64,000 nucleotides of DNA from Bifidobacteriaceae bacterium. Its GTDB lineage: Bacteria > Actinomycetota > Actinomycetes > Actinomycetales > WQXJ01. The stretch covers positions 1-64,000 of the forward strand of contig JAITFE010000059.1 in assembly GCA_031281585.1 (NCBI GenBank), written 5' to 3'. How positions within the stretch are numbered: position 1 is the first letter of the stretch; every line of letters starts with the position of its first letter. Of this stretch, positions 1 through 64,000 are shown piece by piece. The position numbers were made by a program, and so were the translations under genes. Below the pieces are notes generated by a model. It was not told the origin of the DNA and ran no database searches. It saw only the letters and a program-made list of their open reading frames with translations.

Positions 1-64
1 CCCCCCCCCCCCCCCCGCCCCACCTCTGGATACACACTTTCCCTACACGACGCTCTTCCGATCT
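1..64. other. Sequencing artefact: poly-C run plus Illumina adapter
   Basis: Bases 1-21 are almost all C, which is the reverse complement of the poly-G that two-colour Illumina instruments write when signal is lost. Bases 32-64 match the 33-nt end of the TruSeq universal adapter (ending CGCTCTTCCGATCT) with one mismatch, at base 36. Bases 22-31 resemble a degraded continuation of the same adapter. Read on the minus strand this is a read running out of genomic insert, through adapter, into poly-G. None of these 64 bases should be treated as genome, and the stop codon at 43-45 lies inside the adapter. Confidence 0.95.
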
Positions 65-3000
65 CGTTGGAGTTCGGCGTCGTCGGGGTCGGCCTTGGCC
101 AGCCGCTCCGCGATCCGCAGGGACTCCTCGTAGTGGGCGCGGGCCGAGCCGGTGTCCCCGGCCCGCAGGTCCAGGTCCCCGAGCCTGTTGTGGCTGATCG
201 ACAGGTCCCGTTGGAGTTCGGCGTTGCCGGGGTCGGCCTTGGCCAGCCGCTCCGCGATCCGCAGGGACTCCTCGAAGTGGGCGCGGGCCGAGCCGGTGTT
301 CCCGGCCCGCAACTCCAGGTCCCCGAGCCTGTTGTGGCTGATCGACAGGTCCCGTTGGAGTTCGGCGTTGCCGGGGTCGGCCTTGGCCAGCCCCTCCCTG
401 ATCCGCAGGGACTCCTCGAAGTGGGCGCGGGCCGAGCCGGTGTCCCCGGCCCGCAACTCCAGGTCCCCGAGCCTGTTGTGGCTGACCGACAGGCCCCTTT
501 GGAGGCCGGCGTTGCCGGGGTCGGCCTTGGCCAGCCCCTCCGCGATCCGCAGGGACTCCTCGAAGTGGGCGCGGGCCGAGCCGGTGTCCCCAAACGTGGA
601 GTAGTACCGTCCTAGCTCGTCTGCCAGCACTTGCCGACCAAGACAGAAGGAAGCCGTAGGAATGCATCCGATGACTTGTTCCAAGTAGGCGATTCGGTGA
701 AGCACTCCTGGGAGTTGTATGGCGAAGTTGGCGGCCAATGCGCCAGCCTGATCGAATTGCCCTCCGCCAGCGATATGGAACGGCAGGTCGACCATGTCCA
801 GGAACGTGTCGCGCCCTTCGCGTGCTCGTTTCAGGTGCGTGGCGAAAGCGCTGGCGTGGAGCCTTGCGTGAGTGCCGTCGGCCAGTCTGTCCCTGAGCAT
901 TTGGGCCACCGAATTGTGGACTTCGACTTGGTCTGTTGGGGCCAGCAGCGTCAGGTCCCGCAAACGGTCGAGGCGTGCGCGAAACGCGTCATCCACCGGT
1001 AAGGAGGCGGAGGTGGCCGCGTCCTCAACCGGGAGGGGCATTCGACAGACACTCACGTGGTCCAGGAGACTGCGCTCCTCCGGGGACAGGAGGTCCAGTA
1101 GTTCATCCAGCAGAATGTCGGCGCGGCCTAGCGAGAGCACTTTCTTAAGGGCCGCGTCAGGGCCCATGGCGCTGCCCCGCGTTCTGGGGGGCCCATCCCG
1201 GAGCTTGTCGAGTTCCTTCAGTTTGGCCGCGACGTGGGTGAGGTCGCTGATTCCGCCCCGGAGGACCGCGTCCATCAACTCGACCAGGCGGGGGTTGTCG
1301 CCGATTTGAGCTTGAACGGCTTGGCGATGGCTGTCGCTCGAACCGCTGATCGCAGGCAGGCGCAGGAACAGGCGCCGCAGTTCGGCGTCTGTAAGCGGGG
1401 GCACGCTGACTTGAGCCAACTGCGCGTCAAATGGCTCCGGCAGCGGGTAACGGCAGGTGATCAACATTTTGCCGTTCTTGGGAGACTCAGAGGCGACCCC
1501 GACGAGCCGGTTTAGGAGTTGGGCCACCAGTGAGGAGCCTCCAGCGGCGTCACGGAACCCCTCACCGCCGATCACCAGGTTCTGCTCGAAATCGTCCATC
1601 AGGATCAGCAGGCGGTGCCTTCTAATCGCCTCGAGCAACGCGTTGAACGGGTCCGCGTCCATTTCGGTTGACAACAACGCTTGACTCAGGGCCGGGTCCT
1701 TCGGGGCGATGGCCGCAGCGGCCTCGCGGAAGATGGTGCCAGGATCCCACGCGCCATCGGTGACCACGGGCATCCAGCCGTCGTCGCGCAAACGCTGGAT
1801 GGCTCGTCCGGCCAGTGCCGTCTTGCCGATTCCGCCCATGCCCGTCAGGATGACCCCGCCGACCGCGCCGAACTTCCTTCTTGCCTGCGGCGTCCCGCGC
1901 AGCGCGCCGAGCACGTCGCGGAGTTGGGGGCGTCGGCCGATCAGGTCGCCGAGCGGCAGTTCGCGGACATGGCTCCCGGTCGGAAAGGCCTGCTGACGGG
2001 ACAAAGGTGTCGATGGCAGGGCCGGATCTATGAGAGGAGCGTCTTCGCTAGCGGACCACAGTGTGGCGGTTGCCCACTCGGGCGGGGGCACGTCCCCGCC
2101 GGTGTCGCTTGCGGCCAAGGCTTGCCGCTGGTTCTCAATCGTGCGCCTGGCGAGAGCCAAAGCGTCCGCCACTGTCAACTCCGGGGTTTCGACCAGATTG
2201 GCGTAAAGCCGGGCCGCGAGATCCGAAGCGTACTTGTCGGTGACCGAAGCTTGCATGGCGATGACCCTGTCGGCGCCGTGGGTGACCAGCGCCCCGGCCA
2301 GTCCTTCGCCATCCAAGCGAGAGCAGGCGGACAACACGATCAAAGGGATCGGCTTGCCACCCGTTCGAAGCATGTCCACTAGCTGCCTCGGGCTAACTAG
2401 GCGTTCACGGCCGTCCTCGTCCTCCAGCGCCAGGGAGGCGGGCCCGCCGTGTGCGGACAGATGTAGGACGTGGTACGGGTCGTCCCTAACCGCGCTGGCT
2501 ATCAGTGTTGGGTCCGCGTATTCGAGAATGCGCAGCTCGCCCTGGTGCGCGCCCTTGGTGGCGTCGAGAAGAAGTTGCATCTCATGCTCCACGTTCAAAG
2601 GAGGCCCGGAGGCGGTCGACTCGTCAGGAGCCGAGACGGCTGCCAGCACCTTCAGCGGACCTGGCAACGTGACAGGATGGCGGCGTGGAGAGCGGGTGAC
2701 CTGCCGCCGGATAGTTACGCCGGGCTCGAGGGCCAAGGGCTTGGCCGCACCCGGCAAGCGCAGGAGTTCCACTGGGAGGTGCCCAAGCGTTGCGGCGTCG
2801 CCGTGAAACACCAAACGGACTCGGTCTTCCTGCAGGCGCGCTTCAAGGACGGAAGCCAGGTTTGACAAGGCTTCGCTGGGCAACAACGCGCGGGCCAGCC
2901 GTTCCCCTGCGTGCTGAAGACGCTGATCGGCGCTGGGAAGGGCCATATCCGCTGATGAGAGAAGAGCCGAGGCCTCAGCAAGCGTCATGGAGGACGTGGC

Positions 3001-4032
3001 TTCCACCGTGGAGGAAGCTCCGACCCGAACACGAACAGCGAAATGGCCGTCCGCGGTTGGGGCCACATGGATTGAAACCTGGATGCTCCGACCCGTCGGC
3101 CCGTGCGCAGTCCCAACGGGCGAAACCCGCGAACCCGCCGACCCAGGAGTGGCCGACGGGATGAGCGCTTCAAGGAAAACCCTGACGTATTCGTGTTGCC
3201 CGGCGGGGTACCAGATGGCTCGTATTCCGGCGTTTGAGAGTCGGCGGCCGTCAGCCGCGAACTTGGCGGGGTCTTCGGCGCGTGGGACCAGGGCGTAATG
3301 CGGGCGGGTGTCGTTCTTGGCTATGGCGGTCAGCAGGTCCAAAGTGCGGTCAGCGGAGAGGCTGCAGCCGAGGAACAGCATGGGGCGGGAGCGGAAGAAC
3401 TCTCCCAGGAAACGCGCGGTTTGCGAGCCGTTAGACGGACCGTAGTGCTTGTCATACGAAGCAGTCGTGAACACGACCTCGTCGGGAGCTGAAACGCAGC
3501 CGTGCCACTTCACAAGCCAGCGCGGGTTGCCCCGAATCAGATGCTCCCGTTCAGCCCGCAATTGCGCCGGGCCGATGATGCGGTTGTCGAAAGCCAGGTG
3601 ACCTGTGAAGAGTCGCGACTCGAGAAACCGGTCAAAGTTCGTGGTGATGACCGGGCCTGCGGGAAATGCCTGCGGGAGAAGGGACACCGGCAGAGCTCCC
3701 ACATCTGCCGACGCGGCCAATTCATCTCGGAAGACATACTTCAAGGCTTCGCGGAAGGCGTCTTGGCCCGCTGCCTGGTGAAGCATGTTCGCCGCCTCTT
3801 GCAGGTCCCCGGCCGTGATCAAGGCCTTGACGCTGCTCAGGTCGGTCAGGAAAGGCACGGCGGCGCCGATTCTGGAAAGAGCCGCAGCCCACAACGGGAA
3901 TCCGGCGTCGACAGTCATGCCCGCCCCGACGAACGGCACCAGCGAATCGCGGCAACAGAGCAATTCCTCGTAAACGCGCTCATTCGCGCCCGGACCGGTC
4001 GCGGCGGGGGTGACAGCGAACAGAGAATCCAA
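43..4032 (-). CDS. SIR2-CHAT-STAND-TPR protein, candidate anti-phage sensor/effector (C-terminus cut off)
   Basis: A single chain with four recognisable parts. Residues 28-290 are a SIR2-like domain with FVGAGMT (34-40), TTNFD (130-134) and the catalytic-type histidine of KWHG (H177); related domains in defence proteins degrade NAD+. Residues 400-665 are a CHAT caspase-like protease domain with HLSAHG (H528) and LSAC (C570). Residues 695-1050 are a STAND NTPase with Walker A GMGGIGKT (K737), Walker B LILMDDFE (D813/D814) and a GDNPRLVEL segment. Residues from 1138 are TPR units of 48 residues. The start is TTG; no ATG or GTG lies between it and the upstream in-frame stop. The genuine sequence ends at base 65: the last residues, DRKSVV, and the stop are adapter. 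Sampled stretches are nearer 60% GC, below the genes downstream. The role in phage defence by NAD+ depletion and/or proteolysis is inference from domain content. Confidence 0.85.
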   Translation of the reverse strand: MDSLFAVTPAATGPGANERVYEELLCCRDSLVPFVGAGMTVDAGFPLWAAALSRIGAAVPFLTDLSSVKALITAGDLQEAANMLHQAAGQDAFREALKYVFRDELAASADVGALPVSLLPQAFPAGPVITTNFDRFLESRLFTGHLAFDNRIIGPAQLRAEREHLIRGNPRWLVKWHGCVSAPDEVVFTTASYDKHYGPSNGSQTARFLGEFFRSRPMLFLGCSLSADRTLDLLTAIAKNDTRPHYALVPRAEDPAKFAADGRRLSNAGIRAIWYPAGQHEYVRVFLEALIPSATPGSAGSRVSPVGTAHGPTGRSIQVSIHVAPTADGHFAVRVRVGASSTVEATSSMTLAEASALLSSADMALPSADQRLQHAGERLARALLPSEALSNLASVLEARLQEDRVRLVFHGDAATLGHLPVELLRLPGAAKPLALEPGVTIRRQVTRSPRRHPVTLPGPLKVLAAVSAPDESTASGPPLNVEHEMQLLLDATKGAHQGELRILEYADPTLIASAVRDDPYHVLHLSAHGGPASLALEDEDGRERLVSPRQLVDMLRTGGKPIPLIVLSACSRLDGEGLAGALVTHGADRVIAMQASVTDKYASDLAARLYANLVETPELTVADALALARRTIENQRQALAASDTGGDVPPPEWATATLWSASEDAPLIDPALPSTPLSRQQAFPTGSHVRELPLGDLIGRRPQLRDVLGALRGTPQARRKFGAVGGVILTGMGGIGKTALAGRAIQRLRDDGWMPVVTDGAWDPGTIFREAAAAIAPKDPALSQALLSTEMDADPFNALLEAIRRHRLLILMDDFEQNLVIGGEGFRDAAGGSSLVAQLLNRLVGVASESPKNGKMLITCRYPLPEPFDAQLAQVSVPPLTDAELRRLFLRLPAISGSSDSHRQAVQAQIGDNPRLVELMDAVLRGGISDLTHVAAKLKELDKLRDGPPRTRGSAMGPDAALKKVLSLGRADILLDELLDLLSPEERSLLDHVSVCRMPLPVEDAATSASLPVDDAFRARLDRLRDLTLLAPTDQVEVHNSVAQMLRDRLADGTHARLHASAFATHLKRAREGRDTFLDMVDLPFHIAGGGQFDQAGALAANFAIQLPGVLHRIAYLEQVIGCIPTASFCLGRQVLADELGRYYSTFGDTGSARAHFEESLRIAEGLAKADPGNAGLQRGLSVSHNRLGDLELRAGDTGSARAHFEESLRIREGLAKADPGNAELQRDLSISHNRLGDLELRAGNTGSARAHFEESLRIAERLAKADPGNAELQRDLSISHNRLGDLDLRAGDTGSARAHYEESLRIAERLAKADPDDAELQRDRKSVV
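65..592. repeat. 144-bp tandem repeat encoding 48-residue TPR units
   Basis: Units begin at 65, 209, 353 and 497, exactly 144 bases apart, and differ by only a few bases each. They encode the last TPR units of the SIR2-CHAT-STAND protein, each containing GSARAHFEESLRI and SHNRLGDLELRAG. The fourth unit diverges after about 592. The contig ends inside the array, so the true number of copies is unknown, and an assembler may have collapsed further copies. Confidence 0.93.
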
Positions 4033-4155
4033 ACTGGGCGGGGCAGCCGTAAACGGAAAGCCTACCGGTCACCGGCCAGTCGGAGCTTGCGCAACTGAAA
4101 GGCCGCTGCTGAACACGCGAAGGCGAGCAGAAATGGCCGCGCACCAGCGGGCGGC

Positions 4156-4161
4156 TAGGAT
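4156..4161 (+). promoter_or_regulatory. Putative -10 element of leaderless pup
   Basis: TAGGAT ends 8 nt before the pup ATG and there is no Shine-Dalgarno sequence between them. The spacing fits transcription starting at or next to the start codon. No clear -35 element was seen. The 137-bp interval 4033-4169 also has to contain the promoter of the divergent SIR2-CHAT gene, for which I could not pick a site. Confidence 0.5.
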
Positions 4162-4169
4162 TCTCCCTC

Positions 4170-4358
4170 ATGGAGCAAGTGCGCCGCAGTGACCTTCCCC
4201 CGCGCGACCGGGACGACGAGTCGGCGCCGCCAGCGCCGGCGGTGGCGCGTCAAGCGCAGACGCAGCCGATCGACGACCTGCTGGATGAGATCGACGCGGT
4301 CCTGGAGGATTCGGCCGAGGCGTTCGTGCGGGGATTCGTGCAAAAGGGCGGGCAATGA
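4170..4358 (+). CDS. pup: Prokaryotic ubiquitin-like protein Pup
   Basis: A 62-residue acidic protein that, once attached to lysines of target proteins, directs them to the bacterial 20S proteasome. The family features are all visible: a disordered charged N-terminal half, the conserved QPIDDLLDEIDAVLEDSAEAF coiled segment (about 32-52) that docks on the proteasomal ATPase, and the C-terminal FVQKGGQ. The terminal residue is glutamine, so the protein must be deamidated by Dop before PafA can ligate it; no dop is present in the window. The stop codon overlaps the prcB start by 4 bp (ATGA), so it is the first gene of a tight pup-prcB-prcA-pafA operon. Confidence 0.97.
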   Translation: MEQVRRSDLPPRDRDDESAPPAPAVARQAQTQPIDDLLDEIDAVLEDSAEAFVRGFVQKGGQ

Positions 4359-5158
4359 GCGGGCTGCCGGCCAGCTATTTTGGGCCCGGCAACTCGTTCG
4401 CGGAGTTTGTGGGGAGGGCCGCGCCCGAACTGCTGGCGCCGCCGCTGGCGGGCCCAAGCCGCCTGGCCGAGGACGCCCGCCCGCCCGCCGCCACCACGAT
4501 TGTGGCCCTGACCTACCGCGACGGCCTGGTCATGGCGGGGGACCGCCGCGCCACCGTGGGCCACCAGATCGCCAGCCGGGACATTGAAAAGGTCTACCCC
4601 GCGGACGCCTGGACCGCGATCGGCCTGGCCGGGGTGGCAGGGCTCTCCATCCAACTGGTGCGGCTCTTCCAACTAGAATTGGAGCACTACGAGAAGATCG
4701 AAGGGGTCGCCCTCTCGCTCAGCGGCAAAGCCCACCGGCTCGCCACCATGGTCCGCTCCCAGTTGGAACTCGCCATGAAGGGCCTGGCCGTGGTCCCGCT
4801 CCTGGGCGGCTGGGACGGCCACGCGCCGCGCATCTTCGCCTTCGACGTGACCGGCGGCAGCTACGAGGAGAAAGGCTACGCCGCGATCGGCTCCGGCGCC
4901 GTGTTCGCGAAAGGCTCCCTGAAGAAGCTCCACAAACCCGCCGCCAGCGCCCGCACCGCCGTCCGCACCGCCCTGACCGCCCTCAACGACGCCGCCGATG
5001 ACGATTCGGCAACCGCCGGAGTGGACCGCGCCCGCGACATCTACCCCGTCGTGGCCCGCGTGGACGCCCGCGGCTACCACCGGATCCCGGATCAGGAGCT
5101 GGCGCGGACGCTCGCCCCGCGCGGCGAAGCCAAGGACCCGAAGGGAGAACGCCCGTGA
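4355..5158 (+). CDS. prcB: Proteasome subunit beta
   Basis: This is the catalytic beta subunit of the 20S proteasome core. A propeptide of 46 residues precedes TTIVAL, so autoprocessing would expose Thr47 as the N-terminal nucleophile. The usual residue before this threonine in actinobacterial PrcB is glycine, whereas here it is alanine (PPAA then TTIVAL). The body carries the family segments DGLVMAGDRRAT and AIGSGAVFAKGSLKKL. At 267 residues it is of normal length. It overlaps pup upstream and prcA downstream by 4 bp each, which implies translational coupling and balanced assembly of the core. Confidence 0.96.
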   Translation: MSGLPASYFGPGNSFAEFVGRAAPELLAPPLAGPSRLAEDARPPAATTIVALTYRDGLVMAGDRRATVGHQIASRDIEKVYPADAWTAIGLAGVAGLSIQLVRLFQLELEHYEKIEGVALSLSGKAHRLATMVRSQLELAMKGLAVVPLLGGWDGHAPRIFAFDVTGGSYEEKGYAAIGSGAVFAKGSLKKLHKPAASARTAVRTALTALNDAADDDSATAGVDRARDIYPVVARVDARGYHRIPDQELARTLAPRGEAKDPKGERP

Positions 5159-5808
5159 CCCTCCCGCTTTACGTGCCGCCTGAGCAGATCATCAAAGACC
5201 GGGCCGATTTCGCCAAACGCGGCGTGGCACGCGGCCGCCCGGCCGTGGTGATCTCCGCCTCGGATGGCGTGCTGCTCGCCGCCGCCAACGCCTCGCGCGC
5301 CCTGAAGAAGCTCTCCGAGATCTACGATCGCCTCGCCTTCGCGGCCGTGGGCAAGTGGTCCGAGTTCGAAGCCCTCCGCGTGGCCGGCATCCGCTACGCC
5401 GACCTACGCGGATACTCCTACGACCGCACCGACGTGACCGCCCGTGGCCTGGCCGGCGCCTACGCGCAGTCGATCGCCGCCGCGTTCACAGGCGACCCGA
5501 AGCCGTTGGAGGTCGAGTTGGCCGTCGCCGAGGTGGGGACGGCACAGGCGTCCGATGCCGTCTTCCACGTCCGCTTCGACGGTTCCGTCAACGACGAGTT
5601 GCCTTGGGCGGTGTTGGGCGGCGCTACCACGCGCGGCCGCCAGGCCGTCGCGGAGGGCTGGCGGTCCGGCCTCAGCCTGCCGGAGGCGGGCGCCTTGGCG
5701 CGCGCGGCCCTGGCCCAGAACGGCGAGCCCGAGGACGGCTACGAGGTGGGGTGGCTGAGGCGGGACGCCCCAGGGCGGGCCTTCACCCGCCTTGAGGCGT
5801 TGCCGTGA
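5155..5808 (+). CDS. prcA: Proteasome subunit alpha
   Basis: A 217-residue alpha subunit that forms the outer rings of the 20S core and gates entry to the chamber. It starts with the characteristic YVPPEQIIKDRADFAKRGVA segment, which forms the gate and first helix, followed by the non-catalytic Ntn fold (VVISASDGVLLAAAN, KLSEIYDRLAFAAVGKWSEF). It is shorter at the C-terminus than the mycobacterial protein and I see no obvious C-terminal tail beyond FTRLEALP. The start overlaps the prcB stop and its own stop overlaps the pafA GTG start by 4 bp. Confidence 0.95.
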   Translation: MTLPLYVPPEQIIKDRADFAKRGVARGRPAVVISASDGVLLAAANASRALKKLSEIYDRLAFAAVGKWSEFEALRVAGIRYADLRGYSYDRTDVTARGLAGAYAQSIAAAFTGDPKPLEVELAVAEVGTAQASDAVFHVRFDGSVNDELPWAVLGGATTRGRQAVAEGWRSGLSLPEAGALARAALAQNGEPEDGYEVGWLRRDAPGRAFTRLEALP

Positions 5809-7172
5809 GAGGGGTCTTTGGACTCGAAACCGAATACGGCATCACCGCCCGGGACCTGAGCCCGGAGGAGGCCGCCCGCGAACTGTTCCGGCCGGTCGTG
5901 GCCTGGGGGCGCAGCACCAGCGTGTTCACCCCCGCCGGCGCCAGGCTGTACCTGGACGTGGGCTCCCACCCCGAATACGCCACGCCCGAATGCTCGCGGC
6001 CGGGGGAGCTACTGGCCGCCGAGCGGGCGGGGGACCGGCTGATGGCCGCCCTGGCGGACGCCGCCTCACGGCGCGTCGGGACCGCGATCGCCCTGATCAA
6101 GAACAACTCCGACTCGGCCGGGAACGCCTTCGGGTGCCATGAGAACTACCAGGTGCCCAGGCAGGGCTCCCAGGAACTGGCAGCGAAGCTGATTCCCTTC
6201 CTGGTCACCCGCCAGCTGATAGCGGGCGCCGGCAAGGTCCAGGTCGATCCAAAAGGGGCGCGGTACCTGCTGTCCCAACGGGCCCACCACACGGCGGAGG
6301 CGCTGAGCTCCGCGACCACCCGGTCGCGGCCCATGATCAACACCCGTGACGAGCCGCACGCGGACGGCGGGCGTTTCAGGCGCCTGCACGTGATAGCGGG
6401 GGACTCCAACATGGCGGACCCCGCGGCGCGCCTGAAGGTGGGGTCGATGAGCCTGCTCCTCCGGGCCGCGACGGACGGCGCGGCCCTCCCGGACGTCGAA
6501 CTGGCCGAGCCGGTCCGCGCCATCCGCGAAGTCGCCCAAGGTTGGCGCGAAGCCCATCCGATCGCCCTGGCGGACGGCCGGACCATCCGGCCCGCCCAGG
6601 TCCAGTGGGCCTACTTCCAGGTCGCGCGCGCGGCCGCCGAAGACGAAGAGGACCAAGCGGTCCTCGATCTGTGGGAACGAACCCTGACCGCCTGGGACCG
6701 CCTGGACTTCGACGGCCTGGAGACGGAACTCGACTGGCTGGCGAAATGGCGGCTGATCGAGCGCTACCGCGAGCGGACCGGGGCGGGGTTGGCGGACCCA
6801 AGGGTGCTGCGGCTGGAGCTGGCCTACCACCAACTCGACGCCGGCGGCGGGTTGCGGGCAAAGCTGGAGGCGGGCGGGAACCTGACGAGCGGCATCGGGC
6901 AACGGGAGATCGCGGCGGCGGTCGTGGAACCCCCCGCGACCACCAGGGCCCGCCTGCGCGGGCGGTTTGTCGCCGCGGCCCAGGCGGCCGGCCGGGAATA
7001 CACTGTCGACTGGGTGCGCTTGAAACTGGGTCAAGCCGAGGCGGTGACGTTGGCCGACCCGCTGGATTCGGCCGATCCGGCGGCGCTGGCCCTGATCGGC
7101 GAGTTAGAGGCGGAGCCGGCCGTGGGCGCGGCGGGCGAACTGGACCGGCTGATGGCCGGGGAGGAGAACTAG
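5805..7172 (+). CDS. pafA: Pup-protein ligase PafA
   Basis: This carboxylate-amine ligase uses ATP to join the C-terminal glutamate of processed Pup to substrate lysines. The N-terminus [12 protein letters not shown] contains the metal-binding glutamates (E8, E10), and [14 protein letters not shown] carries the conserved catalytic-type aspartate (D51). The length of 455 residues is normal for PafA. Dop is a close homologue, but the position directly after prcA and the short N-terminus favour PafA. The start is GTG, overlapping the prcA stop. It is the last proteasome gene here; neither dop nor the ATPase gene arc/mpa is in the window. Confidence 0.95.
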
Positions 7173-7174
7173 CG

Positions 7175-7945
7175 ATGGCCGTGGCGTTGCGGGTCATCCC
7201 GTGCCTCGACGTGGACGGCGGGCGGGTCGTCAAAGGCGTCAACTTCCGCGACTTGCGGGACGCGGGGGACCCGGTCGAACTGGCCGCCCGCTATGACGAG
7301 CTGGGCGCGGACGAGGTCACGTTTCTGGACGTGTCGGCCTCGGCGGCGGGCCGGGAAACCATGGTTGACGTGGTGGAACGCACCGCCGACCAGGTCTTTG
7401 TGCCCCTGACGGTGGGCGGAGGCATCCGCTGCGTGGAGGACGTGGACCGCATGCTGCGGGCCGGGGCGGACAAGGTGGGGGTCAACACCGCCGCGATCGC
7501 GGACCCGGACCTGATCAAACGGATCGCCGACCGCTTCGGGAGCCAAGTGCTGGTCCTCTCGGTGGACGCGCGGCGGTGCCAAGACGGGACAACGACCCAA
7601 TCCGGCTACCAGGTGACCACCCACGGCGGGCGGCGGGGCGTGGACCTGGACGCGGTCGAATGGGCCCGCGCGGGCGAGGCGCTGGGCGCCGGCGAAATCC
7701 TCCTCAACTCGATGGACGCGGACGGCACCACCGGGGGATTCGACGTGGAGATGCTCCGCGCGTTCCGCCGCGCGGTCGACCTGCCGCTGATCGCGTCCGG
7801 CGGCGCGGGCCGGCCGGAAGACTTCGTGGCGGCGGCGGCCACCGGTGCCGATGCCGTCCTGGCGGCCTCCGTTTTCCACTTCGGCGTGCTGACCATTGGC
7901 GAGGTCAAAGCGGCGTTGGCGGCCGCCGGATACGAGGTGCGGTGA
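7175..7945 (+). CDS. hisF: Imidazole glycerol phosphate synthase subunit HisF
   Basis: The cyclase subunit of IGP synthase, a (beta-alpha)8 barrel that, with HisH, makes imidazole glycerol phosphate and AICAR in histidine synthesis. The N-terminus [18 protein letters not shown] is the family signature with catalytic Asp in CLD, and [15 protein letters not shown] carries the second catalytic aspartate. TVGGGIR and ASGGAG are the phosphate-binding loops. It has 256 residues and starts at the ATG 2 bases after the pafA stop. Although the reading frame stays open upstream, that part overlaps pafA. It is followed at one base by hisI, so a histidine sub-operon is read through from the proteasome genes. 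Confidence 0.96.
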
Positions 7946-7946
7946 A

Positions 7947-8312
7947 ATGGGCGAAGCGGATGAGATGCGGGACGTGGCGAACCTGCGGTTTGGCGCCGAC
8001 GGGTTGATACCGGCGGTCATCCAGCAACACGACTCCGGCGAGGTGCTGATGGTCGGCTACATGGACGCCCAGGCGGTGCGGCGCACCCTGACGACGGGCC
8101 GGGTCTGGTTCTGGTCGCGGTCGCGGCGGGAATACTGGCGCAAAGGCGACACCTCCGGGCATATCCAATTGGTCAAGTCGGTGGCCGCCGATTGCGACGG
8201 GGACGCGCTTCTGGTGAGGGTCGAACAAGTCGGCGCCGCTTGCCACACCGGAACGCGGACCTGCTTCACGGGACGGGAATTGGTGGCGAAGGCGCAAGAC
8301 GGGGCCAATTGA
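7947..8312 (+). CDS. hisI: Phosphoribosyl-AMP cyclohydrolase
   Basis: This enzyme opens the adenine ring of phosphoribosyl-AMP in the third step of histidine synthesis. The zinc/magnesium-binding segment appears as [16 protein letters not shown] followed by CHTGTRTCF, and the substrate-binding [16 protein letters not shown] is intact. The length is about 121 residues, normal for the single-domain form; there is no fused HisE domain. The start at 7947 lies 1 base after the hisF stop; an ATG at 7965 is an alternative. In many actinobacteria trpE follows hisI; here it does not. Confidence 0.95.
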
Positions 8313-8338
8313 CGGCAAAGGCACTGCCCAGGACCCTG

Positions 8339-8344
8339 TAGGTT
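8339..8344 (+). promoter_or_regulatory. Putative -10 element of leaderless DUF4190-type gene
   Basis: TAGGTT lies at -13 to -8 relative to the GTG at 8352, the same geometry as at pup, uvrB and tsnR. It decides the start at 8352 over the upstream TTG at 8343, which would lie within the promoter element. Confidence 0.5.
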
Positions 8345-8351
8345 GGTTATC

Positions 8352-8915
8352 GTGAGCGAACTATCCCCTTATGGTCCGGCCGGCCCCCAGCCGACCGGGC
8401 CTTACGCCGACGCGCAGCCGTACGCGGCGCGTCCGTTCGATCCGCCCACTGCCTCTTATCCTTCGGCCCCCTACCCGCCGGCGCCGAACCAACCGTATAA
8501 CCCCTACGGACCCCCCGGGGCGCCGTACGGCGGCTGGCCCCCGCCCAATCAACCCGCGCCGGGCGGTTACGCGCAATACCCGCCGTACCAGCCCTACCCG
8601 GTGGGGAATCCCGGCAAGAACGGCATGGGCGTGGCCTCGCTGGTGTTGTCGATCGCGGGAATTGTCATTCTTCCCGGCTTGTTCATCGGTTCTGTCCTAG
8701 GCGTCATCTTTGGGCACATTGGGCTGGCGGCCGTGGGCCGGGGCGAGGCGAACAACCGCGGCGTCGCTTTGGCCGGGGTGATCATCGGCTACATCGGGCT
8801 GGCGATCAGCATCCTCATCTGGGGGCTGGTGTTCGCCATTGGCGGGGCGGGACTCTGGTATTACGCCAGCGGCGCGGCGCCGGACCTGGCCGCGGCGGTT
8901 TTCCCAGCGGTCTAG
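8352..8915 (+). CDS. DUF4190-type small membrane protein
   Basis: The N-terminal 80 residues are rich in proline, tyrosine, glycine and alanine (repeats such as [10 protein letters not shown]) and are presumably cytoplasmic and disordered. Two hydrophobic segments follow, around [28 protein letters not shown] and [26 protein letters not shown], joined by [16 protein letters not shown]. That loop is the hallmark of DUF4190 proteins. The molecular function is unknown. It occupies the position between hisI and trpC where related genomes carry trpE and a small Trp-associated membrane protein. The start is GTG with a promoter-like TAGGTT just upstream. It is 16 bases from trpC and may be cotranscribed with it. 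Confidence 0.75.
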
Positions 8916-8931
8916 GAAGTTGGGAAAGCAC

Positions 8932-9756
8932 GTGAAGAAAACCGGAACTGTCCTGGATCAGATAATCGCCGGAGTGCGCGAAGACTTGGCGGCGCGCCAG
9001 GCCCGCGTGTCGCTGGCCCAGCTCAAGGCCTCGGCTTGCGACCGTCCGCCGGCCAAAGATTTCCTGGCCCGCCTGCGGGCGAGCGCGTCCGTCGCGGTGA
9101 TCGCCGAGGTGAAGCGCTCAAGCCCGTCACGCGGGCCAATCGCCGCGATTGCGGACCCGGCGGCCTTGGCCCAGGCGTACGAGGCGGGCGGGGCGGCCGC
9201 GATCTCCGTGCTGACCGAGAGCCGGCACTTTCACGGTTCGCTGGCCGATTTGGCGGCGGTGCGCCGCGCGGTCGACATCCCCGTGCTGCGGAAGGACTTC
9301 GTGGTCAGCTCCTACCAGGTTTGGGAGGCCAGAGCCCACGGCGCGGACCTGGTGCTGTTGATTGTGGCGGCGCTGGACCGGTTGCAGTTGATCGGTTTGA
9401 TCGAGCGGACCGTCTCGCTGGGCATGACGCCGTTGGTGGAGGTCCACAACGAGGCGGAGCTTGAGTTGGCGCAGGAGGCGGGCGCCCGGTTGGTCGGGTT
9501 CAACGCGCGCAATCTGAAAACCCTGTCGGTTGACCCGTCCGTGTTCGGCCGGCTGGCGCCCCTGGCCGGTCCGGACGTTGTCAAAGTGGCCGAGTCGGGG
9601 GTTTCCAGCCCGCATGATTTGGCCGCGTACGCGCACAGGGGCGCCGATGCCGTGTTGATCGGCGAGTACTTGGCGTCAGCCTCGCACCCCGAGCAGGCCG
9701 TGCGGGAGCTGGTGGCTATGGGCTCGCACCCGTCTGTGAGATCATTGCGCCGATGA
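8932..9756 (+). CDS. trpC: Indole-3-glycerol phosphate synthase
   Basis: This enzyme converts carboxyphenylaminodeoxyribulose phosphate to indole-3-glycerol phosphate. The protein begins with the family sequence [18 protein letters not shown], contains the catalytic segment [13 protein letters not shown], and has [21 protein letters not shown], and AESGVSS plus [11 protein letters not shown] for phosphate binding. It has 274 residues. The start is placed at GTG 8932, because the homologous sequence begins there; the longer open frame upstream overlaps the DUF4190 gene. Its stop overlaps the trpB start by 4 bp. Confidence 0.95.
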
Positions 9757-10937
9757 GCCCTGAGATGCCCGGACCCTATTTCGGGTCCTACGGCGGTCGT
9801 TTTGTGCCCGAAGCCCTGATAGCCGCCCTTGACGAGTTGAGCGCCGCGTACGAGTCGGCGAAGTCGGACCCCGCCTTCGCGGCCGAGTTGTCCCGTTTGG
9901 CCACCGATTACGCGGGGCGGCCCACCCCGTTGACGGAGGTGCCGCGCTTCGCGGCGCGGGCGGGCGGCGCGCGGATCTTCTTGAAGCGGGAGGACCTGAC
10001 GCACACCGGCTCCCACAAGATCAACAACGTCCTGGGCCAGGCCCTTTTGACCAAGCGGCTGGGCAAATCGCGGGTGATCGCGGAGACGGGCGCGGGCCAG
10101 CACGGCGTGGCGACCGCCACCGCGGCGGCCTTGATGGGCTTGGACTGCGTGGTTTACATGGGCGAGGAGGACACCAGGCGCCAAGGGCTGAACGTGGCCC
10201 GGATGCGGCTGCTTGGAGCCCAGGTCGTGGCGGTCAAGACCGGGTCCCGGACCCTGAAGGACGCCATCAACGAGGCGTTGCGGGACTGGGTCACAAATGT
10301 GGGCGAGACGAACTACGTCTTCGGCACCGCCGCCGGACCGCATCCCTTCCCGGCCATGGTGCGTGATTTCCAGTCGGTGATCGGGGTGGAGGCGCGGACA
10401 CAGATCCTGGCCCGGGTCGGCCGGCTGCCGGACGCCGCGGCGGCCTGCGTGGGCGGCGGGTCGAACTCGATTGGCCTGTTCGCGGCCTTCCTTGAAGACT
10501 TGGAGGTCGGCTTGTACGGTTTCGAGGCCGCGGGCGACGGCGTGGAGACCGGCCGGCACGCGGCCACCTTGACCGCGGGCAGCCCAGGCACCCTGCACGG
10601 CGCCAAGTCCTATCTGCTCCAGGACGCGGACGGCCAGACCATCGAATCCCATTCGATCTCCGCCGGGTTGGACTATCCGGGTGTGGGACCTCAACACTCT
10701 TACCTGAAGGACTCCGGGCGGGCCGTGTACCGGCCCATCACCGACGCGGCCGCGATGGCGGCGTTCGGCTGGCTGACCCAGTCCGAGGGGATCATGCCCG
10801 CGATCGAGTCAGCCCACGGCCTGGCGGGCGCCATGGACCTGGGCGCGGAACTGGGACCGGAGGCGGTCATCCTGGTGTGCCTCTCCGGCCGGGGCGACAA
10901 GGACGTGGAAACGGCGGCAAGGTGGTTCAACCTATGA
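9753..10937 (+). CDS. trpB: Tryptophan synthase beta chain
   Basis: This PLP enzyme condenses indole with serine to make tryptophan. The N-terminus [18 protein letters not shown] is typical of TrpB1. [15 protein letters not shown] contains the PLP-binding lysine, [11 protein letters not shown] is the active-site loop and GGGSNSIG binds the PLP phosphate. The length is 394 residues, as expected. It overlaps trpC by 4 bp and trpA by 4 bp (ATGA), consistent with coupled synthesis of the alpha2beta2 complex. Confidence 0.96.
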
Positions 10938-11776
10938 AAAACGGGGACGGTACCTTTTTCACAGGTCCTTCACAGAACGCCGTCGAGGACGGCGCCGCCC
11001 CCGTTCCCGGCGCGGGCGAGGCCATTGATCGTGCGCGGCGCGAGGGCAGGGCCGCCCTGATCGCCTATCTGCCGTGCGGGTTTCCCTCGCTGGCCGGTTC
11101 TGTCGACGCCTGCCGCGCGCTGATCCGGGGCGGCGTGGACGTGATCGAACTGGGGCTGCCCTACTCCGACCCCGTCATGGACGGCCCGGTGATCGGCGAG
11201 GCCGTCACCCAGGCGCTGGCGGCCGGGTTCCGAGTTGACGACCTCTTCGAGGCGGTCGCGGAGTTGGCCCCGGTCGGCGTGCCCGTCGAGGTCATGACCT
11301 ACTACAACCCCGTGTTCCGGCGCGGCGAGGACCGCTTCGCCGCCGACTTGGCGTCAGCGGGCGGGGCCGGCCTGATCACTCCGGACCTCATTCCGGAAGA
11401 GGCCGCCGCCTGGGTCGGCGCGGCGGACCGTTTCAGCTTGGACAAGATCTTCTTGGTGGCGCCTTCCTCCCCGCCCGCGCGACTGCGCCTAACCGCCGCC
11501 GCCTGCCGCGGGTTCACCTACGCCACCTCGACAATGGGCGTGACCGGGCTGCGGGCCTCCCTTTCCGACCTGGCCCGCCCCCTGGTCGAACGCACCCGCG
11601 CGGCGGGCGCGACCAATGTTTGCGTCGGGGTGGGGGTCTCCACGCCCGGCCAGGCCGCCGAGGTGGCCGGCTTCGCCGACGGCGTGATAGTCGGCTCAGC
11701 CTTCGTGAAACGCCTGGCGGCCGGCCAAGACGTGGAGGGCTTCGCGGCCGAGCTGCGTGAGGCGGCGCGCCGGTGA
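10934..11776 (+). CDS. trpA: Tryptophan synthase alpha chain
   Basis: This subunit cleaves indole-3-glycerol phosphate and channels indole to TrpB. The signature [19 protein letters not shown] includes the catalytic aspartate, with [11 protein letters not shown] containing the first strand and [11 protein letters not shown] plus GVIVGSAFV at the phosphate site. A 30-residue N-terminal extension ([14 protein letters not shown] onward) precedes the conserved start and is poorly characteristic of the family. The DNA encoding it, GGGGACGGTACCTTTTTC, resembles a short REP-like element. The ATG overlaps the trpB stop; a later start would separate the genes, but none is obviously better. Confidence 0.94.
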
Positions 11777-12789
11777 GCGCGCTCGCGTTCCTGCCTAGCC
11801 CCACGCACAGCGTCTGGCACCTTGGGCCAGTCCCCATCAGGGCGTACGCCCTGACCATGATCACCGCGATCGTGGTGGCTGGATGGATCGGCGCGCGGCG
11901 GCTGGCCCTAAGGGGGTACAACGCCGACGCGATGTTCGACGTGGCCTTGTGGGCCGTGCCCTTCGGCATTGTCGGCGCGCGCGTCTATCACGTCATCACC
12001 ACGCCTGAGCCCTACTTCGGCGCCGGGGGCGACCCGTGGAAGGCCTTCGCCATCTGGAACGGCGGGTTGGGCGTGTGGGGCGCCATCGCGCTCGGCGCTG
12101 TCGGCGGGGCGATCGGCGCGAAGCGGGTCAAGATTCCGTTGGGCGCGCTGGCTGACGCGCTGGCACCGGGAATCGCGGTGGGCCAGGCGATCGGCCGGCT
12201 GGGCAACTGGTTCAACCAAGAACTCTTCGGCGCCCCGACCACGCTCCCGTGGGGGCTGCAAGTCTCCCCGGACATCGCGACCGCCGCCGGCTATCCGCCG
12301 GGGACGCTGTTCCACCCGACTTTCCTTTACGAACTGCTGTGGGACCTGGGCGTGGCCGCCGTTTTGGTGTGGGCGGGCCGCCGGTGGCGGTGGGGACACG
12401 GCCAAACGTTCTTCGCGTACATGACGCTCTACTGCCTGGGGCGCGTCTGGATCGAGGCGCTCCGCATTGACACCGCGAACCACTTCCTGGGCCTGCGGTT
12501 GAACGTTTGGACCTCGATCGTGGTGGGCCTGGCCGGGGTGGTCGGGTTCTTGTGGTCCCGGCGCAGGTACGGCGACGATCTGCAATTGGCGGCGGAGCCG
12601 GAAGGGGATCCCCACGCTGACGATCCCGTATCCGACGACGGGGACATGGCCGACAGCGTGTCCGATCCGGTATCCGACGACGCGAGCGCCCCCGACCCCC
12701 AGGACGCGGCCCCAGACGGGGACACGGTCGACAGCGTGTCTGCTGCCCTACCCGACGAGGACGACAACGACGGCAAGCCCGTCACTTAG
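11773..12789 (+). CDS. lgt: Prolipoprotein diacylglyceryl transferase
   Basis: This integral membrane enzyme transfers diacylglycerol to the lipobox cysteine of prolipoproteins. Several membrane segments are visible, together with GARVYHVITTP and the Lgt signature GQAIGRLGNWFNQELFG. The catalytic core ends near residue 270. The remaining roughly 65 residues form a very acidic, presumably cytoplasmic tail with imperfect repeats of the type DPVSDDGDMADSVS. The tail is not required by what is known of the family. The GTG start overlaps the trpA stop by 4 bp, the usual arrangement in actinobacteria. A bidirectional hairpin follows the gene. Confidence 0.95.
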   Translation: MSALAFLPSPTHSVWHLGPVPIRAYALTMITAIVVAGWIGARRLALRGYNADAMFDVALWAVPFGIVGARVYHVITTPEPYFGAGGDPWKAFAIWNGGLGVWGAIALGAVGGAIGAKRVKIPLGALADALAPGIAVGQAIGRLGNWFNQELFGAPTTLPWGLQVSPDIATAAGYPPGTLFHPTFLYELLWDLGVAAVLVWAGRRWRWGHGQTFFAYMTLYCLGRVWIEALRIDTANHFLGLRLNVWTSIVVGLAGVVGFLWSRRRYGDDLQLAAEPEGDPHADDPVSDDGDMADSVSDPVSDDASAPDPQDAAPDGDTVDSVSAALPDEDDNDGKPVT

Positions 12790-12818
12790 CCCGGCGGCCG
12801 CCGCTTCCGGGGCAGCAA

Positions 12819-12865
12819 AAAGCGGCCCGGCCAAGCGCCGTCGAAGACGCCGGCCGAGCCGCTTT
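12819..12865. terminator. Bidirectional hairpin terminator between lgt and the convergent gene
   Basis: AAAGCGGC at 12819-12826 pairs with GCCGCTTT at 12858-12865, and the inner GGCC at 12829-12832 pairs with GGCC at 12852-12855. The A-tract on the left and T-tract on the right make it usable from both sides. It lies 30 bases after the lgt stop and 14 bases after the end of the convergent minus-strand gene. Confidence 0.75.
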
Positions 12866-12878
12866 GAGCCTGTGCCGA

Positions 12879-13460
12879 CTACTTGAGGATCGTGATGTTC
12901 CCGATCACCGGCAGGGGCTTGAACTCGCCTTTCGCGGCGTTGATGAGGCCAATGATGAACAGGACGAAGATGCCCAAGGCGACCAAGCCGAAGAGCAGGT
13001 TGACAATTGACGCCAGCCCAAACGAGCCGGTCGTCAAGACGGTCGTGAGCAGGATCGCGTTGACCACGCCGTAAACCACGGAATAGGCCACTTCAAGAAG
13101 GAACAGCACCAAGCCCTGGTTGGCGTGGTAGCGCGCGAAGCGCGACTCTTTGGCGGCGAAGATCGGAATCAGCACCAGAATGTTGAAGTAGGCCAGGATG
13201 GCCATGACCTTGTTCTGCTGAATGTCCGGGTCGCCGGCCGGCGGGGCGGCGTACTGCTGCTGCGGCGCCTGGTAGTAACCCTGTTGGGCTGGCTGCGGCG
13301 GCGGGTAGCCGCCGGGCGCAGGCTGTTGGTAGGCGCCGGGAGCCGGCTGCTGGGGCGGGGGATATCCACCGGGGGCCGACTGCTGCGGCTGCGGAGGGTA
13401 GCCGCCTTGCGGCTGCTGCGGCGGGTAGTAGCCGTCTGGGGGCTGAGGAGTCTGAGTCAT
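12879..13460 (-). CDS. Tic20/DUF4870-like membrane protein with P/Q/G/Y-rich N-terminus
   Basis: A 193-residue protein. Residues 1-80 are a low-complexity chain of proline, glutamine, glycine and tyrosine (units such as APGGYPPPQ). The rest has about three hydrophobic segments with the family-typical NKVMAILAYFNILVLIPIF, FARYHANQGLVLFL and GLINAAKGEFKPLPVIG. Proteins of this type (COG3296, Tic20-like) are small membrane proteins of unknown function. It is a single gene facing lgt and divergent from gltB, with its own promoter expected in 13461-13682. Its disordered N-terminus resembles that of the DUF4190 protein at 8352, but the membrane domains are unrelated by eye. Confidence 0.8.
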   Translation of the reverse strand: MTQTPQPPDGYYPPQQPQGGYPPQPQQSAPGGYPPPQQPAPGAYQQPAPGGYPPPQPAQQGYYQAPQQQYAAPPAGDPDIQQNKVMAILAYFNILVLIPIFAAKESRFARYHANQGLVLFLLEVAYSVVYGVVNAILLTTVLTTGSFGLASIVNLLFGLVALGIFVLFIIGLINAAKGEFKPLPVIGNITILK

Positions 13461-13618
13461 GGTCCGTCCTTTTGATTCTCTCCGAGTGGTAACGGGCGTC
13501 CCTGAACCTAGCGCATTGAAGGGGCCAATGTCACGTTAACAGGCCGATCTTAGGGCGGATTCGACTCGGCCGGGAGTTCGGATAGTGGGCCAAACTGCTG
13601 TTCGGCAGCACTACCAGG

Positions 13619-13624
13619 TATCCT
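13619..13624 (+). promoter_or_regulatory. Possible -10 element for gltB
   Basis: TATCCT lies about 59 bases before the gltB start in the 222-bp divergent interval 13461-13682. No convincing -35 element or known operator was seen, apart from a small inverted repeat TGCTG-TTCGG-CAGCA at 13596-13610. Weak call. Confidence 0.25.
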
Positions 13625-13682
13625 TGCTGAGCCGGTTGCTGGTGCTCAAGCACGGTTCGGCCTCAAACTGTTCGAAAGGTGG

Positions 13683-16600
13683 ATGATGGCAGCACGCCCT
13701 TTATCGGTCCCCTCCCCATTTGAAATGGGGCCGCCAGCACGGGGACTCTATTCGCCCGACTTCGAGCATGACGCCTGTGGCGTCGGATTCGTCGCCCGCC
13801 TGGACGGACGGCCGGGCCGGGACATCGTGGACGCCGCCTTGACCGTGCTGGAAAACATCGACCATCGCGGCGCCGTGGGCGCCGAGCCGAACACCGGTGA
13901 CGGCGCCGGGATCCTGACCCAGGTCCCCGACCGGTTGATGCGGCGTCTGTTTGAAGCTGAGGGCGCAGCCGTTCCGGAGGCCGGCCATTACGCGGTCGGG
14001 ATGGCGTTCTTGCCGCAAGGGCACCATCAGGCGGCAGCCGCCATGGACGAGATCGAGGGGATCGCGGCCGAGGAGGGCCTTGAGGTGATCGGCTGGCGCA
14101 CTCCGCCCACGGACCCGTCGCCGGTCGGGCCCACGGCCCTGGCGGCCATGCCGACTTTCCGCCAGTTGATGCTGGCCAGCCCGGACCGGCGCCTGGCCGG
14201 GATTGACCTGGACCGCCGCGCGTACCGCTTGGTCAAGCGTTCGCTTCACCAAGCCGGAACCTACTTCGCCTCGCTCAGCGCGCGCACCGTTGTTTACAAG
14301 GGCATGTTGACCACCGGGCAATTGCTGCCGTTCTTCGGCGACCTGGCCGAACCGGACTATGAGACGGCGATTGCCCTGGTGCACTCCCGCTTTTCGACGA
14401 ACACGTTCCCGTCCTGGCCGTTGGCGCAGCCGTTGTCCATGATGGCGCACAACGGCGAGATCAACACCGTCAAGGGCAACCGCAATTGGCTCTCGGCCCG
14501 CGAGGCGCAAATGGAATCCGATTTGATCGGCGAGATCGCGCCGTTGACGCCGATCTGCTCGCCGGGCGAGTCGGATTCGGCCTCCTTTAACTCAGTGCTC
14601 GAGCTGCTGCACTTGGCCGGCCGGCCACTCCAGCACGCGATCCTCATGATGATCCCGGAGGCGTGGGAGAACAACGCCGCCATGGACGCCTCGGTGCGGG
14701 AGTTCTATGAGTTCAACGACTCGGTGATGGAGGCCTGGGACGGCCCCGCGGCGGTGGCGTTCACCGACGGGACCGTGATCGGGGCCACCCTGGACCGCAA
14801 CGGGCTTCGCCCCGGACGGTATTGGGTCACCAGCGACGGCCTGGTGGTCATGGCCTCGGAAGCCGGCGTGCTGGACATTCCGCAGGACCAGGTTGTCCGG
14901 AAAGGCCGCCTGGAGCCAGGGCGTATTTTCCTGGTGGACACCGCCCAGGGCCGGATCATTGAGAACCATCAGGTCAAGGCCGAACTGGCGGCCCAGGCGC
15001 CGTACGGCGAATGGGTCCGGGAGAAAGCCGTCTATCTGGACAACCTGCCGCCGCGCGAGCACATCGACTATTCGACCACCTCGGTCACCCGCCGCCAGTT
15101 GGCGTTCGGGTACACGGAGGAGGAGGTCCGCCTGATCCTCGCCCCAATGGCGGTGACCGGCGCGGAACCGGTCGGGTCCATGGGGAACGATGCCGCCCTG
15201 GCGGTTTTGACCGACCGGCCCCGGCTCCTCTTCGATTACTTCAGCCAGATGTTCGCCCAGGTCACCAACCCGCCGTTGGACGCCATCCGCGAGGAGATGG
15301 TGACGTCGCTGGCCACCGCGATCGGGCCGATGGCGAACCTGCTTGAGGACTTGCCGGAGCACGCCCGGAAGTTGGTGCTCCCGTTTCCGGTGTTGGGTAA
15401 CGAGGATCTGCAAAAGGTCTCCCGGATCGGGCGGTACCGGGACCGGTCCGGCGGGTTCTCCGCCCAAACCGTCAAGGGCCTCTACCGCGTGGCGGGCGGC
15501 GGCCAAGCGCTGGCCGACCGACTGGAGGACATCTTCGCCGAGGTTGACTCCGCGGTCGCGGCCGACAAGAGCTTCATCATCCTGTCCGACCGCGACTCGG
15601 ACGCGGAACTCGCGCCCATCCCATCCTTGCTGCTGGTCAGCGCCGTCCACCAGCACCTGCTGGCGAACCACACGCGCACCCGGATCGGAATGGTGGTGGA
15701 GGCGGGCGACGTCCGCGAGGTCCACCACGTCGCCTTGCTGATCAGCTACGGCGCGGCGGCCGTCAACCCGTACTTGGCGATGGAGTCGGTGGAGCGCCTG
15801 GCGCGGGCGGGCGACTTGGGGGAGATCAGCCCGGACAAAGCCGTCGCCAATCTGATCAAGGCGCTCGGCAAGGGCGTGCTCAAGGTCATGTCGAAGATGG
15901 GCATCTCGACCGTGTCCTCCTACCGAGGAGCGCAGGTTTTCGAGGCCGTGGGCCTGGGCGGCGCCTTGATCGACAAGTACTTCACGGGCACCACGTCCCG
16001 GATCGAGGGGATCGGCCTGGAAGAACTCGCCCGCGAGGTCGCGGCGCGCCACGCCAAGGCGTACCCGAAGGCGGTCTACGGGAACGAAGGGGACATCTTG
16101 CCGTCCGGCGGGCAGTACAAGTGGCGGCGCCACGGCGAGACCCACCTGCTCACCCCAGACGCCATCTTCGAGCTCCAGACCTCGACCAGGCGCGGCGACT
16201 ACGCGCTCTTCAAGCGCTACAGCGCCCGGATCGACAACCAGGCCGAGGCGTTGGCGACCATCCGGGGTCTGTTCACGTTCAAGCGCGGGCTGAGGCCGCC
16301 CGTGCCGATCGACGAGGTGGAACCCGTCTCCGAGATCGTCAAGCGTTTTTCCACCGGCGCCATGTCCTACGGTTCCATCTCAATGGAGGCGCACCAGACC
16401 CTGGCGATCGCGATGAACCGGATGGGCGCCAAGTCCAACACGGGCGAGGGCGGGGAGGACCCGGAACGGCTCCACGACCCGGAGCGGCGTTCGGCCATCA
16501 AACAGGTCGCCTCTGGCCGGTTCGGCGTCACCGCCGAATACCTGACCAACGCGGACGACATCCAGATCAAGATGGCCCAGGGGGCCAAACCGGGCGAGGG

Positions 16601-18269
16601 CGGTCAACTCCCCGGCGCCAAGGTCTATCCCTGGATCGCCAAGACCCGCCACTCGACGCCCGGCGTGCCGCTGATTTCGCCTCCGCCCCACCACGACATC
16701 TACTCGATTGAGGACCTGAAACAGCTGATCCACGACCTGAAGAACGCCAACCCCGAGGCCCGCATCCACGTCAAACTGGTTGCGGAGGTCGGGGTGGGCA
16801 CGGTCGCGGCCGGGGTCTCCAAGGCGCACGCGGACGTGGTCCTGATCTCCGGCCACGACGGCGGCACCGGCGCCTCGCCGCTGACCTCAATCAAGCACGC
16901 GGGCGGACCGTGGGAACTCGGCTTGGCGGAAACCCAGCAGACCCTGCTGGCGAACAACCTGCGCGACCGGATCGTGGTCCAAGTGGACGGCCAACTGAAG
17001 ACCGGCCGGGACGTCGTCATCGGCGCCCTGCTCGGCGCGGAGGAGTTCGGCTTCGCCACCGCCCCGCTGGTGGTGATGGGCTGCGTCATGATGCGGGTGT
17101 GCCAAAAGGACACCTGCCCGGTCGGCGTGGCCACCCAAAACCCGGAACTGCGCGCCCGTTTCACCGGCCGCCCCGAGAACGTGGTGACGTTCTTCGAGTT
17201 CATCGCCCAAGAGGTCCGCGAACACCTGGCGGAGCTCGGCTTCCGGAGCCTGGCGGAGGCGGTGGGCCAAGTCGAAGTGCTGGACACAACGGCGGCGGTC
17301 AGCCACTGGAAGGCGGCCGGGCTGGACCTCGGCCCCATTCTCATGCCGCCGCCCAACCCGGCCGGCTCGCCGCTGCGGCAGGTCACCGGCCAGGACCATG
17401 GCCTTGAGGCCGCCCTCGACAACCGGCTCATCCAGGAGGCCCGGCCGGCGTTGGAACGGGGCGAACGGGTCTTCATCGAGCACAAGGTCCGCAACGTCAA
17501 CCGGACCGTGGGGACCATGCTTGGCCACGAGGTCGTCAAACGCCGCGGCGGCGCGGGCCTGCCGCCGGGCACAATCGACGTGACGCTGACGGGCACGGGC
17601 GGTCAGAGCTTCGGCGCGTTCCTGCCGCGCGGCATCGTCCTCCGTTTGATCGGCGACTCGAACGACTACCTGGGCAAAGGCCTGAGCGGCGGGCGGATAG
17701 TGGTGCGCCCTGCCGACGGTGCCGGTTTTGAGGCCTCCACAACGGTGATCGCGGGCAACGTGATCGGGTACGGGGCGACCTCCGGGGAGATCTACCTGCG
17801 CGGAAAGGTGGGCGAACGGTTCGCGGTCCGCAACTCGGGCGCCACCCTGGTGGTGGAGGGCGTGGGGGACCACGGCTGCGAGTACATGACGGGCGGCCTG
17901 GTGGCGGTGTTGGGGCCAACCGGGCGGAACTTCGGCGCCGGGATGTCCGGCGGCCGGGCCTACGTCTACAAACTCGACCGCGGGAGGCTCTCGCCGCAGG
18001 CCGTCAAGGCCGGGGACCTGCTGCTCGAAGAGGTGCCCGATGACGACGAGTTGGTGGCGTTGTTGGAGCGGCACGCGCTTGAGACCGGCTCGACCAAGGC
18101 GCAAGCGATCCTGGCCGACTGGGACACGGAACGGGCCAATTTCACCCACCTGGTGCCGTGCGACTTCAAACGGATGAGCAAGGCGCTGGCCCGCGCCAAG
18201 GCGGAGGGGTTGGACTACCACGACCCGGACACCTGGAAAGAGATCATGAAGGAGGCGGCTCATGGCTGA
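13683..18269 (+). CDS. gltB: Glutamate synthase large subunit
   Basis: This is the alpha subunit of NADPH-dependent GOGAT, which makes two glutamates from glutamine and 2-oxoglutarate. Residues before HDACGVGF form a propeptide of about 31 residues; Cys32 would become the N-terminal nucleophile of the glutaminase domain. The central and FMN-binding synthase domains follow ([36 protein letters not shown]). The 3Fe-4S cluster cysteines are C1134, C1140 and C1145 in [16 protein letters not shown]. The C-terminal GXGXG repeat region is present. At 1528 residues it is full length. A GAAAGGTGG ribosome site precedes two adjacent ATG codons. It overlaps gltD by 8 bp. Confidence 0.97.
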
Positions 18270-19725
18270 TCCGACCGGGTTCCTGAAGGTCCGCCAGCGC
18301 GAACTGCCCATGGACCGGCCGGTCTCGCTGCGCCTGCTTGATTTCAGGGAGGTGCGCGCCGACCTGCCCACGGACGAGGTCATGCTGCACCGCCAGGCCG
18401 GCCGCTGCATGGACTGCGGCGTGCCGTTCTGCCACCGCGGCTGCCCGCTGGGCAACCTCATCCCCGAGTGGAACGACCTGGCGTGGCGGGGCGATTGGCG
18501 GGCGGCCTCGGAGCGGCTGCACGCGACGAACAACTTCCCCGAGTTCACGGGGAGGATCTGCCCGGCGCTGTGCGAGGGCTCCTGCGTGCTGGGCATCAGC
18601 CAGCCGCCGGTCACCATCGAGTCGATCGAGATGGCGATCGTGGACAAGGCGTTCGAGAACAACTGGATCACGCCGGAGATCCCCGAGCGTTTCACGGGCT
18701 TCACCGTGGCCGTGGTGGGCTCCGGGCCGGCCGGCCTGGCGGCGGCGCAACAGTTGACGCGGGTGGGCCACACCGTCGCCGTCTACGAGCGGGCCGACCG
18801 TCCCGGCGGCCTGCTGCGCTACGGCATCCCGGATTTCAAACTCGGGAAACACCACCTGGACCTCAGGCTTTCGCAAATGCAGGCCGAGGGGACCCGCTTT
18901 AGGACCGGGACGGAGATCGGGCGGGACATCTCTTGGGAGGACTTGCGCCAGAGGTACGACGCGGTGGTGGTCGCGGTCGGCTCGACGGTCCCGCGCGACC
19001 TGGACTTGCCGGGACGGGAGTTGGCGGGAATCCAGTTCGCCAAGCCGTTCCTGGAGCAGGCCAACGTGGTGGCCTCCGGGCGCATGGTGGCGAACCAGGT
19101 GACCGCCAGGGACAAGCACGTGATTGTGATTGGCGGCGGGGACACGGGTTCAGACTGCGTGGGCACCTCGCTGCGCCAGGGCGCCAAGTCGGTGACCTCG
19201 TTGGAGATCATGCCGCAGCCGCCGGCGGAGCGGCCCCCGCACCAGCCCTGGCCGGTCTTCCCGCAGGTGTTCAAGACATCTTCCTCCCATGAGGAGGGCG
19301 GCAACCGCGTCTACACCGTGACGTCGCTCGGCTTTAGGGGTCGCGAAGGGCGGGTGGAGGCTTTGGAGGTGGCCGATGCCGTCCGCGACGGTTCCGGCCG
19401 TTTCCAGCCGGTTCCCGGGTCCGAACGTTCCCTGCCCGCCGATTTGGTGCTGATCGCCATGGGCTTCACCGGCCCGGAGGCCATGACGCTGGTGGAACAG
19501 CTGGGCCTGGAACTGAGCCCGCGCGGGACGTTGGCGCGCGACGCGCGCTACGCGACCGCCCAGGAGAGCGTGTTCGTGGCCGGGGACGCCGGCCGGGGCC
19601 AGTCCCTGGTGGTCTGGGCGATCGCGGAGGGCCGGGCCGCGGCCGCCGCCGTGGACGCCTACCTGCAGGGCTCGACGGAGTTGCACAGCCCCATCCCGGC
19701 GACCGAAGCGCCCATGAGCTTGTAG
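18262..19725 (+). CDS. gltD: Glutamate synthase small subunit
   Basis: This beta subunit passes electrons from NADPH through FAD and iron-sulphur clusters to GltB. The N-terminal cluster cysteines are in [17 protein letters not shown] (C49, C52, C57, C61) and in [31 protein letters not shown] is the FAD-binding site, [15 protein letters not shown] the NADPH-binding site, and [18 protein letters not shown] the C-terminal FAD motif. The length of 487 residues is normal. It starts within the last codons of gltB, so the two subunits are made together. Confidence 0.97.
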
Positions 19726-19758
19726 CGGCCAGGGCGTGGGGCCGCCGGCGGGCCGGGC

Positions 19759-19764
19759 TAACCT
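19759..19764 (+). promoter_or_regulatory. Possible -10 element for pyk
   Basis: TAACCT lies 37 bases before the pyk ATG, in a 75-bp gap after gltD. A purine-rich ribosome site (GAGAGGGGGAAG) precedes the ATG, so this gene is not leaderless. No -35 element is evident. Confidence 0.3.
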
Positions 19765-19800
19765 GGTCCGTGAGGCTGGCGGCAAAGAGAGGGGGAAGCG

Positions 19801-21234
19801 ATGCGACGAGCCAAGATTGTCTGCACCATTGGGCCCGCGACCAGTTCCAAGGAGCGGATCGCGGAGTTGATCGCGGCGGGGATGAATGTCGCCCGGCTGA
19901 ACCTGTCGCACGGCACGCACGCCGACCACCAGGCCGTTTACCGCGCGGTCAGGGAAGCCTCAGAGGAGTTGGGGGCGGCGGTCGGAATCTTGGCCGACTT
20001 GCAGGGCCCCAAAATCAGGCTGGGCACATTCGCCGGCCACCGGCCCGTGGAACTCGCGCCCGGCGACCGGTTCACCATCACCACCGAGCCGGCGGAGGGG
20101 ACCAAGAGGCGGGCCTCCACCACCTACGCTGGCCTGCCGGGCGACGCGAGGGTGGGGGACCGCATCCTGATTGACGATGGCAAGGTGGCCGTCCGGGTCG
20201 ACAAGGTCACCGCAACCGACGTGGTCACAACCGTCGAGGTGGGGGGCGAGGTCTCCGACCACAAGGGCCTGAACCTGCCTGGCGTGGCCGTCTCCGTCCC
20301 CGCCTTGACCGACAAGGACGTCGACGACCTGCGGTTTGTGCTGGGCTTAGGGGTCGACATCGTCGCCTTGTCGTTTGTCCGTTCGGCCGCCGACTACCGG
20401 GCGGTGCGCGGCGTCATGGCCGAGGTGGGCCGCCTGGCCCCGGTGATCGCCAAGATCGAGAAGCCGCAGGCGGTCGAGAACCTGCATGAGATTGTGCGGA
20501 CCTTCGACGGGATCATGGTGGCGCGCGGCGACCTGGGCGTGGAACTGCCCCTGGAGGACGTGCCGCTGGTCCAAAAGGACGCCATCGACATGGCGCGGCG
20601 GTTCGCCAAACCGGTGATCGTGGCGACCCAGGTGCTGGACTCCATGATCACCAGCCCCAGACCGACCAGGGCGGAGGCCTCGGACTGCGCGAACGCCGTG
20701 CTGGACGGCGCGGACGCGGTGATGCTGTCCGGGGAGACCTCGACGGGGGAGTACCCGGTGGACGCGGTGCGGACCATGGCGCGGATCATTGAGGCGACGG
20801 AGGCGGGCGGGTTCGACCGCATCCGGCCCATGACCGCCACGCCCCACACCCATGCGGGGATCCTGACGAAGGCGGCCGCGCAGATCGCGGACACCATGGA
20901 CGCCTCTTACCTGGTGGCGTTCACGGAAAGCGGCGACTCGGCCCTGCGGATGGCCCGCCTGCGCTCCCCGATTCCGCTGGTGGCGCTCACCCCCCAGCCG
21001 GCGGTGCGGCACCAACTGGCCTTGGCCTGGGGAGTCAGCGCCTTCGAAGTGCCGAACTTTGAGCACACGGACCAGATGATCCATGGCACCGACACCGTCC
21101 TGCGGGCGCATTCGCTGGGGCGGGACGGGGACACGGTGGTGATCGTCTCCGGCGCGCCCATGGGCATGACGGGCACCACCAACCAAATCCTGGTCCACCG
21201 GATCGGGGAACTCGACGTGGCCCGGCGGGAGTGA
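19801..21234 (+). CDS. pyk: Pyruvate kinase
   Basis: This glycolytic enzyme transfers phosphate from phosphoenolpyruvate to ADP. The start RRAKIVCTIGPATSS, the substrate loop MNVARLNLSHG, the active-site segment VIAKIEKPQAVENL and the metal-binding DGIMVARGDLGVELP are all present, as is MLSGETSTGEYPV. The C-terminal regulatory domain is intact. At 477 residues it is a standard bacterial enzyme. It is likely a single transcription unit, because the next gene converges on it with 7 bases between the stops. Confidence 0.97.
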   Translation: MRRAKIVCTIGPATSSKERIAELIAAGMNVARLNLSHGTHADHQAVYRAVREASEELGAAVGILADLQGPKIRLGTFAGHRPVELAPGDRFTITTEPAEGTKRRASTTYAGLPGDARVGDRILIDDGKVAVRVDKVTATDVVTTVEVGGEVSDHKGLNLPGVAVSVPALTDKDVDDLRFVLGLGVDIVALSFVRSAADYRAVRGVMAEVGRLAPVIAKIEKPQAVENLHEIVRTFDGIMVARGDLGVELPLEDVPLVQKDAIDMARRFAKPVIVATQVLDSMITSPRPTRAEASDCANAVLDGADAVMLSGETSTGEYPVDAVRTMARIIEATEAGGFDRIRPMTATPHTHAGILTKAAAQIADTMDASYLVAFTESGDSALRMARLRSPIPLVALTPQPAVRHQLALAWGVSAFEVPNFEHTDQMIHGTDTVLRAHSLGRDGDTVVIVSGAPMGMTGTTNQILVHRIGELDVARRE

Positions 21235-21241
21235 CCGCAGC

Positions 21242-23293
21242 TCAGCCGTGGACCACCACTTTGGTGCCGATCGGGGCGAAGTCGTAGACCACCTTGGCGT
21301 CGCGGGTCTTCATGTTGACGCAGCCGTGCGAGACCCGGCGCTGCCAGTTATTCGGCTCGTTCCAGGGGGCCGAATGGAAAGCCACCCCGCCGGAGAAATA
21401 GGACACCCAGTCGGTCGGGGACTCGTACGGGTCGGAGGCCGGGCCGCGCATGACCTGGTGTTCGTACTTCAGGTAAACGTAGAACGTGCCGGACGGAGTG
21501 TCATGGCCCGGTTTGCCGGTCGAGATGACATAGCTGCCCACGGGCGTGGAACCGGCGTAGAGCGTGGCGATGAACGTCGACTTGTTGACGTCGATCCAGT
21601 GGGCGCCGTTCGGCTCATCGTAGTTGGTGGGCGGCTTGACCCGCTCGGTTTCGAACGGATCGGTTTCAAGGGGCACCGTCACGGCGGCGTCGCGTCCTTC
21701 TGCCAGCGCGGCCGCCACCTCTTGGATGACAGGCGCCGGGTCGGCCATCCTGAGGCCGTTCAGCCCCCACTGGACCACGCCGATTTCCCTGTCGCTGTCG
21801 GGGTAGGTCATCACCACGTGCTTGCGGGAGGGAATCGCCACCTGTTCGGCCAGCAACCCCGGCAACTCGGTGGCTACTTTGTCCGCGTCGTAGCCCACTT
21901 CGATCACGCCCTGGGCGGGGTCCGCCGTGAAGGTGGTCCAGGCCCCAATCGAGGCGGCTGGGAGCTGATAGGAGCGGGCTTTGACCCCGCTTTGGCCGTT
22001 GTCGAAGGTGATCACGCGGCCAAGTCCGGCGGTGGCCGCGTCGACGGCGGCCTGTGCGGCGGCATCGTCAATGGCGGGCGGGTCGGGCACCGTCTTGACC
22101 TCGACCTTGGCGGGGGCGGCTGTGTCGGCGAGGTGGGCCTGGATGGCCTCGACGGCCGGTTCGACCTCGGTCCGAAGGCCCGTGAAAGACGGGACCACAG
22201 CGAAGCTGGCCGTCTCGGGGTCATAGGCCACCGCCGCGTCGGTGGTCGCCTGGTCCTCGGCAATGAACCCGGCGTCCAAGAACTGGCGCAGGGCCTCCTG
22301 GTCCACCTGGGCCTTGACCGGGAGGGCCTTGTCGGTCCAGGGGTTGAGCTTGCGCCAAAGGGGCTGGCCCTTCGCGGCCGCCAAGACCTCGCCCGCGATC
22401 GCCTTCGGGTCCGCGTGGACCCCCAACTCCTCGGCGTTGCCGGTCAGCGTGTCGCCCGCCGCCGTGAAGGTGAAGCGCATGCCTCCGACCAGGTTCGCGG
22501 CGGTTCGCTCCAGTTCGGCGGCAGTCTGCCCGGCCACGGGCAACCCGGCCAAGGTCACGCCGGGCACCGCCTTGTCGGAGTAGTAGTGGTTGGCGTAGAC
22601 AACGCCCCCCGTCGCGGCGACTGCCAGCACAAACACCGCCGCCAGCGACCATTTCAGCGTCCGATGCCGTCGCCTCGGCTTGGCCCCGGCCCCCTCGGCT
22701 TCGGCGGCGGGGATCTGGGCCTCGCCGACTTGAGTCTCAGCCTGCTCGGCAGGAGTCTGGGCCTCTTCGGCGGAAGTCTCGACCTCTTCGGCCGAGGTCT
22801 CGGCCTCTTCAACGGGGCTCTCAAATGCGCCGAGGGGAGCGCCAAGAGCGGCTCCCGACGCGCCGTCCGGCGGCGTTGAGTCCGCCGCCGCGTCGGTGGC
22901 CGCCGGCTCGGCAGCGGTTGGCGGTTCGGCGTCGGTCGGCGCCGCGCTGCCCAACGGCTCGGCCTCGCCCGCGCCATCAGGCTCAGTCTTTGATTCGATC
23001 TGCTGCCCCGCCTCAGGCCGGCTCGTGATCTCGGTGTCAGACCCAGCCTCTGCTTGGGCTTCCGGCTTGGTCCTCCACTTGCGCGGTCGCGCCTTCCGAG
23101 CCTTGGACTTCGTCTCAGTCGGCGCCTTGGTCTTTACATTGTCCTCGGATTGGGCTGTTCCCGCGGCCTCTTCGGGCCCGGCCTCTGCTTCGCCCTCTGC
23201 TGGGATGTCCGGCGCGGCCTCCGGCTCATCCGGGGGCGCGGGGGCGTCATCGGGCAACTGGTCGTCGCCTAAGTCAACCGGCACGGGGGTCAC
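21242..23293 (-). CDS. L,D-transpeptidase with long acidic cytoplasmic N-terminus
   Basis: A membrane-anchored cell-wall enzyme predicted to form 3-3 cross-links in peptidoglycan. Residues 1-210 are acidic and rich in Ala, Pro and Glu, with short repeats such as EEAETSAEEVETSAEE. A single membrane helix spans about 213-234. Two PG-binding/VanW-type domains follow (SDKAVPGVTLAGLPVAGQT near 239, and a second copy-like region to about 545). The YkuD catalytic domain occupies 563-682, with H640 and SHGCVNM (H656, C658). The catalytic cysteine motif is complete. GTG start preceded by TTAGGAGT. The long cytoplasmic extension is unusual and may be a localisation or regulatory tail. Confidence 0.92.
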   Translation of the reverse strand: MTPVPVDLGDDQLPDDAPAPPDEPEAAPDIPAEGEAEAGPEEAAGTAQSEDNVKTKAPTETKSKARKARPRKWRTKPEAQAEAGSDTEITSRPEAGQQIESKTEPDGAGEAEPLGSAAPTDAEPPTAAEPAATDAAADSTPPDGASGAALGAPLGAFESPVEEAETSAEEVETSAEEAQTPAEQAETQVGEAQIPAAEAEGAGAKPRRRHRTLKWSLAAVFVLAVAATGGVVYANHYYSDKAVPGVTLAGLPVAGQTAAELERTAANLVGGMRFTFTAAGDTLTGNAEELGVHADPKAIAGEVLAAAKGQPLWRKLNPWTDKALPVKAQVDQEALRQFLDAGFIAEDQATTDAAVAYDPETASFAVVPSFTGLRTEVEPAVEAIQAHLADTAAPAKVEVKTVPDPPAIDDAAAQAAVDAATAGLGRVITFDNGQSGVKARSYQLPAASIGAWTTFTADPAQGVIEVGYDADKVATELPGLLAEQVAIPSRKHVVMTYPDSDREIGVVQWGLNGLRMADPAPVIQEVAAALAEGRDAAVTVPLETDPFETERVKPPTNYDEPNGAHWIDVNKSTFIATLYAGSTPVGSYVISTGKPGHDTPSGTFYVYLKYEHQVMRGPASDPYESPTDWVSYFSGGVAFHSAPWNEPNNWQRRVSHGCVNMKTRDAKVVYDFAPIGTKVVVHG

Positions 23294-23391
23294 TCCTAAT
23301 CCGCTCAGGAACTGCTCCGAGCGACTCTACCGAAAGAGCCGGGGCACGGGCTCCGTCCCAGGGGTGATTCGCCGTGATGTCCGCCCATCGG

Positions 23392-26286
23392 CTACGCCAG
23401 TTCCGCGAGAGCCGCCTTGAGGGCCTCGATCAGGCCTTCCGCGTCGGCGGCGGCTTCGGCCGCCTCGGGCTTCGCGAGGGTCGCCAAAGCGCTGGTCAGG
23501 ATCACCTTCGCGTCCGCCGGGCGGTCCAGACCCTGGGCCAGAGCGCGGGCGGCCAACAGTTCGGCGCCACCGCCGGAAGCCCAGTCGCCCGCGGCGCGGT
23601 AGTCGTCAGCCGCGGTCAGGAACTGCGTCACCGCCTCCTCGTCCCGGTCCAGCGAGTGAAGCACCCTGGCCTTGGTGTCCAGCAGGTCTGCGGCCCGCCA
23701 GGTCGACTCGTCGGCCAACGCGATGCCGCGGGCAAAGTCCACCTCCTCAAGGGCGGACGCGTCCCCGGCCGAGCCTTTGGCCAGGGCGCGCGCCTCGATC
23801 ACCGTGATCACCAACGGGTGCAGGTCCTCATCCTCCTCCCAATTGGCCTCGCGCAGCAGCCTCATGGCCGTCTCGAAGTGCTCCAACGCGTCGTCGAACT
23901 GGTCGAAAGCCCTGTACAGGTTGCCCTGGCGCCACTTCTGCCGGGCCGCCTCGGCGGGCTGTTCCGCCTCCTCGTAAAGATCGGCCGCCTCCTCCCAGTA
24001 ACCCAGGGCGGCGCCGTATTCGCCTTCCGCGTCTGACGCGCGGCCCAGCCATTCGAGGGTGTCCGCCAGCACCGGCCCCGGCACCTCGCGCTCCCGTTCG
24101 GCCTGGAGCACGTCGCCGAACAATTCGACCGCTTCCCAAGCCTGGCCTTGGCTCATCATGTTTTGGGCGAGCAAGAACTTGGGGCCGGGCGCCGGGTCGC
24201 CTTCGGCCTCCAGCAACCGGACGGCGTACCGGAAGCGCTGGGCCGCAGCGTCCAACTGTCCCGCGTCTGACAGCAGGCGCCCGGCCAACTCGGCCGAAGC
24301 CGCCCCTGGTCCGTTGAACCCGAGGGCTGCGTTGATCCGGGTGGCCTCGTCTGCGTTCGCGGCGCCCTCCTCGAAACGCCCCGCCGAGCCGCAGCAGTTG
24401 GCCCGCCAACGGAGCAGCCCGGCCCGCCGGCCTCTGGGCAGCTCAAGCGCGAGTGACCGATCGATGTAGGAGATTGCCCCGTCCATGTCGACTCCCGGCC
24501 TGTCGGCGAGCAGGGACCAGACGGCGACTTGTGTCAGCGATCCGGGCCTGGCCTTTGCCTGCGCATCCGTCAACAACTCCGCTATCTTGTCGGCCTGGGA
24601 CTCCGGGTCGTCGCCGACCGCCAGCTTCCGGGCCAGTATTACGCTCAGGCGGGCCAGGCGCTCGTCGCTGACCCCAAGTTGACGCGCTCGGTCAAGCGCC
24701 GCGGCTAGGACTTCCGCCTGTCCGTCGCTGTACGCGGCGAGGCCCATCTGCTCCTCCACCTCCGCCTCGGCGTCCAATCCCGCCCGTCTCAGCTCCGCCA
24801 CGAATTCGGCCAACGCCGCCTGCGCCTGATCGGTCAGCTCTTGGTCAACCAGCCCGGCGTGCATCAACGACCGGGCGTTGAGCCTCAGGTCGGCGAGGCT
24901 CCCCGACCCGGCCCAAGCGGGAACGGAACTGGGGTCCGGGATGGCGGGCACGGCATCGGGCGATTCTTCGTCCAAAGCCTTGGCCGTCAACTCGAGCATC
25001 CGCCGGGCGTATTCCACCGCCTGCGCCGGACGCCCCGAGTGGAGGCAGGAGTCGACGGCCTCCAAGAGCGACACCGCGTCCTCGGGTTCGGGGGCGGGCG
25101 GCGGCGGCGTGATGAAGCCGACCTCCTGGATCGGGAGGTCGTAGGGCTCGTCCAAGAGCGCCCTGGTGGTGGCCAGGTGCTCGCTCACAAAGGTGTTGCC
25201 GTTGCGGGCGTCGAAGGCGGCCGCGAGCTTGTCGGCGGCCGCGCGCACCTTGGCCGCCAGGTCTGTCGCGGTCCAGCCGAGCTCCGAAGTGGGCTCGCCC
25301 TCGAGTTTGAGGGCCTCCGCTATCTCCGGACGGGCGGCGCCCCGGATCACCTGGCCCGCCTCGCCGATCCGCTCAAGCGACTCGAGGGTCAGGCCCACCG
25401 CCGTCAACCAGGTAAGCCGCGCCGAATCGTCCAAGGGGTTGTGGGTCAGCCAGGGAAGATGGCGCTCCAAGATGTCAAGGGCGCGGACTTGGTTGCCGGT
25501 GATGGCGCAGAAGGTCAGATTGTCCGCCACGATCGCCAGGTTGTCCGGATTGGAGCGGGCCAGCCGGTAGCTGCGGGTGTGGCTGGCTTTCGCGTCGTCG
25601 AAGCGGCCTGCCCTGAGTTTGCACACCAGCGAGCGGGCCAGCGCGTATTCGGGTTCCTCCGCGCAGCTATAGCCGTTTTCGACTATCTCGTCGATCAGGC
25701 TCAGCGCGAGTTCGTCTTCGCCAATCCTGACCGCAAAAGCCAACAGCCCCGAACGCGAGCAGGCCTCGCAGTCCGAGTGCGAGTCGCGCGGGGTCGCCTC
25801 CAGAACCGCCCGCAGCCGTTTAGCCTCATCGATTTGCCCCGTCACCCAAGCGTGGCTGAAGCGCTCCGCGACCACGGCGCTCATGCCAAGGCCCGCCCGG
25901 CGGTAACGTTCCTCCATGTCGTCCAGCAGCGCCTCGGTCTGCTCAAGCGGGAACGCGGGGGAGCGGTCAAGGGCGTGCGGCATCCATTTGTATTGCCACA
26001 TCAGGGTGTTGTCGTCCCAGGGCATGTCCGCCGGGAAGCGATCCGGGTCCGAATCGTACTTCGCCAGGCACCAGGCGAAGCTGGAAAGCATGGCGTCCGT
26101 GTCGCCGTTGTAGGAGGCCGCTGATGTCAGGCGGATTCGCGCTTGGTATTCCAGCTCCTCCGCCCCGGCCTCAACCGCCATCGCGACCGCCCGCTGCGTC
26201 ATGGCGTACTCCTCGGGCCCGGCCGGGGTCTCGTCAATCTGGTCCAGCAGTTCTTTGATCTCGGCTGTGCTCGGATTTGCGGTCAC
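23392..26286 (-). CDS. Large TPR protein in an operon with the HSP90-family ATPase
   Basis: A 964-residue, mostly helical acidic protein without signal peptide or membrane segment. TPR-like helical pairs run through most of the chain and are clearest at the C-terminal third (for example ALGYWEEAADLYEEAEQPAEAARQ and DDALEHFETAMRLLREAN). A CEAC pair of cysteines occurs near residue 185. No catalytic domain was recognised. It follows the HSP90-family gene by 49 bases and has its own ribosome site (AAAGGA), so the two are probably cotranscribed. In eukaryotes TPR proteins are HSP90 co-chaperones; a comparable partnership here is a hypothesis. Confidence 0.8.
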   Translation of the reverse strand: MTANPSTAEIKELLDQIDETPAGPEEYAMTQRAVAMAVEAGAEELEYQARIRLTSAASYNGDTDAMLSSFAWCLAKYDSDPDRFPADMPWDDNTLMWQYKWMPHALDRSPAFPLEQTEALLDDMEERYRRAGLGMSAVVAERFSHAWVTGQIDEAKRLRAVLEATPRDSHSDCEACSRSGLLAFAVRIGEDELALSLIDEIVENGYSCAEEPEYALARSLVCKLRAGRFDDAKASHTRSYRLARSNPDNLAIVADNLTFCAITGNQVRALDILERHLPWLTHNPLDDSARLTWLTAVGLTLESLERIGEAGQVIRGAARPEIAEALKLEGEPTSELGWTATDLAAKVRAAADKLAAAFDARNGNTFVSEHLATTRALLDEPYDLPIQEVGFITPPPPAPEPEDAVSLLEAVDSCLHSGRPAQAVEYARRMLELTAKALDEESPDAVPAIPDPSSVPAWAGSGSLADLRLNARSLMHAGLVDQELTDQAQAALAEFVAELRRAGLDAEAEVEEQMGLAAYSDGQAEVLAAALDRARQLGVSDERLARLSVILARKLAVGDDPESQADKIAELLTDAQAKARPGSLTQVAVWSLLADRPGVDMDGAISYIDRSLALELPRGRRAGLLRWRANCCGSAGRFEEGAANADEATRINAALGFNGPGAASAELAGRLLSDAGQLDAAAQRFRYAVRLLEAEGDPAPGPKFLLAQNMMSQGQAWEAVELFGDVLQAEREREVPGPVLADTLEWLGRASDAEGEYGAALGYWEEAADLYEEAEQPAEAARQKWRQGNLYRAFDQFDDALEHFETAMRLLREANWEEDEDLHPLVITVIEARALAKGSAGDASALEEVDFARGIALADESTWRAADLLDTKARVLHSLDRDEEAVTQFLTAADDYRAAGDWASGGGAELLAARALAQGLDRPADAKVILTSALATLAKPEAAEAAADAEGLIEALKAALAELA

Positions 26287-26335
26287 GGGGGCGTCCTTTC
26301 GATTCGGGCTTTGAGTTGCTTTTCCGGCGGGGTTT

Positions 26336-28213
26336 CTAGGCTGTTGGCGCTGATGGCGGTGTTGGTGCCGGCGGCACGTCCGCCACCCCGGCGCTGAGCG
26401 CGATCAGGTCGCTCAACGCCGAGTCGAGGAGTTTGCGGTCCTTGGCGCTGAGGGGGCGGTGGCTGGCGAGCTGCGCCTGGGCGTAGAGGAGCTGAACGCA
26501 GCGCTCGAAGACGGGCTGGTCGTCCAGCGCCGCCAGGGTCCTGATGAGGGCGTTGCGCCAATTGAGGCAAAGCCGGGATGCGGGGCGGCCGGGGCCGCGC
26601 GGCGATCGGGCGGCGATCGCCGAATCCGCGCGGCTGATCACCCCGCGCCAAAGCGGCCCGGCCGCGTCTCCCGAGCGGGCCCGGTCAAGGCGCCGGAACA
26701 GTTCCGGGTCGGCCACGAAGAGGGCTGGGACGGAGCCGTCGCCGATCACCCGGGCGACGACCTCGCAATCCCGGCCGGCGAGGGCGGCGGTGGCGCGCTG
26801 CTCGAACGCGACGGCGGCGGCGCGATCCGCCAGCGGGGGCGGTTCCAGCGTGTCCAGCTCCGCGAGCACGTCGATCCGCTCGACTTCGGTTCCGTACAAC
26901 TCCGGGAGCAGCCGGGTCAGTTCGGCGTCCCACAGGTAGCCGCCGTTGACTATCACGCCCCGGTCGCCGGAGATGCCGACCACCTGGCGGAACTCGTCCA
27001 CCGTTTCGGTGTAGCGCACGCGCGGATGGTCTTTGACGAGTTGGTTGACGGGCCGCCGGCCGATCGAGGTCTCCAAGTGCAGGTGGCCGGTCATGATCTT
27101 GGCGAGTTCAGGGTCGTGGGGAACCAACTGCTTGATCGCTCGCTCATGCACGGCGAGGAAACGGCCGAGTTGGTACTGGTCGGCGGTCGCGGCGCGGACC
27201 AGCCAATGGCGGATAGCCTCCCCGAACGCCTGGCGTGTGACCTCAAGGGAGAAGTCCTCGACGATCGCCTCCCGGCTCGCCGTGGGGGTCAGCCCGGTCG
27301 AGTTGACGCACGCCCGGACGAAGAAGGCCCATTCGGGCAAGATCCCGTCCACATGGGTGGACACCAGCATGCGGCCCAGGTAGAGCTGCGTGGCCTGGCG
27401 GGCCCCGGGGGAGGGCGCGAATGGAAGCACAAACGCGAGTCCGCGCGAGCCGGTCTCGGGGCAGGTCAACGGGAACGAGTCAAGCGGATCGGCTCCCAGC
27501 AATTCGCGGCCGAACTGGTTCACCTCCGCCGCGGAGGCGTTCTGGTCGGCGAAGACCGCCGGCTGGTTGATGACCTCGCCGCCGCCGGCGGGGCCCACGC
27601 GGACGGGCACGGGCAGGTAGCGGCCGAACTGGCTCGCCAGTTCGGCCACGGCGGCGGGGCTGAGCAACTCGGTGCCGTCGAAGCGGGGATGCAGGTGGAC
27701 CGAGGTGCCGACGGGCACCTCGCCGGGCAGGTCGCGGATGGTGAAAGTGCCGTTGGCGCTGCCCAGCCATTCGACGGCGGGTCCGCCTTTGGCGGATTGG
27801 GTGACGACCCGGATCTGGTCCGCCACCATGAAACAAGACAGCAGGCCAATTCCGAATTGGCCCAGGAAGTCCTGGCGCGGGAAATCGAGGATGTCCCGCT
27901 TCGATGTCGCCCCCACCGTCGAGAGCAACTCGGCGGCCTCGGCGCGGGTGAGGCCAACGCCCTGGTCGGTCAGGCGGAATTCGCCGGTCTCGGCTGAGAG
28001 CGGCGTGATCCGGATTGACCATTCGCCCGCCGCGTCGTTCTGCGGGTCGAATTCGCGGCGGGCGGTGATGGCGTCAACCCCGTTTTGGAGCAGTTCGCGC
28101 AGATAAACACGGGGACCGGAGTAGATGTGCCGGCTGAGAAGGTCGACCACTCCGCGAAGGTCGACTTGAAAGGGGGCGGCCTGGGGCTGCGTGTGCTGAG
28201 GCTGGGATGACAC
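26336..28213 (-). CDS. HSP90-family (HtpG-like) ATPase
   Basis: A 625-residue member of the actinobacterial HSP90 family. The GHKL ATP-binding pocket is complete: YLRELLQNGVDAI (E40, N44), LTDQGVGLT (D83, G85, G87) and FLGQFGIGLLSCFMVAD (G118-G123). The middle domain shows ILPEWAFFVRACVNSTGLTPTASREAI, matching the HtpG pattern with its conserved Arg. The C-terminal part is divergent and ends in a Pro/Ala-rich tail with no MEEVD-like motif. It is a cytosolic chaperone or chaperone-like ATPase whose clients are unknown. The GTG start has TAGGCT at -12 to -7 and no ribosome site, so it looks leaderless. The TPR gene follows in the same operon, and uvrB is divergent. Confidence 0.88.
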   Translation of the reverse strand: MSSQPQHTQPQAAPFQVDLRGVVDLLSRHIYSGPRVYLRELLQNGVDAITARREFDPQNDAAGEWSIRITPLSAETGEFRLTDQGVGLTRAEAAELLSTVGATSKRDILDFPRQDFLGQFGIGLLSCFMVADQIRVVTQSAKGGPAVEWLGSANGTFTIRDLPGEVPVGTSVHLHPRFDGTELLSPAAVAELASQFGRYLPVPVRVGPAGGGEVINQPAVFADQNASAAEVNQFGRELLGADPLDSFPLTCPETGSRGLAFVLPFAPSPGARQATQLYLGRMLVSTHVDGILPEWAFFVRACVNSTGLTPTASREAIVEDFSLEVTRQAFGEAIRHWLVRAATADQYQLGRFLAVHERAIKQLVPHDPELAKIMTGHLHLETSIGRRPVNQLVKDHPRVRYTETVDEFRQVVGISGDRGVIVNGGYLWDAELTRLLPELYGTEVERIDVLAELDTLEPPPLADRAAAVAFEQRATAALAGRDCEVVARVIGDGSVPALFVADPELFRRLDRARSGDAAGPLWRGVISRADSAIAARSPRGPGRPASRLCLNWRNALIRTLAALDDQPVFERCVQLLYAQAQLASHRPLSAKDRKLLDSALSDLIALSAGVADVPPAPTPPSAPTA

Positions 28214-28219
28214 GGGAAG

Positions 28220-28225
28220 AGCCTA
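28220..28225 (-). promoter_or_regulatory. Putative -10 element of leaderless HSP90-family gene
   Basis: On the minus strand TAGGCT occupies -12 to -7 before the GTG at 28213, followed by a pyrimidine-rich CTTCCC with no ribosome site. Confidence 0.45.
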
Positions 28226-28313
28226 CCGGCAGGCCGGGGGTTACCGCCCCGAAGCCGCCGATGCCGTCGTGGCCGTCCCAGCGCACCCTCTGAACGCTGT
28301 CGGTGGGCCGGGG

Positions 28314-28319
28314 TAGGTT
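28314..28319 (+). promoter_or_regulatory. Putative -10 element of leaderless uvrB
   Basis: TAGGTT is at -13 to -8 relative to ATG 28327. It argues for a start at 28327 and against the upstream in-frame GTG at 28303, which would lie before the transcription start. No SOS (LexA) box was recognised between the divergent HSP90 gene and uvrB. Confidence 0.5.
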
Positions 28320-28326
28320 GGTTCTC

Positions 28327-30414
28327 ATGCGCCCGGTGAGAGAGTTGACGCGAACGGTGGCGCCGTTCGCGGTCGTGTCGGACTTCACGCCGTCTGGCGA
28401 CCAGCCGGAGGCGATCGCGGAACTCGCGGAGCGGATCAACGCGGGGGAGAAGGACGTGGTGCTGCTGGGCGCCACCGGCACCGGCAAGACGGCGACCACG
28501 GCCTGGCTGATCGAGCAACTCCAGCGCCCCACGCTGGTGATAGAGCCGAACAAGACTCTGGCGGCCCAGTTGGCGACGGAGTTCAGGGAACTGCTGCCGA
28601 ACAACGCGGTGGAATACTTCGTCTCCTACTACGACTACTACCAGCCGGAGGCCTACATCCCGCAGACCGACACGTACATCGAGAAGGACTCCTCGATCAA
28701 CGACGAGGTCGAACGGTTGCGCCACTCCGCCACCTCGTCGCTGCTCACCAGGCGGGACACGGTGGTGGTGGCCTCGGTCAGCTGCATCTACGGCCTGGGG
28801 ACCCCTCAAGAGTATGTGGACCGCATGGTCCAGTTGGAAGTGGGGCAGCAGATCGAGCGGGACGACCTGCTCAGGCAGTTCATCGCCATGCAGTACGCCC
28901 GCAACGACATGGCCTTCACGCGCGGAACCTTCAGGGTGCGGGGGGACACGGTCGAGATCATCCCGATGTATGAGGAGTTGGCACTGCGAGTCGAGTTCTT
29001 CGGGGATGAGATCGAGGGCCTGGCGACCCTGCACCCGCTGACCGGGGAGGTGATCCAGACGGAGGCGAACGTCAACATCTTCCCGGCCTCGCACTATGTG
29101 GCCGGGCCGGAACGGATGGAAAAGGCCATCCGGGGGATCGAAGCCGAATTGGAGACGCGCCTGGAGGAACTGGACCGCCAAAACAAGCAGCTGGAGTCCC
29201 AGCGGCTCCGCATGCGCACCACTTACGACCTGGAGATGATGCGGCAGATCGGCACGTGCGCCGGAATTGAGAACTACTCGCGCCACATTGACGGCCGGGG
29301 CGTCGGCACCCCGCCGAACACGCTCCTGGACTATTTCCCCGAGGACTTCCTGCTGGTGATCGACGAGTCGCATGTGACGGTCCCGCAAATCGGGGCGATG
29401 TACGAGGGCGACATGTCGCGCAAACGCACCTTGGTGGAACACGGTTTCCGGCTCCCGTCCGCGCTGGACAACCGGCCGCTGCGCTGGGAGGAGTTCCTGG
29501 AGCGGATCGGCCAGACGGTGTACCTCTCAGCCACCCCCGGCCCGTATGAGCTGTCCCTCTCGGACGGCGTGGTGGAGCAGATCATCCGCCCCACCGGCCT
29601 GGTGGACCCGTCGGTGGAGGTCCGCCCCACCAAGGGCCAGATCGACGACCTGCTCCACGAGGTCCGCCTGCGCGCGGAGCGCGACGAGCGCGTGCTGGTC
29701 ACCACCTTGACCAAGAAGATGGCGGAAGACCTGACCGGCTATCTAGCCGGCCACGACGTGCGGGTGCGTTACCTGCATTCGGACATCGACACGCTCAAGC
29801 GGGTCGAGTTGCTGCGCGACCTGCGCCTGGGCCAGTTCGACGTGCTGGTCGGCATCAACCTGTTGCGGGAGGGCCTGGACCTGCCAGAAGTCTCCCTGGT
29901 GGCGATCCTCGACGCGGACAAGCAGGGCTTCCTGCGTTCGGGCACCTCCCTGATCCAAACGATCGGCCGCGCCGCCCGCAACGTCTCCGGGGCGGTGGTG
30001 ATGTACGCGGACGAGGTCACCGCCGCCATGGCGGACGCCATCGGCGAGACGGACCGCCGCCGCGCCAAACAGGTCGCCTACAACACCGAACGCGGGTTGG
30101 ACCCGCAACCGTTGCGCAAGCGGATCGCGGACATCACAGACGCGCTGATCAGGGAAGACCAGGACACGGAACGCCTTTTGTCCAGTGCGGACCGGTCCCC
30201 TTCCGGTTACAAGGGCCTGACCGGTTCGGCGGAGCGGCGGGGCGGGCCGAAGGAGCCAGCGTTGGTGGGCCAAATCCTAGACGAGATCTCATCCCTCACG
30301 GAGTTGATGCGCGCCGCCGCAGGCGACCTGCGTTTCGAGGTGGCGGCCCGCTACCGCGACCAGATCGCGGAACTGAAACGCGAGCTGCGCGAGGTGCGGG
30401 AGGCCATCCACTGA
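28327..30414 (+). CDS. uvrB: Excinuclease ABC subunit B
   Basis: This is the damage-verification helicase of nucleotide excision repair, which acts with UvrA and UvrC. Walker A is [13 protein letters not shown], the damage-wedging beta-hairpin lies in [20 protein letters not shown], the DEAD-type box is VIDESH, and the C-terminal UVR motif for binding UvrC is at about 30285-30400 ([18 protein letters not shown]). The length of about 695 residues is normal. An upstream GTG at 28303 would add 8 residues, but a promoter-like TAGGTT overlaps that part, so ATG 28327 is preferred. It converges on the iron-uptake operon. Confidence 0.96.
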
Positions 30415-30430
30415 GCCGCCAGGGCCGCTG

Positions 30431-31447
30431 TCAGGCGACATCCTTGGAGTTGAGCAGGATCTCGGTCAGGTACTTGAACTGAGCGGCTTGCGAGTTGTAG
30501 TCGAACGCCGCGTCTTGCCAGGTGTAAACCTGGCCGGCCGCCAGCGCGGGGTGGGCCGCGAACGTCGGCTGCTCGCGGAAGTCCGCCTCCTGGTAGCCCT
30601 CGGTGAAAACCAGGAGCACATCGCCGGTCATGGTCTGGGCCGCGTTCTCCCAGGAGTACACGTCCCAGTAGAAGTCGCCGTCGGGGTTCAGGTCCGTGAA
30701 GGTCAGGCCGAGGCTGGTGTACAACTCGGTGCTCGGCTCGTCTTGCGGCTTGACCAGGTAAATGCCGTCTGGACTGCCGTAGATCATGGTGAGTTCGAGG
30801 TCGGACTCCTGGGCGGCCGCCGTCAGCGTGTCGGCGGCGGCGTAATAGGCGGCTCTTGCCTGGTCGATCGCGCCCGGGTCCGCGCCAAGGGCGCGGGCCA
30901 GTTCGTTGAGGTCCTCAACCACCTGCGCTCCGGCGCCGCCAATCCTGACGACCGCGATCGGGGCGATCTTCTCAAGCTGAAGCTGTTGCTCCATGTCCGC
31001 CACGGCGTAGTAGGGCTCTTCCAAACTCAGGGTGCCCTCGCGGTCGGTCGGGTAGATGCCTGTCACGATCAGTTCGGGTTCCGCGCCTGCCAGGGCCTCA
31101 AGGTCGATTTCCCCGTAGGTGTTGCCGACAATCGCCACTTCGGCGAGGTCGTAGTCGGCGAAGCGTTGGTCGGTGGCCACGTCCTCACGCCCAAAGATCG
31201 CGACGGGCGTGATCCCGTAGCTGAGGAGTCCAATCGCGTAATCGGCGAACGCGGCGATCCGCGTGGGCTGGCTCTCCAGCTTTATGGCGAGGCCGGCACC
31301 GTCGGTGTAGGTCCAACCCGTCGATTGGGCGGTCGGGGACTGCTGCGCGGCGGGCTCATCCGAGTTGGAGCATCCGGTCAGGGCGGTGGCGGCCGCCAAC
31401 GCGGCCAAGCACAGCGCGGTGCAACGCACCGCCAGGGGAGAAGTCAT
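30431..31447 (-). CDS. Iron-siderophore ABC transporter substrate-binding lipoprotein
   Basis: An extracellular lipoprotein that captures ferric siderophore and delivers it to the permease pair upstream. The signal peptide ends in a lipobox ALTGC with the lipidated cysteine at residue 26, followed by a Ser/Asp/Glu-rich linker. The remainder has the periplasmic-binding fold typical of FecB/FepB-like proteins (IAAFADYAIGLLSYGITPVAIFGRED, LEALAGAEPELIVTGIY). It is the last gene of the locus and is separated from the ATPase gene by 46 bases that contain an iron box and a -10-like sequence, so it can be expressed on its own. The specific siderophore cannot be told. Confidence 0.93.
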   Translation of the reverse strand: MTSPLAVRCTALCLAALAAATALTGCSNSDEPAAQQSPTAQSTGWTYTDGAGLAIKLESQPTRIAAFADYAIGLLSYGITPVAIFGREDVATDQRFADYDLAEVAIVGNTYGEIDLEALAGAEPELIVTGIYPTDREGTLSLEEPYYAVADMEQQLQLEKIAPIAVVRIGGAGAQVVEDLNELARALGADPGAIDQARAAYYAAADTLTAAAQESDLELTMIYGSPDGIYLVKPQDEPSTELYTSLGLTFTDLNPDGDFYWDVYSWENAAQTMTGDVLLVFTEGYQEADFREQPTFAAHPALAAGQVYTWQDAAFDYNSQAAQFKYLTEILLNSKDVA

Positions 31448-31452
31448 GACTG

Positions 31453-31471
31453 TTAGCTTAGCCTAACCTAA
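31453..31471 (-). promoter_or_regulatory. DtxR/IdeR iron box before the substrate-binding gene
   Basis: The plus strand reads TTAGCTTAGCCTAACCTAA, one mismatch from the consensus TTAGGTTAGSCTAACCTAA. It ends 5 bases before the ATG at 31447. On the minus strand the box includes TAAGCT at -13 to -8, a suitable -10 for a leaderless transcript. An iron-loaded DtxR/IdeR repressor bound here would cover the promoter. Confidence 0.85.
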
Positions 31472-31493
31472 CGGTGGGTCTGCCTCTTGTCGG

Positions 31494-32285
31494 TCAGGGC
31501 GCGGGCACCACCAGCGGCGAGCCGGTCGCTGGATCCGGAATGACCTGGGCGTCCAAGCCGAACGCCAGCTTGAGGGTGGCCGGGGTCAGCACCTCCCAAG
31601 GCGGCCCGTCCGCCACCACCCGGCCGTCGCCCAAGGCGATGAGGCGGTCGGAAAAGCGCCCGGCCAGCGAGAGATCGTGCAGCACCATCAACACGGTGGT
31701 GCCCCGCTCCCGGTTGACTCGGCGCACCAGGCGGAGCACGTCGAGTTGGTGGGCCAGGTCCAGGAAGGTGGTCGGCTCGTCCAGCAGCGCGACCGGGGTC
31801 TGCTGCGCCAGAATCAGCGCTATCCAAGCGCGCTGGATCTGACCGCCGGACAGCGTCGCCACGTCCCGTTCGGCCAGGTCCGCCAGGCCGGTGGCGGCTA
31901 GCGCGCTGTCCACCGCCGCCGTGTCGGCGGCGGCCCACGCACGGAACCAGGCCTGGTGCGGATGGCGCCCTCGTGAAACCAGCTCCCGCACCGTGGTGGC
32001 CGGGGGAGTCAAGGGCTTCTGGGGCAGGACGGCCAGACGCCGCGCGAGCTGACGGGTCGGCATCGAGCTCAAGGGCCGACCCTCCACGGCGACATGCCCG
32101 GCCGCGGCCGGCAGCAGGCGGCCAAAAGCGCGCAACAGGGTCGACTTGCCGGAACCGTTGGCGCCGACCAGCGTGGTCACCTGGCCGGGTTGGATGGCCA
32201 GAGACAGCGCGGTGAACACTGGTTCGCCGCCGTAGCCCAGAGTGACGCCGTGAGCCTCAAGCGTGGGATTGGCCGGTCTATTCAT
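31494..32285 (-). CDS. Iron-siderophore ABC transporter ATP-binding protein
   Basis: The cytoplasmic ATPase of the siderophore importer (FecE/FhuC type). Walker A is LVGANGSGKSTLL, the signature is TLSGGQIQRAWIA, Walker B is VALLDEPTTFLD and the H-loop is VLMVLHDLSLA. Its 263 residues are typical. The start overlaps the end of the second permease gene by 8 bp, so it is cotranscribed with the two permeases. Confidence 0.95.
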   Translation of the reverse strand: MNRPANPTLEAHGVTLGYGGEPVFTALSLAIQPGQVTTLVGANGSGKSTLLRAFGRLLPAAAGHVAVEGRPLSSMPTRQLARRLAVLPQKPLTPPATTVRELVSRGRHPHQAWFRAWAAADTAAVDSALAATGLADLAERDVATLSGGQIQRAWIALILAQQTPVALLDEPTTFLDLAHQLDVLRLVRRVNRERGTTVLMVLHDLSLAGRFSDRLIALGDGRVVADGPPWEVLTPATLKLAFGLDAQVIPDPATGSPLVVPAP

Positions 32286-33315
32286 AGCTCCCCCTCCCGC
32301 CCGGACGGCGGATCAGCAACCAAATCAGGTACGGCGCCCCCACCACCGCGGTGATGATGCCGACGGGCGTCTCACCGGGCAAGACGCCTCGCGACACGGC
32401 GTCGGCGCCGGCCACCAACACCGCCCCGGCCAGCGCGGAGGCAACCAGCGGAGGCCGTGCCGCCCCGGCCAGGCGGAGCGCGATTTGAGGCGCCACGAAG
32501 GCCGCGAACTCGACGGGCCCGCTCGCGGAGACGGCGGCGGCCGTCAGAACCACGGCGCATCCGATCACGATCAGCCGATGCCGTTGCAGCGGCACGCCCA
32601 GCCCGGCCGCCAATTCATCGCCCAGTTGGCCCACGGCCAGGTTCCGGGCCTGTGTGGCGGCCACGGGCGCCATCACGGCAAGGGCCGCCAACACGGGCCA
32701 AACGCTGGCCCAAGAGATCCCCGAGAGGTTGCCCACCATCCATTGCGCGGCGGCGGAGGCGTCGGTGATCCGGGCTGTGGCGATCAAGTAGCTGGTGACC
32801 CCGCCCAGCGCGGCAGTGGCTCCAATCCCGATCAAGATCAGGCGATAGCTCTCCACCCCGCCCCGCCAGGCCAAGCCGTAGACGACGGCGGCAGTGGCCA
32901 AAGCCCCGACTGCGGCGGCGGCCGGCATTCCCAAGGTCAGCAAAATGGGGCCCACGCCGTAGGTGCCGCCGCCCAGGCAGATCGCGGCCACGGCGCCGGC
33001 CGCCGCGCCCGAGGTCACGCCGAGGATGTCGGGAGTGGCCAGGGGATTGCGGGCGAACGTTTGCGTCAAGGCTCCGGCCAGACCCAGGCAGGCGCCCACG
33101 GCCAGGCCGCCCACCACGCGCGGGAGCCGGAATTCGAGCATCACCAGTTCCTGAGCCGGCGCTCCGGCCCCCAGCAGAACCCGTGCGATTTCAGCGGTCG
33201 TCAATTGCGACGACCCGGCCCTGATTCCGGCCAAGCCGACGGCCACGCACGCGCACGCGGCGAGAACGGTGACCAAGTGGCGGCGGCGCGCCCGGCGCTC
33301 CGGCGGACAGGTCAT
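32278..33315 (-). CDS. FecCD-family iron-siderophore permease (second)
   Basis: One of two membrane subunits of the importer, with about 9-10 hydrophobic helices in 345 residues. Family segments include LEFRLPRVVGGLAVGACLGLAGALTQ, NPLATPDILGVTSGAAAGA and the coupling region LPGETPVGIITAVVGAPYLIWLL at the end. The start is placed at ATG 33315 because it overlaps the preceding permease stop by 4 bp (ATGA) and matches family N-termini; the open frame continues upstream but only as a shadow of the first permease. Confidence 0.94.
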   Translation of the reverse strand: MTCPPERRARRRHLVTVLAACACVAVGLAGIRAGSSQLTTAEIARVLLGAGAPAQELVMLEFRLPRVVGGLAVGACLGLAGALTQTFARNPLATPDILGVTSGAAAGAVAAICLGGGTYGVGPILLTLGMPAAAAVGALATAAVVYGLAWRGGVESYRLILIGIGATAALGGVTSYLIATARITDASAAAQWMVGNLSGISWASVWPVLAALAVMAPVAATQARNLAVGQLGDELAAGLGVPLQRHRLIVIGCAVVLTAAAVSASGPVEFAAFVAPQIALRLAGAARPPLVASALAGAVLVAGADAVSRGVLPGETPVGIITAVVGAPYLIWLLIRRPGGRGSYE

Positions 33316-34340
33316 AGCGCGGCCATCCGCACCCGCCGGACTATGGCGACGAACGCGATGCCCCCGAGCACCGCCAGCACCGTTCCCACGGGGACCTCGC
33401 CGTTGCCGCCGCCGAGGCGGCCCACCACGTCGCACAGCATCAAAACACCGGCCCCGACCGCGGCCGAAGTGGGGATCAGCCACCGGTGGTCCCCGCCAAC
33501 GGCCGCTCTGGCGATATGCGGAGCGGTCAAGCCGACAAACCCAATGGGTCCGGTGATCGCCACCGCGCTGGCCGTCAGCAGTGTGACTGCCGCCAGGCCG
33601 GTCATCCGCGCCCGAACCAGATTCTCGCCCAGGCCGCGCGCGACGTCCGTCCCCAGGGCGAGGCTGTTCAGCGCTCTGGCGTTGGCCGCGGCGAACACGC
33701 CACCGGCGGCAGCCGCGACCACCGCCACCCAGATTCCGGAGAGCGTCCGGCCCGACAGGGAGCCGATCACCCAGACGCGGTAGGCCGCCAAGGTGGCCTC
33801 GTCGCCCAGCACTATGAAGGAGGTGACGGCGGCCAACAGGGTGGAGACCGCCGTGCCCGCGATCGCCAAGGGGACGGGGCTGGACAGGCCACGGCCGAGC
33901 GCCGCGACCCCAAAGACCACAATCGTCGCGGCCACCGCCCCGATCAGGGCAAACCAAAGAGTGGCGAGTGTGGATGTCGTGCCCGCCACCCGAACCCCAA
34001 TTACAACCGCGAGGGAGGCTCCGGCGGAAACGCCGAAGATGCCCGGATCCGCCAGCGGGTTCCGCGTCTGGCCTTGCATGACCGCGCCGGCGGCGCCCAG
34101 GCACATACCCACGACCAGCCCCAGGACGGTGCGCGGCACCCGCGACCCCCAAACCACCGCGTCCACGTCGGCGGCCGGATTGGCCAACCGCCGCACCACG
34201 GCGGCGGGGTCGATCGCCTTGCTGCCAAGGAGCAGACTGGCGGCCACCGCCGCGACCACTCCAAGCGCGATCAGGGTAAGCGCGCTCGACCGGCGCCCGT
34301 GAACGCGCCCTGATTGCGGGCGGGGGAGCGAAAGGGGCAC
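33312..34340 (-). CDS. FecCD-family iron-siderophore permease (first)
   Basis: The first gene of the siderophore operon, encoding a 342-residue polytopic permease that pairs with the second one. Hallmarks are SRVPRTVLGLVVGMCLGAAGAVMQGQTRNPLADPG (begins near 68), TGPIGFVGLTAPHIAR and GEVPVGTVLAVLGGIAFVAIVRR. It starts with GTG just below an iron box. There is no usable ribosome site spacing (GGGA abuts the start), whereas TAACCT lies at -12 to -7, so a leaderless transcript controlled by the iron box is likely. Confidence 0.94.
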   Translation of the reverse strand: MPLSLPRPQSGRVHGRRSSALTLIALGVVAAVAASLLLGSKAIDPAAVVRRLANPAADVDAVVWGSRVPRTVLGLVVGMCLGAAGAVMQGQTRNPLADPGIFGVSAGASLAVVIGVRVAGTTSTLATLWFALIGAVAATIVVFGVAALGRGLSSPVPLAIAGTAVSTLLAAVTSFIVLGDEATLAAYRVWVIGSLSGRTLSGIWVAVVAAAAGGVFAAANARALNSLALGTDVARGLGENLVRARMTGLAAVTLLTASAVAITGPIGFVGLTAPHIARAAVGGDHRWLIPTSAAVGAGVLMLCDVVGRLGGGNGEVPVGTVLAVLGGIAFVAIVRRVRMAAL

Positions 34341-34344
34341 TCCC

Positions 34345-34363
34345 TTAGGTTAGCCTCACCTAA
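34345..34363 (-). promoter_or_regulatory. DtxR/IdeR iron box before the permease operon
   Basis: The plus strand reads TTAGGTTAGCCTCACCTAA, one mismatch from the DtxR/IdeR consensus. It ends 4 bases before the GTG of the first permease and overlaps a -10-like TAACCT on the minus strand. The permease-ATPase operon should be repressed in iron-replete cells. Confidence 0.88.
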
Positions 34364-34420
34364 AGCCCTAATGGGCCGGGTGGGCGCGATCCGGCCGGGC
34401 GCGGAGCCGCCCGCGCGGTT

Positions 34421-34945
34421 TCAGGAGGCCTCGGGGATCTCCTGGGTCAGCGCCTCCGCCTCGGCGGCGTCTTCGGGGAGACGCCGCTCAAGCAAGACGG
34501 CATCGTGCCTGACGCCGTTGACCTGGGCGAAGCGCTCGCGCCGGCCGACTGTGCGGAAGCCGGAGTCTTTGAGCAGGTGAAGGGCTGCCGTGTTCTGCGG
34601 CGCCACGTAAACCTGCAGCGTCCAAAAGCCCGCCTCGTCGGCTGCGGCGATCAGATTGGCCAGCAGATGGCGGCCGAATCCCTGGCCCCGGTAGGCGGGC
34701 TCCACGAAGACGGCCACCCCGGCCACTCCGGCGAAGGCGGGACGGTTCGAGACCGGCTCGAGGGCCGCCCAACCGGTCACCCGGCCCTCGCGGTTAGCCG
34801 CCACCAAGCGATGGTTCGGCAGGTAGCGCTCTTCCCACTGCTCCGGCGTTGGCAGTTGGTCGTCCAGCGCCGCCGGTCCCAGTGATCCCGCCATAATGGC
34901 CGAGACGTCTTCCCAGTCGCGCGGGAGCAGCGGTCGAATATGCAT
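34421..34945 (-). CDS. GNAT-family N-acetyltransferase
   Basis: A 174-residue acetyltransferase. The N-terminus MHIRPLLPRDWEDVSAIMAGSL and the acetyl-CoA loop VFVEPAYRGQGFGRHLLANLI (R/Q-G-x-G type) are standard, followed by ALHLLKDSGFRTVGRRERF. The pattern resembles phosphinothricin/amino-acid acetyltransferases, but the substrate cannot be inferred. ATG 34945 is chosen because homology begins there; the open frame upstream overlaps the preceding gene. It lies one base after the stop of the YciI-like gene and is presumably cotranscribed with it. Confidence 0.88.
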   Translation of the reverse strand: MHIRPLLPRDWEDVSAIMAGSLGPAALDDQLPTPEQWEERYLPNHRLVAANREGRVTGWAALEPVSNRPAFAGVAGVAVFVEPAYRGQGFGRHLLANLIAAADEAGFWTLQVYVAPQNTAALHLLKDSGFRTVGRRERFAQVNGVRHDAVLLERRLPEDAAEAEALTQEIPEAS

Positions 34946-34946
34946 G

Positions 34947-35231
34947 TCAGCCTTCCGTGAACGGCCCCAGGGTGGGGCTCCAGGGACGAATCGCGGCTTG
35001 GTCGACCAAGCCCGCGCGAACGATCGGATCGGCGGCGACCAGGGCTTCGGCGTCCTGGAGCCCGTCAACCCGGATTATCAAAAGGCCCTCGAGGGCGTCT
35101 GCGAACGGGCCTGAGGCGAGCAACGTCCCCTCGTCGAGCCTTTCCGCAAGATAGGCCCGGTGGGCCGGCTTGGCGGCCGCGACCGCCTCTTGGTTGTCGG
35201 CGTAACGATAGTGGACGGCAAAGATCGCCAT
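34947..35231 (-). CDS. YciI-like protein
   Basis: A 94-residue protein with the YciI fold pattern: MAIFAVHYRYADN, then PAHRAYLAERLDEGTLLASGPFADALEGLLIIRVDG with the conserved His and the GPF loop, then AEALVAADPIVRAGLVDQAAIRPW. YciI-like proteins are small and dimeric, and their enzymatic role is mostly unproven. The start at ATG 35231 matches family N-termini. It precedes the GNAT gene in a two-gene unit and is divergent from uvrA. Confidence 0.88.
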   Translation of the reverse strand: MAIFAVHYRYADNQEAVAAAKPAHRAYLAERLDEGTLLASGPFADALEGLLIIRVDGLQDAEALVAADPIVRAGLVDQAAIRPWSPTLGPFTEG

Positions 35232-35376
35232 CGGTCCCCTCCTCAGCTGTGTCCAGCAATTATGCCACCGCCCCCGCCCGCCCCGGCGGGAACGGCGCAT
35301 CCAATGCCTCCGGGCGCCCGTTGCGGCCTTGAGCGGACATCCGCGCCGGGGCCGTCAGCGTGTCGGACCCAACCCC

Positions 35377-35382
35377 TACAAT
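35377..35382 (+). promoter_or_regulatory. Putative -10 element of leaderless uvrA
   Basis: TACAAT lies at -13 to -8 relative to GTG 35390. It is within the longer reading frame that opens at GTG 35360, so it decides the start in favour of 35390. No LexA box was recognised. Confidence 0.55.
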
Positions 35383-35389
35383 CGTCCGA

Positions 35390-38278
<2,889 letters not shown>

Positions 38279-38300
38279 CCTTCGGTGGGGCGGCCGCGCG

Positions 38301-40157
38301 TCACCGGATGGTGATGCTGTGCTCCTTGAGGAACTCGACCGGGTCGGTGGCCTGGCCGTCTATCAGGACCTCGAAGTGCAGGTGCGGACCGGTCGACTGG
38401 CCGGAGTTCCCCGTCAGCGCGATCTGCTCGCCGCGTACCACCTCGTCCCCCTCCTTGACCAGGATGCCGCCAAGACCGTCCATGTGGAGGTAGCGGGTGG
38501 AGATCCCCTCGCCGTGGTTGATCTCGATGGTCCAGTTGCCGCCCGAATCCTGGTAGACGCGTTCCACCACCCCGTCGTGGGCGGCGTAGATCGGCTTGCC
38601 GCGAGCACCAGCCATGTCCACGCCAGCGTGGAGTTTGAGCACCCCGTAGATCGGGTGGATCCGCATGCCGTATCCGGAGGAGACCGGGCCGGCCCCGGGC
38701 TGGGTCCAGCCGTCCGCGCTGACCATATACGGGGAATCCCCGCCGCGGAGCTGATAGCCCTGCTCCTCCGAGGACCAAGCGACGGCGCCGTCCGCGCGCA
38801 GCAACTGGAGCTCGCCCTGGTCCGTCAAGACCAGCCTGACGCCCGGTGCGGAGGCGTCGGCCACCCAGATGGTCTCTTCGCCGGCGAGCACGACAAGCGT
38901 GCCGTCCCGCCGTAGAAGCAGATTGACGCCGTCGGCTCGTTCGGAGTCAAGCGACCAGAGCTTCTGGTTCCGGTTGTTCAGAAGCGCGATTCCGCCGTCC
39001 GCCTCGACGGTGACGTAGTGGTTGTTGGACGGGCTGGTCAACCGGTCGCCCGCGGCCAACTTGTCGCCAGGCACCAATTCGGTCGGGTAGCGGCGAGTGC
39101 TGGCGACCAGCTGAGCCAGCACCTCTGGCTTCTCGCCCGGCCGCTGAATGAACAGCGTGTAGCTGTAGGAGGTGTCCGGTTGCAGGCCCTTGTCAACGAC
39201 AGAACCCGGGTCCCGCCCCAAAGGCACGTCCACGCCTTCAGCCGGTGTCTGCGGCGGGGCGTCGCCCACGCCACGGCGCAAAGTCAACTGGGCCTCCGGC
39301 TCGGCGGCGAGTTCGCTGACATCCCACCGGAGGATCAGTCCGACATTGGACTCGCTAATGGCCTGAATCTCCGGCCCCGTTTCGCCGATCATGGCCGCCT
39401 CGGCCACCTGCGCGGTCATGGAACGCGACATCAGTTCGGCCATGTTGCGCCGGGAGACCACTTCGATAGTGCTGGCCAGCGGACGCAGCGCGTCCTCTTG
39501 GACGAGCGGGGCCGCGCTGCTCGGCGCTTGTCCCAAGCCGATGAACGCGCTGCCGGCCAGCAGTCCGGCGCATGCGACCGCTGCCGCGCGTTCGGTGTGA
39601 CCACGCAGGTAAACGCGCACGCGGTCGGTCAGCTCCGCAAGGCGCACCCAGGCGCGGCGTCCAACCCAAGCGGACGGGAGCGGCGACGCGCCAATGCGGC
39701 CGGCCCACGCCAGTCCCGCCTGTCCCAATTCGCCGGCGCGCTCGGCGAATCCGCGGGCGATCCGCCGCCAGTCTGGCTCGAGGCGCTCGGGCCGGGGCTG
39801 TTCCGCGACCCATTGAGGTTCCGCCTGGACGCCCGGCTCGCCAGCCCAGGCGTCGGCGTCCCAACCAGCCCATGGCGCCGCCGGCGCGGCCGCGGACTGC
39901 AGCTTGGCGATCTCCGCAAGCAAGTCGAATGACTCCAGATCCGGTTGAGGGGCCGCAATCGGCTCAATCTCCTCAATCACCTCAAGCGGTTCGACCGGCA
40001 AGATCGGCTCAATCGGCTCCCCGAGAACTGGCTGCGGCGCGACAAAGTGGACTGACGCGTCCGTGGCCGAATGGTCCGCCCCCGGGGCCGCCGACTGGTT
40101 GTCCAGCCTGAGCTGCCGCCGGGTCAGCGGATGCGACTCGTCCGGTTCGTCAAGCAT
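38301..40157 (-). CDS. B-lectin/M23 endopeptidase, membrane-anchored
   Basis: A 618-residue envelope protein with an unusual domain order. Residues 1-185 are cytoplasmic, starting with LTRRQLRLDN and rich in Glu, Pro and Ala. A membrane helix lies at about 191-214. A fibronectin-III-like segment covers about 265-345. A bulb-type (D-mannose-binding-like) lectin domain covers about 362-465 (LAAGDRLTSPSNNHYVTVEADG, QLLRADGAVAWSSEE). An M23 metallopeptidase covers 492-612, with zinc ligands H510 and D514 in HAGVD and HLH at 592-594. The zinc ligands are complete, so it should be an active peptidoglycan endopeptidase; the lectin domain probably binds wall or external glycans (inference). Confidence 0.9.
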   Translation of the reverse strand: MLDEPDESHPLTRRQLRLDNQSAAPGADHSATDASVHFVAPQPVLGEPIEPILPVEPLEVIEEIEPIAAPQPDLESFDLLAEIAKLQSAAAPAAPWAGWDADAWAGEPGVQAEPQWVAEQPRPERLEPDWRRIARGFAERAGELGQAGLAWAGRIGASPLPSAWVGRRAWVRLAELTDRVRVYLRGHTERAAAVACAGLLAGSAFIGLGQAPSSAAPLVQEDALRPLASTIEVVSRRNMAELMSRSMTAQVAEAAMIGETGPEIQAISESNVGLILRWDVSELAAEPEAQLTLRRGVGDAPPQTPAEGVDVPLGRDPGSVVDKGLQPDTSYSYTLFIQRPGEKPEVLAQLVASTRRYPTELVPGDKLAAGDRLTSPSNNHYVTVEADGGIALLNNRNQKLWSLDSERADGVNLLLRRDGTLVVLAGEETIWVADASAPGVRLVLTDQGELQLLRADGAVAWSSEEQGYQLRGGDSPYMVSADGWTQPGAGPVSSGYGMRIHPIYGVLKLHAGVDMAGARGKPIYAAHDGVVERVYQDSGGNWTIEINHGEGISTRYLHMDGLGGILVKEGDEVVRGEQIALTGNSGQSTGPHLHFEVLIDGQATDPVEFLKEHSITIR

Positions 40158-40314
40158 TCAGCCAAGACCTCGCCTAATTTGGTTCGCAGGGAGTTAGCCT
40201 GGCGGGGCGCGCCAAGCCGCGATCAGTAAACATGCTAGTACCGGCCCCGCTTGGAAGGGAAACCCTGGCTGCGACCATCACCGGTTCTTCACGCGGCCGT
40301 GCGCGTGGAGGGTT

Positions 40315-40320
40315 TACGGT
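40315..40320 (+). promoter_or_regulatory. Putative -10 element of uvrC
   Basis: TACGGT ends 8 bases before ATG 40329. A GAGGG run sits only 1 base before the ATG, too close to be a good ribosome site, which favours a leaderless start. Confidence 0.45.
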
Positions 40321-40328
40321 TGAGGGCT

Positions 40329-42260
40329 ATGGCCGATCCGTCCAGCTACCGCCCAAGGCCGGGCGCCATCCCGACCGATCCCGGGGTTTACCGGTTCCGG
40401 GACCAGCATGGGCGGGTCGTCTACGTCGGCAAGGCCAAGAATCTGCGGGCGCGGTTGGGCAACTATTTTCAGCCGCTGGAGTCGTTGCACCCGCGGACCC
40501 GGCAGATGGTGACCACGGCCGCCTCGGTCGACTGGACGGTTGTCGGCACTGAAGTCGAGGCGCTGGCGCTGGAGTATTCATGGATCAAACAGTTCGAGCC
40601 GCGCTTCAACGTGAAGTACCGCGACGACAAGTCATACCCCTATCTGGCGGTGACGGTCGGCGAGGAGTATCCGCGCGCACAGGTGATGCGGGGCGCCAAG
40701 CGCAAGGGCGTCAAGTACTACGGCCCGTTCGGCCACGCCTGGGCCATCCGCGAGACCCTCGACTTGCTGCTCCGCGTTTTTCCACTGCGGACCTGCTCGA
40801 ACACCGTGTTTCGGCGTTACCAGGCGCAGGGCCGCGCTTGTCTGCTGGGGTACATCGACAAGTGCTCGGCGCCCTGCGTGGGCCGGGTGGACCAAACGGA
40901 GCACCGGCGGATCGTGGAGGACTTCATCGCCTTCATGGACGGAGACACGGGGCGGTTTCTGAGCGGGATCGAACAGGCCATGCGGGAGGCGGCGGCGGCC
41001 GAGGAGTTTGAGCGCGCCGCCCGGTTGCGGGATGACGCCGCCGCGCTTTCCCGTGTGATCGAACGCAACGTGGTGGTCCTTTCCGACCAAACGGAGGCGG
41101 ACCTGTTCGCGATCGCCCAGGACGAGTTGGAAGCGGCCATCCAGGTGTTCTTCATCCGCCGGGGCCGCATCACGGGGCAACGCGGTTGGATCGTGGAGAA
41201 GGTGGAGGATCTGTCCGAACCCGAACTGACGGCCTCGCTGTTGCAAACCGTCTACAGCGGCGAAGACGAGCCTCCCCGGCAGGTGCTGGTGCCCGTACTG
41301 CCGCAAGGTCTGGCCGAACTGACGGACTACCTGCAAGTCCGCCGCGGCGGCCCGGTGACCTTCAAGGTCCCGCAGCGCGGCGCGAAGCGCCGCCTGGCCG
41401 AAACTCTGCAGAAGAACGCGGACCAAGCCCTGGCGCTGCACAAACTCAAGCGCGGCAGCGACCTGACCAGCCGGTCGCAGGCCCTGAAGGAACTGCAAGA
41501 GGCGCTGGACTTGGACGACGCGCCGCTCCGGATCGAGTGCTACGACATCTCCCACACCGGGGGGGCCGCCCAAGTCGGGTCCATGGTGGTCTTCGAGGAC
41601 GGTCTGGCCCGCAAGTCGGAATACCGCCACTTCAACGTGCGCGGGCCGGACGGGTTGGGCGCGCCGGATGACACCGCCGCCATGGCCGAGGTGCTGACCA
41701 GGCGCTTCGCCCGCCAGGAGAAGGACGGCCAAGACGACCAAGCGGGCAAAGGCGACATCACCGGAGACCCGCCGGACGGCATCGGGCAACTCAGGAACCG
41801 GCGTTTCGCGTACCCGCCGAACCTGCTGGTGGTGGACGGTGGGGCGCCGCAAGTGGGGGCGGCTGCGAAAGTCATCGCGGAACTGGGCGTCAAAGACGTC
41901 GAGCTGGTCGGGTTGGCGAAGCGGTTGGAAGAGGTCTGGCGGCCTGGCGACCCGTTCCCGGTCATCTTGCCGCGCGGCTCAGACGGGCTGTTCCTGCTGC
42001 AGCGCGTGCGGGACGAGGCGCACCGGTTCGCCATCTCGGCCCAACGTAAACGGCGGTCGAAGGCCATGACCCGGTCCGCGCTCGACGCGGTGCCCGGACT
42101 GGGGCCGGCCAAGCAGAAGGCCCTGCTCAAGCACTTCGGGTCGGTCAAACGCATCCGGGCGGCCAGCCAGGGGGAGCTTGCGGAGGTCAAGTCGATCGGC
42201 CCCAAGCTGGCGGAAAGGGTCAAAGAGGTGCTTGCAAAGGATGAGAAACTGGATCGGTGA
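40329..42260 (+). CDS. uvrC: Excinuclease ABC subunit C
   Basis: The nuclease that makes both incisions in nucleotide excision repair. It has a GIY-YIG domain at the N-terminus ([21 protein letters not shown]), a UVR motif ([20 protein letters not shown]), the RNase H-like second nuclease ([20 protein letters not shown]) and C-terminal helix-hairpin-helix motifs ([17 protein letters not shown]). It has 643 residues. ATG 40329 fits the family start; the frame is open further upstream without homology. It heads the conserved uvrC-rapZ-yvcK-whiA block and overlaps rapZ by 4 bp. Confidence 0.96.
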
Positions 42261-43189
42261 GCGAGCCCACGGACACGCCGACCTTTCCAGCGGGGATCCC
42301 GATCCGGGACGCTCTGGGCGCCAAAGAGGACCGTAGCGAGATCCTGATCATCACCGGGATGTCCGGCGCGGGGCGCACCCAGGCGGCCGGCGTGCTGGAA
42401 GACCTGGGCTGGTATGTGGTGGACAACCTGCCGCCCAAGATGATCGAGCCGCTGGCCGGAATGATGACGCCGGCGGGCGCCGGGGTCAGAAAGCTCGCGG
42501 TGGTGGTGGACGTGCGCTCGGGCGAGTTCTTCCGCACCCTGATGGGCGCGTTGGAGTCGCTGCGGGCGGTCGGGATCGACCACCGGATCGTGTTCCTAGA
42601 CGCCTCCGATTCGGAGCTGATCCGCCGTTACGAGGCGGTTCGCCGGCCCCATCCGCTCCAAGGGGGCGGAACGGTGCTGACGGGGATCGCCCGCGAGCGC
42701 TCTCTGCTGACCGACTTGCGGGAGCAGGCGGACGATTACGTGGACACCTCCTCCTTCTCGGTTCACGAACTGAGCGCCCACATGGCGCACATCGCGGACC
42801 CGGACCAGAAGGAAGAGGTGACCGTGTCCGTGATGTCGTTCGGCTTCAAGTACGGCGCGCCGGCGGACGCCAGCGCGATTGTCGACGTGCGGTTCCTGGC
42901 GAACCCGTACTGGGTGGACGAGTTGCGGCACCTGACCGGCGCGGACCCGGCGGTCCGCGATTACGTGATGGCGTCCGGGACGGCCAACCAGTTCCTCGGC
43001 CACTACGTGGACGCGTTGATGGTGGCCCTGGACGGGTTCGTGCGCCAGCGCAAGCGGCACCTGACGGTGGCCGTGGGCTGCACGGGAGGCAAGCACCGAT
43101 CGGTGGCGATGACGGAGGCGCTGGTCGCCATGCTGCGCGAACGCGGCGTGCGGGCGCGCGCCAGCCACCGGGACGTGGGCCGCGAATGA
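42257..43189 (+). CDS. rapZ: RapZ-family nucleotide-binding protein
   Basis: A P-loop protein of the RapZ/YvcJ family, an RNase adaptor or nucleotide-binding regulator in characterised species. The P-loop reads [13 protein letters not shown], with Arg where many P-loops have Lys, as is usual in actinobacterial members. [20 protein letters not shown] follows, and the C-terminal domain has [17 protein letters not shown] and the [10 protein letters not shown] end. It has 310 residues. GTG start overlapping uvrC by 4 bp; it overlaps yvcK by 4 bp. The target RNA or partner in actinobacteria is not established. Confidence 0.95.
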
Positions 43190-44142
43190 GCCGGGTGACC
43201 CGGCCGCCGCGCGTGGTGGCGCTGGGCGGGGGCCATGGCTTGGCGGCGTCGCTGAGGGCGTTGCGCCATGTGACCGCCGAATTGACGGCGGTGGTGACGG
43301 TGGCGGACTCCGGCGGGTCCTCCGGCCGGCTGCGGGACGAGTTCGGTTGCCTGCCGCCCGGCGACCTGAGGATGGCGTTGGCGGCCCTGTCCGGGCACGA
43401 CGAATGGGGCGTCACCTGGCGCGAGGTGCTCCAGCACCGACTGGGCGGCGAGGGCAACCTGGCCGGGCACGCGTTGGGCAACCTCCTGATTGTGGGCCTG
43501 TGGGAAATGTGGCCGGGGGACCCCGCGACAGGCCTGGACTTTGTGGGGAAACTGGTCGGGGCGGAAGGACGGGTTCTGCCCATGGCGAGCGTGCCCCTTG
43601 ACGTTGAGGCGGACATCACCCGCCTGGTGGACGGCGCGGAGTGGCACACGTCCGTGCGGGGCCAGGCGAAGGTGGCCAAGGCGTTGGGCCGGGTCGACGC
43701 GGTCCGGCTGACGCCGGCTGACGCCGCCGCCTGCCCGGAAGCGGTCCAGGCGGTCGAGGCGGCGGACTGGGTGGTGCTGGGCCCAGGCTCCTGGTACACC
43801 TCGGTCATCCCCCACCTGCTGATACCGGAGTTGGCGGCCGCCGTGCTGAACGAGCGGACCAGGCGCTGCGTCACCCTGAACCTGGAGAGCCAGGCGGGCG
43901 AGACGTCCGGCTACAGTCCGGCCGACCACCTGAAGGCGCTAGGCTCGTATGCGCCGGGGGCGCGTTTCGACGTGGTGATCGTTGACGAATCGTCGGCCGG
44001 AGACCTTGCCGAACTTCGGGACTGGGTGTCCGGCCAAGGCGGACGCCTCCTCATCCGGCCGGTCCGCAAGTCCGGCCGGGTCGGGGAGCACGACTCGTTG
44101 CGATTGGCAGCCGCTTACCGCGAAGTCTTCTTGGACAACTAG
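43186..44142 (+). CDS. yvcK: YvcK/CofD-like gluconeogenesis factor
   Basis: A CofD-superfamily protein needed in other bacteria for growth on gluconeogenic carbon and for envelope integrity. It starts [19 protein letters not shown] and has the conserved [23 protein letters not shown] and GNLLIVGLW segments, with [14 protein letters not shown] near 200. At 318 residues it is normal. It overlaps rapZ by 4 bp, and whiA follows after 20 bases with its own ribosome site. UDP-sugar binding is known for homologues and is not visible directly. Confidence 0.95.
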
Positions 44143-44162
44143 GAGAGGGAATCAAGGGGCAC

Positions 44163-45143
44163 ATGGCGCTGACTGCCACCGTTAAAGAGGAACTCGGCCG
44201 CCTCAAGGTCGAGACCGCCTGCTGCCGCAAGGCCGAGGTGGCCGTCACACTGCGTTTCGCGGGCGGCCTGCACATCATTGCGGGCAGGATCGTGGTGGAG
44301 GCCGAACTGGACACAGCGTTGGCCGCGAGGCGCCTGCGCCAGGCCGTGGCGGACTTGTACGGCAATCGTTCGGAGATCGTGTTGGTGTCCGGCGGCGCGC
44401 TCAAGCGGCACAACCGTTTCCACGTTCGTTTCGCCGACGATGGCGAGGGGCTGGCCCGGCAGACCGGCTTGCTTGACACCCGTGGCCGGCCGGTGCTCGG
44501 CCTGCCGCCGTCGATTGTGGGAGCCAGCCTGTGCGATGTGGAGGCGGCCTGGCGCGGGGCGTTCATAGCCCACGGGTCGCTGACGGAGCCTGGACGCTCT
44601 GGCGCCCTGGAGATCACCGCCCCCGGCCCGGAGGCGGCGCTGGCGCTGGTCGGGGCGGCGCGGCGGCTGGGCGTGGCGGCCAAGGCCCGCGACGTGCGCG
44701 GGGTGGACCGCGTGGTGGTGCGGGATGGCGACGCGATCAGGACCATCTTGACCCGGATGGGCGCGCATGAGACGGTCATGGCCTGGGAGGAGCGCCGGGT
44801 CAGGCGGGAGGTCATGGGCAACGCCCACCGGCTCGCCAATTTCGACGACGCCAATCTGCGCCGTTCTGTGCGCGCGGCGGTGGCCGCGGCCGCCAGGGTG
44901 GAGCGGGCGTTCGAAATCCTGGGGCCGGAGGTCCCGGAGCACCTCCGGCAAGCCGCGGAGCTGCGACTGGCCAACAAGGAGGTCTCGCTGGAAGACCTGG
45001 GCCAGTTGGCGGACCCGCCGCTGACCAAAGACGCGGTGGCGGGACGCATCCGTCGGCTCCTCGCCATGGCGGACAAACGCGCCATCGAGCTTGGCATACC
45101 GCTCACCGAAGCCGCCCTTCCGCCCGATCTATATGACATGTGA
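44163..45143 (+). CDS. whiA: DNA-binding protein WhiA
   Basis: A conserved regulator of cell division and, in Streptomyces, sporulation. The N-terminal part is a degenerate LAGLIDADG homing-endonuclease fold ([24 protein letters not shown] onward), and the C-terminus is a helix-turn-helix ([30 protein letters not shown]). The 326 residues and the position at the end of uvrC-rapZ-yvcK-whiA are typical. ATG 44163 is preceded by AAGGGG. The intergenic region after it (217 bases) carries the gap promoter. Confidence 0.95.
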
Positions 45144-45321
45144 CCTGATGATTCGCATGGGCCTCGCAGCAGGTGAACTTTGGGTCGAAAGTGCTGACCC
45201 CCTATGGGCCATAATGCTAGGGTCAGTTCTTGGCGCTGGCGGAAACTCCGTCGGCCAAGCGGCGGCAACCCCGCCGTATCAGACAAGGGCACGGCTCACC
45301 GCCTGCCGCAATCGCAAACCC

Positions 45322-45339
45322 GCGCCGGGAACCCGGCGC
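45322..45339 (+). promoter_or_regulatory. Hairpin in the gap 5' leader
   Basis: GCGCCGGGAACCCGGCGC is a perfect 7-bp stem with a GAAC loop that ends 21 bases before the gap start, just ahead of the ribosome site AAGGGGG (45345-45351). It could affect mRNA stability or translation. In the same 217-bp interval (45144-45360) CATAAT at 45210-45215 is a possible -10 element, with no clear -35; nothing else was recognised. Confidence 0.35.
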
Positions 45340-45357
45340 CACCCAAGGGGGCATTGA

Positions 45358-46368
<1,011 letters not shown>

Positions 46369-46376
46369 GCAGAGGC

Positions 46377-46402
46377 CGGACCGCCTAAGCGCAAGGCGTC
46401 CG
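46377..46402 (+). terminator. Weak hairpin between gap and pgk
   Basis: CGGACCGCC at 46377-46385 pairs with GGCGTCCG at 46395-46402 with one bulged base. There is no T-tract. It may reduce read-through or mark an mRNA processing point rather than terminate transcription. Confidence 0.3.
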
Positions 46403-46462
46403 CTCGGACCCCAAAACTCCGGGCGGGCGCCTCGCCGTCTAGAGCACTAGGAGCTGATGAAA

Positions 46463-47659
46463 ATGGCATTGAAGACGATTGACTCATTGGGCGATTTGGC
46501 TGGACGGCGGGTGCTGGTCCGGGCGGACCTGAACGTGCCGCTGGACGGCCAGCGGATCACGGACGACGGCCGGGTGCGCGCCTCGCTGCCGACCATCGAG
46601 CGCCTCGCGGGCGCCGGGGCCAAGGTGATTGTGATGGCGCACCTGGGACGGCCGAAGGGCGAGCCGGAGGCGAAGTACTCGCTGCAACCTGTGGCGGTGC
46701 GGCTGGCGGAGCTTCTGGGCAAGCCGGTCAAGTTCGCGGGGGACACGGTTGGGCCGCTGGCCGGCGCCGCCGTCGCGGAGGCTTCGGACGGCGACGTGGT
46801 GCTGTTGGAGAACGTCCGGTTCAACAAGGGGGAGACGTCGAAGGACGATGCCGAGCGGCGCGCTTTCGCCGAGCAGCTGGCCGCGCTCGGGGACGCCTTT
46901 GTGTCCGACGGGTTCGGCGTGGTGCACCGCAAGCAGGCGTCCGTCTACGACATCGCCCAAATCCTGCCAGCCGCGGCCGGTGGGCTGGTGCTGGCGGAAG
47001 TCGAGGCGCTGTCCAAGGCCACGGACAACCCGGCCCGCCCCTACGTGGTGGTGCTGGGCGGATCCAAGGTGTCCGACAAGCTGGGCGTGATCGGGAACCT
47101 GCTGTCCAAGGCCGACGCCCTGCTGATTGGCGGCGGCATGGTGTTCACGTTCCTGGCGGCCAAAGGCTACCCGGTGGGGGAGTCGCTGCTGGAAGAGGAG
47201 CAAATCGACACCGTCAAGGGCTACCTCGACCGGGCTTCGGCCGAAGGGGTGGACATTGTGTTGCCCACCGACATCGTGGTGGCGGACAAGTTCGACCGGG
47301 ACGCGGCGCACTATGACGTGCCAGCCTCTGAGATCCCGGAGGGTTGGATGGGCCTGGACATTGGGCCGGATTCGCGCAAGGCGTTCGCCGCCCGGATCCG
47401 GGACGCCGCGACGATCGTCTGGAACGGCCCCATGGGAGTCTTCGAGTTCCCGGTGTTCGCGGACGGCACCAGGGACGTGGCGCAGGCCATGATCGACTCG
47501 GAGGGCTTCTCGGTGGTGGGCGGCGGCGACTCGGCCGCGGCTGTGCGCATCCTGGGACTGCCCGAATCCGGGTTCGGCCATATTTCGACCGGCGGCGGCG
47601 CGTCGCTGGAACTGTTGGAGGGCAAAGTGCTGCCCGGTATTGCCGTATTGGAGGCCTGA
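46463..47659 (+). CDS. pgk: Phosphoglycerate kinase
   Basis: This enzyme makes ATP from 1,3-bisphosphoglycerate. It shows [48 protein letters not shown] and the nucleotide-binding end [12 protein letters not shown] with [15 protein letters not shown]. It is about 398 residues. AGGAG at 46449-46453 is 9 bases from ATG 46463 but only 3 from the in-frame ATG 46457, so 46463 (MALKTID) is the better start. tpiA follows after 3 bases. Confidence 0.96.
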
Positions 47660-47662
47660 ACC

Positions 47663-48448
47663 ATGTCCCGCATCCCCTTGATGGCCGGCAACTGGAAGAT
47701 GAACTTGGATCATCTCGAGGCCGCCGCGACCGTGCAGCGCCTCCACTGGGCGCTTCAAGACGCGAACTTCGACTACGACAAGGTTGAGGTGGCGGTTCTG
47801 CCGCCGTTCACCGACCTGAGGTCGGTCCAGACTGTCACCGACGCGGACAACATGTCTATCCGCTATGGCGCGCAGGACGTGTCAGTCCACACGGATGGCG
47901 CCTACACCGGCGAGATCTCGGCGCGCATGCTGGCGAAGCTGGGCTGCTCGTTCGTGGTGGTGGGCCACTCGGAGCGCCGGCAGTACCACGGCGAGACCGA
48001 CCAAGAGGTCGGCGAGAAGGCGCTGGCCGCCTTGGGCGGCGGCATGGTGCCCATCATCTGCGTGGGCGAGGCGCTGGGAATCCGCAAGGCCGGGGAGCAC
48101 GTCTCCTACACCTTGATGCAAATCGACGGGGTCTTCTCCGAGTTGGGACCCGAGTTGGCCACGGGTGCGGTGGTCGCCTACGAGCCGATCTGGGCGATCG
48201 GCACCGGGGAGGTCGCCACACCGGCGGACGCCCAAGAGGTGTGCGGCGCCATCCGCGAACGCCTGTCGGAGTTGTACGGGCGGGAGGCGGCCGAGGCGAT
48301 CCGGGTTCTGTACGGCGGTTCCGTCAAGTCATCCAACGTCGCCGCCATCATGGCGCAGCCGGACATTGACGGCGGCTTGGTGGGCGGCGCCTCGCTGGAC
48401 GCCGAGGAATTCGCCCGCATCTGCCGGTTCGGCGAGCACATAGCGTAG
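47663..48448 (+). CDS. tpiA: Triosephosphate isomerase
   Basis: This enzyme interconverts dihydroxyacetone phosphate and glyceraldehyde-3-phosphate. [15 protein letters not shown] carries the active-site Asn and Lys, [15 protein letters not shown] the catalytic histidine, and [17 protein letters not shown] the catalytic glutamate with the mobile loop. [14 protein letters not shown] and [14 protein letters not shown] close the barrel. At 261 residues it is normal. It is tightly coupled to pgk and is 11 bases ahead of secG. Confidence 0.97.
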
Positions 48449-48459
48449 GATAAGCGGCC

Positions 48460-48702
48460 GTGACTGTAGTGACCATCGTTTGCCAGGTCATCCTGGTGTT
48501 GACGAGCGCCTTCCTGATCCTGTTGATTCTGATGCACAAGGGCAAGGGCGGGGGGCTGTCCGACATGTTCGGCGGCGGCTTCTCCTCCAACCTCGGCTCG
48601 TCCGGCGTGGCCGAGAAGAATCTGAATATGTTTACGGTCGTTGTGGGAATTGTTTGGATCACAATGGTGTTAGCTCTGGCGTTGATCCATAAGTTCACGT
48701 AG
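48460..48702 (+). CDS. secG: Protein translocase subunit SecG
   Basis: The small SecYEG subunit, 80 residues with two membrane helices (about 3-22 and 54-75) joined by a cytoplasmic loop containing the family-typical HKGKGGGLSDMFGGGF. GTG start. It closes the gap-pgk-tpiA-secG block, as is common in actinobacteria. Its stop codon TAG is part of a strong hairpin. Confidence 0.95.
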   Translation: MTVVTIVCQVILVLTSAFLILLILMHKGKGGGLSDMFGGGFSSNLGSSGVAEKNLNMFTVVVGIVWITMVLALALIHKFT

Positions 48703-48734
48703 CCGCTGGGGCGCGGGTGACCGCGCCCGCGGCT
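48701..48734 (+). terminator. Strong hairpin overlapping the secG stop codon
   Basis: AGCCGC (48701-48706) pairs with GCGGCT (48729-48734), and GGGCGCGG (48709-48716) pairs with CCGCGCCC (48721-48728), with a two-base bulge and a GTGA (GNRA-type) tetraloop. There is no T-tract. It probably ends or stabilises the gap-secG transcript; it begins within the stop codon itself. Confidence 0.55.
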
Positions 48735-48738
48735 GACG

Positions 48739-48744
48739 TAATCT
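48739..48744 (+). promoter_or_regulatory. Putative -10 element of rbpA
   Basis: TAATCT lies 24 bases before the rbpA ATG, just after the secG hairpin. A ribosome site (GAGAGGCGGAG) is present between them, so this gene has a short leader. No clear -35 was seen. Confidence 0.4.
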
Positions 48745-48768
48745 TGCAAGTCTGAGAGGCGGAGCTAT

Positions 48769-49134
48769 ATGGCAGGCGGAAGTGCCATTCGGGGGTCGCG
48801 CGTGGGCGCCGGACCCATGGGTGAAGAAGAGCGGGGCGAGATCGCGCCCCGCGTGACGGTGTCCTATTGGTGCGCCAACGGGCACGAGACTCGGCCGAGC
48901 TTCGTGGACGACCCGGGCACCACGGTGCCAGCGGAATGGGATTGCCCTCGCTGCGGCCTGCCGGCCGGAGTTGACGCGCTCAACCCGCCGGCGCCCCCGC
49001 GCAACGAGCCCTACAAGACGCACCTGGCGTACGTCAAAGAACGCCGTTCGGAGGCGGACGGCGCCCAGTTGCTGGAAGAGGCCCTGGCCTCGCTCCGCGC
49101 GCGGCGCGGCGAGGCGGAGGCGGCGGCCGCGTGA
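48769..49134 (+). CDS. rbpA: RNA polymerase-binding protein RbpA
   Basis: An actinobacterial transcription factor that binds the sigma factor and the RNA polymerase core and stabilises open complexes. Its 121 residues contain the start MAGGSAIRGSRVGAGPMGEEERGE, the zinc-ribbon-like core YWCANGHETRPSF and WDCPRCGLPAG, and the basic linker and sigma-interaction end TPYKTHLAYVKERRSEADGAQLLEEAL-type sequence (here NEPYKTHLAYVKERR). The family is confined to Actinomycetota, so the gene helps place the organism. It is a single-gene unit. Confidence 0.95.
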   Translation: MAGGSAIRGSRVGAGPMGEEERGEIAPRVTVSYWCANGHETRPSFVDDPGTTVPAEWDCPRCGLPAGVDALNPPAPPRNEPYKTHLAYVKERRSEADGAQLLEEALASLRARRGEAEAAAA

Positions 49135-49199
49135 CCCTGCGCCGCTGACTCAACGCCCTGAGGCCGCTGGGGGGCGAGCAGACGGCATCGGCGGGCTGG

Positions 49200-49205
49200 T
49201 AGAGT
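49200..49205 (+). promoter_or_regulatory. Possible -10 element for rpsD
   Basis: TAGAGT lies 116 bases before the rpsD start in the 187-bp gap after rbpA. If used, the leader is about 110 nt. No S4-binding structure could be identified by eye. Weak call. Confidence 0.25.
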
Positions 49206-49321
49206 GGGCGGCTGGTGTGCCCAAGACGGGTGCCCTGGGGCCTTAGCCATTGTGTCGGCCCCACGCTCAACCACAGCGGTTGGGCGCGTTTCGGAACAAC
49301 ACGAACAGGAGTTGCCACGCG

Positions 49322-49951
49322 ATGACCTCAGTGCGTCGCGCGCGCCGTCAGGTGCGCGAATCCCGGGCCCTTGGGCTGGCCCTCACCCCGAAAGCCGTCA
49401 AGTACTTCGACCGACGGCCCTATCCGCCCGGCGAGCACGGGCGCGGGCGGCGGCGGACCGAGTCCGACTACGCGATCCGGCTGCGGGAGAAGCAGCGCCT
49501 GCGGGCCCAGTACGGGCTGCGGGAGAAGCAGATCGTGCGCGCGTTCCAAGACGCCCGCAAACAGCCGGGCCTGACCGGCGAGGCGCTGGTGGAGTTGCTG
49601 GAGGTGCGGCTTGACTCGTTGGTGCTGCGGTCGGGGTTCGCGCGGACCATCTTCCAGGCTCGGCAAACCGTTGTGCACCGGCACGTCCTGGTGGACGGCA
49701 AACTGGTGGACCGCCCGTCGTTCAGGGTCAAGCCGGGCCAGATCATCATGATCAAGCCAAAGTCGCAGACGCTGGTGCCGTTCCAGGTGGCCGCCGCCGG
49801 CGCCCACCGCGACGCGCAGGTCTGGCAGATCCCCGAATACCTGGACGTCAATCTGGAGCGGCTGCGCGCGCAGTTGGTGCGGGCGCCGAAACGCGCCGAA
49901 GTGCCCATCACCTGCGACGTGCAGCTGGTCGTGGAGCACTACTCCCGCTGA
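49322..49951 (+). CDS. rpsD: 30S ribosomal protein S4
   Basis: A 209-residue S4 protein of the small ribosomal subunit. It has the actinobacterial cysteine-free N-terminus (TSVRRARRQVRESRALGLALTPKAVKYFDRRPYPPGEHG region), so it does not need zinc. The S4 RNA-binding domain is LVLRSGFARTIFQARQTVVHRHVLVDGKLVDRPSFRV. ATG 49322 has AGGAG upstream; the longer open frame has no homology. It stands before the DUF948-DUF6167-alaS genes and away from the main ribosomal operons, as usual in this group. Confidence 0.96.
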   Translation: MTSVRRARRQVRESRALGLALTPKAVKYFDRRPYPPGEHGRGRRRTESDYAIRLREKQRLRAQYGLREKQIVRAFQDARKQPGLTGEALVELLEVRLDSLVLRSGFARTIFQARQTVVHRHVLVDGKLVDRPSFRVKPGQIIMIKPKSQTLVPFQVAAAGAHRDAQVWQIPEYLDVNLERLRAQLVRAPKRAEVPITCDVQLVVEHYSR

Positions 49952-49991
49952 CCGCCGCCTGGCCGGTGGTTCCGCCAAGAAGGAGGCCGTA

Positions 49992-50402
49992 ATGACTTTG
50001 GGCGAAGTCGCCGGACTGATCGCGGCGCTCGCGTTCGTGGCGCTGGTGGGCTTGCTGGCCGTGCCGGTGCTGAGGTTGGGGCGGGTCTTCCAAGAGGCGA
50101 CCCGGTCCGTCAAGGAGCTGACGGACCACACGCTGCCAATCCTGGACCAGGCCGCCACGACGGTGGCGGAGACAAACGCGCAGTTGGAGAAGGTGGACAC
50201 CATCACGTCCGCCGCGGCGGACGTGTCGCAGAACGTGTCCGCGCTGACCGCGCTGTTCGCTGCCACGGTGGGCGGACCGCTGATCAAAGTGGCCGCGTTC
50301 ACCTACGGCGTCCGCACAACGGTTGCCGGCCATGCGCCCAAGAAGAGCCGCCGCGCCAAGCACCGCCGGGGGGGCGGAGCCGCCGAGCCGGGGGATGGTT
50401 AG
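49992..50402 (+). CDS. DUF948-family membrane protein
   Basis: A 136-residue protein with one N-terminal membrane helix (about 7-29) followed by an amphipathic, coiled-coil-like stretch (RSVKELTDHTLPILDQAATTVAETNAQLEKVDTITSAA region) and a basic C-terminal tail (PKKSRRAKHRRGGG). This is the pattern of DUF948 proteins, whose function is unknown. The gene almost always precedes a DUF6167 gene and alaS in Micrococcales-like genomes. AAGGAGG upstream of the ATG. It overlaps the next gene by 8 bp. Confidence 0.88.
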   Translation: MTLGEVAGLIAALAFVALVGLLAVPVLRLGRVFQEATRSVKELTDHTLPILDQAATTVAETNAQLEKVDTITSAAADVSQNVSALTALFAATVGGPLIKVAAFTYGVRTTVAGHAPKKSRRAKHRRGGGAAEPGDG

Positions 50403-50640
50403 GGTGCGCCGGGTCTTTTGGACGGGCGCCGTGCTGACCCTGGGCGTGGGCACCGGCCTCGGGCTCGCGTTTTGGGCCTACCGGCGGTTCGACGCCGCCA
50501 AGCGGGCCGTTTCTCCGGAGGGGATCGCCGCGCGGTTTGACGACGCATTGGCCACGGTGGGCCAAATGGCCGGCGAGATCCGCGAGGCCGCCGCCGCCCG
50601 CGAGGCCGAATTGCGCCGCACGCTGCTCAAATCCGACTAG
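50395..50640 (+). CDS. DUF6167-family small membrane protein
   Basis: An 81-residue protein with a single membrane helix (VFWTGAVLTLGVGTGLGLAFWAY) and a charged alpha-helical cytoplasmic tail (AARFDDALATVGQMAGEIREAAAAREAELRRTL region). It belongs to a small family of unknown function found between DUF948 and alaS. ATG 50395 overlaps the previous gene; GTG 50404 is an alternative start giving nearly the same protein. alaS follows after 20 bases. Confidence 0.8.
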   Translation: MVRVRRVFWTGAVLTLGVGTGLGLAFWAYRRFDAAKRAVSPEGIAARFDDALATVGQMAGEIREAAAAREAELRRTLLKSD

Positions 50641-50660
50641 CCGCCAAGGAGACGCCTGCA

Positions 50661-53324
50661 ATGCGCACTTCGGAAATCCGCAACCGCTTCCTCGCCTACT
50701 TCGAGAATCGGGGACACACGGCGGTCCCGTCCGCCTCTCTGATCAGCGAGGACCCGTCCCTGCTGTTCACGGTGGCGGGCATGGTCCCGTTCATCCCCTA
50801 CATGTTGGGACAGGTGCCCGCGCCGTGGCCCAGGGCCGCCTCAGTCCAGAAATGCCTCCGCACGGGCGACATCGACGAGGTCGGGAAGACCACCCGCCAC
50901 GGCACGTTCTTCCAAATGAACGGGAACTTCTCGTTTGGGGACTACTTCAAGGAGGGAGCTATCGCGCACGCCTGGGAGCTGGTCACCGGGCCGCAGGCGG
51001 ACGGCTTCCTGGGGTTCGACCCGGACGCGATCTGGGTGACGGTCTTCCATGAGGACGACGAGGCGGCGGCCCTGTGGCGGAGCGTGGCCGGATTGCCGCC
51101 GGAGCGCATCCAGCGGCGGGGCATGAAGGACAACTTCTGGTCCACCGGCCAGCCGGGGCCGGCCGGCCCCTGCTCCGAGATCTATGTGGACCGGGGGCCT
51201 CAGTTCGGTCCCGACGGCGGCCCCGTCGTGGACGAGGACCGGTTCCTGGAGATCTGGAACCTGGTCTTCATGGAGTTCGAGCGCGGCGCCGGCGGCGCGA
51301 AGAGTGACTATCCGCTGCTGGGGGAGTTGGAGCAGAAGAACATCGACACCGGCATGGGTTTGGAGCGGGTCGCCTACCTGCTCCAGGACGTGGCCAACCT
51401 GTATGAGATCGACGAGGTGGTGCCGGTCATCCGCCGCACCGAGGAACTGACGGAACGCTCCTACGGCGCGGACCACGAGGCGGACGTACGGATGCGGGTA
51501 ATCGCCGACCACGTCCGCTCTGGCCTGATGGTGATCGCCGACGGGGTGACCCCCTCAAACGAGGGCCGGGGCTACGTGCTGCGGCGGCTGCTGCGGCGAG
51601 TGGTCCGGTCGATGCGCCTATTGGGCGTCGAGGAGCCGGTTTTCCCCGAGTTGTTCGAGGTCTCCAAGGACGCCATGAAGTCCTCCTACCCGGAGTTGGA
51701 GCGGGACTGGGCGCGCATTTCCGGCACCGCGTATAGCGAGGAGGAGTCTTTCCTGCGCACGCTGGCGGGCGGGTCCACCATCTTAGATGTGGCGATCGAC
51801 CGCACCAAGGCGGCCGGCCGGCCGGCCTTGTCCGGCCAGGACGCCTTCCAGTTGCATGACACCTACGGCTTCCCCATCGACTTGACCCTGGAGATCGCGG
51901 CCGAACAGGGTTTGGCGGTGGACCAGGAGGCGTTCCGCGCCTTGATGCGCGAACAGAAGGAACGGGCGCGGGCGGACGCGGTCGCCAAGAAGACGGGTCA
52001 CGCCGACACCTCCCTCTACCAGGAGCTGGCCGCCCAAGTCGGCCTGACAGACTTCACCGGCTATGCCGAATACGAGTCGCGCGGCCGGGTCTTGGCGCTG
52101 ATTCAGGACGGCCAGGGCATCCCGCTGGCGCAGGCACCCGCCAACGTGGAGCTGATCCTGGACGCCACGCCGTTCTACGCGGAGGCGGGCGGTCAATTGG
52201 CGGACCAGGGCACCATCGAGTTCGACTCGGGCGCGGTGTTCGAGGTGGACGACGTGCAACGGCCCATCAAGGGCCTCTCGGTCCACCGGGGCCGCCTGAT
52301 CGAAGGCCGCCTGGCGGCCGGCGACCAGGGCCTGGGCCGGATCGACGTGGAACGCCGCAAGGCGATCTCCCGCGCCCACACCGCCACGCACATGGTCCAC
52401 AAGTCGCTTCGCGAGCACCTTGGCTCCACCGCCACCCAGGCGGGTTCGGAGAACGCGCCCTCGCGGCTCCGGTTCGACTTCCGGTACGGGTCGGGGGTCC
52501 CGCAGTCGGTCTTGGGGGAGATCGAGGAGCGGGTCAACACCATGCTGGCGGAGGACCTCGAGGTCACGGAAGAGTTGATGGACCTGGACAAGGCCCGGGA
52601 ACTGGGCGCCATGGCGCTGTTCGGGGAGAAATACGGCCGGATTGTCCGCGTCGTGTCGATTGGCGGCGACTGGTCGCGCGAGTTGTGCGCCGGCACGCAC
52701 ATGCGCCGCTCTGGCGAATTGGGCCGCGTGTCCGTGTTGGGGGAGGCGTCGATCGGCTCGGGGGTGCGCCGCGTCGAGGCCCTGGTCGCGGATGGCGCCT
52801 ACGCGCATCAGGCCAAAGAGCACCTCCTGGTCTCACAGCTAACCGACGTGTTGAAGGTCCGGCCAGACGAGTTGGTTGACCGAGTGGGCTCGCTGGTCGC
52901 CAAGCTGAAGGAGGCGGACAAGGCTCTGGCGGCAATGCGGTCAGCCCAGTTGGGCGCCCAGGCCCCGGCTTTGGCCGCGTCGGCGCGCTCGGTCGCCGGA
53001 GTGCGCCTGGTGACGGCCACCCTGGACGGCGCCAGCGGCGACGACCTGCGGGGCCTGGCTCTGGACGTGCGCTCCCGCCTGGGGGAGTCCGAACCGGTTG
53101 TGGTCGCCCTGGGTTCCAAGGACGCGGACAGCGGCCGCGGGGTTTTGGCCGTGGCGGTGAACGATGCCGCTCAGTCCGCCGGTCACAAAGCCGGCGTCTT
53201 GGTGGGGTTGGCTTCCAAGGTGTTGGGTGGCGGCGGGGGCGGCAAGCCGGCGTTGGCCCAGGGCGGCGGCGCGGACGGCTCCAAGCTGGACCAGGCCTGG
53301 GCGGCCATCGCCGGCGCGCTGTGA
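50661..53324 (+). CDS. alaS: Alanine--tRNA ligase
   Basis: Charges tRNA-Ala. The class II catalytic core starts RTSEIRNRFLAYFENRGHTAVPSASLI and has TRHGTFFQMNGNFSFGDYFKEGAI. The editing domain carries HTATHMVH and CAGTHMRRSGELG, giving the zinc-binding HxxxH and CxxxH motifs. The C-terminal DHHA1-type domain ends VLGGGGGGKPALAQGGGADGSKL. The length of 887 residues is normal. It overlaps ruvX by 4 bp. Confidence 0.97.
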   Translation: MRTSEIRNRFLAYFENRGHTAVPSASLISEDPSLLFTVAGMVPFIPYMLGQVPAPWPRAASVQKCLRTGDIDEVGKTTRHGTFFQMNGNFSFGDYFKEGAIAHAWELVTGPQADGFLGFDPDAIWVTVFHEDDEAAALWRSVAGLPPERIQRRGMKDNFWSTGQPGPAGPCSEIYVDRGPQFGPDGGPVVDEDRFLEIWNLVFMEFERGAGGAKSDYPLLGELEQKNIDTGMGLERVAYLLQDVANLYEIDEVVPVIRRTEELTERSYGADHEADVRMRVIADHVRSGLMVIADGVTPSNEGRGYVLRRLLRRVVRSMRLLGVEEPVFPELFEVSKDAMKSSYPELERDWARISGTAYSEEESFLRTLAGGSTILDVAIDRTKAAGRPALSGQDAFQLHDTYGFPIDLTLEIAAEQGLAVDQEAFRALMREQKERARADAVAKKTGHADTSLYQELAAQVGLTDFTGYAEYESRGRVLALIQDGQGIPLAQAPANVELILDATPFYAEAGGQLADQGTIEFDSGAVFEVDDVQRPIKGLSVHRGRLIEGRLAAGDQGLGRIDVERRKAISRAHTATHMVHKSLREHLGSTATQAGSENAPSRLRFDFRYGSGVPQSVLGEIEERVNTMLAEDLEVTEELMDLDKARELGAMALFGEKYGRIVRVVSIGGDWSRELCAGTHMRRSGELGRVSVLGEASIGSGVRRVEALVADGAYAHQAKEHLLVSQLTDVLKVRPDELVDRVGSLVAKLKEADKALAAMRSAQLGAQAPALAASARSVAGVRLVTATLDGASGDDLRGLALDVRSRLGESEPVVVALGSKDADSGRGVLAVAVNDAAQSAGHKAGVLVGLASKVLGGGGGGKPALAQGGGADGSKLDQAWAAIAGAL

Positions 53325-53782
53325 CCGGGCCGAGCGGCCCCTGGCTCGGGGTGGACCTGGGCCAGGTCCGGGTCGGCCTGGCCAAATCCGACCCCGGCCT
53401 GGTGTTGGCCATGCCCCTGGCCACTCTGCAACGGGCAGGCCGCTCGGTCGAAGCTCTGGCGGACCACCTGGCCCGTGTGGCGCGGGAGGAGAACGCCCGC
53501 CGCGTGGTAGTCGGCTGGCCCCTCAACATGGACGGCACGATTGGCCCCAAAGCGGCCGAGGCGGGCGAACTGGCGGCGGCGCTGAAGGCGAAGGGAGTCG
53601 AAACGGCCCTCCAAGACGAGCGGCGCACCACCAGCCAGGCGAGCGCCCAACTGCGGGAGGCAGGCCGGGACGCCAAAAGCCAACGCGCTGTGATAGACCA
53701 GGCGGCGGCCACTTTGATCCTCCAGTCGGCGCTGGACACGCGCCAACCACTCGGCCCGCTTGAACCGCTTGAGCCGCTTTAG
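53321..53782 (+). CDS. ruvX: Holliday junction resolvase-like RuvX/YqgF
   Basis: A 153-residue RNase H-fold nuclease linked to 16S rRNA 5'-end maturation in other bacteria. It has the first acidic residue in LGVDLGQVRVGLAKSD, then VVGWPLNMDGTIGPKAAEA and the DERRTTSQASAQL segment before the last acidic residue (VIDQAAATLILQ). GTG start overlapping the alaS stop by 4 bp. In related genomes mltG follows directly, but here a TsnR-type gene is interposed. Confidence 0.94.
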   Translation: MTGPSGPWLGVDLGQVRVGLAKSDPGLVLAMPLATLQRAGRSVEALADHLARVAREENARRVVVGWPLNMDGTIGPKAAEAGELAAALKAKGVETALQDERRTTSQASAQLREAGRDAKSQRAVIDQAAATLILQSALDTRQPLGPLEPLEPL

Positions 53783-53795
53783 CCACGGTGCCTGG

Positions 53796-53801
53796 TAGGG
53801 T
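53796..53801 (+). promoter_or_regulatory. Putative -10 element of leaderless tsnR
   Basis: TAGGGT lies at -12 to -7 before GTG 53808, with no ribosome site between, immediately after the ruvX stop. It would let the methyltransferase gene be transcribed apart from alaS-ruvX. Confidence 0.5.
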
Positions 53802-53807
53802 CGCGGG

Positions 53808-54644
53808 GTGAAGCTTGCCGAGCCAGTCGAATCCCTGGGCGACCCGCGGGCGCAGCGGATCGCCGATGTGGCCAAACCCTCGCATTCGAACACGAAAGTG
53901 GCGTTGATCGAGGACGAGGAGCCGCTTGTCAACGCCCTGGCGGCTGGGGTGGAGTTTGTCGAGGTCTACCATGAACGGGGCCATGCCGTCCCGTCCGCGC
54001 TGGCACAGGCCCTTGAAGACGCGTCCGTCCCGGTCGCGGCGGTTGACGGCGCGCTCCTGACCCGCGTCTTCAGGACCGACAAACGACCACGGTGGTTCGG
54101 GGTCGCCAAGGTGCCGCGTCCGGCCTGGCTGGAGGACCTGGAGGACCGAGCGGGCGACATCGTGATCCTGGACGGTGTGCGGATCGTGGGGAACATCGGG
54201 GCGATCATTCGGACGGCAACCGCCTTCAACGCGGCGGGGATTGTCCTGATCGACTCTGGCCTGAGCACCATTGCGGACCGAAGGCTCCTCCGCGCCAGTC
54301 GCGGCTACGTGTTTTCGCTGCCCGTTGTCCTGGCGCAGGCCGACGAGTTGGCCCGCTTCCTAGACGACCAGCGAATCCGGGTCGCCGTGCTTGACGCCGG
54401 CGCCCCAACCAGCCTTGAGGAACTGGCAGGCGAGCCTGAACGGCGAGCTCTGGTATTCGGGAGCGAGCGCACCGGCCCGTCGGCGCGCTTCCGGCCCGGC
54501 GGCGTGGGTCGGGAACCCCTGCCCCTCGCAGCGTCCATCCCCATGCCGGGGCCGGTCGAGTCGCTCAACGTTTCGGTCGCGGTCGCGGTCACGCTTTACG
54601 CGTTGACGTCCCCGAAACGGGGCCTGGACGTGTCGGATTCGTGA
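53808..54644 (+). CDS. tsnR: TsnR/NshR-type 23S rRNA (adenosine 2'-O)-methyltransferase
   Basis: A 278-residue SPOUT methyltransferase. The N-terminal domain GDPRAQRIADVAKPSHSNTK and IEDEEPLVNALAAGVEFVEVY is the distinctive TsnR/NshR RNA-binding domain, not that of generic SpoU enzymes. The catalytic domain has GVRIVGNIGAIIRTA (N129, R135), RASRGYVFSLPVV (R165), ALVFGSERTGPS (E220) and ESLNVSVAVA (N254), the knotted SAM site. Known members methylate A1067 of 23S rRNA and give resistance to thiostrepton and nosiheptide. It is inserted between ruvX and mltG with its own leaderless promoter, and sampled GC is about 60%, lower than neighbours. Resistance in this host is inferred. Confidence 0.88.
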   Translation: MKLAEPVESLGDPRAQRIADVAKPSHSNTKVALIEDEEPLVNALAAGVEFVEVYHERGHAVPSALAQALEDASVPVAAVDGALLTRVFRTDKRPRWFGVAKVPRPAWLEDLEDRAGDIVILDGVRIVGNIGAIIRTATAFNAAGIVLIDSGLSTIADRRLLRASRGYVFSLPVVLAQADELARFLDDQRIRVAVLDAGAPTSLEELAGEPERRALVFGSERTGPSARFRPGGVGREPLPLAASIPMPGPVESLNVSVAVAVTLYALTSPKRGLDVSDS

Positions 54645-54710
54645 GGGTTCGCACTGGCCAGCGCGTCAGTGGAGGCAAGGCAAGGTCACAAAACGGTAAG
54701 CTTCTCTCCC

Positions 54711-56333
54711 GTGAGCGACCAGTGGACTCCTTTCGGACCCGACAAGGCCCCTCCGCCGCCCGCGCAGCCGAGCTTCCCTCCCCAGGGCCCGTTTACGCCG
54801 GAGCAAGGCGAGCCCGAGTTCCTCGAGCCGGACCGGTACCAGCCTGAGCAGTTCGAGCCGCAGCAGTACCAGCCCGAGCAGTTCCAGCCGGGCCAGTACC
54901 AGCGCGAGCAGTACGAACCCGAGCAGTACCAGCCAGAGCAGTACGCACCCGAGCAGTACCAACCGGGCCAGTTCCAGCCGGAGCAGTACGAGCCCGGGCA
55001 GTACGAACCCGAGCAGTACGCACCCGAGCAATACCAGCCTGAACAGTACGAACCTGAACAGTACGAACCTGAACAGTACGAGCCCGAGCAGCTCCAGTCC
55101 GAGTACTACGAACTGGAGCAGTATGAACCGACCCCGGAGCCGAGCGGGGCCGCGGTCTCCCGCCGCGCCCTGCGCGAGGCGGAGGCCGCCCAGGCCGAAG
55201 CCGTCAAGGAGACCAGGCAGGCGAGTAGGCGCGGGCCGATCACGGCCGTGATGATGATTGTGCTGGTGGTCGCGGTGGGCACCGTGGGATTTGTTGTCGG
55301 CAAGCCGATGATTGAGCGGCTGACGCAGCCGAAGCCGACCACGGTCACGGACTATCCGGGCCCGGGCGCGGGCGCGACCACCATCACCATTGACCAAGGC
55401 GATCCGGGCAGCACGATCGCCCAGAAGTTGGTCGACGCGGGCGTGATCGCCACCACCGGAGCTTTCATCCAAGCCTGGAACAAGGCCGGGGACACGGCCG
55501 CGTCTATCCAACCGGGCACGTACGCGCTGTTTGAGAAGATGAGCGCGGCCGACGCGCTGGCCGCGCTGCTCGACCCGGCCAACCGGAACGCGATCGTCTT
55601 CACCGTGCCGGAGGGCAAGCGCGCCGGCCAGGTGTACCAGATCATCGGGTTGGCGATGGCGCGAGCCGATTTGGGCGCCGATGCCGACCAGGCGGCCCTC
55701 GATCAAAAGGCCAGCGAGGACGCCCAACTAGTCGAGCAGGCGGCCGCGGACCAGGCCGGGATCGGCCTGCCGCCGGAGGCGGGCGGGCTGGTGGAGGGGT
55801 GGCTCTTCCCGGAGACCTACAGCTTCAACATTGGCACCACGCCCACTGAGATGCTGGCCAAGATGGTGTCTCAGACCGTCGCCGTGCTGGAGGACCTGAA
55901 GGCGCCCAGGGAAAACTGGGCGAAGATCCTCACCATCGGGTCGCTGGTGGAGAAGGAGTCCAAGCTCTCTGACGACCGCCCGAAGACGGCCCGCGTCATC
56001 TATAACCGCCTCGACGTGGGCATGAGGCTCCAGCTTGATTCGACCGTGGTCTACGGCGTGGGGCGCTTTGACGACAAGGTTGCCACCAGCCAGGCCGAAC
56101 GCGACGACCCGAACCCCTTCAACACCTATGTGGTGCCGGCCCTGCCTGCGGGCCCGATCTGCAATCCCGGCCTGGAGGCAATCGAGGCGGCGATAAATCC
56201 CGCCCCCGGAGCCTGGATCTACTTCTGCGCTTGGAACCTGGAGACTGGCGAGACGATCTTCTCTGAAACCCTGGAAGGCCAGCAGAGGTGCATTGACAAG
56301 TGGCACGCCTGGGAAGCGGAACAGGCCGGATGA
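54711..56333 (+). CDS. mltG: Endolytic transglycosylase MltG with glutamine-rich repeat N-terminus
   Basis: A YceG-fold membrane enzyme that cuts nascent glycan strands. From GTG 54711 it has about 540 residues. A disordered cytoplasmic region holds some 20 copies of a five-residue unit of the type EQYEP/EQYQP (about residues 40-142), then VSRRALREAEAAQA, then one membrane helix (about 176-197). The extracellular part has a LysM-like segment, WLFPETYSFN, IGSLVEKESKL with the catalytic-type glutamate E414, and LDSTVVYGVGRFDD. The repeat is far longer than in usual MltG. GTG 54711 is preferred over GTG 54669 because the latter adds residues without family character; the ribosome site is weak for either. 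Confidence 0.92.
   Translation: MSDQWTPFGPDKAPPPPAQPSFPPQGPFTPEQGEPEFLEPDRYQPEQFEPQQYQPEQFQPGQYQREQYEPEQYQPEQYAPEQYQPGQFQPEQYEPGQYEPEQYAPEQYQPEQYEPEQYEPEQYEPEQLQSEYYELEQYEPTPEPSGAAVSRRALREAEAAQAEAVKETRQASRRGPITAVMMIVLVVAVGTVGFVVGKPMIERLTQPKPTTVTDYPGPGAGATTITIDQGDPGSTIAQKLVDAGVIATTGAFIQAWNKAGDTAASIQPGTYALFEKMSAADALAALLDPANRNAIVFTVPEGKRAGQVYQIIGLAMARADLGADADQAALDQKASEDAQLVEQAAADQAGIGLPPEAGGLVEGWLFPETYSFNIGTTPTEMLAKMVSQTVAVLEDLKAPRENWAKILTIGSLVEKESKLSDDRPKTARVIYNRLDVGMRLQLDSTVVYGVGRFDDKVATSQAERDDPNPFNTYVVPALPAGPICNPGLEAIEAAINPAPGAWIYFCAWNLETGETIFSETLEGQQRCIDKWHAWEAEQAG
54836..55132. repeat. 15-bp imperfect tandem repeat within mltG
   Basis: A run of 15-bp units based on GAGCAGTACCAGCCC, encoding E-Q-Y/F-x-P, occupies about 300 bases of the mltG 5' part. 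Variation is mostly at the fourth codon (Q, E, A) and between Y and F. It is in frame throughout and coding, so it is not a CRISPR array. Confidence 0.85.
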
Positions 56334-57148
56334 CGAACCGCGCGGCGGTGCTCGGCAGCCCGATCAGCCACTCGCTTTCGCCGGCGCTGCACCAGGCCGG
56401 CTATGCGGCCCTGGGGCTGACCGACTGGATCTACGAGACGGTCGAAATGACGGAGTCCGGTCTGGGGCCGTGGCTCGCCGGCCTGGGCCCGGAATGGAGG
56501 GGTTTGTCCTTGACCATGCCCCTGAAGCGGACCGCGCTGGGGTTGGTTGACCACGTGCAGCCCCTGGCGAAGATGGTGGGCGGCGCGAACACCGTGCTGT
56601 TCAATCAGGCTGGAACTGTGGGCGCGAACACCGACGTGCACGGCATGGTCGCCGCCGTCCGCGAAGCCCGGCCGGACGGGGCGTTTCGTTCCGCGAGCGT
56701 GATCGGGGGCGGCGCGACCGCGGCGGCGGCCCTTGCGGCGCTGGCCGAATTGGCGCTCAGGCGGCCCCGCGTCTACATCCGTTCGGTTGCCCGTTCGCAG
56801 CCCACTCTTGCGGCCGCGGGCCGCCTGGGCGTGGAGCCGGAATTGCGGAAGCTTCGCCCGGAGCAGCCGCCGCCGGACTGGCCGGCGGACTTGACCATCT
56901 GCACTCTGCCGCCGCACGCCGCCGACCCGCTGGCCGAAGGCCTGGGCGAGGCGCTGGTCCCGTCCGGCGCCCTGCTGCTGGACGTGGCGTACAGCCCGTG
57001 GCCCTCGGCGTTGGCGGACGCTTGGGCCAGGGCGGGCGGGAAAGTCGTCTCCGGCAAGGCCATGCTGCTGCATCAGGCCGCCGCGCAGTTCCAAATGATG
57101 ACCGGCCACGCCGCGCCCCTCGCCCAGATGCGTGCGGCGATCGCCTGA
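56330..57148 (+). CDS. aroE: Shikimate dehydrogenase
   Basis: Reduces 3-dehydroshikimate to shikimate. The start NRAAVLGSPISHSLSPALHQAGY carries the substrate serines, LSLTMPLKR the catalytic lysine, GGANTVLF and GANTDVHGM the substrate aspartate, and ASVIGGGATAAAAL the nucleotide-binding loop. The protein has 272 residues. ATG 56330 overlaps the mltG stop by 4 bp and matches the family start. It begins the aroE-aroC-aroK-aroB-aroQ cluster. Confidence 0.94.
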   Translation: MTNRAAVLGSPISHSLSPALHQAGYAALGLTDWIYETVEMTESGLGPWLAGLGPEWRGLSLTMPLKRTALGLVDHVQPLAKMVGGANTVLFNQAGTVGANTDVHGMVAAVREARPDGAFRSASVIGGGATAAAALAALAELALRRPRVYIRSVARSQPTLAAAGRLGVEPELRKLRPEQPPPDWPADLTICTLPPHAADPLAEGLGEALVPSGALLLDVAYSPWPSALADAWARAGGKVVSGKAMLLHQAAAQFQMMTGHAAPLAQMRAAIA

Positions 57149-57166
57149 ACCGGAGACAATGAATCC

Positions 57167-58339
57167 ATGCTGCGTTGGTTGACGGCCGGAGAATCGCACG
57201 GTCCTGCGGTCTTGGGCGTGCTGGACGGCATCCCGGCCGGGGTGGAGGTGGCGCCCCGGGACGTGGCGCGGGCGCTGGCCCGGCGGCGGGCGGGGCACGG
57301 TCGCGGCGCCAGAATGGGCTTCGAAGCCGACCAGGTGGAAATCCAGGGCGGGATTTGGCGTGGGAAGACCACCGGCGGCCCGGTCGCCATCGCCGTGGCC
57401 AATTCGGAATGGCCCAAGTGGCGGGAGGTCATGTCGCCGGAGCCGGGTCCGCCGCCGGACACGGCCCGGGCCGCCAAGCTGACCCGACCCCGGCCCGGCC
57501 ACGCCGACTTGGCGGGCATGGTCAAGTACGGGCAGGATGACGCCCGCGCCATTTTGGAGCGATCCTCCGCCCGTGAGACGGCCGCGCGGGTGGCTCTGGG
57601 GGCGGTCGCGGCGGCTTTCCTAGACCAGGCTCTGGGGATCCAGATTGTCAGCCACGTGGTGGCGCTTGGCGGGGTGGTGTCGAACGGCCCCGCCCCCAGA
57701 CCGGATCAAGCCGCCGCCGTTGACGCCAGCCCGGTCCGCACCCTGGACGCGGCGGCCGAACGGGCGATGGTGGACCGGATCGACCAGGCGAAGCAGGCGG
57801 GCGACACCCTAGGCGGGGTGGTCGAGGTGATCGCCTACGGCGCGCCGGTGGGGTTGGGCTCCCACGTTCAGGCGGACCGGCGCCTGGACGCGGCGCTGGC
57901 GGGCGCGCTGATGGGCGTCCAGGCGATCAAGGCCGTGGAGATCGGCCTGGGTTTGGCGGCCGCGAGCCAACCGGGCTCGGCGGTGCACGACCAAATCACG
58001 CGCGAAGACGGCCGCGTCACCCGTGTGACCAACAATGCGGGCGGGATTGAGGGCGGCGTCTCCAACGGTGAGCCGATTGTCTTGCGCGCGGCCATGAAGC
58101 CCATCCCGACGGTGCCCCGCGCGCTCGCCACGATCGACACTCAAACGGGCGAGGCCGTCCCGGCCCACCACCAGCGTTCGGACACAACGGCGGTCCCGGC
58201 GGCGGCGGTGGTCGCCGAGGCGATGACCGCGTTGGTGCTGGCCCAGGCGGCCCTGGACAAGTTTGGCGGCGACTGCCTGGCCGAGGTCCGCCGCAACGTG
58301 GCGGGCTACCTGGCCGCCGTCCCGGAGTTTTGGAGGTGA
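57167..58339 (+). CDS. aroC: Chorismate synthase
   Basis: Forms chorismate from EPSP using reduced [27 protein letters not shown] is the first signature with its catalytic histidine, and [29 protein letters not shown] and [22 protein letters not shown] follow. It has 390 residues, normal for the family. It lies 18 bases after aroE and overlaps aroK by 4 bp. Confidence 0.97.
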
Positions 58340-58854
58340 GCGCGCTGGTGATGATAGGACCGCCGGGCGCTGGCAAGACCACCATCGGAAGGCACCTGGC
58401 CGGCCGCCTCAAAGTCGCGTTCGTGGACACGGACGAGGCGGTTGAGGCCCAGGCGGGACAGCCGGTCAGCGAGATCTTTGTGCGCCAGGGCGAGCCCGCG
58501 TTCCGCTCCATGGAGCGCGAGGCGGTCGCCGCGGCGCTGGCCCAAGCGGACCAGGCCCCCATGGTCATAGCGCTGGGCGGCGGCGCGCCTCTCGACCCCG
58601 CCACGGCGCGCGCCCTGGAGGGGGCCACGGTGGTCTTCCTCGACGTGTCTGACGCGCTGGCCATCCGGCGCGTTGGCCTGAGCGCGGCCCGGCCATTGCT
58701 GGCCGGATCGCCCCGGAAGGCCTGGCGGGAATTGATGGCGCAGCGCCGACCGGTCTATGAGGGCCTGGCCGATGTCATAATTCAAGTGGACGGTCTCAGC
58801 CCACAGGACGCCGCTGGACGGATCGCCGCGTTAGTGATGGAAGGGGAGCGATGA
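58336..58854 (+). CDS. aroK: Shikimate kinase
   Basis: Phosphorylates shikimate at O3. The P-loop is [18 protein letters not shown], the substrate aspartate is in [12 protein letters not shown], and the ALGGGAPL loop and the RPLL lid motif are present. About 172 residues. The start at GTG 58336 overlaps the aroC stop (GTGA); an upstream TTG at 58330 is possible but less likely. It overlaps aroB by 4 bp. Confidence 0.94.
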
Positions 58855-60065
58855 GTCCGTCGCAAATCACAGTCGAGGTCGACCAGCCTTACGAGGTCGC
58901 GGTGGGGCACGGACTGCTGGCCAGGCTGGCGGAATACCTGCCGAAAACAGCCGGACGTTTGATGATCCTGTTCGACCCGGCGGTGGCCGGACCAATTCCG
59001 GCCCTGGTCGACGAGTTGCGCAAGGACGGCTTCGAGGTCCACCTGTTGGCGGTGCCCAGCGGCGAGGAGGCCAAGACCATCGCGGTCGCGGCGGCGGTCT
59101 GGCAGCGGTTGGGCGAGGCCGCCTTCACCAGAACCGACGCGATTGTCGGAATTGGGGGAGGTTCCACCACGGACGTCGCCGGGTTCGTCGCGGCCACATG
59201 GCTGCGCGGCGTGCCGGTGCTTCAGGTCCCCACCACCCTGCTGGCCATGGTGGACGCCGCCATTGGCGGCAAGACCGGCATCAACACGGACGAGGGCAAG
59301 AACCTGGTGGGCGCCTTCCACCAGCCCGCAGCCGTGATCTGCGACCAGCAGTTGTTGGACACCTTGCCGACCGAGGAGATCGTCTCCGGCATGGCTGAGG
59401 TCATCAAGTCCGGCCTGGTGGCGGACCCCGGCATTTTGGACGTGGTCTGGTCGGGTCCGCAGGAGACCCTGAAGCCGGCGAGCCCCTTGCTGACGGAGCT
59501 CATCCGCCGGGCCGTGGCGGTCAAGGCGGAAGTTGTCGCGGAGGACCCCGCCGAATCCGGCCGCCGCACCATCCTCAACTACGGCCACACCTTTGGGCAC
59601 GCCATTGAACAGGTCGAGCATTTCCGCTGGCGCCACGGCGACGCGGTCGCGGTCGGGATGGTTTACGCCGCCGAGGTCGCCGTGCGGGCCGGATTGATGG
59701 ATCCGTCCCTCCTTGGCTTGCACCGCGAGCTGCTGACCGCCGTGGGCCTGCCGATCGCCTACAACTCCGGACGTTGGGCGCAGTTGTGGCCCGCCATGCG
59801 GCGCGACAAGAAGAACCGCGGCAAGACCCGCCGCATGGTCCTGTTGGAGGACGTGGGCCGTCCCGTGGTGGTCCGGGGGATTCCGGAGGACTTGCTGGAG
59901 GAGGCCTACCAGGCGATCTCGGCGGTGCCGGGGGCCGCCCCGTATCCGGTCAAGACGGCTCCCGATTACTCGCTGGAGAACCCGTACGGCACGCCCACGT
60001 ATGTGCCCCCGGTGGATGAGGACCTCGCGACCCCAGCCGGCGGTTCCCAAGGCGCCGCCACATGA
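58851..60065 (+). CDS. aroB: 3-Dehydroquinate synthase
   Basis: An NAD- and zinc-dependent enzyme that cyclises DAHP to dehydroquinate. VPSGEEAKTIAVAAAVWQRL, IVGIGGGSTTDVAGFVAATW, PTTLLAMVDAAIGGKTGIN and the zinc ligands in LNYGHTFGHAIE and RWRHGDAVAVGM are all seen. At 404 residues it is longer than most because of a C-terminal tail of about 40 residues after the enzyme domain (YPVKTAPDYSLENPYG). It overlaps aroK and aroQ by 4 bp each. Confidence 0.96.
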   Translation: MSPSQITVEVDQPYEVAVGHGLLARLAEYLPKTAGRLMILFDPAVAGPIPALVDELRKDGFEVHLLAVPSGEEAKTIAVAAAVWQRLGEAAFTRTDAIVGIGGGSTTDVAGFVAATWLRGVPVLQVPTTLLAMVDAAIGGKTGINTDEGKNLVGAFHQPAAVICDQQLLDTLPTEEIVSGMAEVIKSGLVADPGILDVVWSGPQETLKPASPLLTELIRRAVAVKAEVVAEDPAESGRRTILNYGHTFGHAIEQVEHFRWRHGDAVAVGMVYAAEVAVRAGLMDPSLLGLHRELLTAVGLPIAYNSGRWAQLWPAMRRDKKNRGKTRRMVLLEDVGRPVVVRGIPEDLLEEAYQAISAVPGAAPYPVKTAPDYSLENPYGTPTYVPPVDEDLATPAGGSQGAAT

Positions 60066-60526
60066 GCGTGGACCAGGCCTCGTCCGCCCGCCCCGTCTTG
60101 GTCCTGAACGGCCCCAATCTGGGCCGCTTGGGTGCCCGCGAGCCGGAGGTGTACGGCAGGCTCAGCCTGGATGATCTGCGGCGGGCCTGCGCCGGATGGG
60201 GCCGCGAGCTGAACCTGGTGGTGGCCGTGCGCCAAACCGACGACGAGGCGGAACTGATCGGCTGGCTCCACGCCGCGGCGGACCACCAGACGCCGGTGGT
60301 CCTCAACCCGGCGGCGTTCACCCACTATTCGTACGGCTTGCGGGACGCGGTCGCGCAAGTCCCCCTGGTCATTGAGGTGCATTTGTCGAATCCGGCGGCC
60401 CGTGAGCGCTTCCGCGCCACCTCCGTGATCTCGGGTGTGGCCAAAGGCACAATCGCGGGCTTCGGCTTCGACTCCTACTACTTGGCGTTGGCCGCGTTGG
60501 CCCGCCTGGCGGCGGCCTCCGCGTAG
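60062..60526 (+). CDS. aroQ: 3-Dehydroquinate dehydratase, type II
   Basis: A dodecameric enzyme that removes water from 3-dehydroquinate. LVLNGPNLGRLGAREPEVYG includes the catalytic tyrosine, NPAAFTHYSYGLRDAV the Asn and catalytic-region residues, and EVHLSNPAARERFRATSVIS the catalytic histidine. It has 154 residues. The last 49 bases overlap the 3' end of the antiparallel acyl-CoA synthetase gene. It completes the five-gene shikimate cluster. Confidence 0.95.
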   Translation: MSVDQASSARPVLVLNGPNLGRLGAREPEVYGRLSLDDLRRACAGWGRELNLVVAVRQTDDEAELIGWLHAAADHQTPVVLNPAAFTHYSYGLRDAVAQVPLVIEVHLSNPAARERFRATSVISGVAKGTIAGFGFDSYYLALAALARLAAASA

Positions 60527-62289
60527 AGGAACTCGACCTCCTCCGCGAAGTCCGCGAGCACCAAGGACCGTTTGACCTTCAGCGACGGCGTCAGGTAGCC
60601 GTTCTCCTCGGTGAAGTCCACCCCCAGAATCCGAAACTCGCGGATTGACTCCGCCCTGGAGACGGCCTGGTTGGTCCGGGCGACCGCGCGGGCCAGGGAG
60701 GCCCGGATATCCGGGTCGATCCGGGCCTGCTCAATGGTCAGCGGGGACTTGCCGTGGCTGGCCAACCAGCCGGGGATCATCTCCTCGTCCAACGTGATGA
60801 GCGCGGCGATGAAGGGGCGCTGGTCGCCCACCACGACGACTTGCGAGACCAGGGGGTGGCCCCGCAAGCGGTCTTCGAGGGTCGCGGGCACCACGTTCTT
60901 GCCGCTGGCCGTGACGATCAATTCCTTGCGTCGGCCGGTGATGGTCAGGTAGCCGTTCTCGTCCAGCGAGCCGATGTCCCCCGTGTGGAACCAGCCGTCC
61001 GCGAGCGCGGCGGCGGTGGCGTCTGGATCGTTCCGGTAGCCCCGGAAAATGTGGAAGCCTTTGGACAGGATCTCGCCGTCCTCGGCGACCGCCACCGTCT
61101 GGCCGGGCAGCGGCGGCCCCACGGTGCCGATCTTGTTGACCTTTTGGCGGTTGACCGCGGTGGGCGCGGAGGTCTCGGTCAGCCCGTAGCCCTCGTAGAC
61201 GGTCAGGCCAATGCCCCGGAAGAAGTGTCCCAGGCGTTCCCCCAGGGGGGCGCCGCCGGACACGGCGTACAGCAACTGGCCGCCCATCATCTTGGTGAGC
61301 TTGCGGAAGACCAGTTGTTTGGCGATCGCGTACTGGACACGCCGGGCGGGCGTGAAGCCGCCGCGGGAGTCCCGCTCCCGCGAGGAGACGATCGCCACTT
61401 TGGCGGCCCAGCGGAACAGCTTCAGCTTGACGCCGCCGCCGGTGGAGGCCTCGGCGGCGTTGTAAACCTTCTCCAGCACCCGGGGGACCACCAGGAGAAA
61501 GGTGGGCCGGAAGGAGGAGAAGTCCTTGATCAAGGTCTTGGTGTCCGGGGAGTAGGCCACGATCGATCCGGCGAATAGGGCGATCACGTTGATGACGCGG
61601 GCGAAGACGTGGGCCAACGGGAGGAAGAGGATGGTTCGGGAGCCAGGATGGCAGATCCAGTCCAGCGCGGCGGAGGCGTTGCGGGCGGCGGTGGTGAAGT
61701 TGAGGTGGGTCAGTTCAACCCCTTTGGGCCGCCCCGTCGTCCCGGAGGTGTAAATCAAGGCGGCCAGGTCGTCTCCCCTGACGGCCTCGCGGCGCCCGGC
61801 CAAGACGGCATCGGACACCGTCTGGCCCTTTTCCACCAAAGCCGGGATGGCGGCATCGTCCAAAATCCAGAGCGGACCCTGGTAGACGGCGCGGACGATC
61901 TCCGCGTGGTCGGCGGTCTCGCAAACGACGGCGGCCAAACCGCCGTCCTCGACGATCCATCGGGCCTGGTCGGCGGACGAGGTCTCGTAGATGGGCACCC
62001 CCGCGGCCCCTATGAACCACAAGGCGTAGTCGAACTGGGTCCACTCGGCCGATGTGCGGGCCATGATCCCGACCCGGTCGCCGTGGCCAATGCCGGCGGC
62101 GATCAGCCCCTTGGCGAGGGCCTCGACGGAGCCGAGGAAATCGTGGACCGACATGGGCGCCCAACCGTCCCCGTCCCGCACCTCTATGATGGGCGCTGCG
62201 GGGTCGCGGTCGCGGCGTTCCAGAAGGAGATCGGCGATCGACTCGTCGGGATTTGGGGGGGCCAAGACGGGCGTTGATGAAACCTTCAC
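60478..62289 (-). CDS. Long-chain fatty-acid--CoA ligase
   Basis: An AMP-forming acyl-CoA synthetase of about 603 residues, similar in layout to mycobacterial FadD15. The ATP loop is [18 protein letters not shown], followed by [49 protein letters not shown] and the C-terminal [23 protein letters not shown] 62289 is chosen because homology starts there and TAGGGT lies at -13 to -8; the frame is open far beyond, but only through the efp region. The 3' end overlaps aroQ by 49 bp, tail to tail. Confidence 0.93.
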
Positions 62290-62296
62290 GCCCCGG

Positions 62297-62302
62297 ACCC
62301 TA
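62297..62302 (-). promoter_or_regulatory. Putative -10 element of leaderless acyl-CoA ligase gene
   Basis: On the minus strand TAGGGT lies at -13 to -8 relative to GTG 62289, with no strong ribosome site. It is one half of a divergent promoter region shared with efp. Confidence 0.45.
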
Positions 62303-62344
62303 GCCGTTCGCGAGCACCCTACGCACCCGTAGGCCCTTGGACAG

Positions 62345-62350
62345 TAAGAT
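62345..62350 (+). promoter_or_regulatory. Putative -10 element of efp
   Basis: TAAGAT lies 38 bases before the efp GTG. A GGAGAG ribosome site is near the start, so the leader would be about 30 nt. No -35 was identified. Confidence 0.4.
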
Positions 62351-62388
62351 ATCCGGGGCCAATCACAGCAACAACGACGGAGAGATTT

Positions 62389-62952
62389 GTGGCAACCACC
62401 AATGACTTGAAGAACGGCCTTGTGCTGAACTTGGACGGGCAACTCTGGACCGTGGTGGAGTTCCAGCACGTCAAGCCCGGCAAAGGCGGCGCTTTTGTGC
62501 GCACCAAGCTGAAGAACGTCCTGACCGGCAAGGTGATCGACAGGACCTTCAACGCCGGCCTGAAGGTTGACACGGCGACCGTGGACAAGAGCGACATGCA
62601 ATACCTTTACCGCGACGGCGACGCGTTCGTGTTCATGGACAAGGACACCTACGACCAGCTCAACGTGGCGGAGTCGACCGTGGGGGACGCGGCGCATTTC
62701 CTGTTGGAGGGCCAAGACGCCCTTGTCGCGACCCATGACGGCGACCCGCTTTACGTGGAACTACCCGCGGCGGTCGTGTTGGAGATCACGTACACCGAGC
62801 CCGGACTGCAGGGCGACCGGTCCACCGGCGGCACCAAGCCCGCCACTTTGGAGACCGGTTACGTCATCCAGGTGCCGCTGTTCATTGAGCAGGGCACCCG
62901 CGTCAAGGTCGACACCCGCACGGGCGAGTACCTCAGCCGAGTCAACGAGTGA
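62389..62952 (+). CDS. efp: Elongation factor P
   Basis: A three-domain factor that relieves ribosome stalling at polyproline. [19 protein letters not shown] begins the KOW-like domain I, and the tip loop [13 protein letters not shown] presents Lys32, as in actinobacterial EF-P. The end [30 protein letters not shown] is the signature. At 187 residues it is normal. GTG start. It overlaps nusB by 4 bp. Several proteins in the window have proline-rich stretches that would depend on it. Confidence 0.96.
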
Positions 62953-63404
62953 GCGGGCCGTCCGGCTCGGCTTCGCGTTCGGCGGCGCGGCGGCGCGCCG
63001 TTTTGTTGGTTTTCGAGGCCTTCCAGCGGGGGGCGGGCCTGCCGGAGCTGTTGGCGGACCGTGTCGCGCTTGGCGCCTCTGATTGGGGTTCGGAATTGCC
63101 CGATGCCGCCGCGCCCGCCCCGTACACCGTCCAGCTGGTCGAGGGGGTGGCCGCCCATCAGGAGGAGATCTCCGAGTGGCTGGACACCTACGCCCAGCGC
63201 TGGCCGCAATCCCGCATGCCGGCGGTGGACCGCGCCATCTTGTATGTGGGCGCCTACGAGGTGGTCTTCGAGGACGACGTCCCGGACCAGGTGGTCCTCA
63301 AGTCCGCGGCGGACCTGGCCGCCAAGCTATCCACGGCCAAATCGGCCGACTTCGTCTCCGGCCTGCTGGGCCGCCTCTCCAAGATCAAGGCCACCCTGCG
63401 CTAG
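62949..63404 (+). CDS. nusB: Transcription antitermination factor NusB
   Basis: A small helical protein that acts with NusE (S10) in rRNA antitermination. [22 protein letters not shown] is the N-terminal RNA-binding helix. The C-terminal part has [52 protein letters not shown] (start near 95), which is typical. It has 151 residues. It overlaps efp by 4 bp and meets the EamA gene tail to tail with a 4-bp overlap. Confidence 0.95.
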
Positions 63405-64000
63405 CGGCGGCGGCCGGGGAGCCAGGCGAACATGGTCTTGAGGCCGTCCGGGAAGTTCAGGATGGTGACGCCGAACAGGACCACGACCATTCCCAGGACC
63501 ATGATCCAGTCGGGGCGTTCTTGGTAGAGGAGCCAGCCCCAGATACCGGCGCAGACCGGGTCGATCGAGGCCAGGATGGAGGCCTTCCCGGTTTCCATGT
63601 AGTTCATGGCGTACGTGAACGCCAGGTACGGGAGGACGGACGCGAACAGGGCGTGCGTCACCAGCCAAGCCGTGACCGGGCCTGGCGCCTGGGCCAGGCT
63701 GCCTGCGATCCGCCCGAAGTCGGCGAACGGGGCGGTCAGCACGGCCCCGAAGACAAAGCTGTACAGGGAAATGGTGACCGATGAATAGCCCAGGTTGATG
63801 CCGACCCGGGTCATGATTCCGTAGAGCGCCCAGCCCAACCCGCCCGCCAGACCGACAACCAGGCCGAGAGCGGAGAACGGCGGGCCAGACGAGCCGGGGC
63901 CGGCTGTGCCAGAACCGATGATTCCGCTGGTCAGGACCGTGCCGCCGAAGACGATCACCAGGGCCTGGAGTTTGACCGCCGTGATCGGCTCCTTGAACAA
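63401..64000 (-). CDS. EamA/DMT-family transporter (N-terminus beyond window)
   Basis: The C-terminal 199 residues of a membrane transporter of the drug/metabolite superfamily. At least six hydrophobic helices are visible, with the EamA pattern ALYGIMTRVG, ASVLPYLAFTYAMNYMETGKASILASIDPVCAGIWGWLLYQERP and VLGMVVVLFGVTILNF. The segment near the E of QERP is the conserved end of each five-helix EamA unit. The substrate is unknown. The gene is open at the window edge, so its start is not seen. The stop codon overlaps the nusB stop region. Confidence 0.9.
   Translation of the reverse strand: MFKEPITAVKLQALVIVFGGTVLTSGIIGSGTAGPGSSGPPFSALGLVVGLAGGLGWALYGIMTRVGINLGYSSVTISLYSFVFGAVLTAPFADFGRIAGSLAQAPGPVTAWLVTHALFASVLPYLAFTYAMNYMETGKASILASIDPVCAGIWGWLLYQERPDWIMVLGMVVVLFGVTILNFPDGLKTMFAWLPGRRR

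Follow-up and report, generated by a model that had tools for sequence, protein, structure and literature searches.

A predicted TsnR/NshR-type rRNA methyltransferase gene between ruvX and mltG in a Bifidobacteriaceae genome that also carries a thiopeptide-type cluster

The locus between ruvX and mltG

The window, i.e. the whole stretch of 64,000 nucleotides analysed here, contains an intact methyltransferase gene within the alaS-ruvX-mltG-aro block (Table 1). The preliminary description had placed this gene at 53796-54644; the gene does lie there, but its start does not, as position 53796 opens an in-frame TAG at codon 1 of that interval and coding begins with the GTG at 53808. The surrounding gene order, from alaS to aroB, was confirmed through homologues in relatives.

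Table 1. Features of the window and of the thiopeptide-type cluster on contig C158 of the same genome
Feature	Position	Strand	Remarks
alaS, conserved block	50661..53324	+	homologues in relatives
ruvX, upstream neighbour	53321..53782	+	homologues in relatives
-10 box TAGGGT, extended -10 (TGG TAGGGT) of putative leaderless promoter	53796..53801	+	ends 6 nt before GTG
TsnR/NshR-type SPOUT 23S rRNA 2'-O-methyltransferase (predicted)	53808..54644	+	GTG start, 278 aa, intact frame
mltG, endolytic transglycosylase, downstream neighbour	54669..56333	+	homologues in relatives
aroE-aroC-aroK-aroB, conserved block	56300..60065	+	homologues in relatives
SagD-type YcaO protein	C158:59384-61273		profile match
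ThiF/YcaO protein	C158:61337-63430		profile match
SagB dehydrogenase	C158:63490-65040		TIGR03605, 112 bits (cut-off 78)
Lant_dehydr_N protein (split LanB)	C158:64997-67708		profile match
LanB-C protein	C158:67698-68816		TIGR03891, 87 bits (cut-off 48)
Precursor, 59 aa, MSTADIAGLAAELDALNAETLEVKDYVDYSDAAFASSSSCSSTTSTCSSCSSTSSCAAL	C158:70048-70227		two thiazolylpeptide precursor models
Second SagD-type YcaO protein	C158:72059-73756		profile match

Within a sample of 18 genomes of the family, the TSNR_N domain was present in nine. Five genomes, all of the same genus, carry tsnR between ruvX and mltG: the window genome (G000), G008, G010, G005 and G006, the last two at contig ends, with the mltG side visible in G005 and the ruvX side in G006. 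ruvX directly adjoins mltG in 11 further genomes of the family, including four from this genus, in agreement with the earlier statement that this block is normally uninterrupted. Three genomes of the genus with an uninterrupted junction (G004, G009 and G012) carry a TsnR elsewhere, at unrelated sites and about 47% identical. Because the insert occurs in five genomes of the genus and is absent from 11 other family genomes, the insertion is a derived state of one sub-clade. Pairwise dN/dS values of the block orthologues ranged from 0.17 to 0.43 (approximate, with dS near saturation), and tsnR is under purifying selection in this sub-clade.

On a wider scale, 20 out of 396 genomes in the order had a TSNR_N score above the cut-off, and the domain was found in 5 of 397 genomes of the phylum sample, the four besides the window genome at marginal scores. 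Thus, tsnR is an accessory gene rather than a housekeeping gene. A recent import by a mobile element or phage was considered and rejected, since the best plasmid match was 48.6%, phage matches stayed below 34% and were mostly partial, and the GC content, GC3 and codon use of tsnR are like those of the neighbouring genes. A 5.2-kb plasmid record of Pseudomonas sp. SK2 (NZ_CP061946.1:1005-1745) holds an annotated nshR that is 48.6% identical to the window protein; this gene could derive from the tsr marker of a vector instead of belonging naturally to a plasmid. Near relatives that bear names are MAGs carrying the label Bifidobacteriaceae (isolates Cd354_bin95, Cd354_bin28 and Nc350_bin167). The window genome itself is likely of termite-gut origin, judging from the JAIR/JAIS accession series, which lies near that of the termite-gut genera g__JAISFQ01, g__JAITBJ01 and g__JAITFB01 (PMC11707648).

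A leaderless promoter of its own had also been proposed for the gene, and the comparison of the five block orthologues supports it. In all five, exactly 6 nt separate the end of a TANNNT element from the GTG. Across the last 20 nt before the GTG, mean pairwise identity was 0.75, while each of the four 20-nt blocks further upstream gave only 0.24-0.30, compared with 0.28 for random registers. As the position of TANNNT is fixed and the upstream sequence cannot be aligned, a leaderless promoter is well supported; and as TANNNT stands without any other conserved element, the region fits an extended -10 promoter whose transcript would start at or beside the GTG.

Family, catalytic residues and phylogeny of the methyltransferase

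The Pfam search gave the two-domain architecture of TSNR_N (109.3 bits, cut-off 28.3, E=1.4e-31) followed by SpoU_methylase (92.7 bits, cut-off 29.7, E=3e-26). The top NCBIfam model was NshR_TsnR (NF000477), with 310.6 bits and E=8.4e-93. This score misses the equivalog cut-off of 425 bits, as do those of all ten relatives scanned (233-351 bits); the protein is therefore named here a TsnR-type enzyme, not an equivalog as defined by NCBI. Meanwhile, the RlmB model TIGR00186 reached merely 70.9 bits against a cut-off of 160. The nearest solved structures by sequence were NshR of Streptomyces actuosus (3nk6, 50% identity) and Tsr/TsnR (3gyq, 48% identity), with E values of about 1e-73. Both share the architecture and motifs of the window protein, which in the comparison with NshR are GNIGAIxRT, FGSE and ESLNVSV. 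The SPOUT domain is 53-58% identical to those of NshR and Tsr and the N-terminal RNA-recognition domain 39-43% (39% for NshR). The TsnR pattern described earlier as running from residue 12 on was recovered, with the quoted motifs in place and DPRAQ beginning at residue 12.

The SPOUT motif residues N129, G131, E220, S252 and N254 are all present in the window protein, together with the catalytic Arg135, which bears the identical residue number to R135 of NshR. Loss of R135 inactivates NshR (PMC4409310). In the TsnR alignment, N129, G131, R135, R165, E220 and N254 are invariant. R165 and S256 are constant across the TsnR clade and different in most other SPOUT rows, and none of the well-aligned SPOUT paralogues of the same genome has Arg at position 165. 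Residue 221 is basic (K/R) in every TsnR row except that of G159. By its sequence, the methylase is an ordinary enzyme of the standard thiostrepton-resistance type. It does differ from NshR by an insertion between motifs 2 and 3, which measures 6 aa in the window protein and about 36 aa in the G008 orthologue; the G006 orthologue has an insertion of about 24 aa before motif 2. Species-specific insertions in block orthologues were seen at loci L112:5001-5909 and L098:1874-2752. Structure prediction from four sequences gave a pLDDT of 53.5.

A tree of 32 rows was built, with the window protein, Tsr/NshR and the SPOUT paralogues of the window genome among its rows. The window protein and Tsr/NshR fell into a clade of 13 rows with support of 95/97, inside a wider TsnR clade of 23 rows with support of 98/99. 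The own-genome paralogues fell outside the TsnR clade, save for one long-branch row (ownSPOUT_C124, branch length 5.2) inside the sister TsnR group, whose placement is unreliable. The five other SpoU enzymes of the genome are 20-29% identical to the window protein. As the tree groups the window protein with Tsr/NshR, far from these five enzymes, the grouping with housekeeping SpoU proteins that the preliminary description had named as counter-evidence does not apply; the Pfam domains, closest structures, tree and residues all agree on the TsnR/NshR family. RlmB/TrmH-type enzymes share the SPOUT fold and motifs 1-3 with the window protein, but lack the TSNR_N domain. A housekeeping SpoU identity was ruled out on family scores, tree and identity.

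The thiopeptide-type cluster on another contig

It had been suggested that the genome be searched for a thiopeptide cluster, and a thiopeptide-type RiPP cluster was found on contig C158 (C158:59384-73756, L020/L021), with a counterpart in G008 (L061:790-16003). A stretch of 14 kb on this contig, which stops at 75139, holds all three YcaO-domain proteins of the genome as well as its sole Lant_dehydr_C protein. The cluster comprises a YcaO cyclodehydratase, a SagB dehydrogenase and a split LanB dehydratase as well as membrane proteases and an ABC exporter, and its SagB gene is intact according to a tblastn search with the G008 protein. The precursor scored above the cut-offs of both TIGR03892 (36.8 bits, cut-off 25) and NF033400 (40.3 bits, cut-off 30). 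At the cluster edge (C158:56839-58161, L020:11839-13161) there is an intramembrane metalloprotease that resembles the HExxH family of daptides, with 180 bits against a cut-off of 300.

The precursors of G008 and the window genome agree at 57 of 59 residues, and the last 26 residues, the core region, are identical throughout (dN=0, dS about 1.1), while the cluster enzymes and transporter are 49-69% identical. Since the core is the same in two species despite saturated silent sites, the precursor makes a good candidate for the discovery of compounds.

In thiopeptide biosynthesis, two LanB-C-type proteins are normally required, for elimination and for the synthesis of the pyridine. The whole window genome has one PF14028/LanB-C-type protein, with a weak score of 66.8 bits against 325 for the pyridine-synthase model NF045556, and the G008 cluster has one as well; the product may therefore be a linear azole peptide. 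The precursor core is Ser/Thr-rich, unlike known SCTTC-type cores.

In G002, which belongs to another genus, LanB proteins (L062, G002:C55) share 92-93% identity with their counterparts in the window genome, while two alaS fragments of the same pair of genomes are 60-78% identical. This suggests that the cluster was transferred horizontally, or else that an error occurred in binning. G012 holds a different LanB/YcaO cluster, beside which a transposase-like ORF lies at the end of contig G012:C151 (L060:9497-10078).

Proposed role of the enzyme and alternative readings

TsnR and thiopep_ocin were both above cut-off in five of 396 genomes of the order (G000, G008, G012, G076 and G159) against 0.9 expected (Fisher p=0.001, kinship ignored). 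Outside the family, the co-occurrence was 2 against 0.4 expected (p=0.06), and within the family p was 0.29, kinship being ignored in both. The LanB-C protein was not detected in six of the nine TsnR-bearing family genomes, a count weakened both ways by incomplete assemblies, and G002 has it without a TsnR. For 23S rRNA, the RF02541 model had no match in the window genome and the GTPase-centre pattern had none in the 18 family genomes; the rRNA is most likely missing from these assemblies.

The explanation that we consider probable as a whole is that the enzyme would methylate A1067, the helix 43 nucleotide of 23S rRNA to which family membership points, at its 2'-OH, and would thereby block thiopeptides with a 26-atom ring whose binding site is the L11/GTPase-associated centre. 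Its gene would be expressed from its own promoter as a leaderless transcript; presumably it entered the ruvX-mltG junction in the ancestor of the genus sub-clade, and purifying selection keeps it there. The result would be a standing protection, directed against the thiopeptide-type product of the organism itself wherever the unlinked cluster exists (G000 and G008), and elsewhere against the thiopeptides of neighbours. This explanation draws on the two-domain TSNR_N+SpoU architecture, NshR/Tsr as the closest structures, Arg135, the TsnR-clade residues R165, K/R221 and S256, which the SPOUT paralogues of the genome lack or have replaced, both tree supports, the conserved promoter, the cluster in the same genome, the order-wide co-occurrence (p=0.001) and a precedent in S. 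laurentii, whose thiostrepton-resistance methylase gene likewise lies away from its own cluster, among ribosomal protein operons (PMC6804068). The window gene differs from that precedent in its position between ruvX and mltG. The computations themselves establish the family, the catalytic residues, the position of the gene, the selection on it, the conservation of its promoter and the presence of the cluster in the genome; the target nucleotide, the resistance and the tie to the cluster are inferences. Counting against the explanation are the missed NF000477 cut-off, the low identity of the N-terminal domain, the 23S rRNA search that returned no A1067 loop, the six TsnR carriers lacking a detected LanB-C protein, and the reverse case of G002.

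The methylase and the C158 cluster are plausibly a resistance/product pair. Such a pair would consist of two unlinked parts and is testable. A TsnR-type enzyme and a thiopeptide-type cluster here occur in the same MAGs, which carry the label Bifidobacteriaceae and probably derive from termite guts, whereas the usual setting is Streptomyces. The preliminary description had suggested that the organism makes thiopeptides or lives with their makers. A thiopeptide-type cluster is indeed present, but production as such is not readable from tsnR alone, because several relatives carry tsnR and no detected cluster.

It is also quite possible, if somewhat less than even in our estimate, that the same enzyme acting on the same target serves as defence against the thiopeptides of other gut bacteria, and that the co-resident cluster is unrelated to it, making for instance a linear dehydroazole peptide of the goadsporin type. 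The incomplete overlap of TsnR and LanB-C among the family genomes, the single LanB-C protein with its weak pyridine-synthase score and the Ser/Thr-rich core are in line with this, as is the LanB similarity of G002 (92% identity), which suggests independent movement of the cluster. However, the precursor exceeds the cut-offs of two thiazolylpeptide models, and the order-wide co-occurrence exceeds chance. Taken together, self-protection and neighbour-protection appear about equally likely. It seems quite improbable that the unlinked TsnR confers dedicated immunity to a Ser/Thr-rich azole-dehydroalanine peptide that lacks a pyridine and binds the L11/23S GTPase centre; we know of no pyridine-less azole-dehydroalanine peptide that acts at this centre.

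It is unlikely that the enzyme is a housekeeping or regulatory 2'-O-methyltransferase of rRNA or tRNA that arose from the TsnR fold, acts on another target and plays no part in resistance. Its position inside a housekeeping block, the vertical maintenance in the sub-clade under purifying selection, the score under the equivalog cut-off and the insertions of varying length that separate motifs 2 and 3 would suit such an enzyme, but the gene is patchy and has been lost or relocated even inside the genus, its product stands beside Tsr/NshR in the tree, and every TsnR-type residue is retained. Finally, an ordinary RlmB/TrmH-like paralogue misread as TsnR can practically be dismissed, because the SpoU domain and common motifs that it would explain are outweighed by the low RlmB score, the five separate SpoU enzymes in the genome and a tree that sets these paralogues apart.
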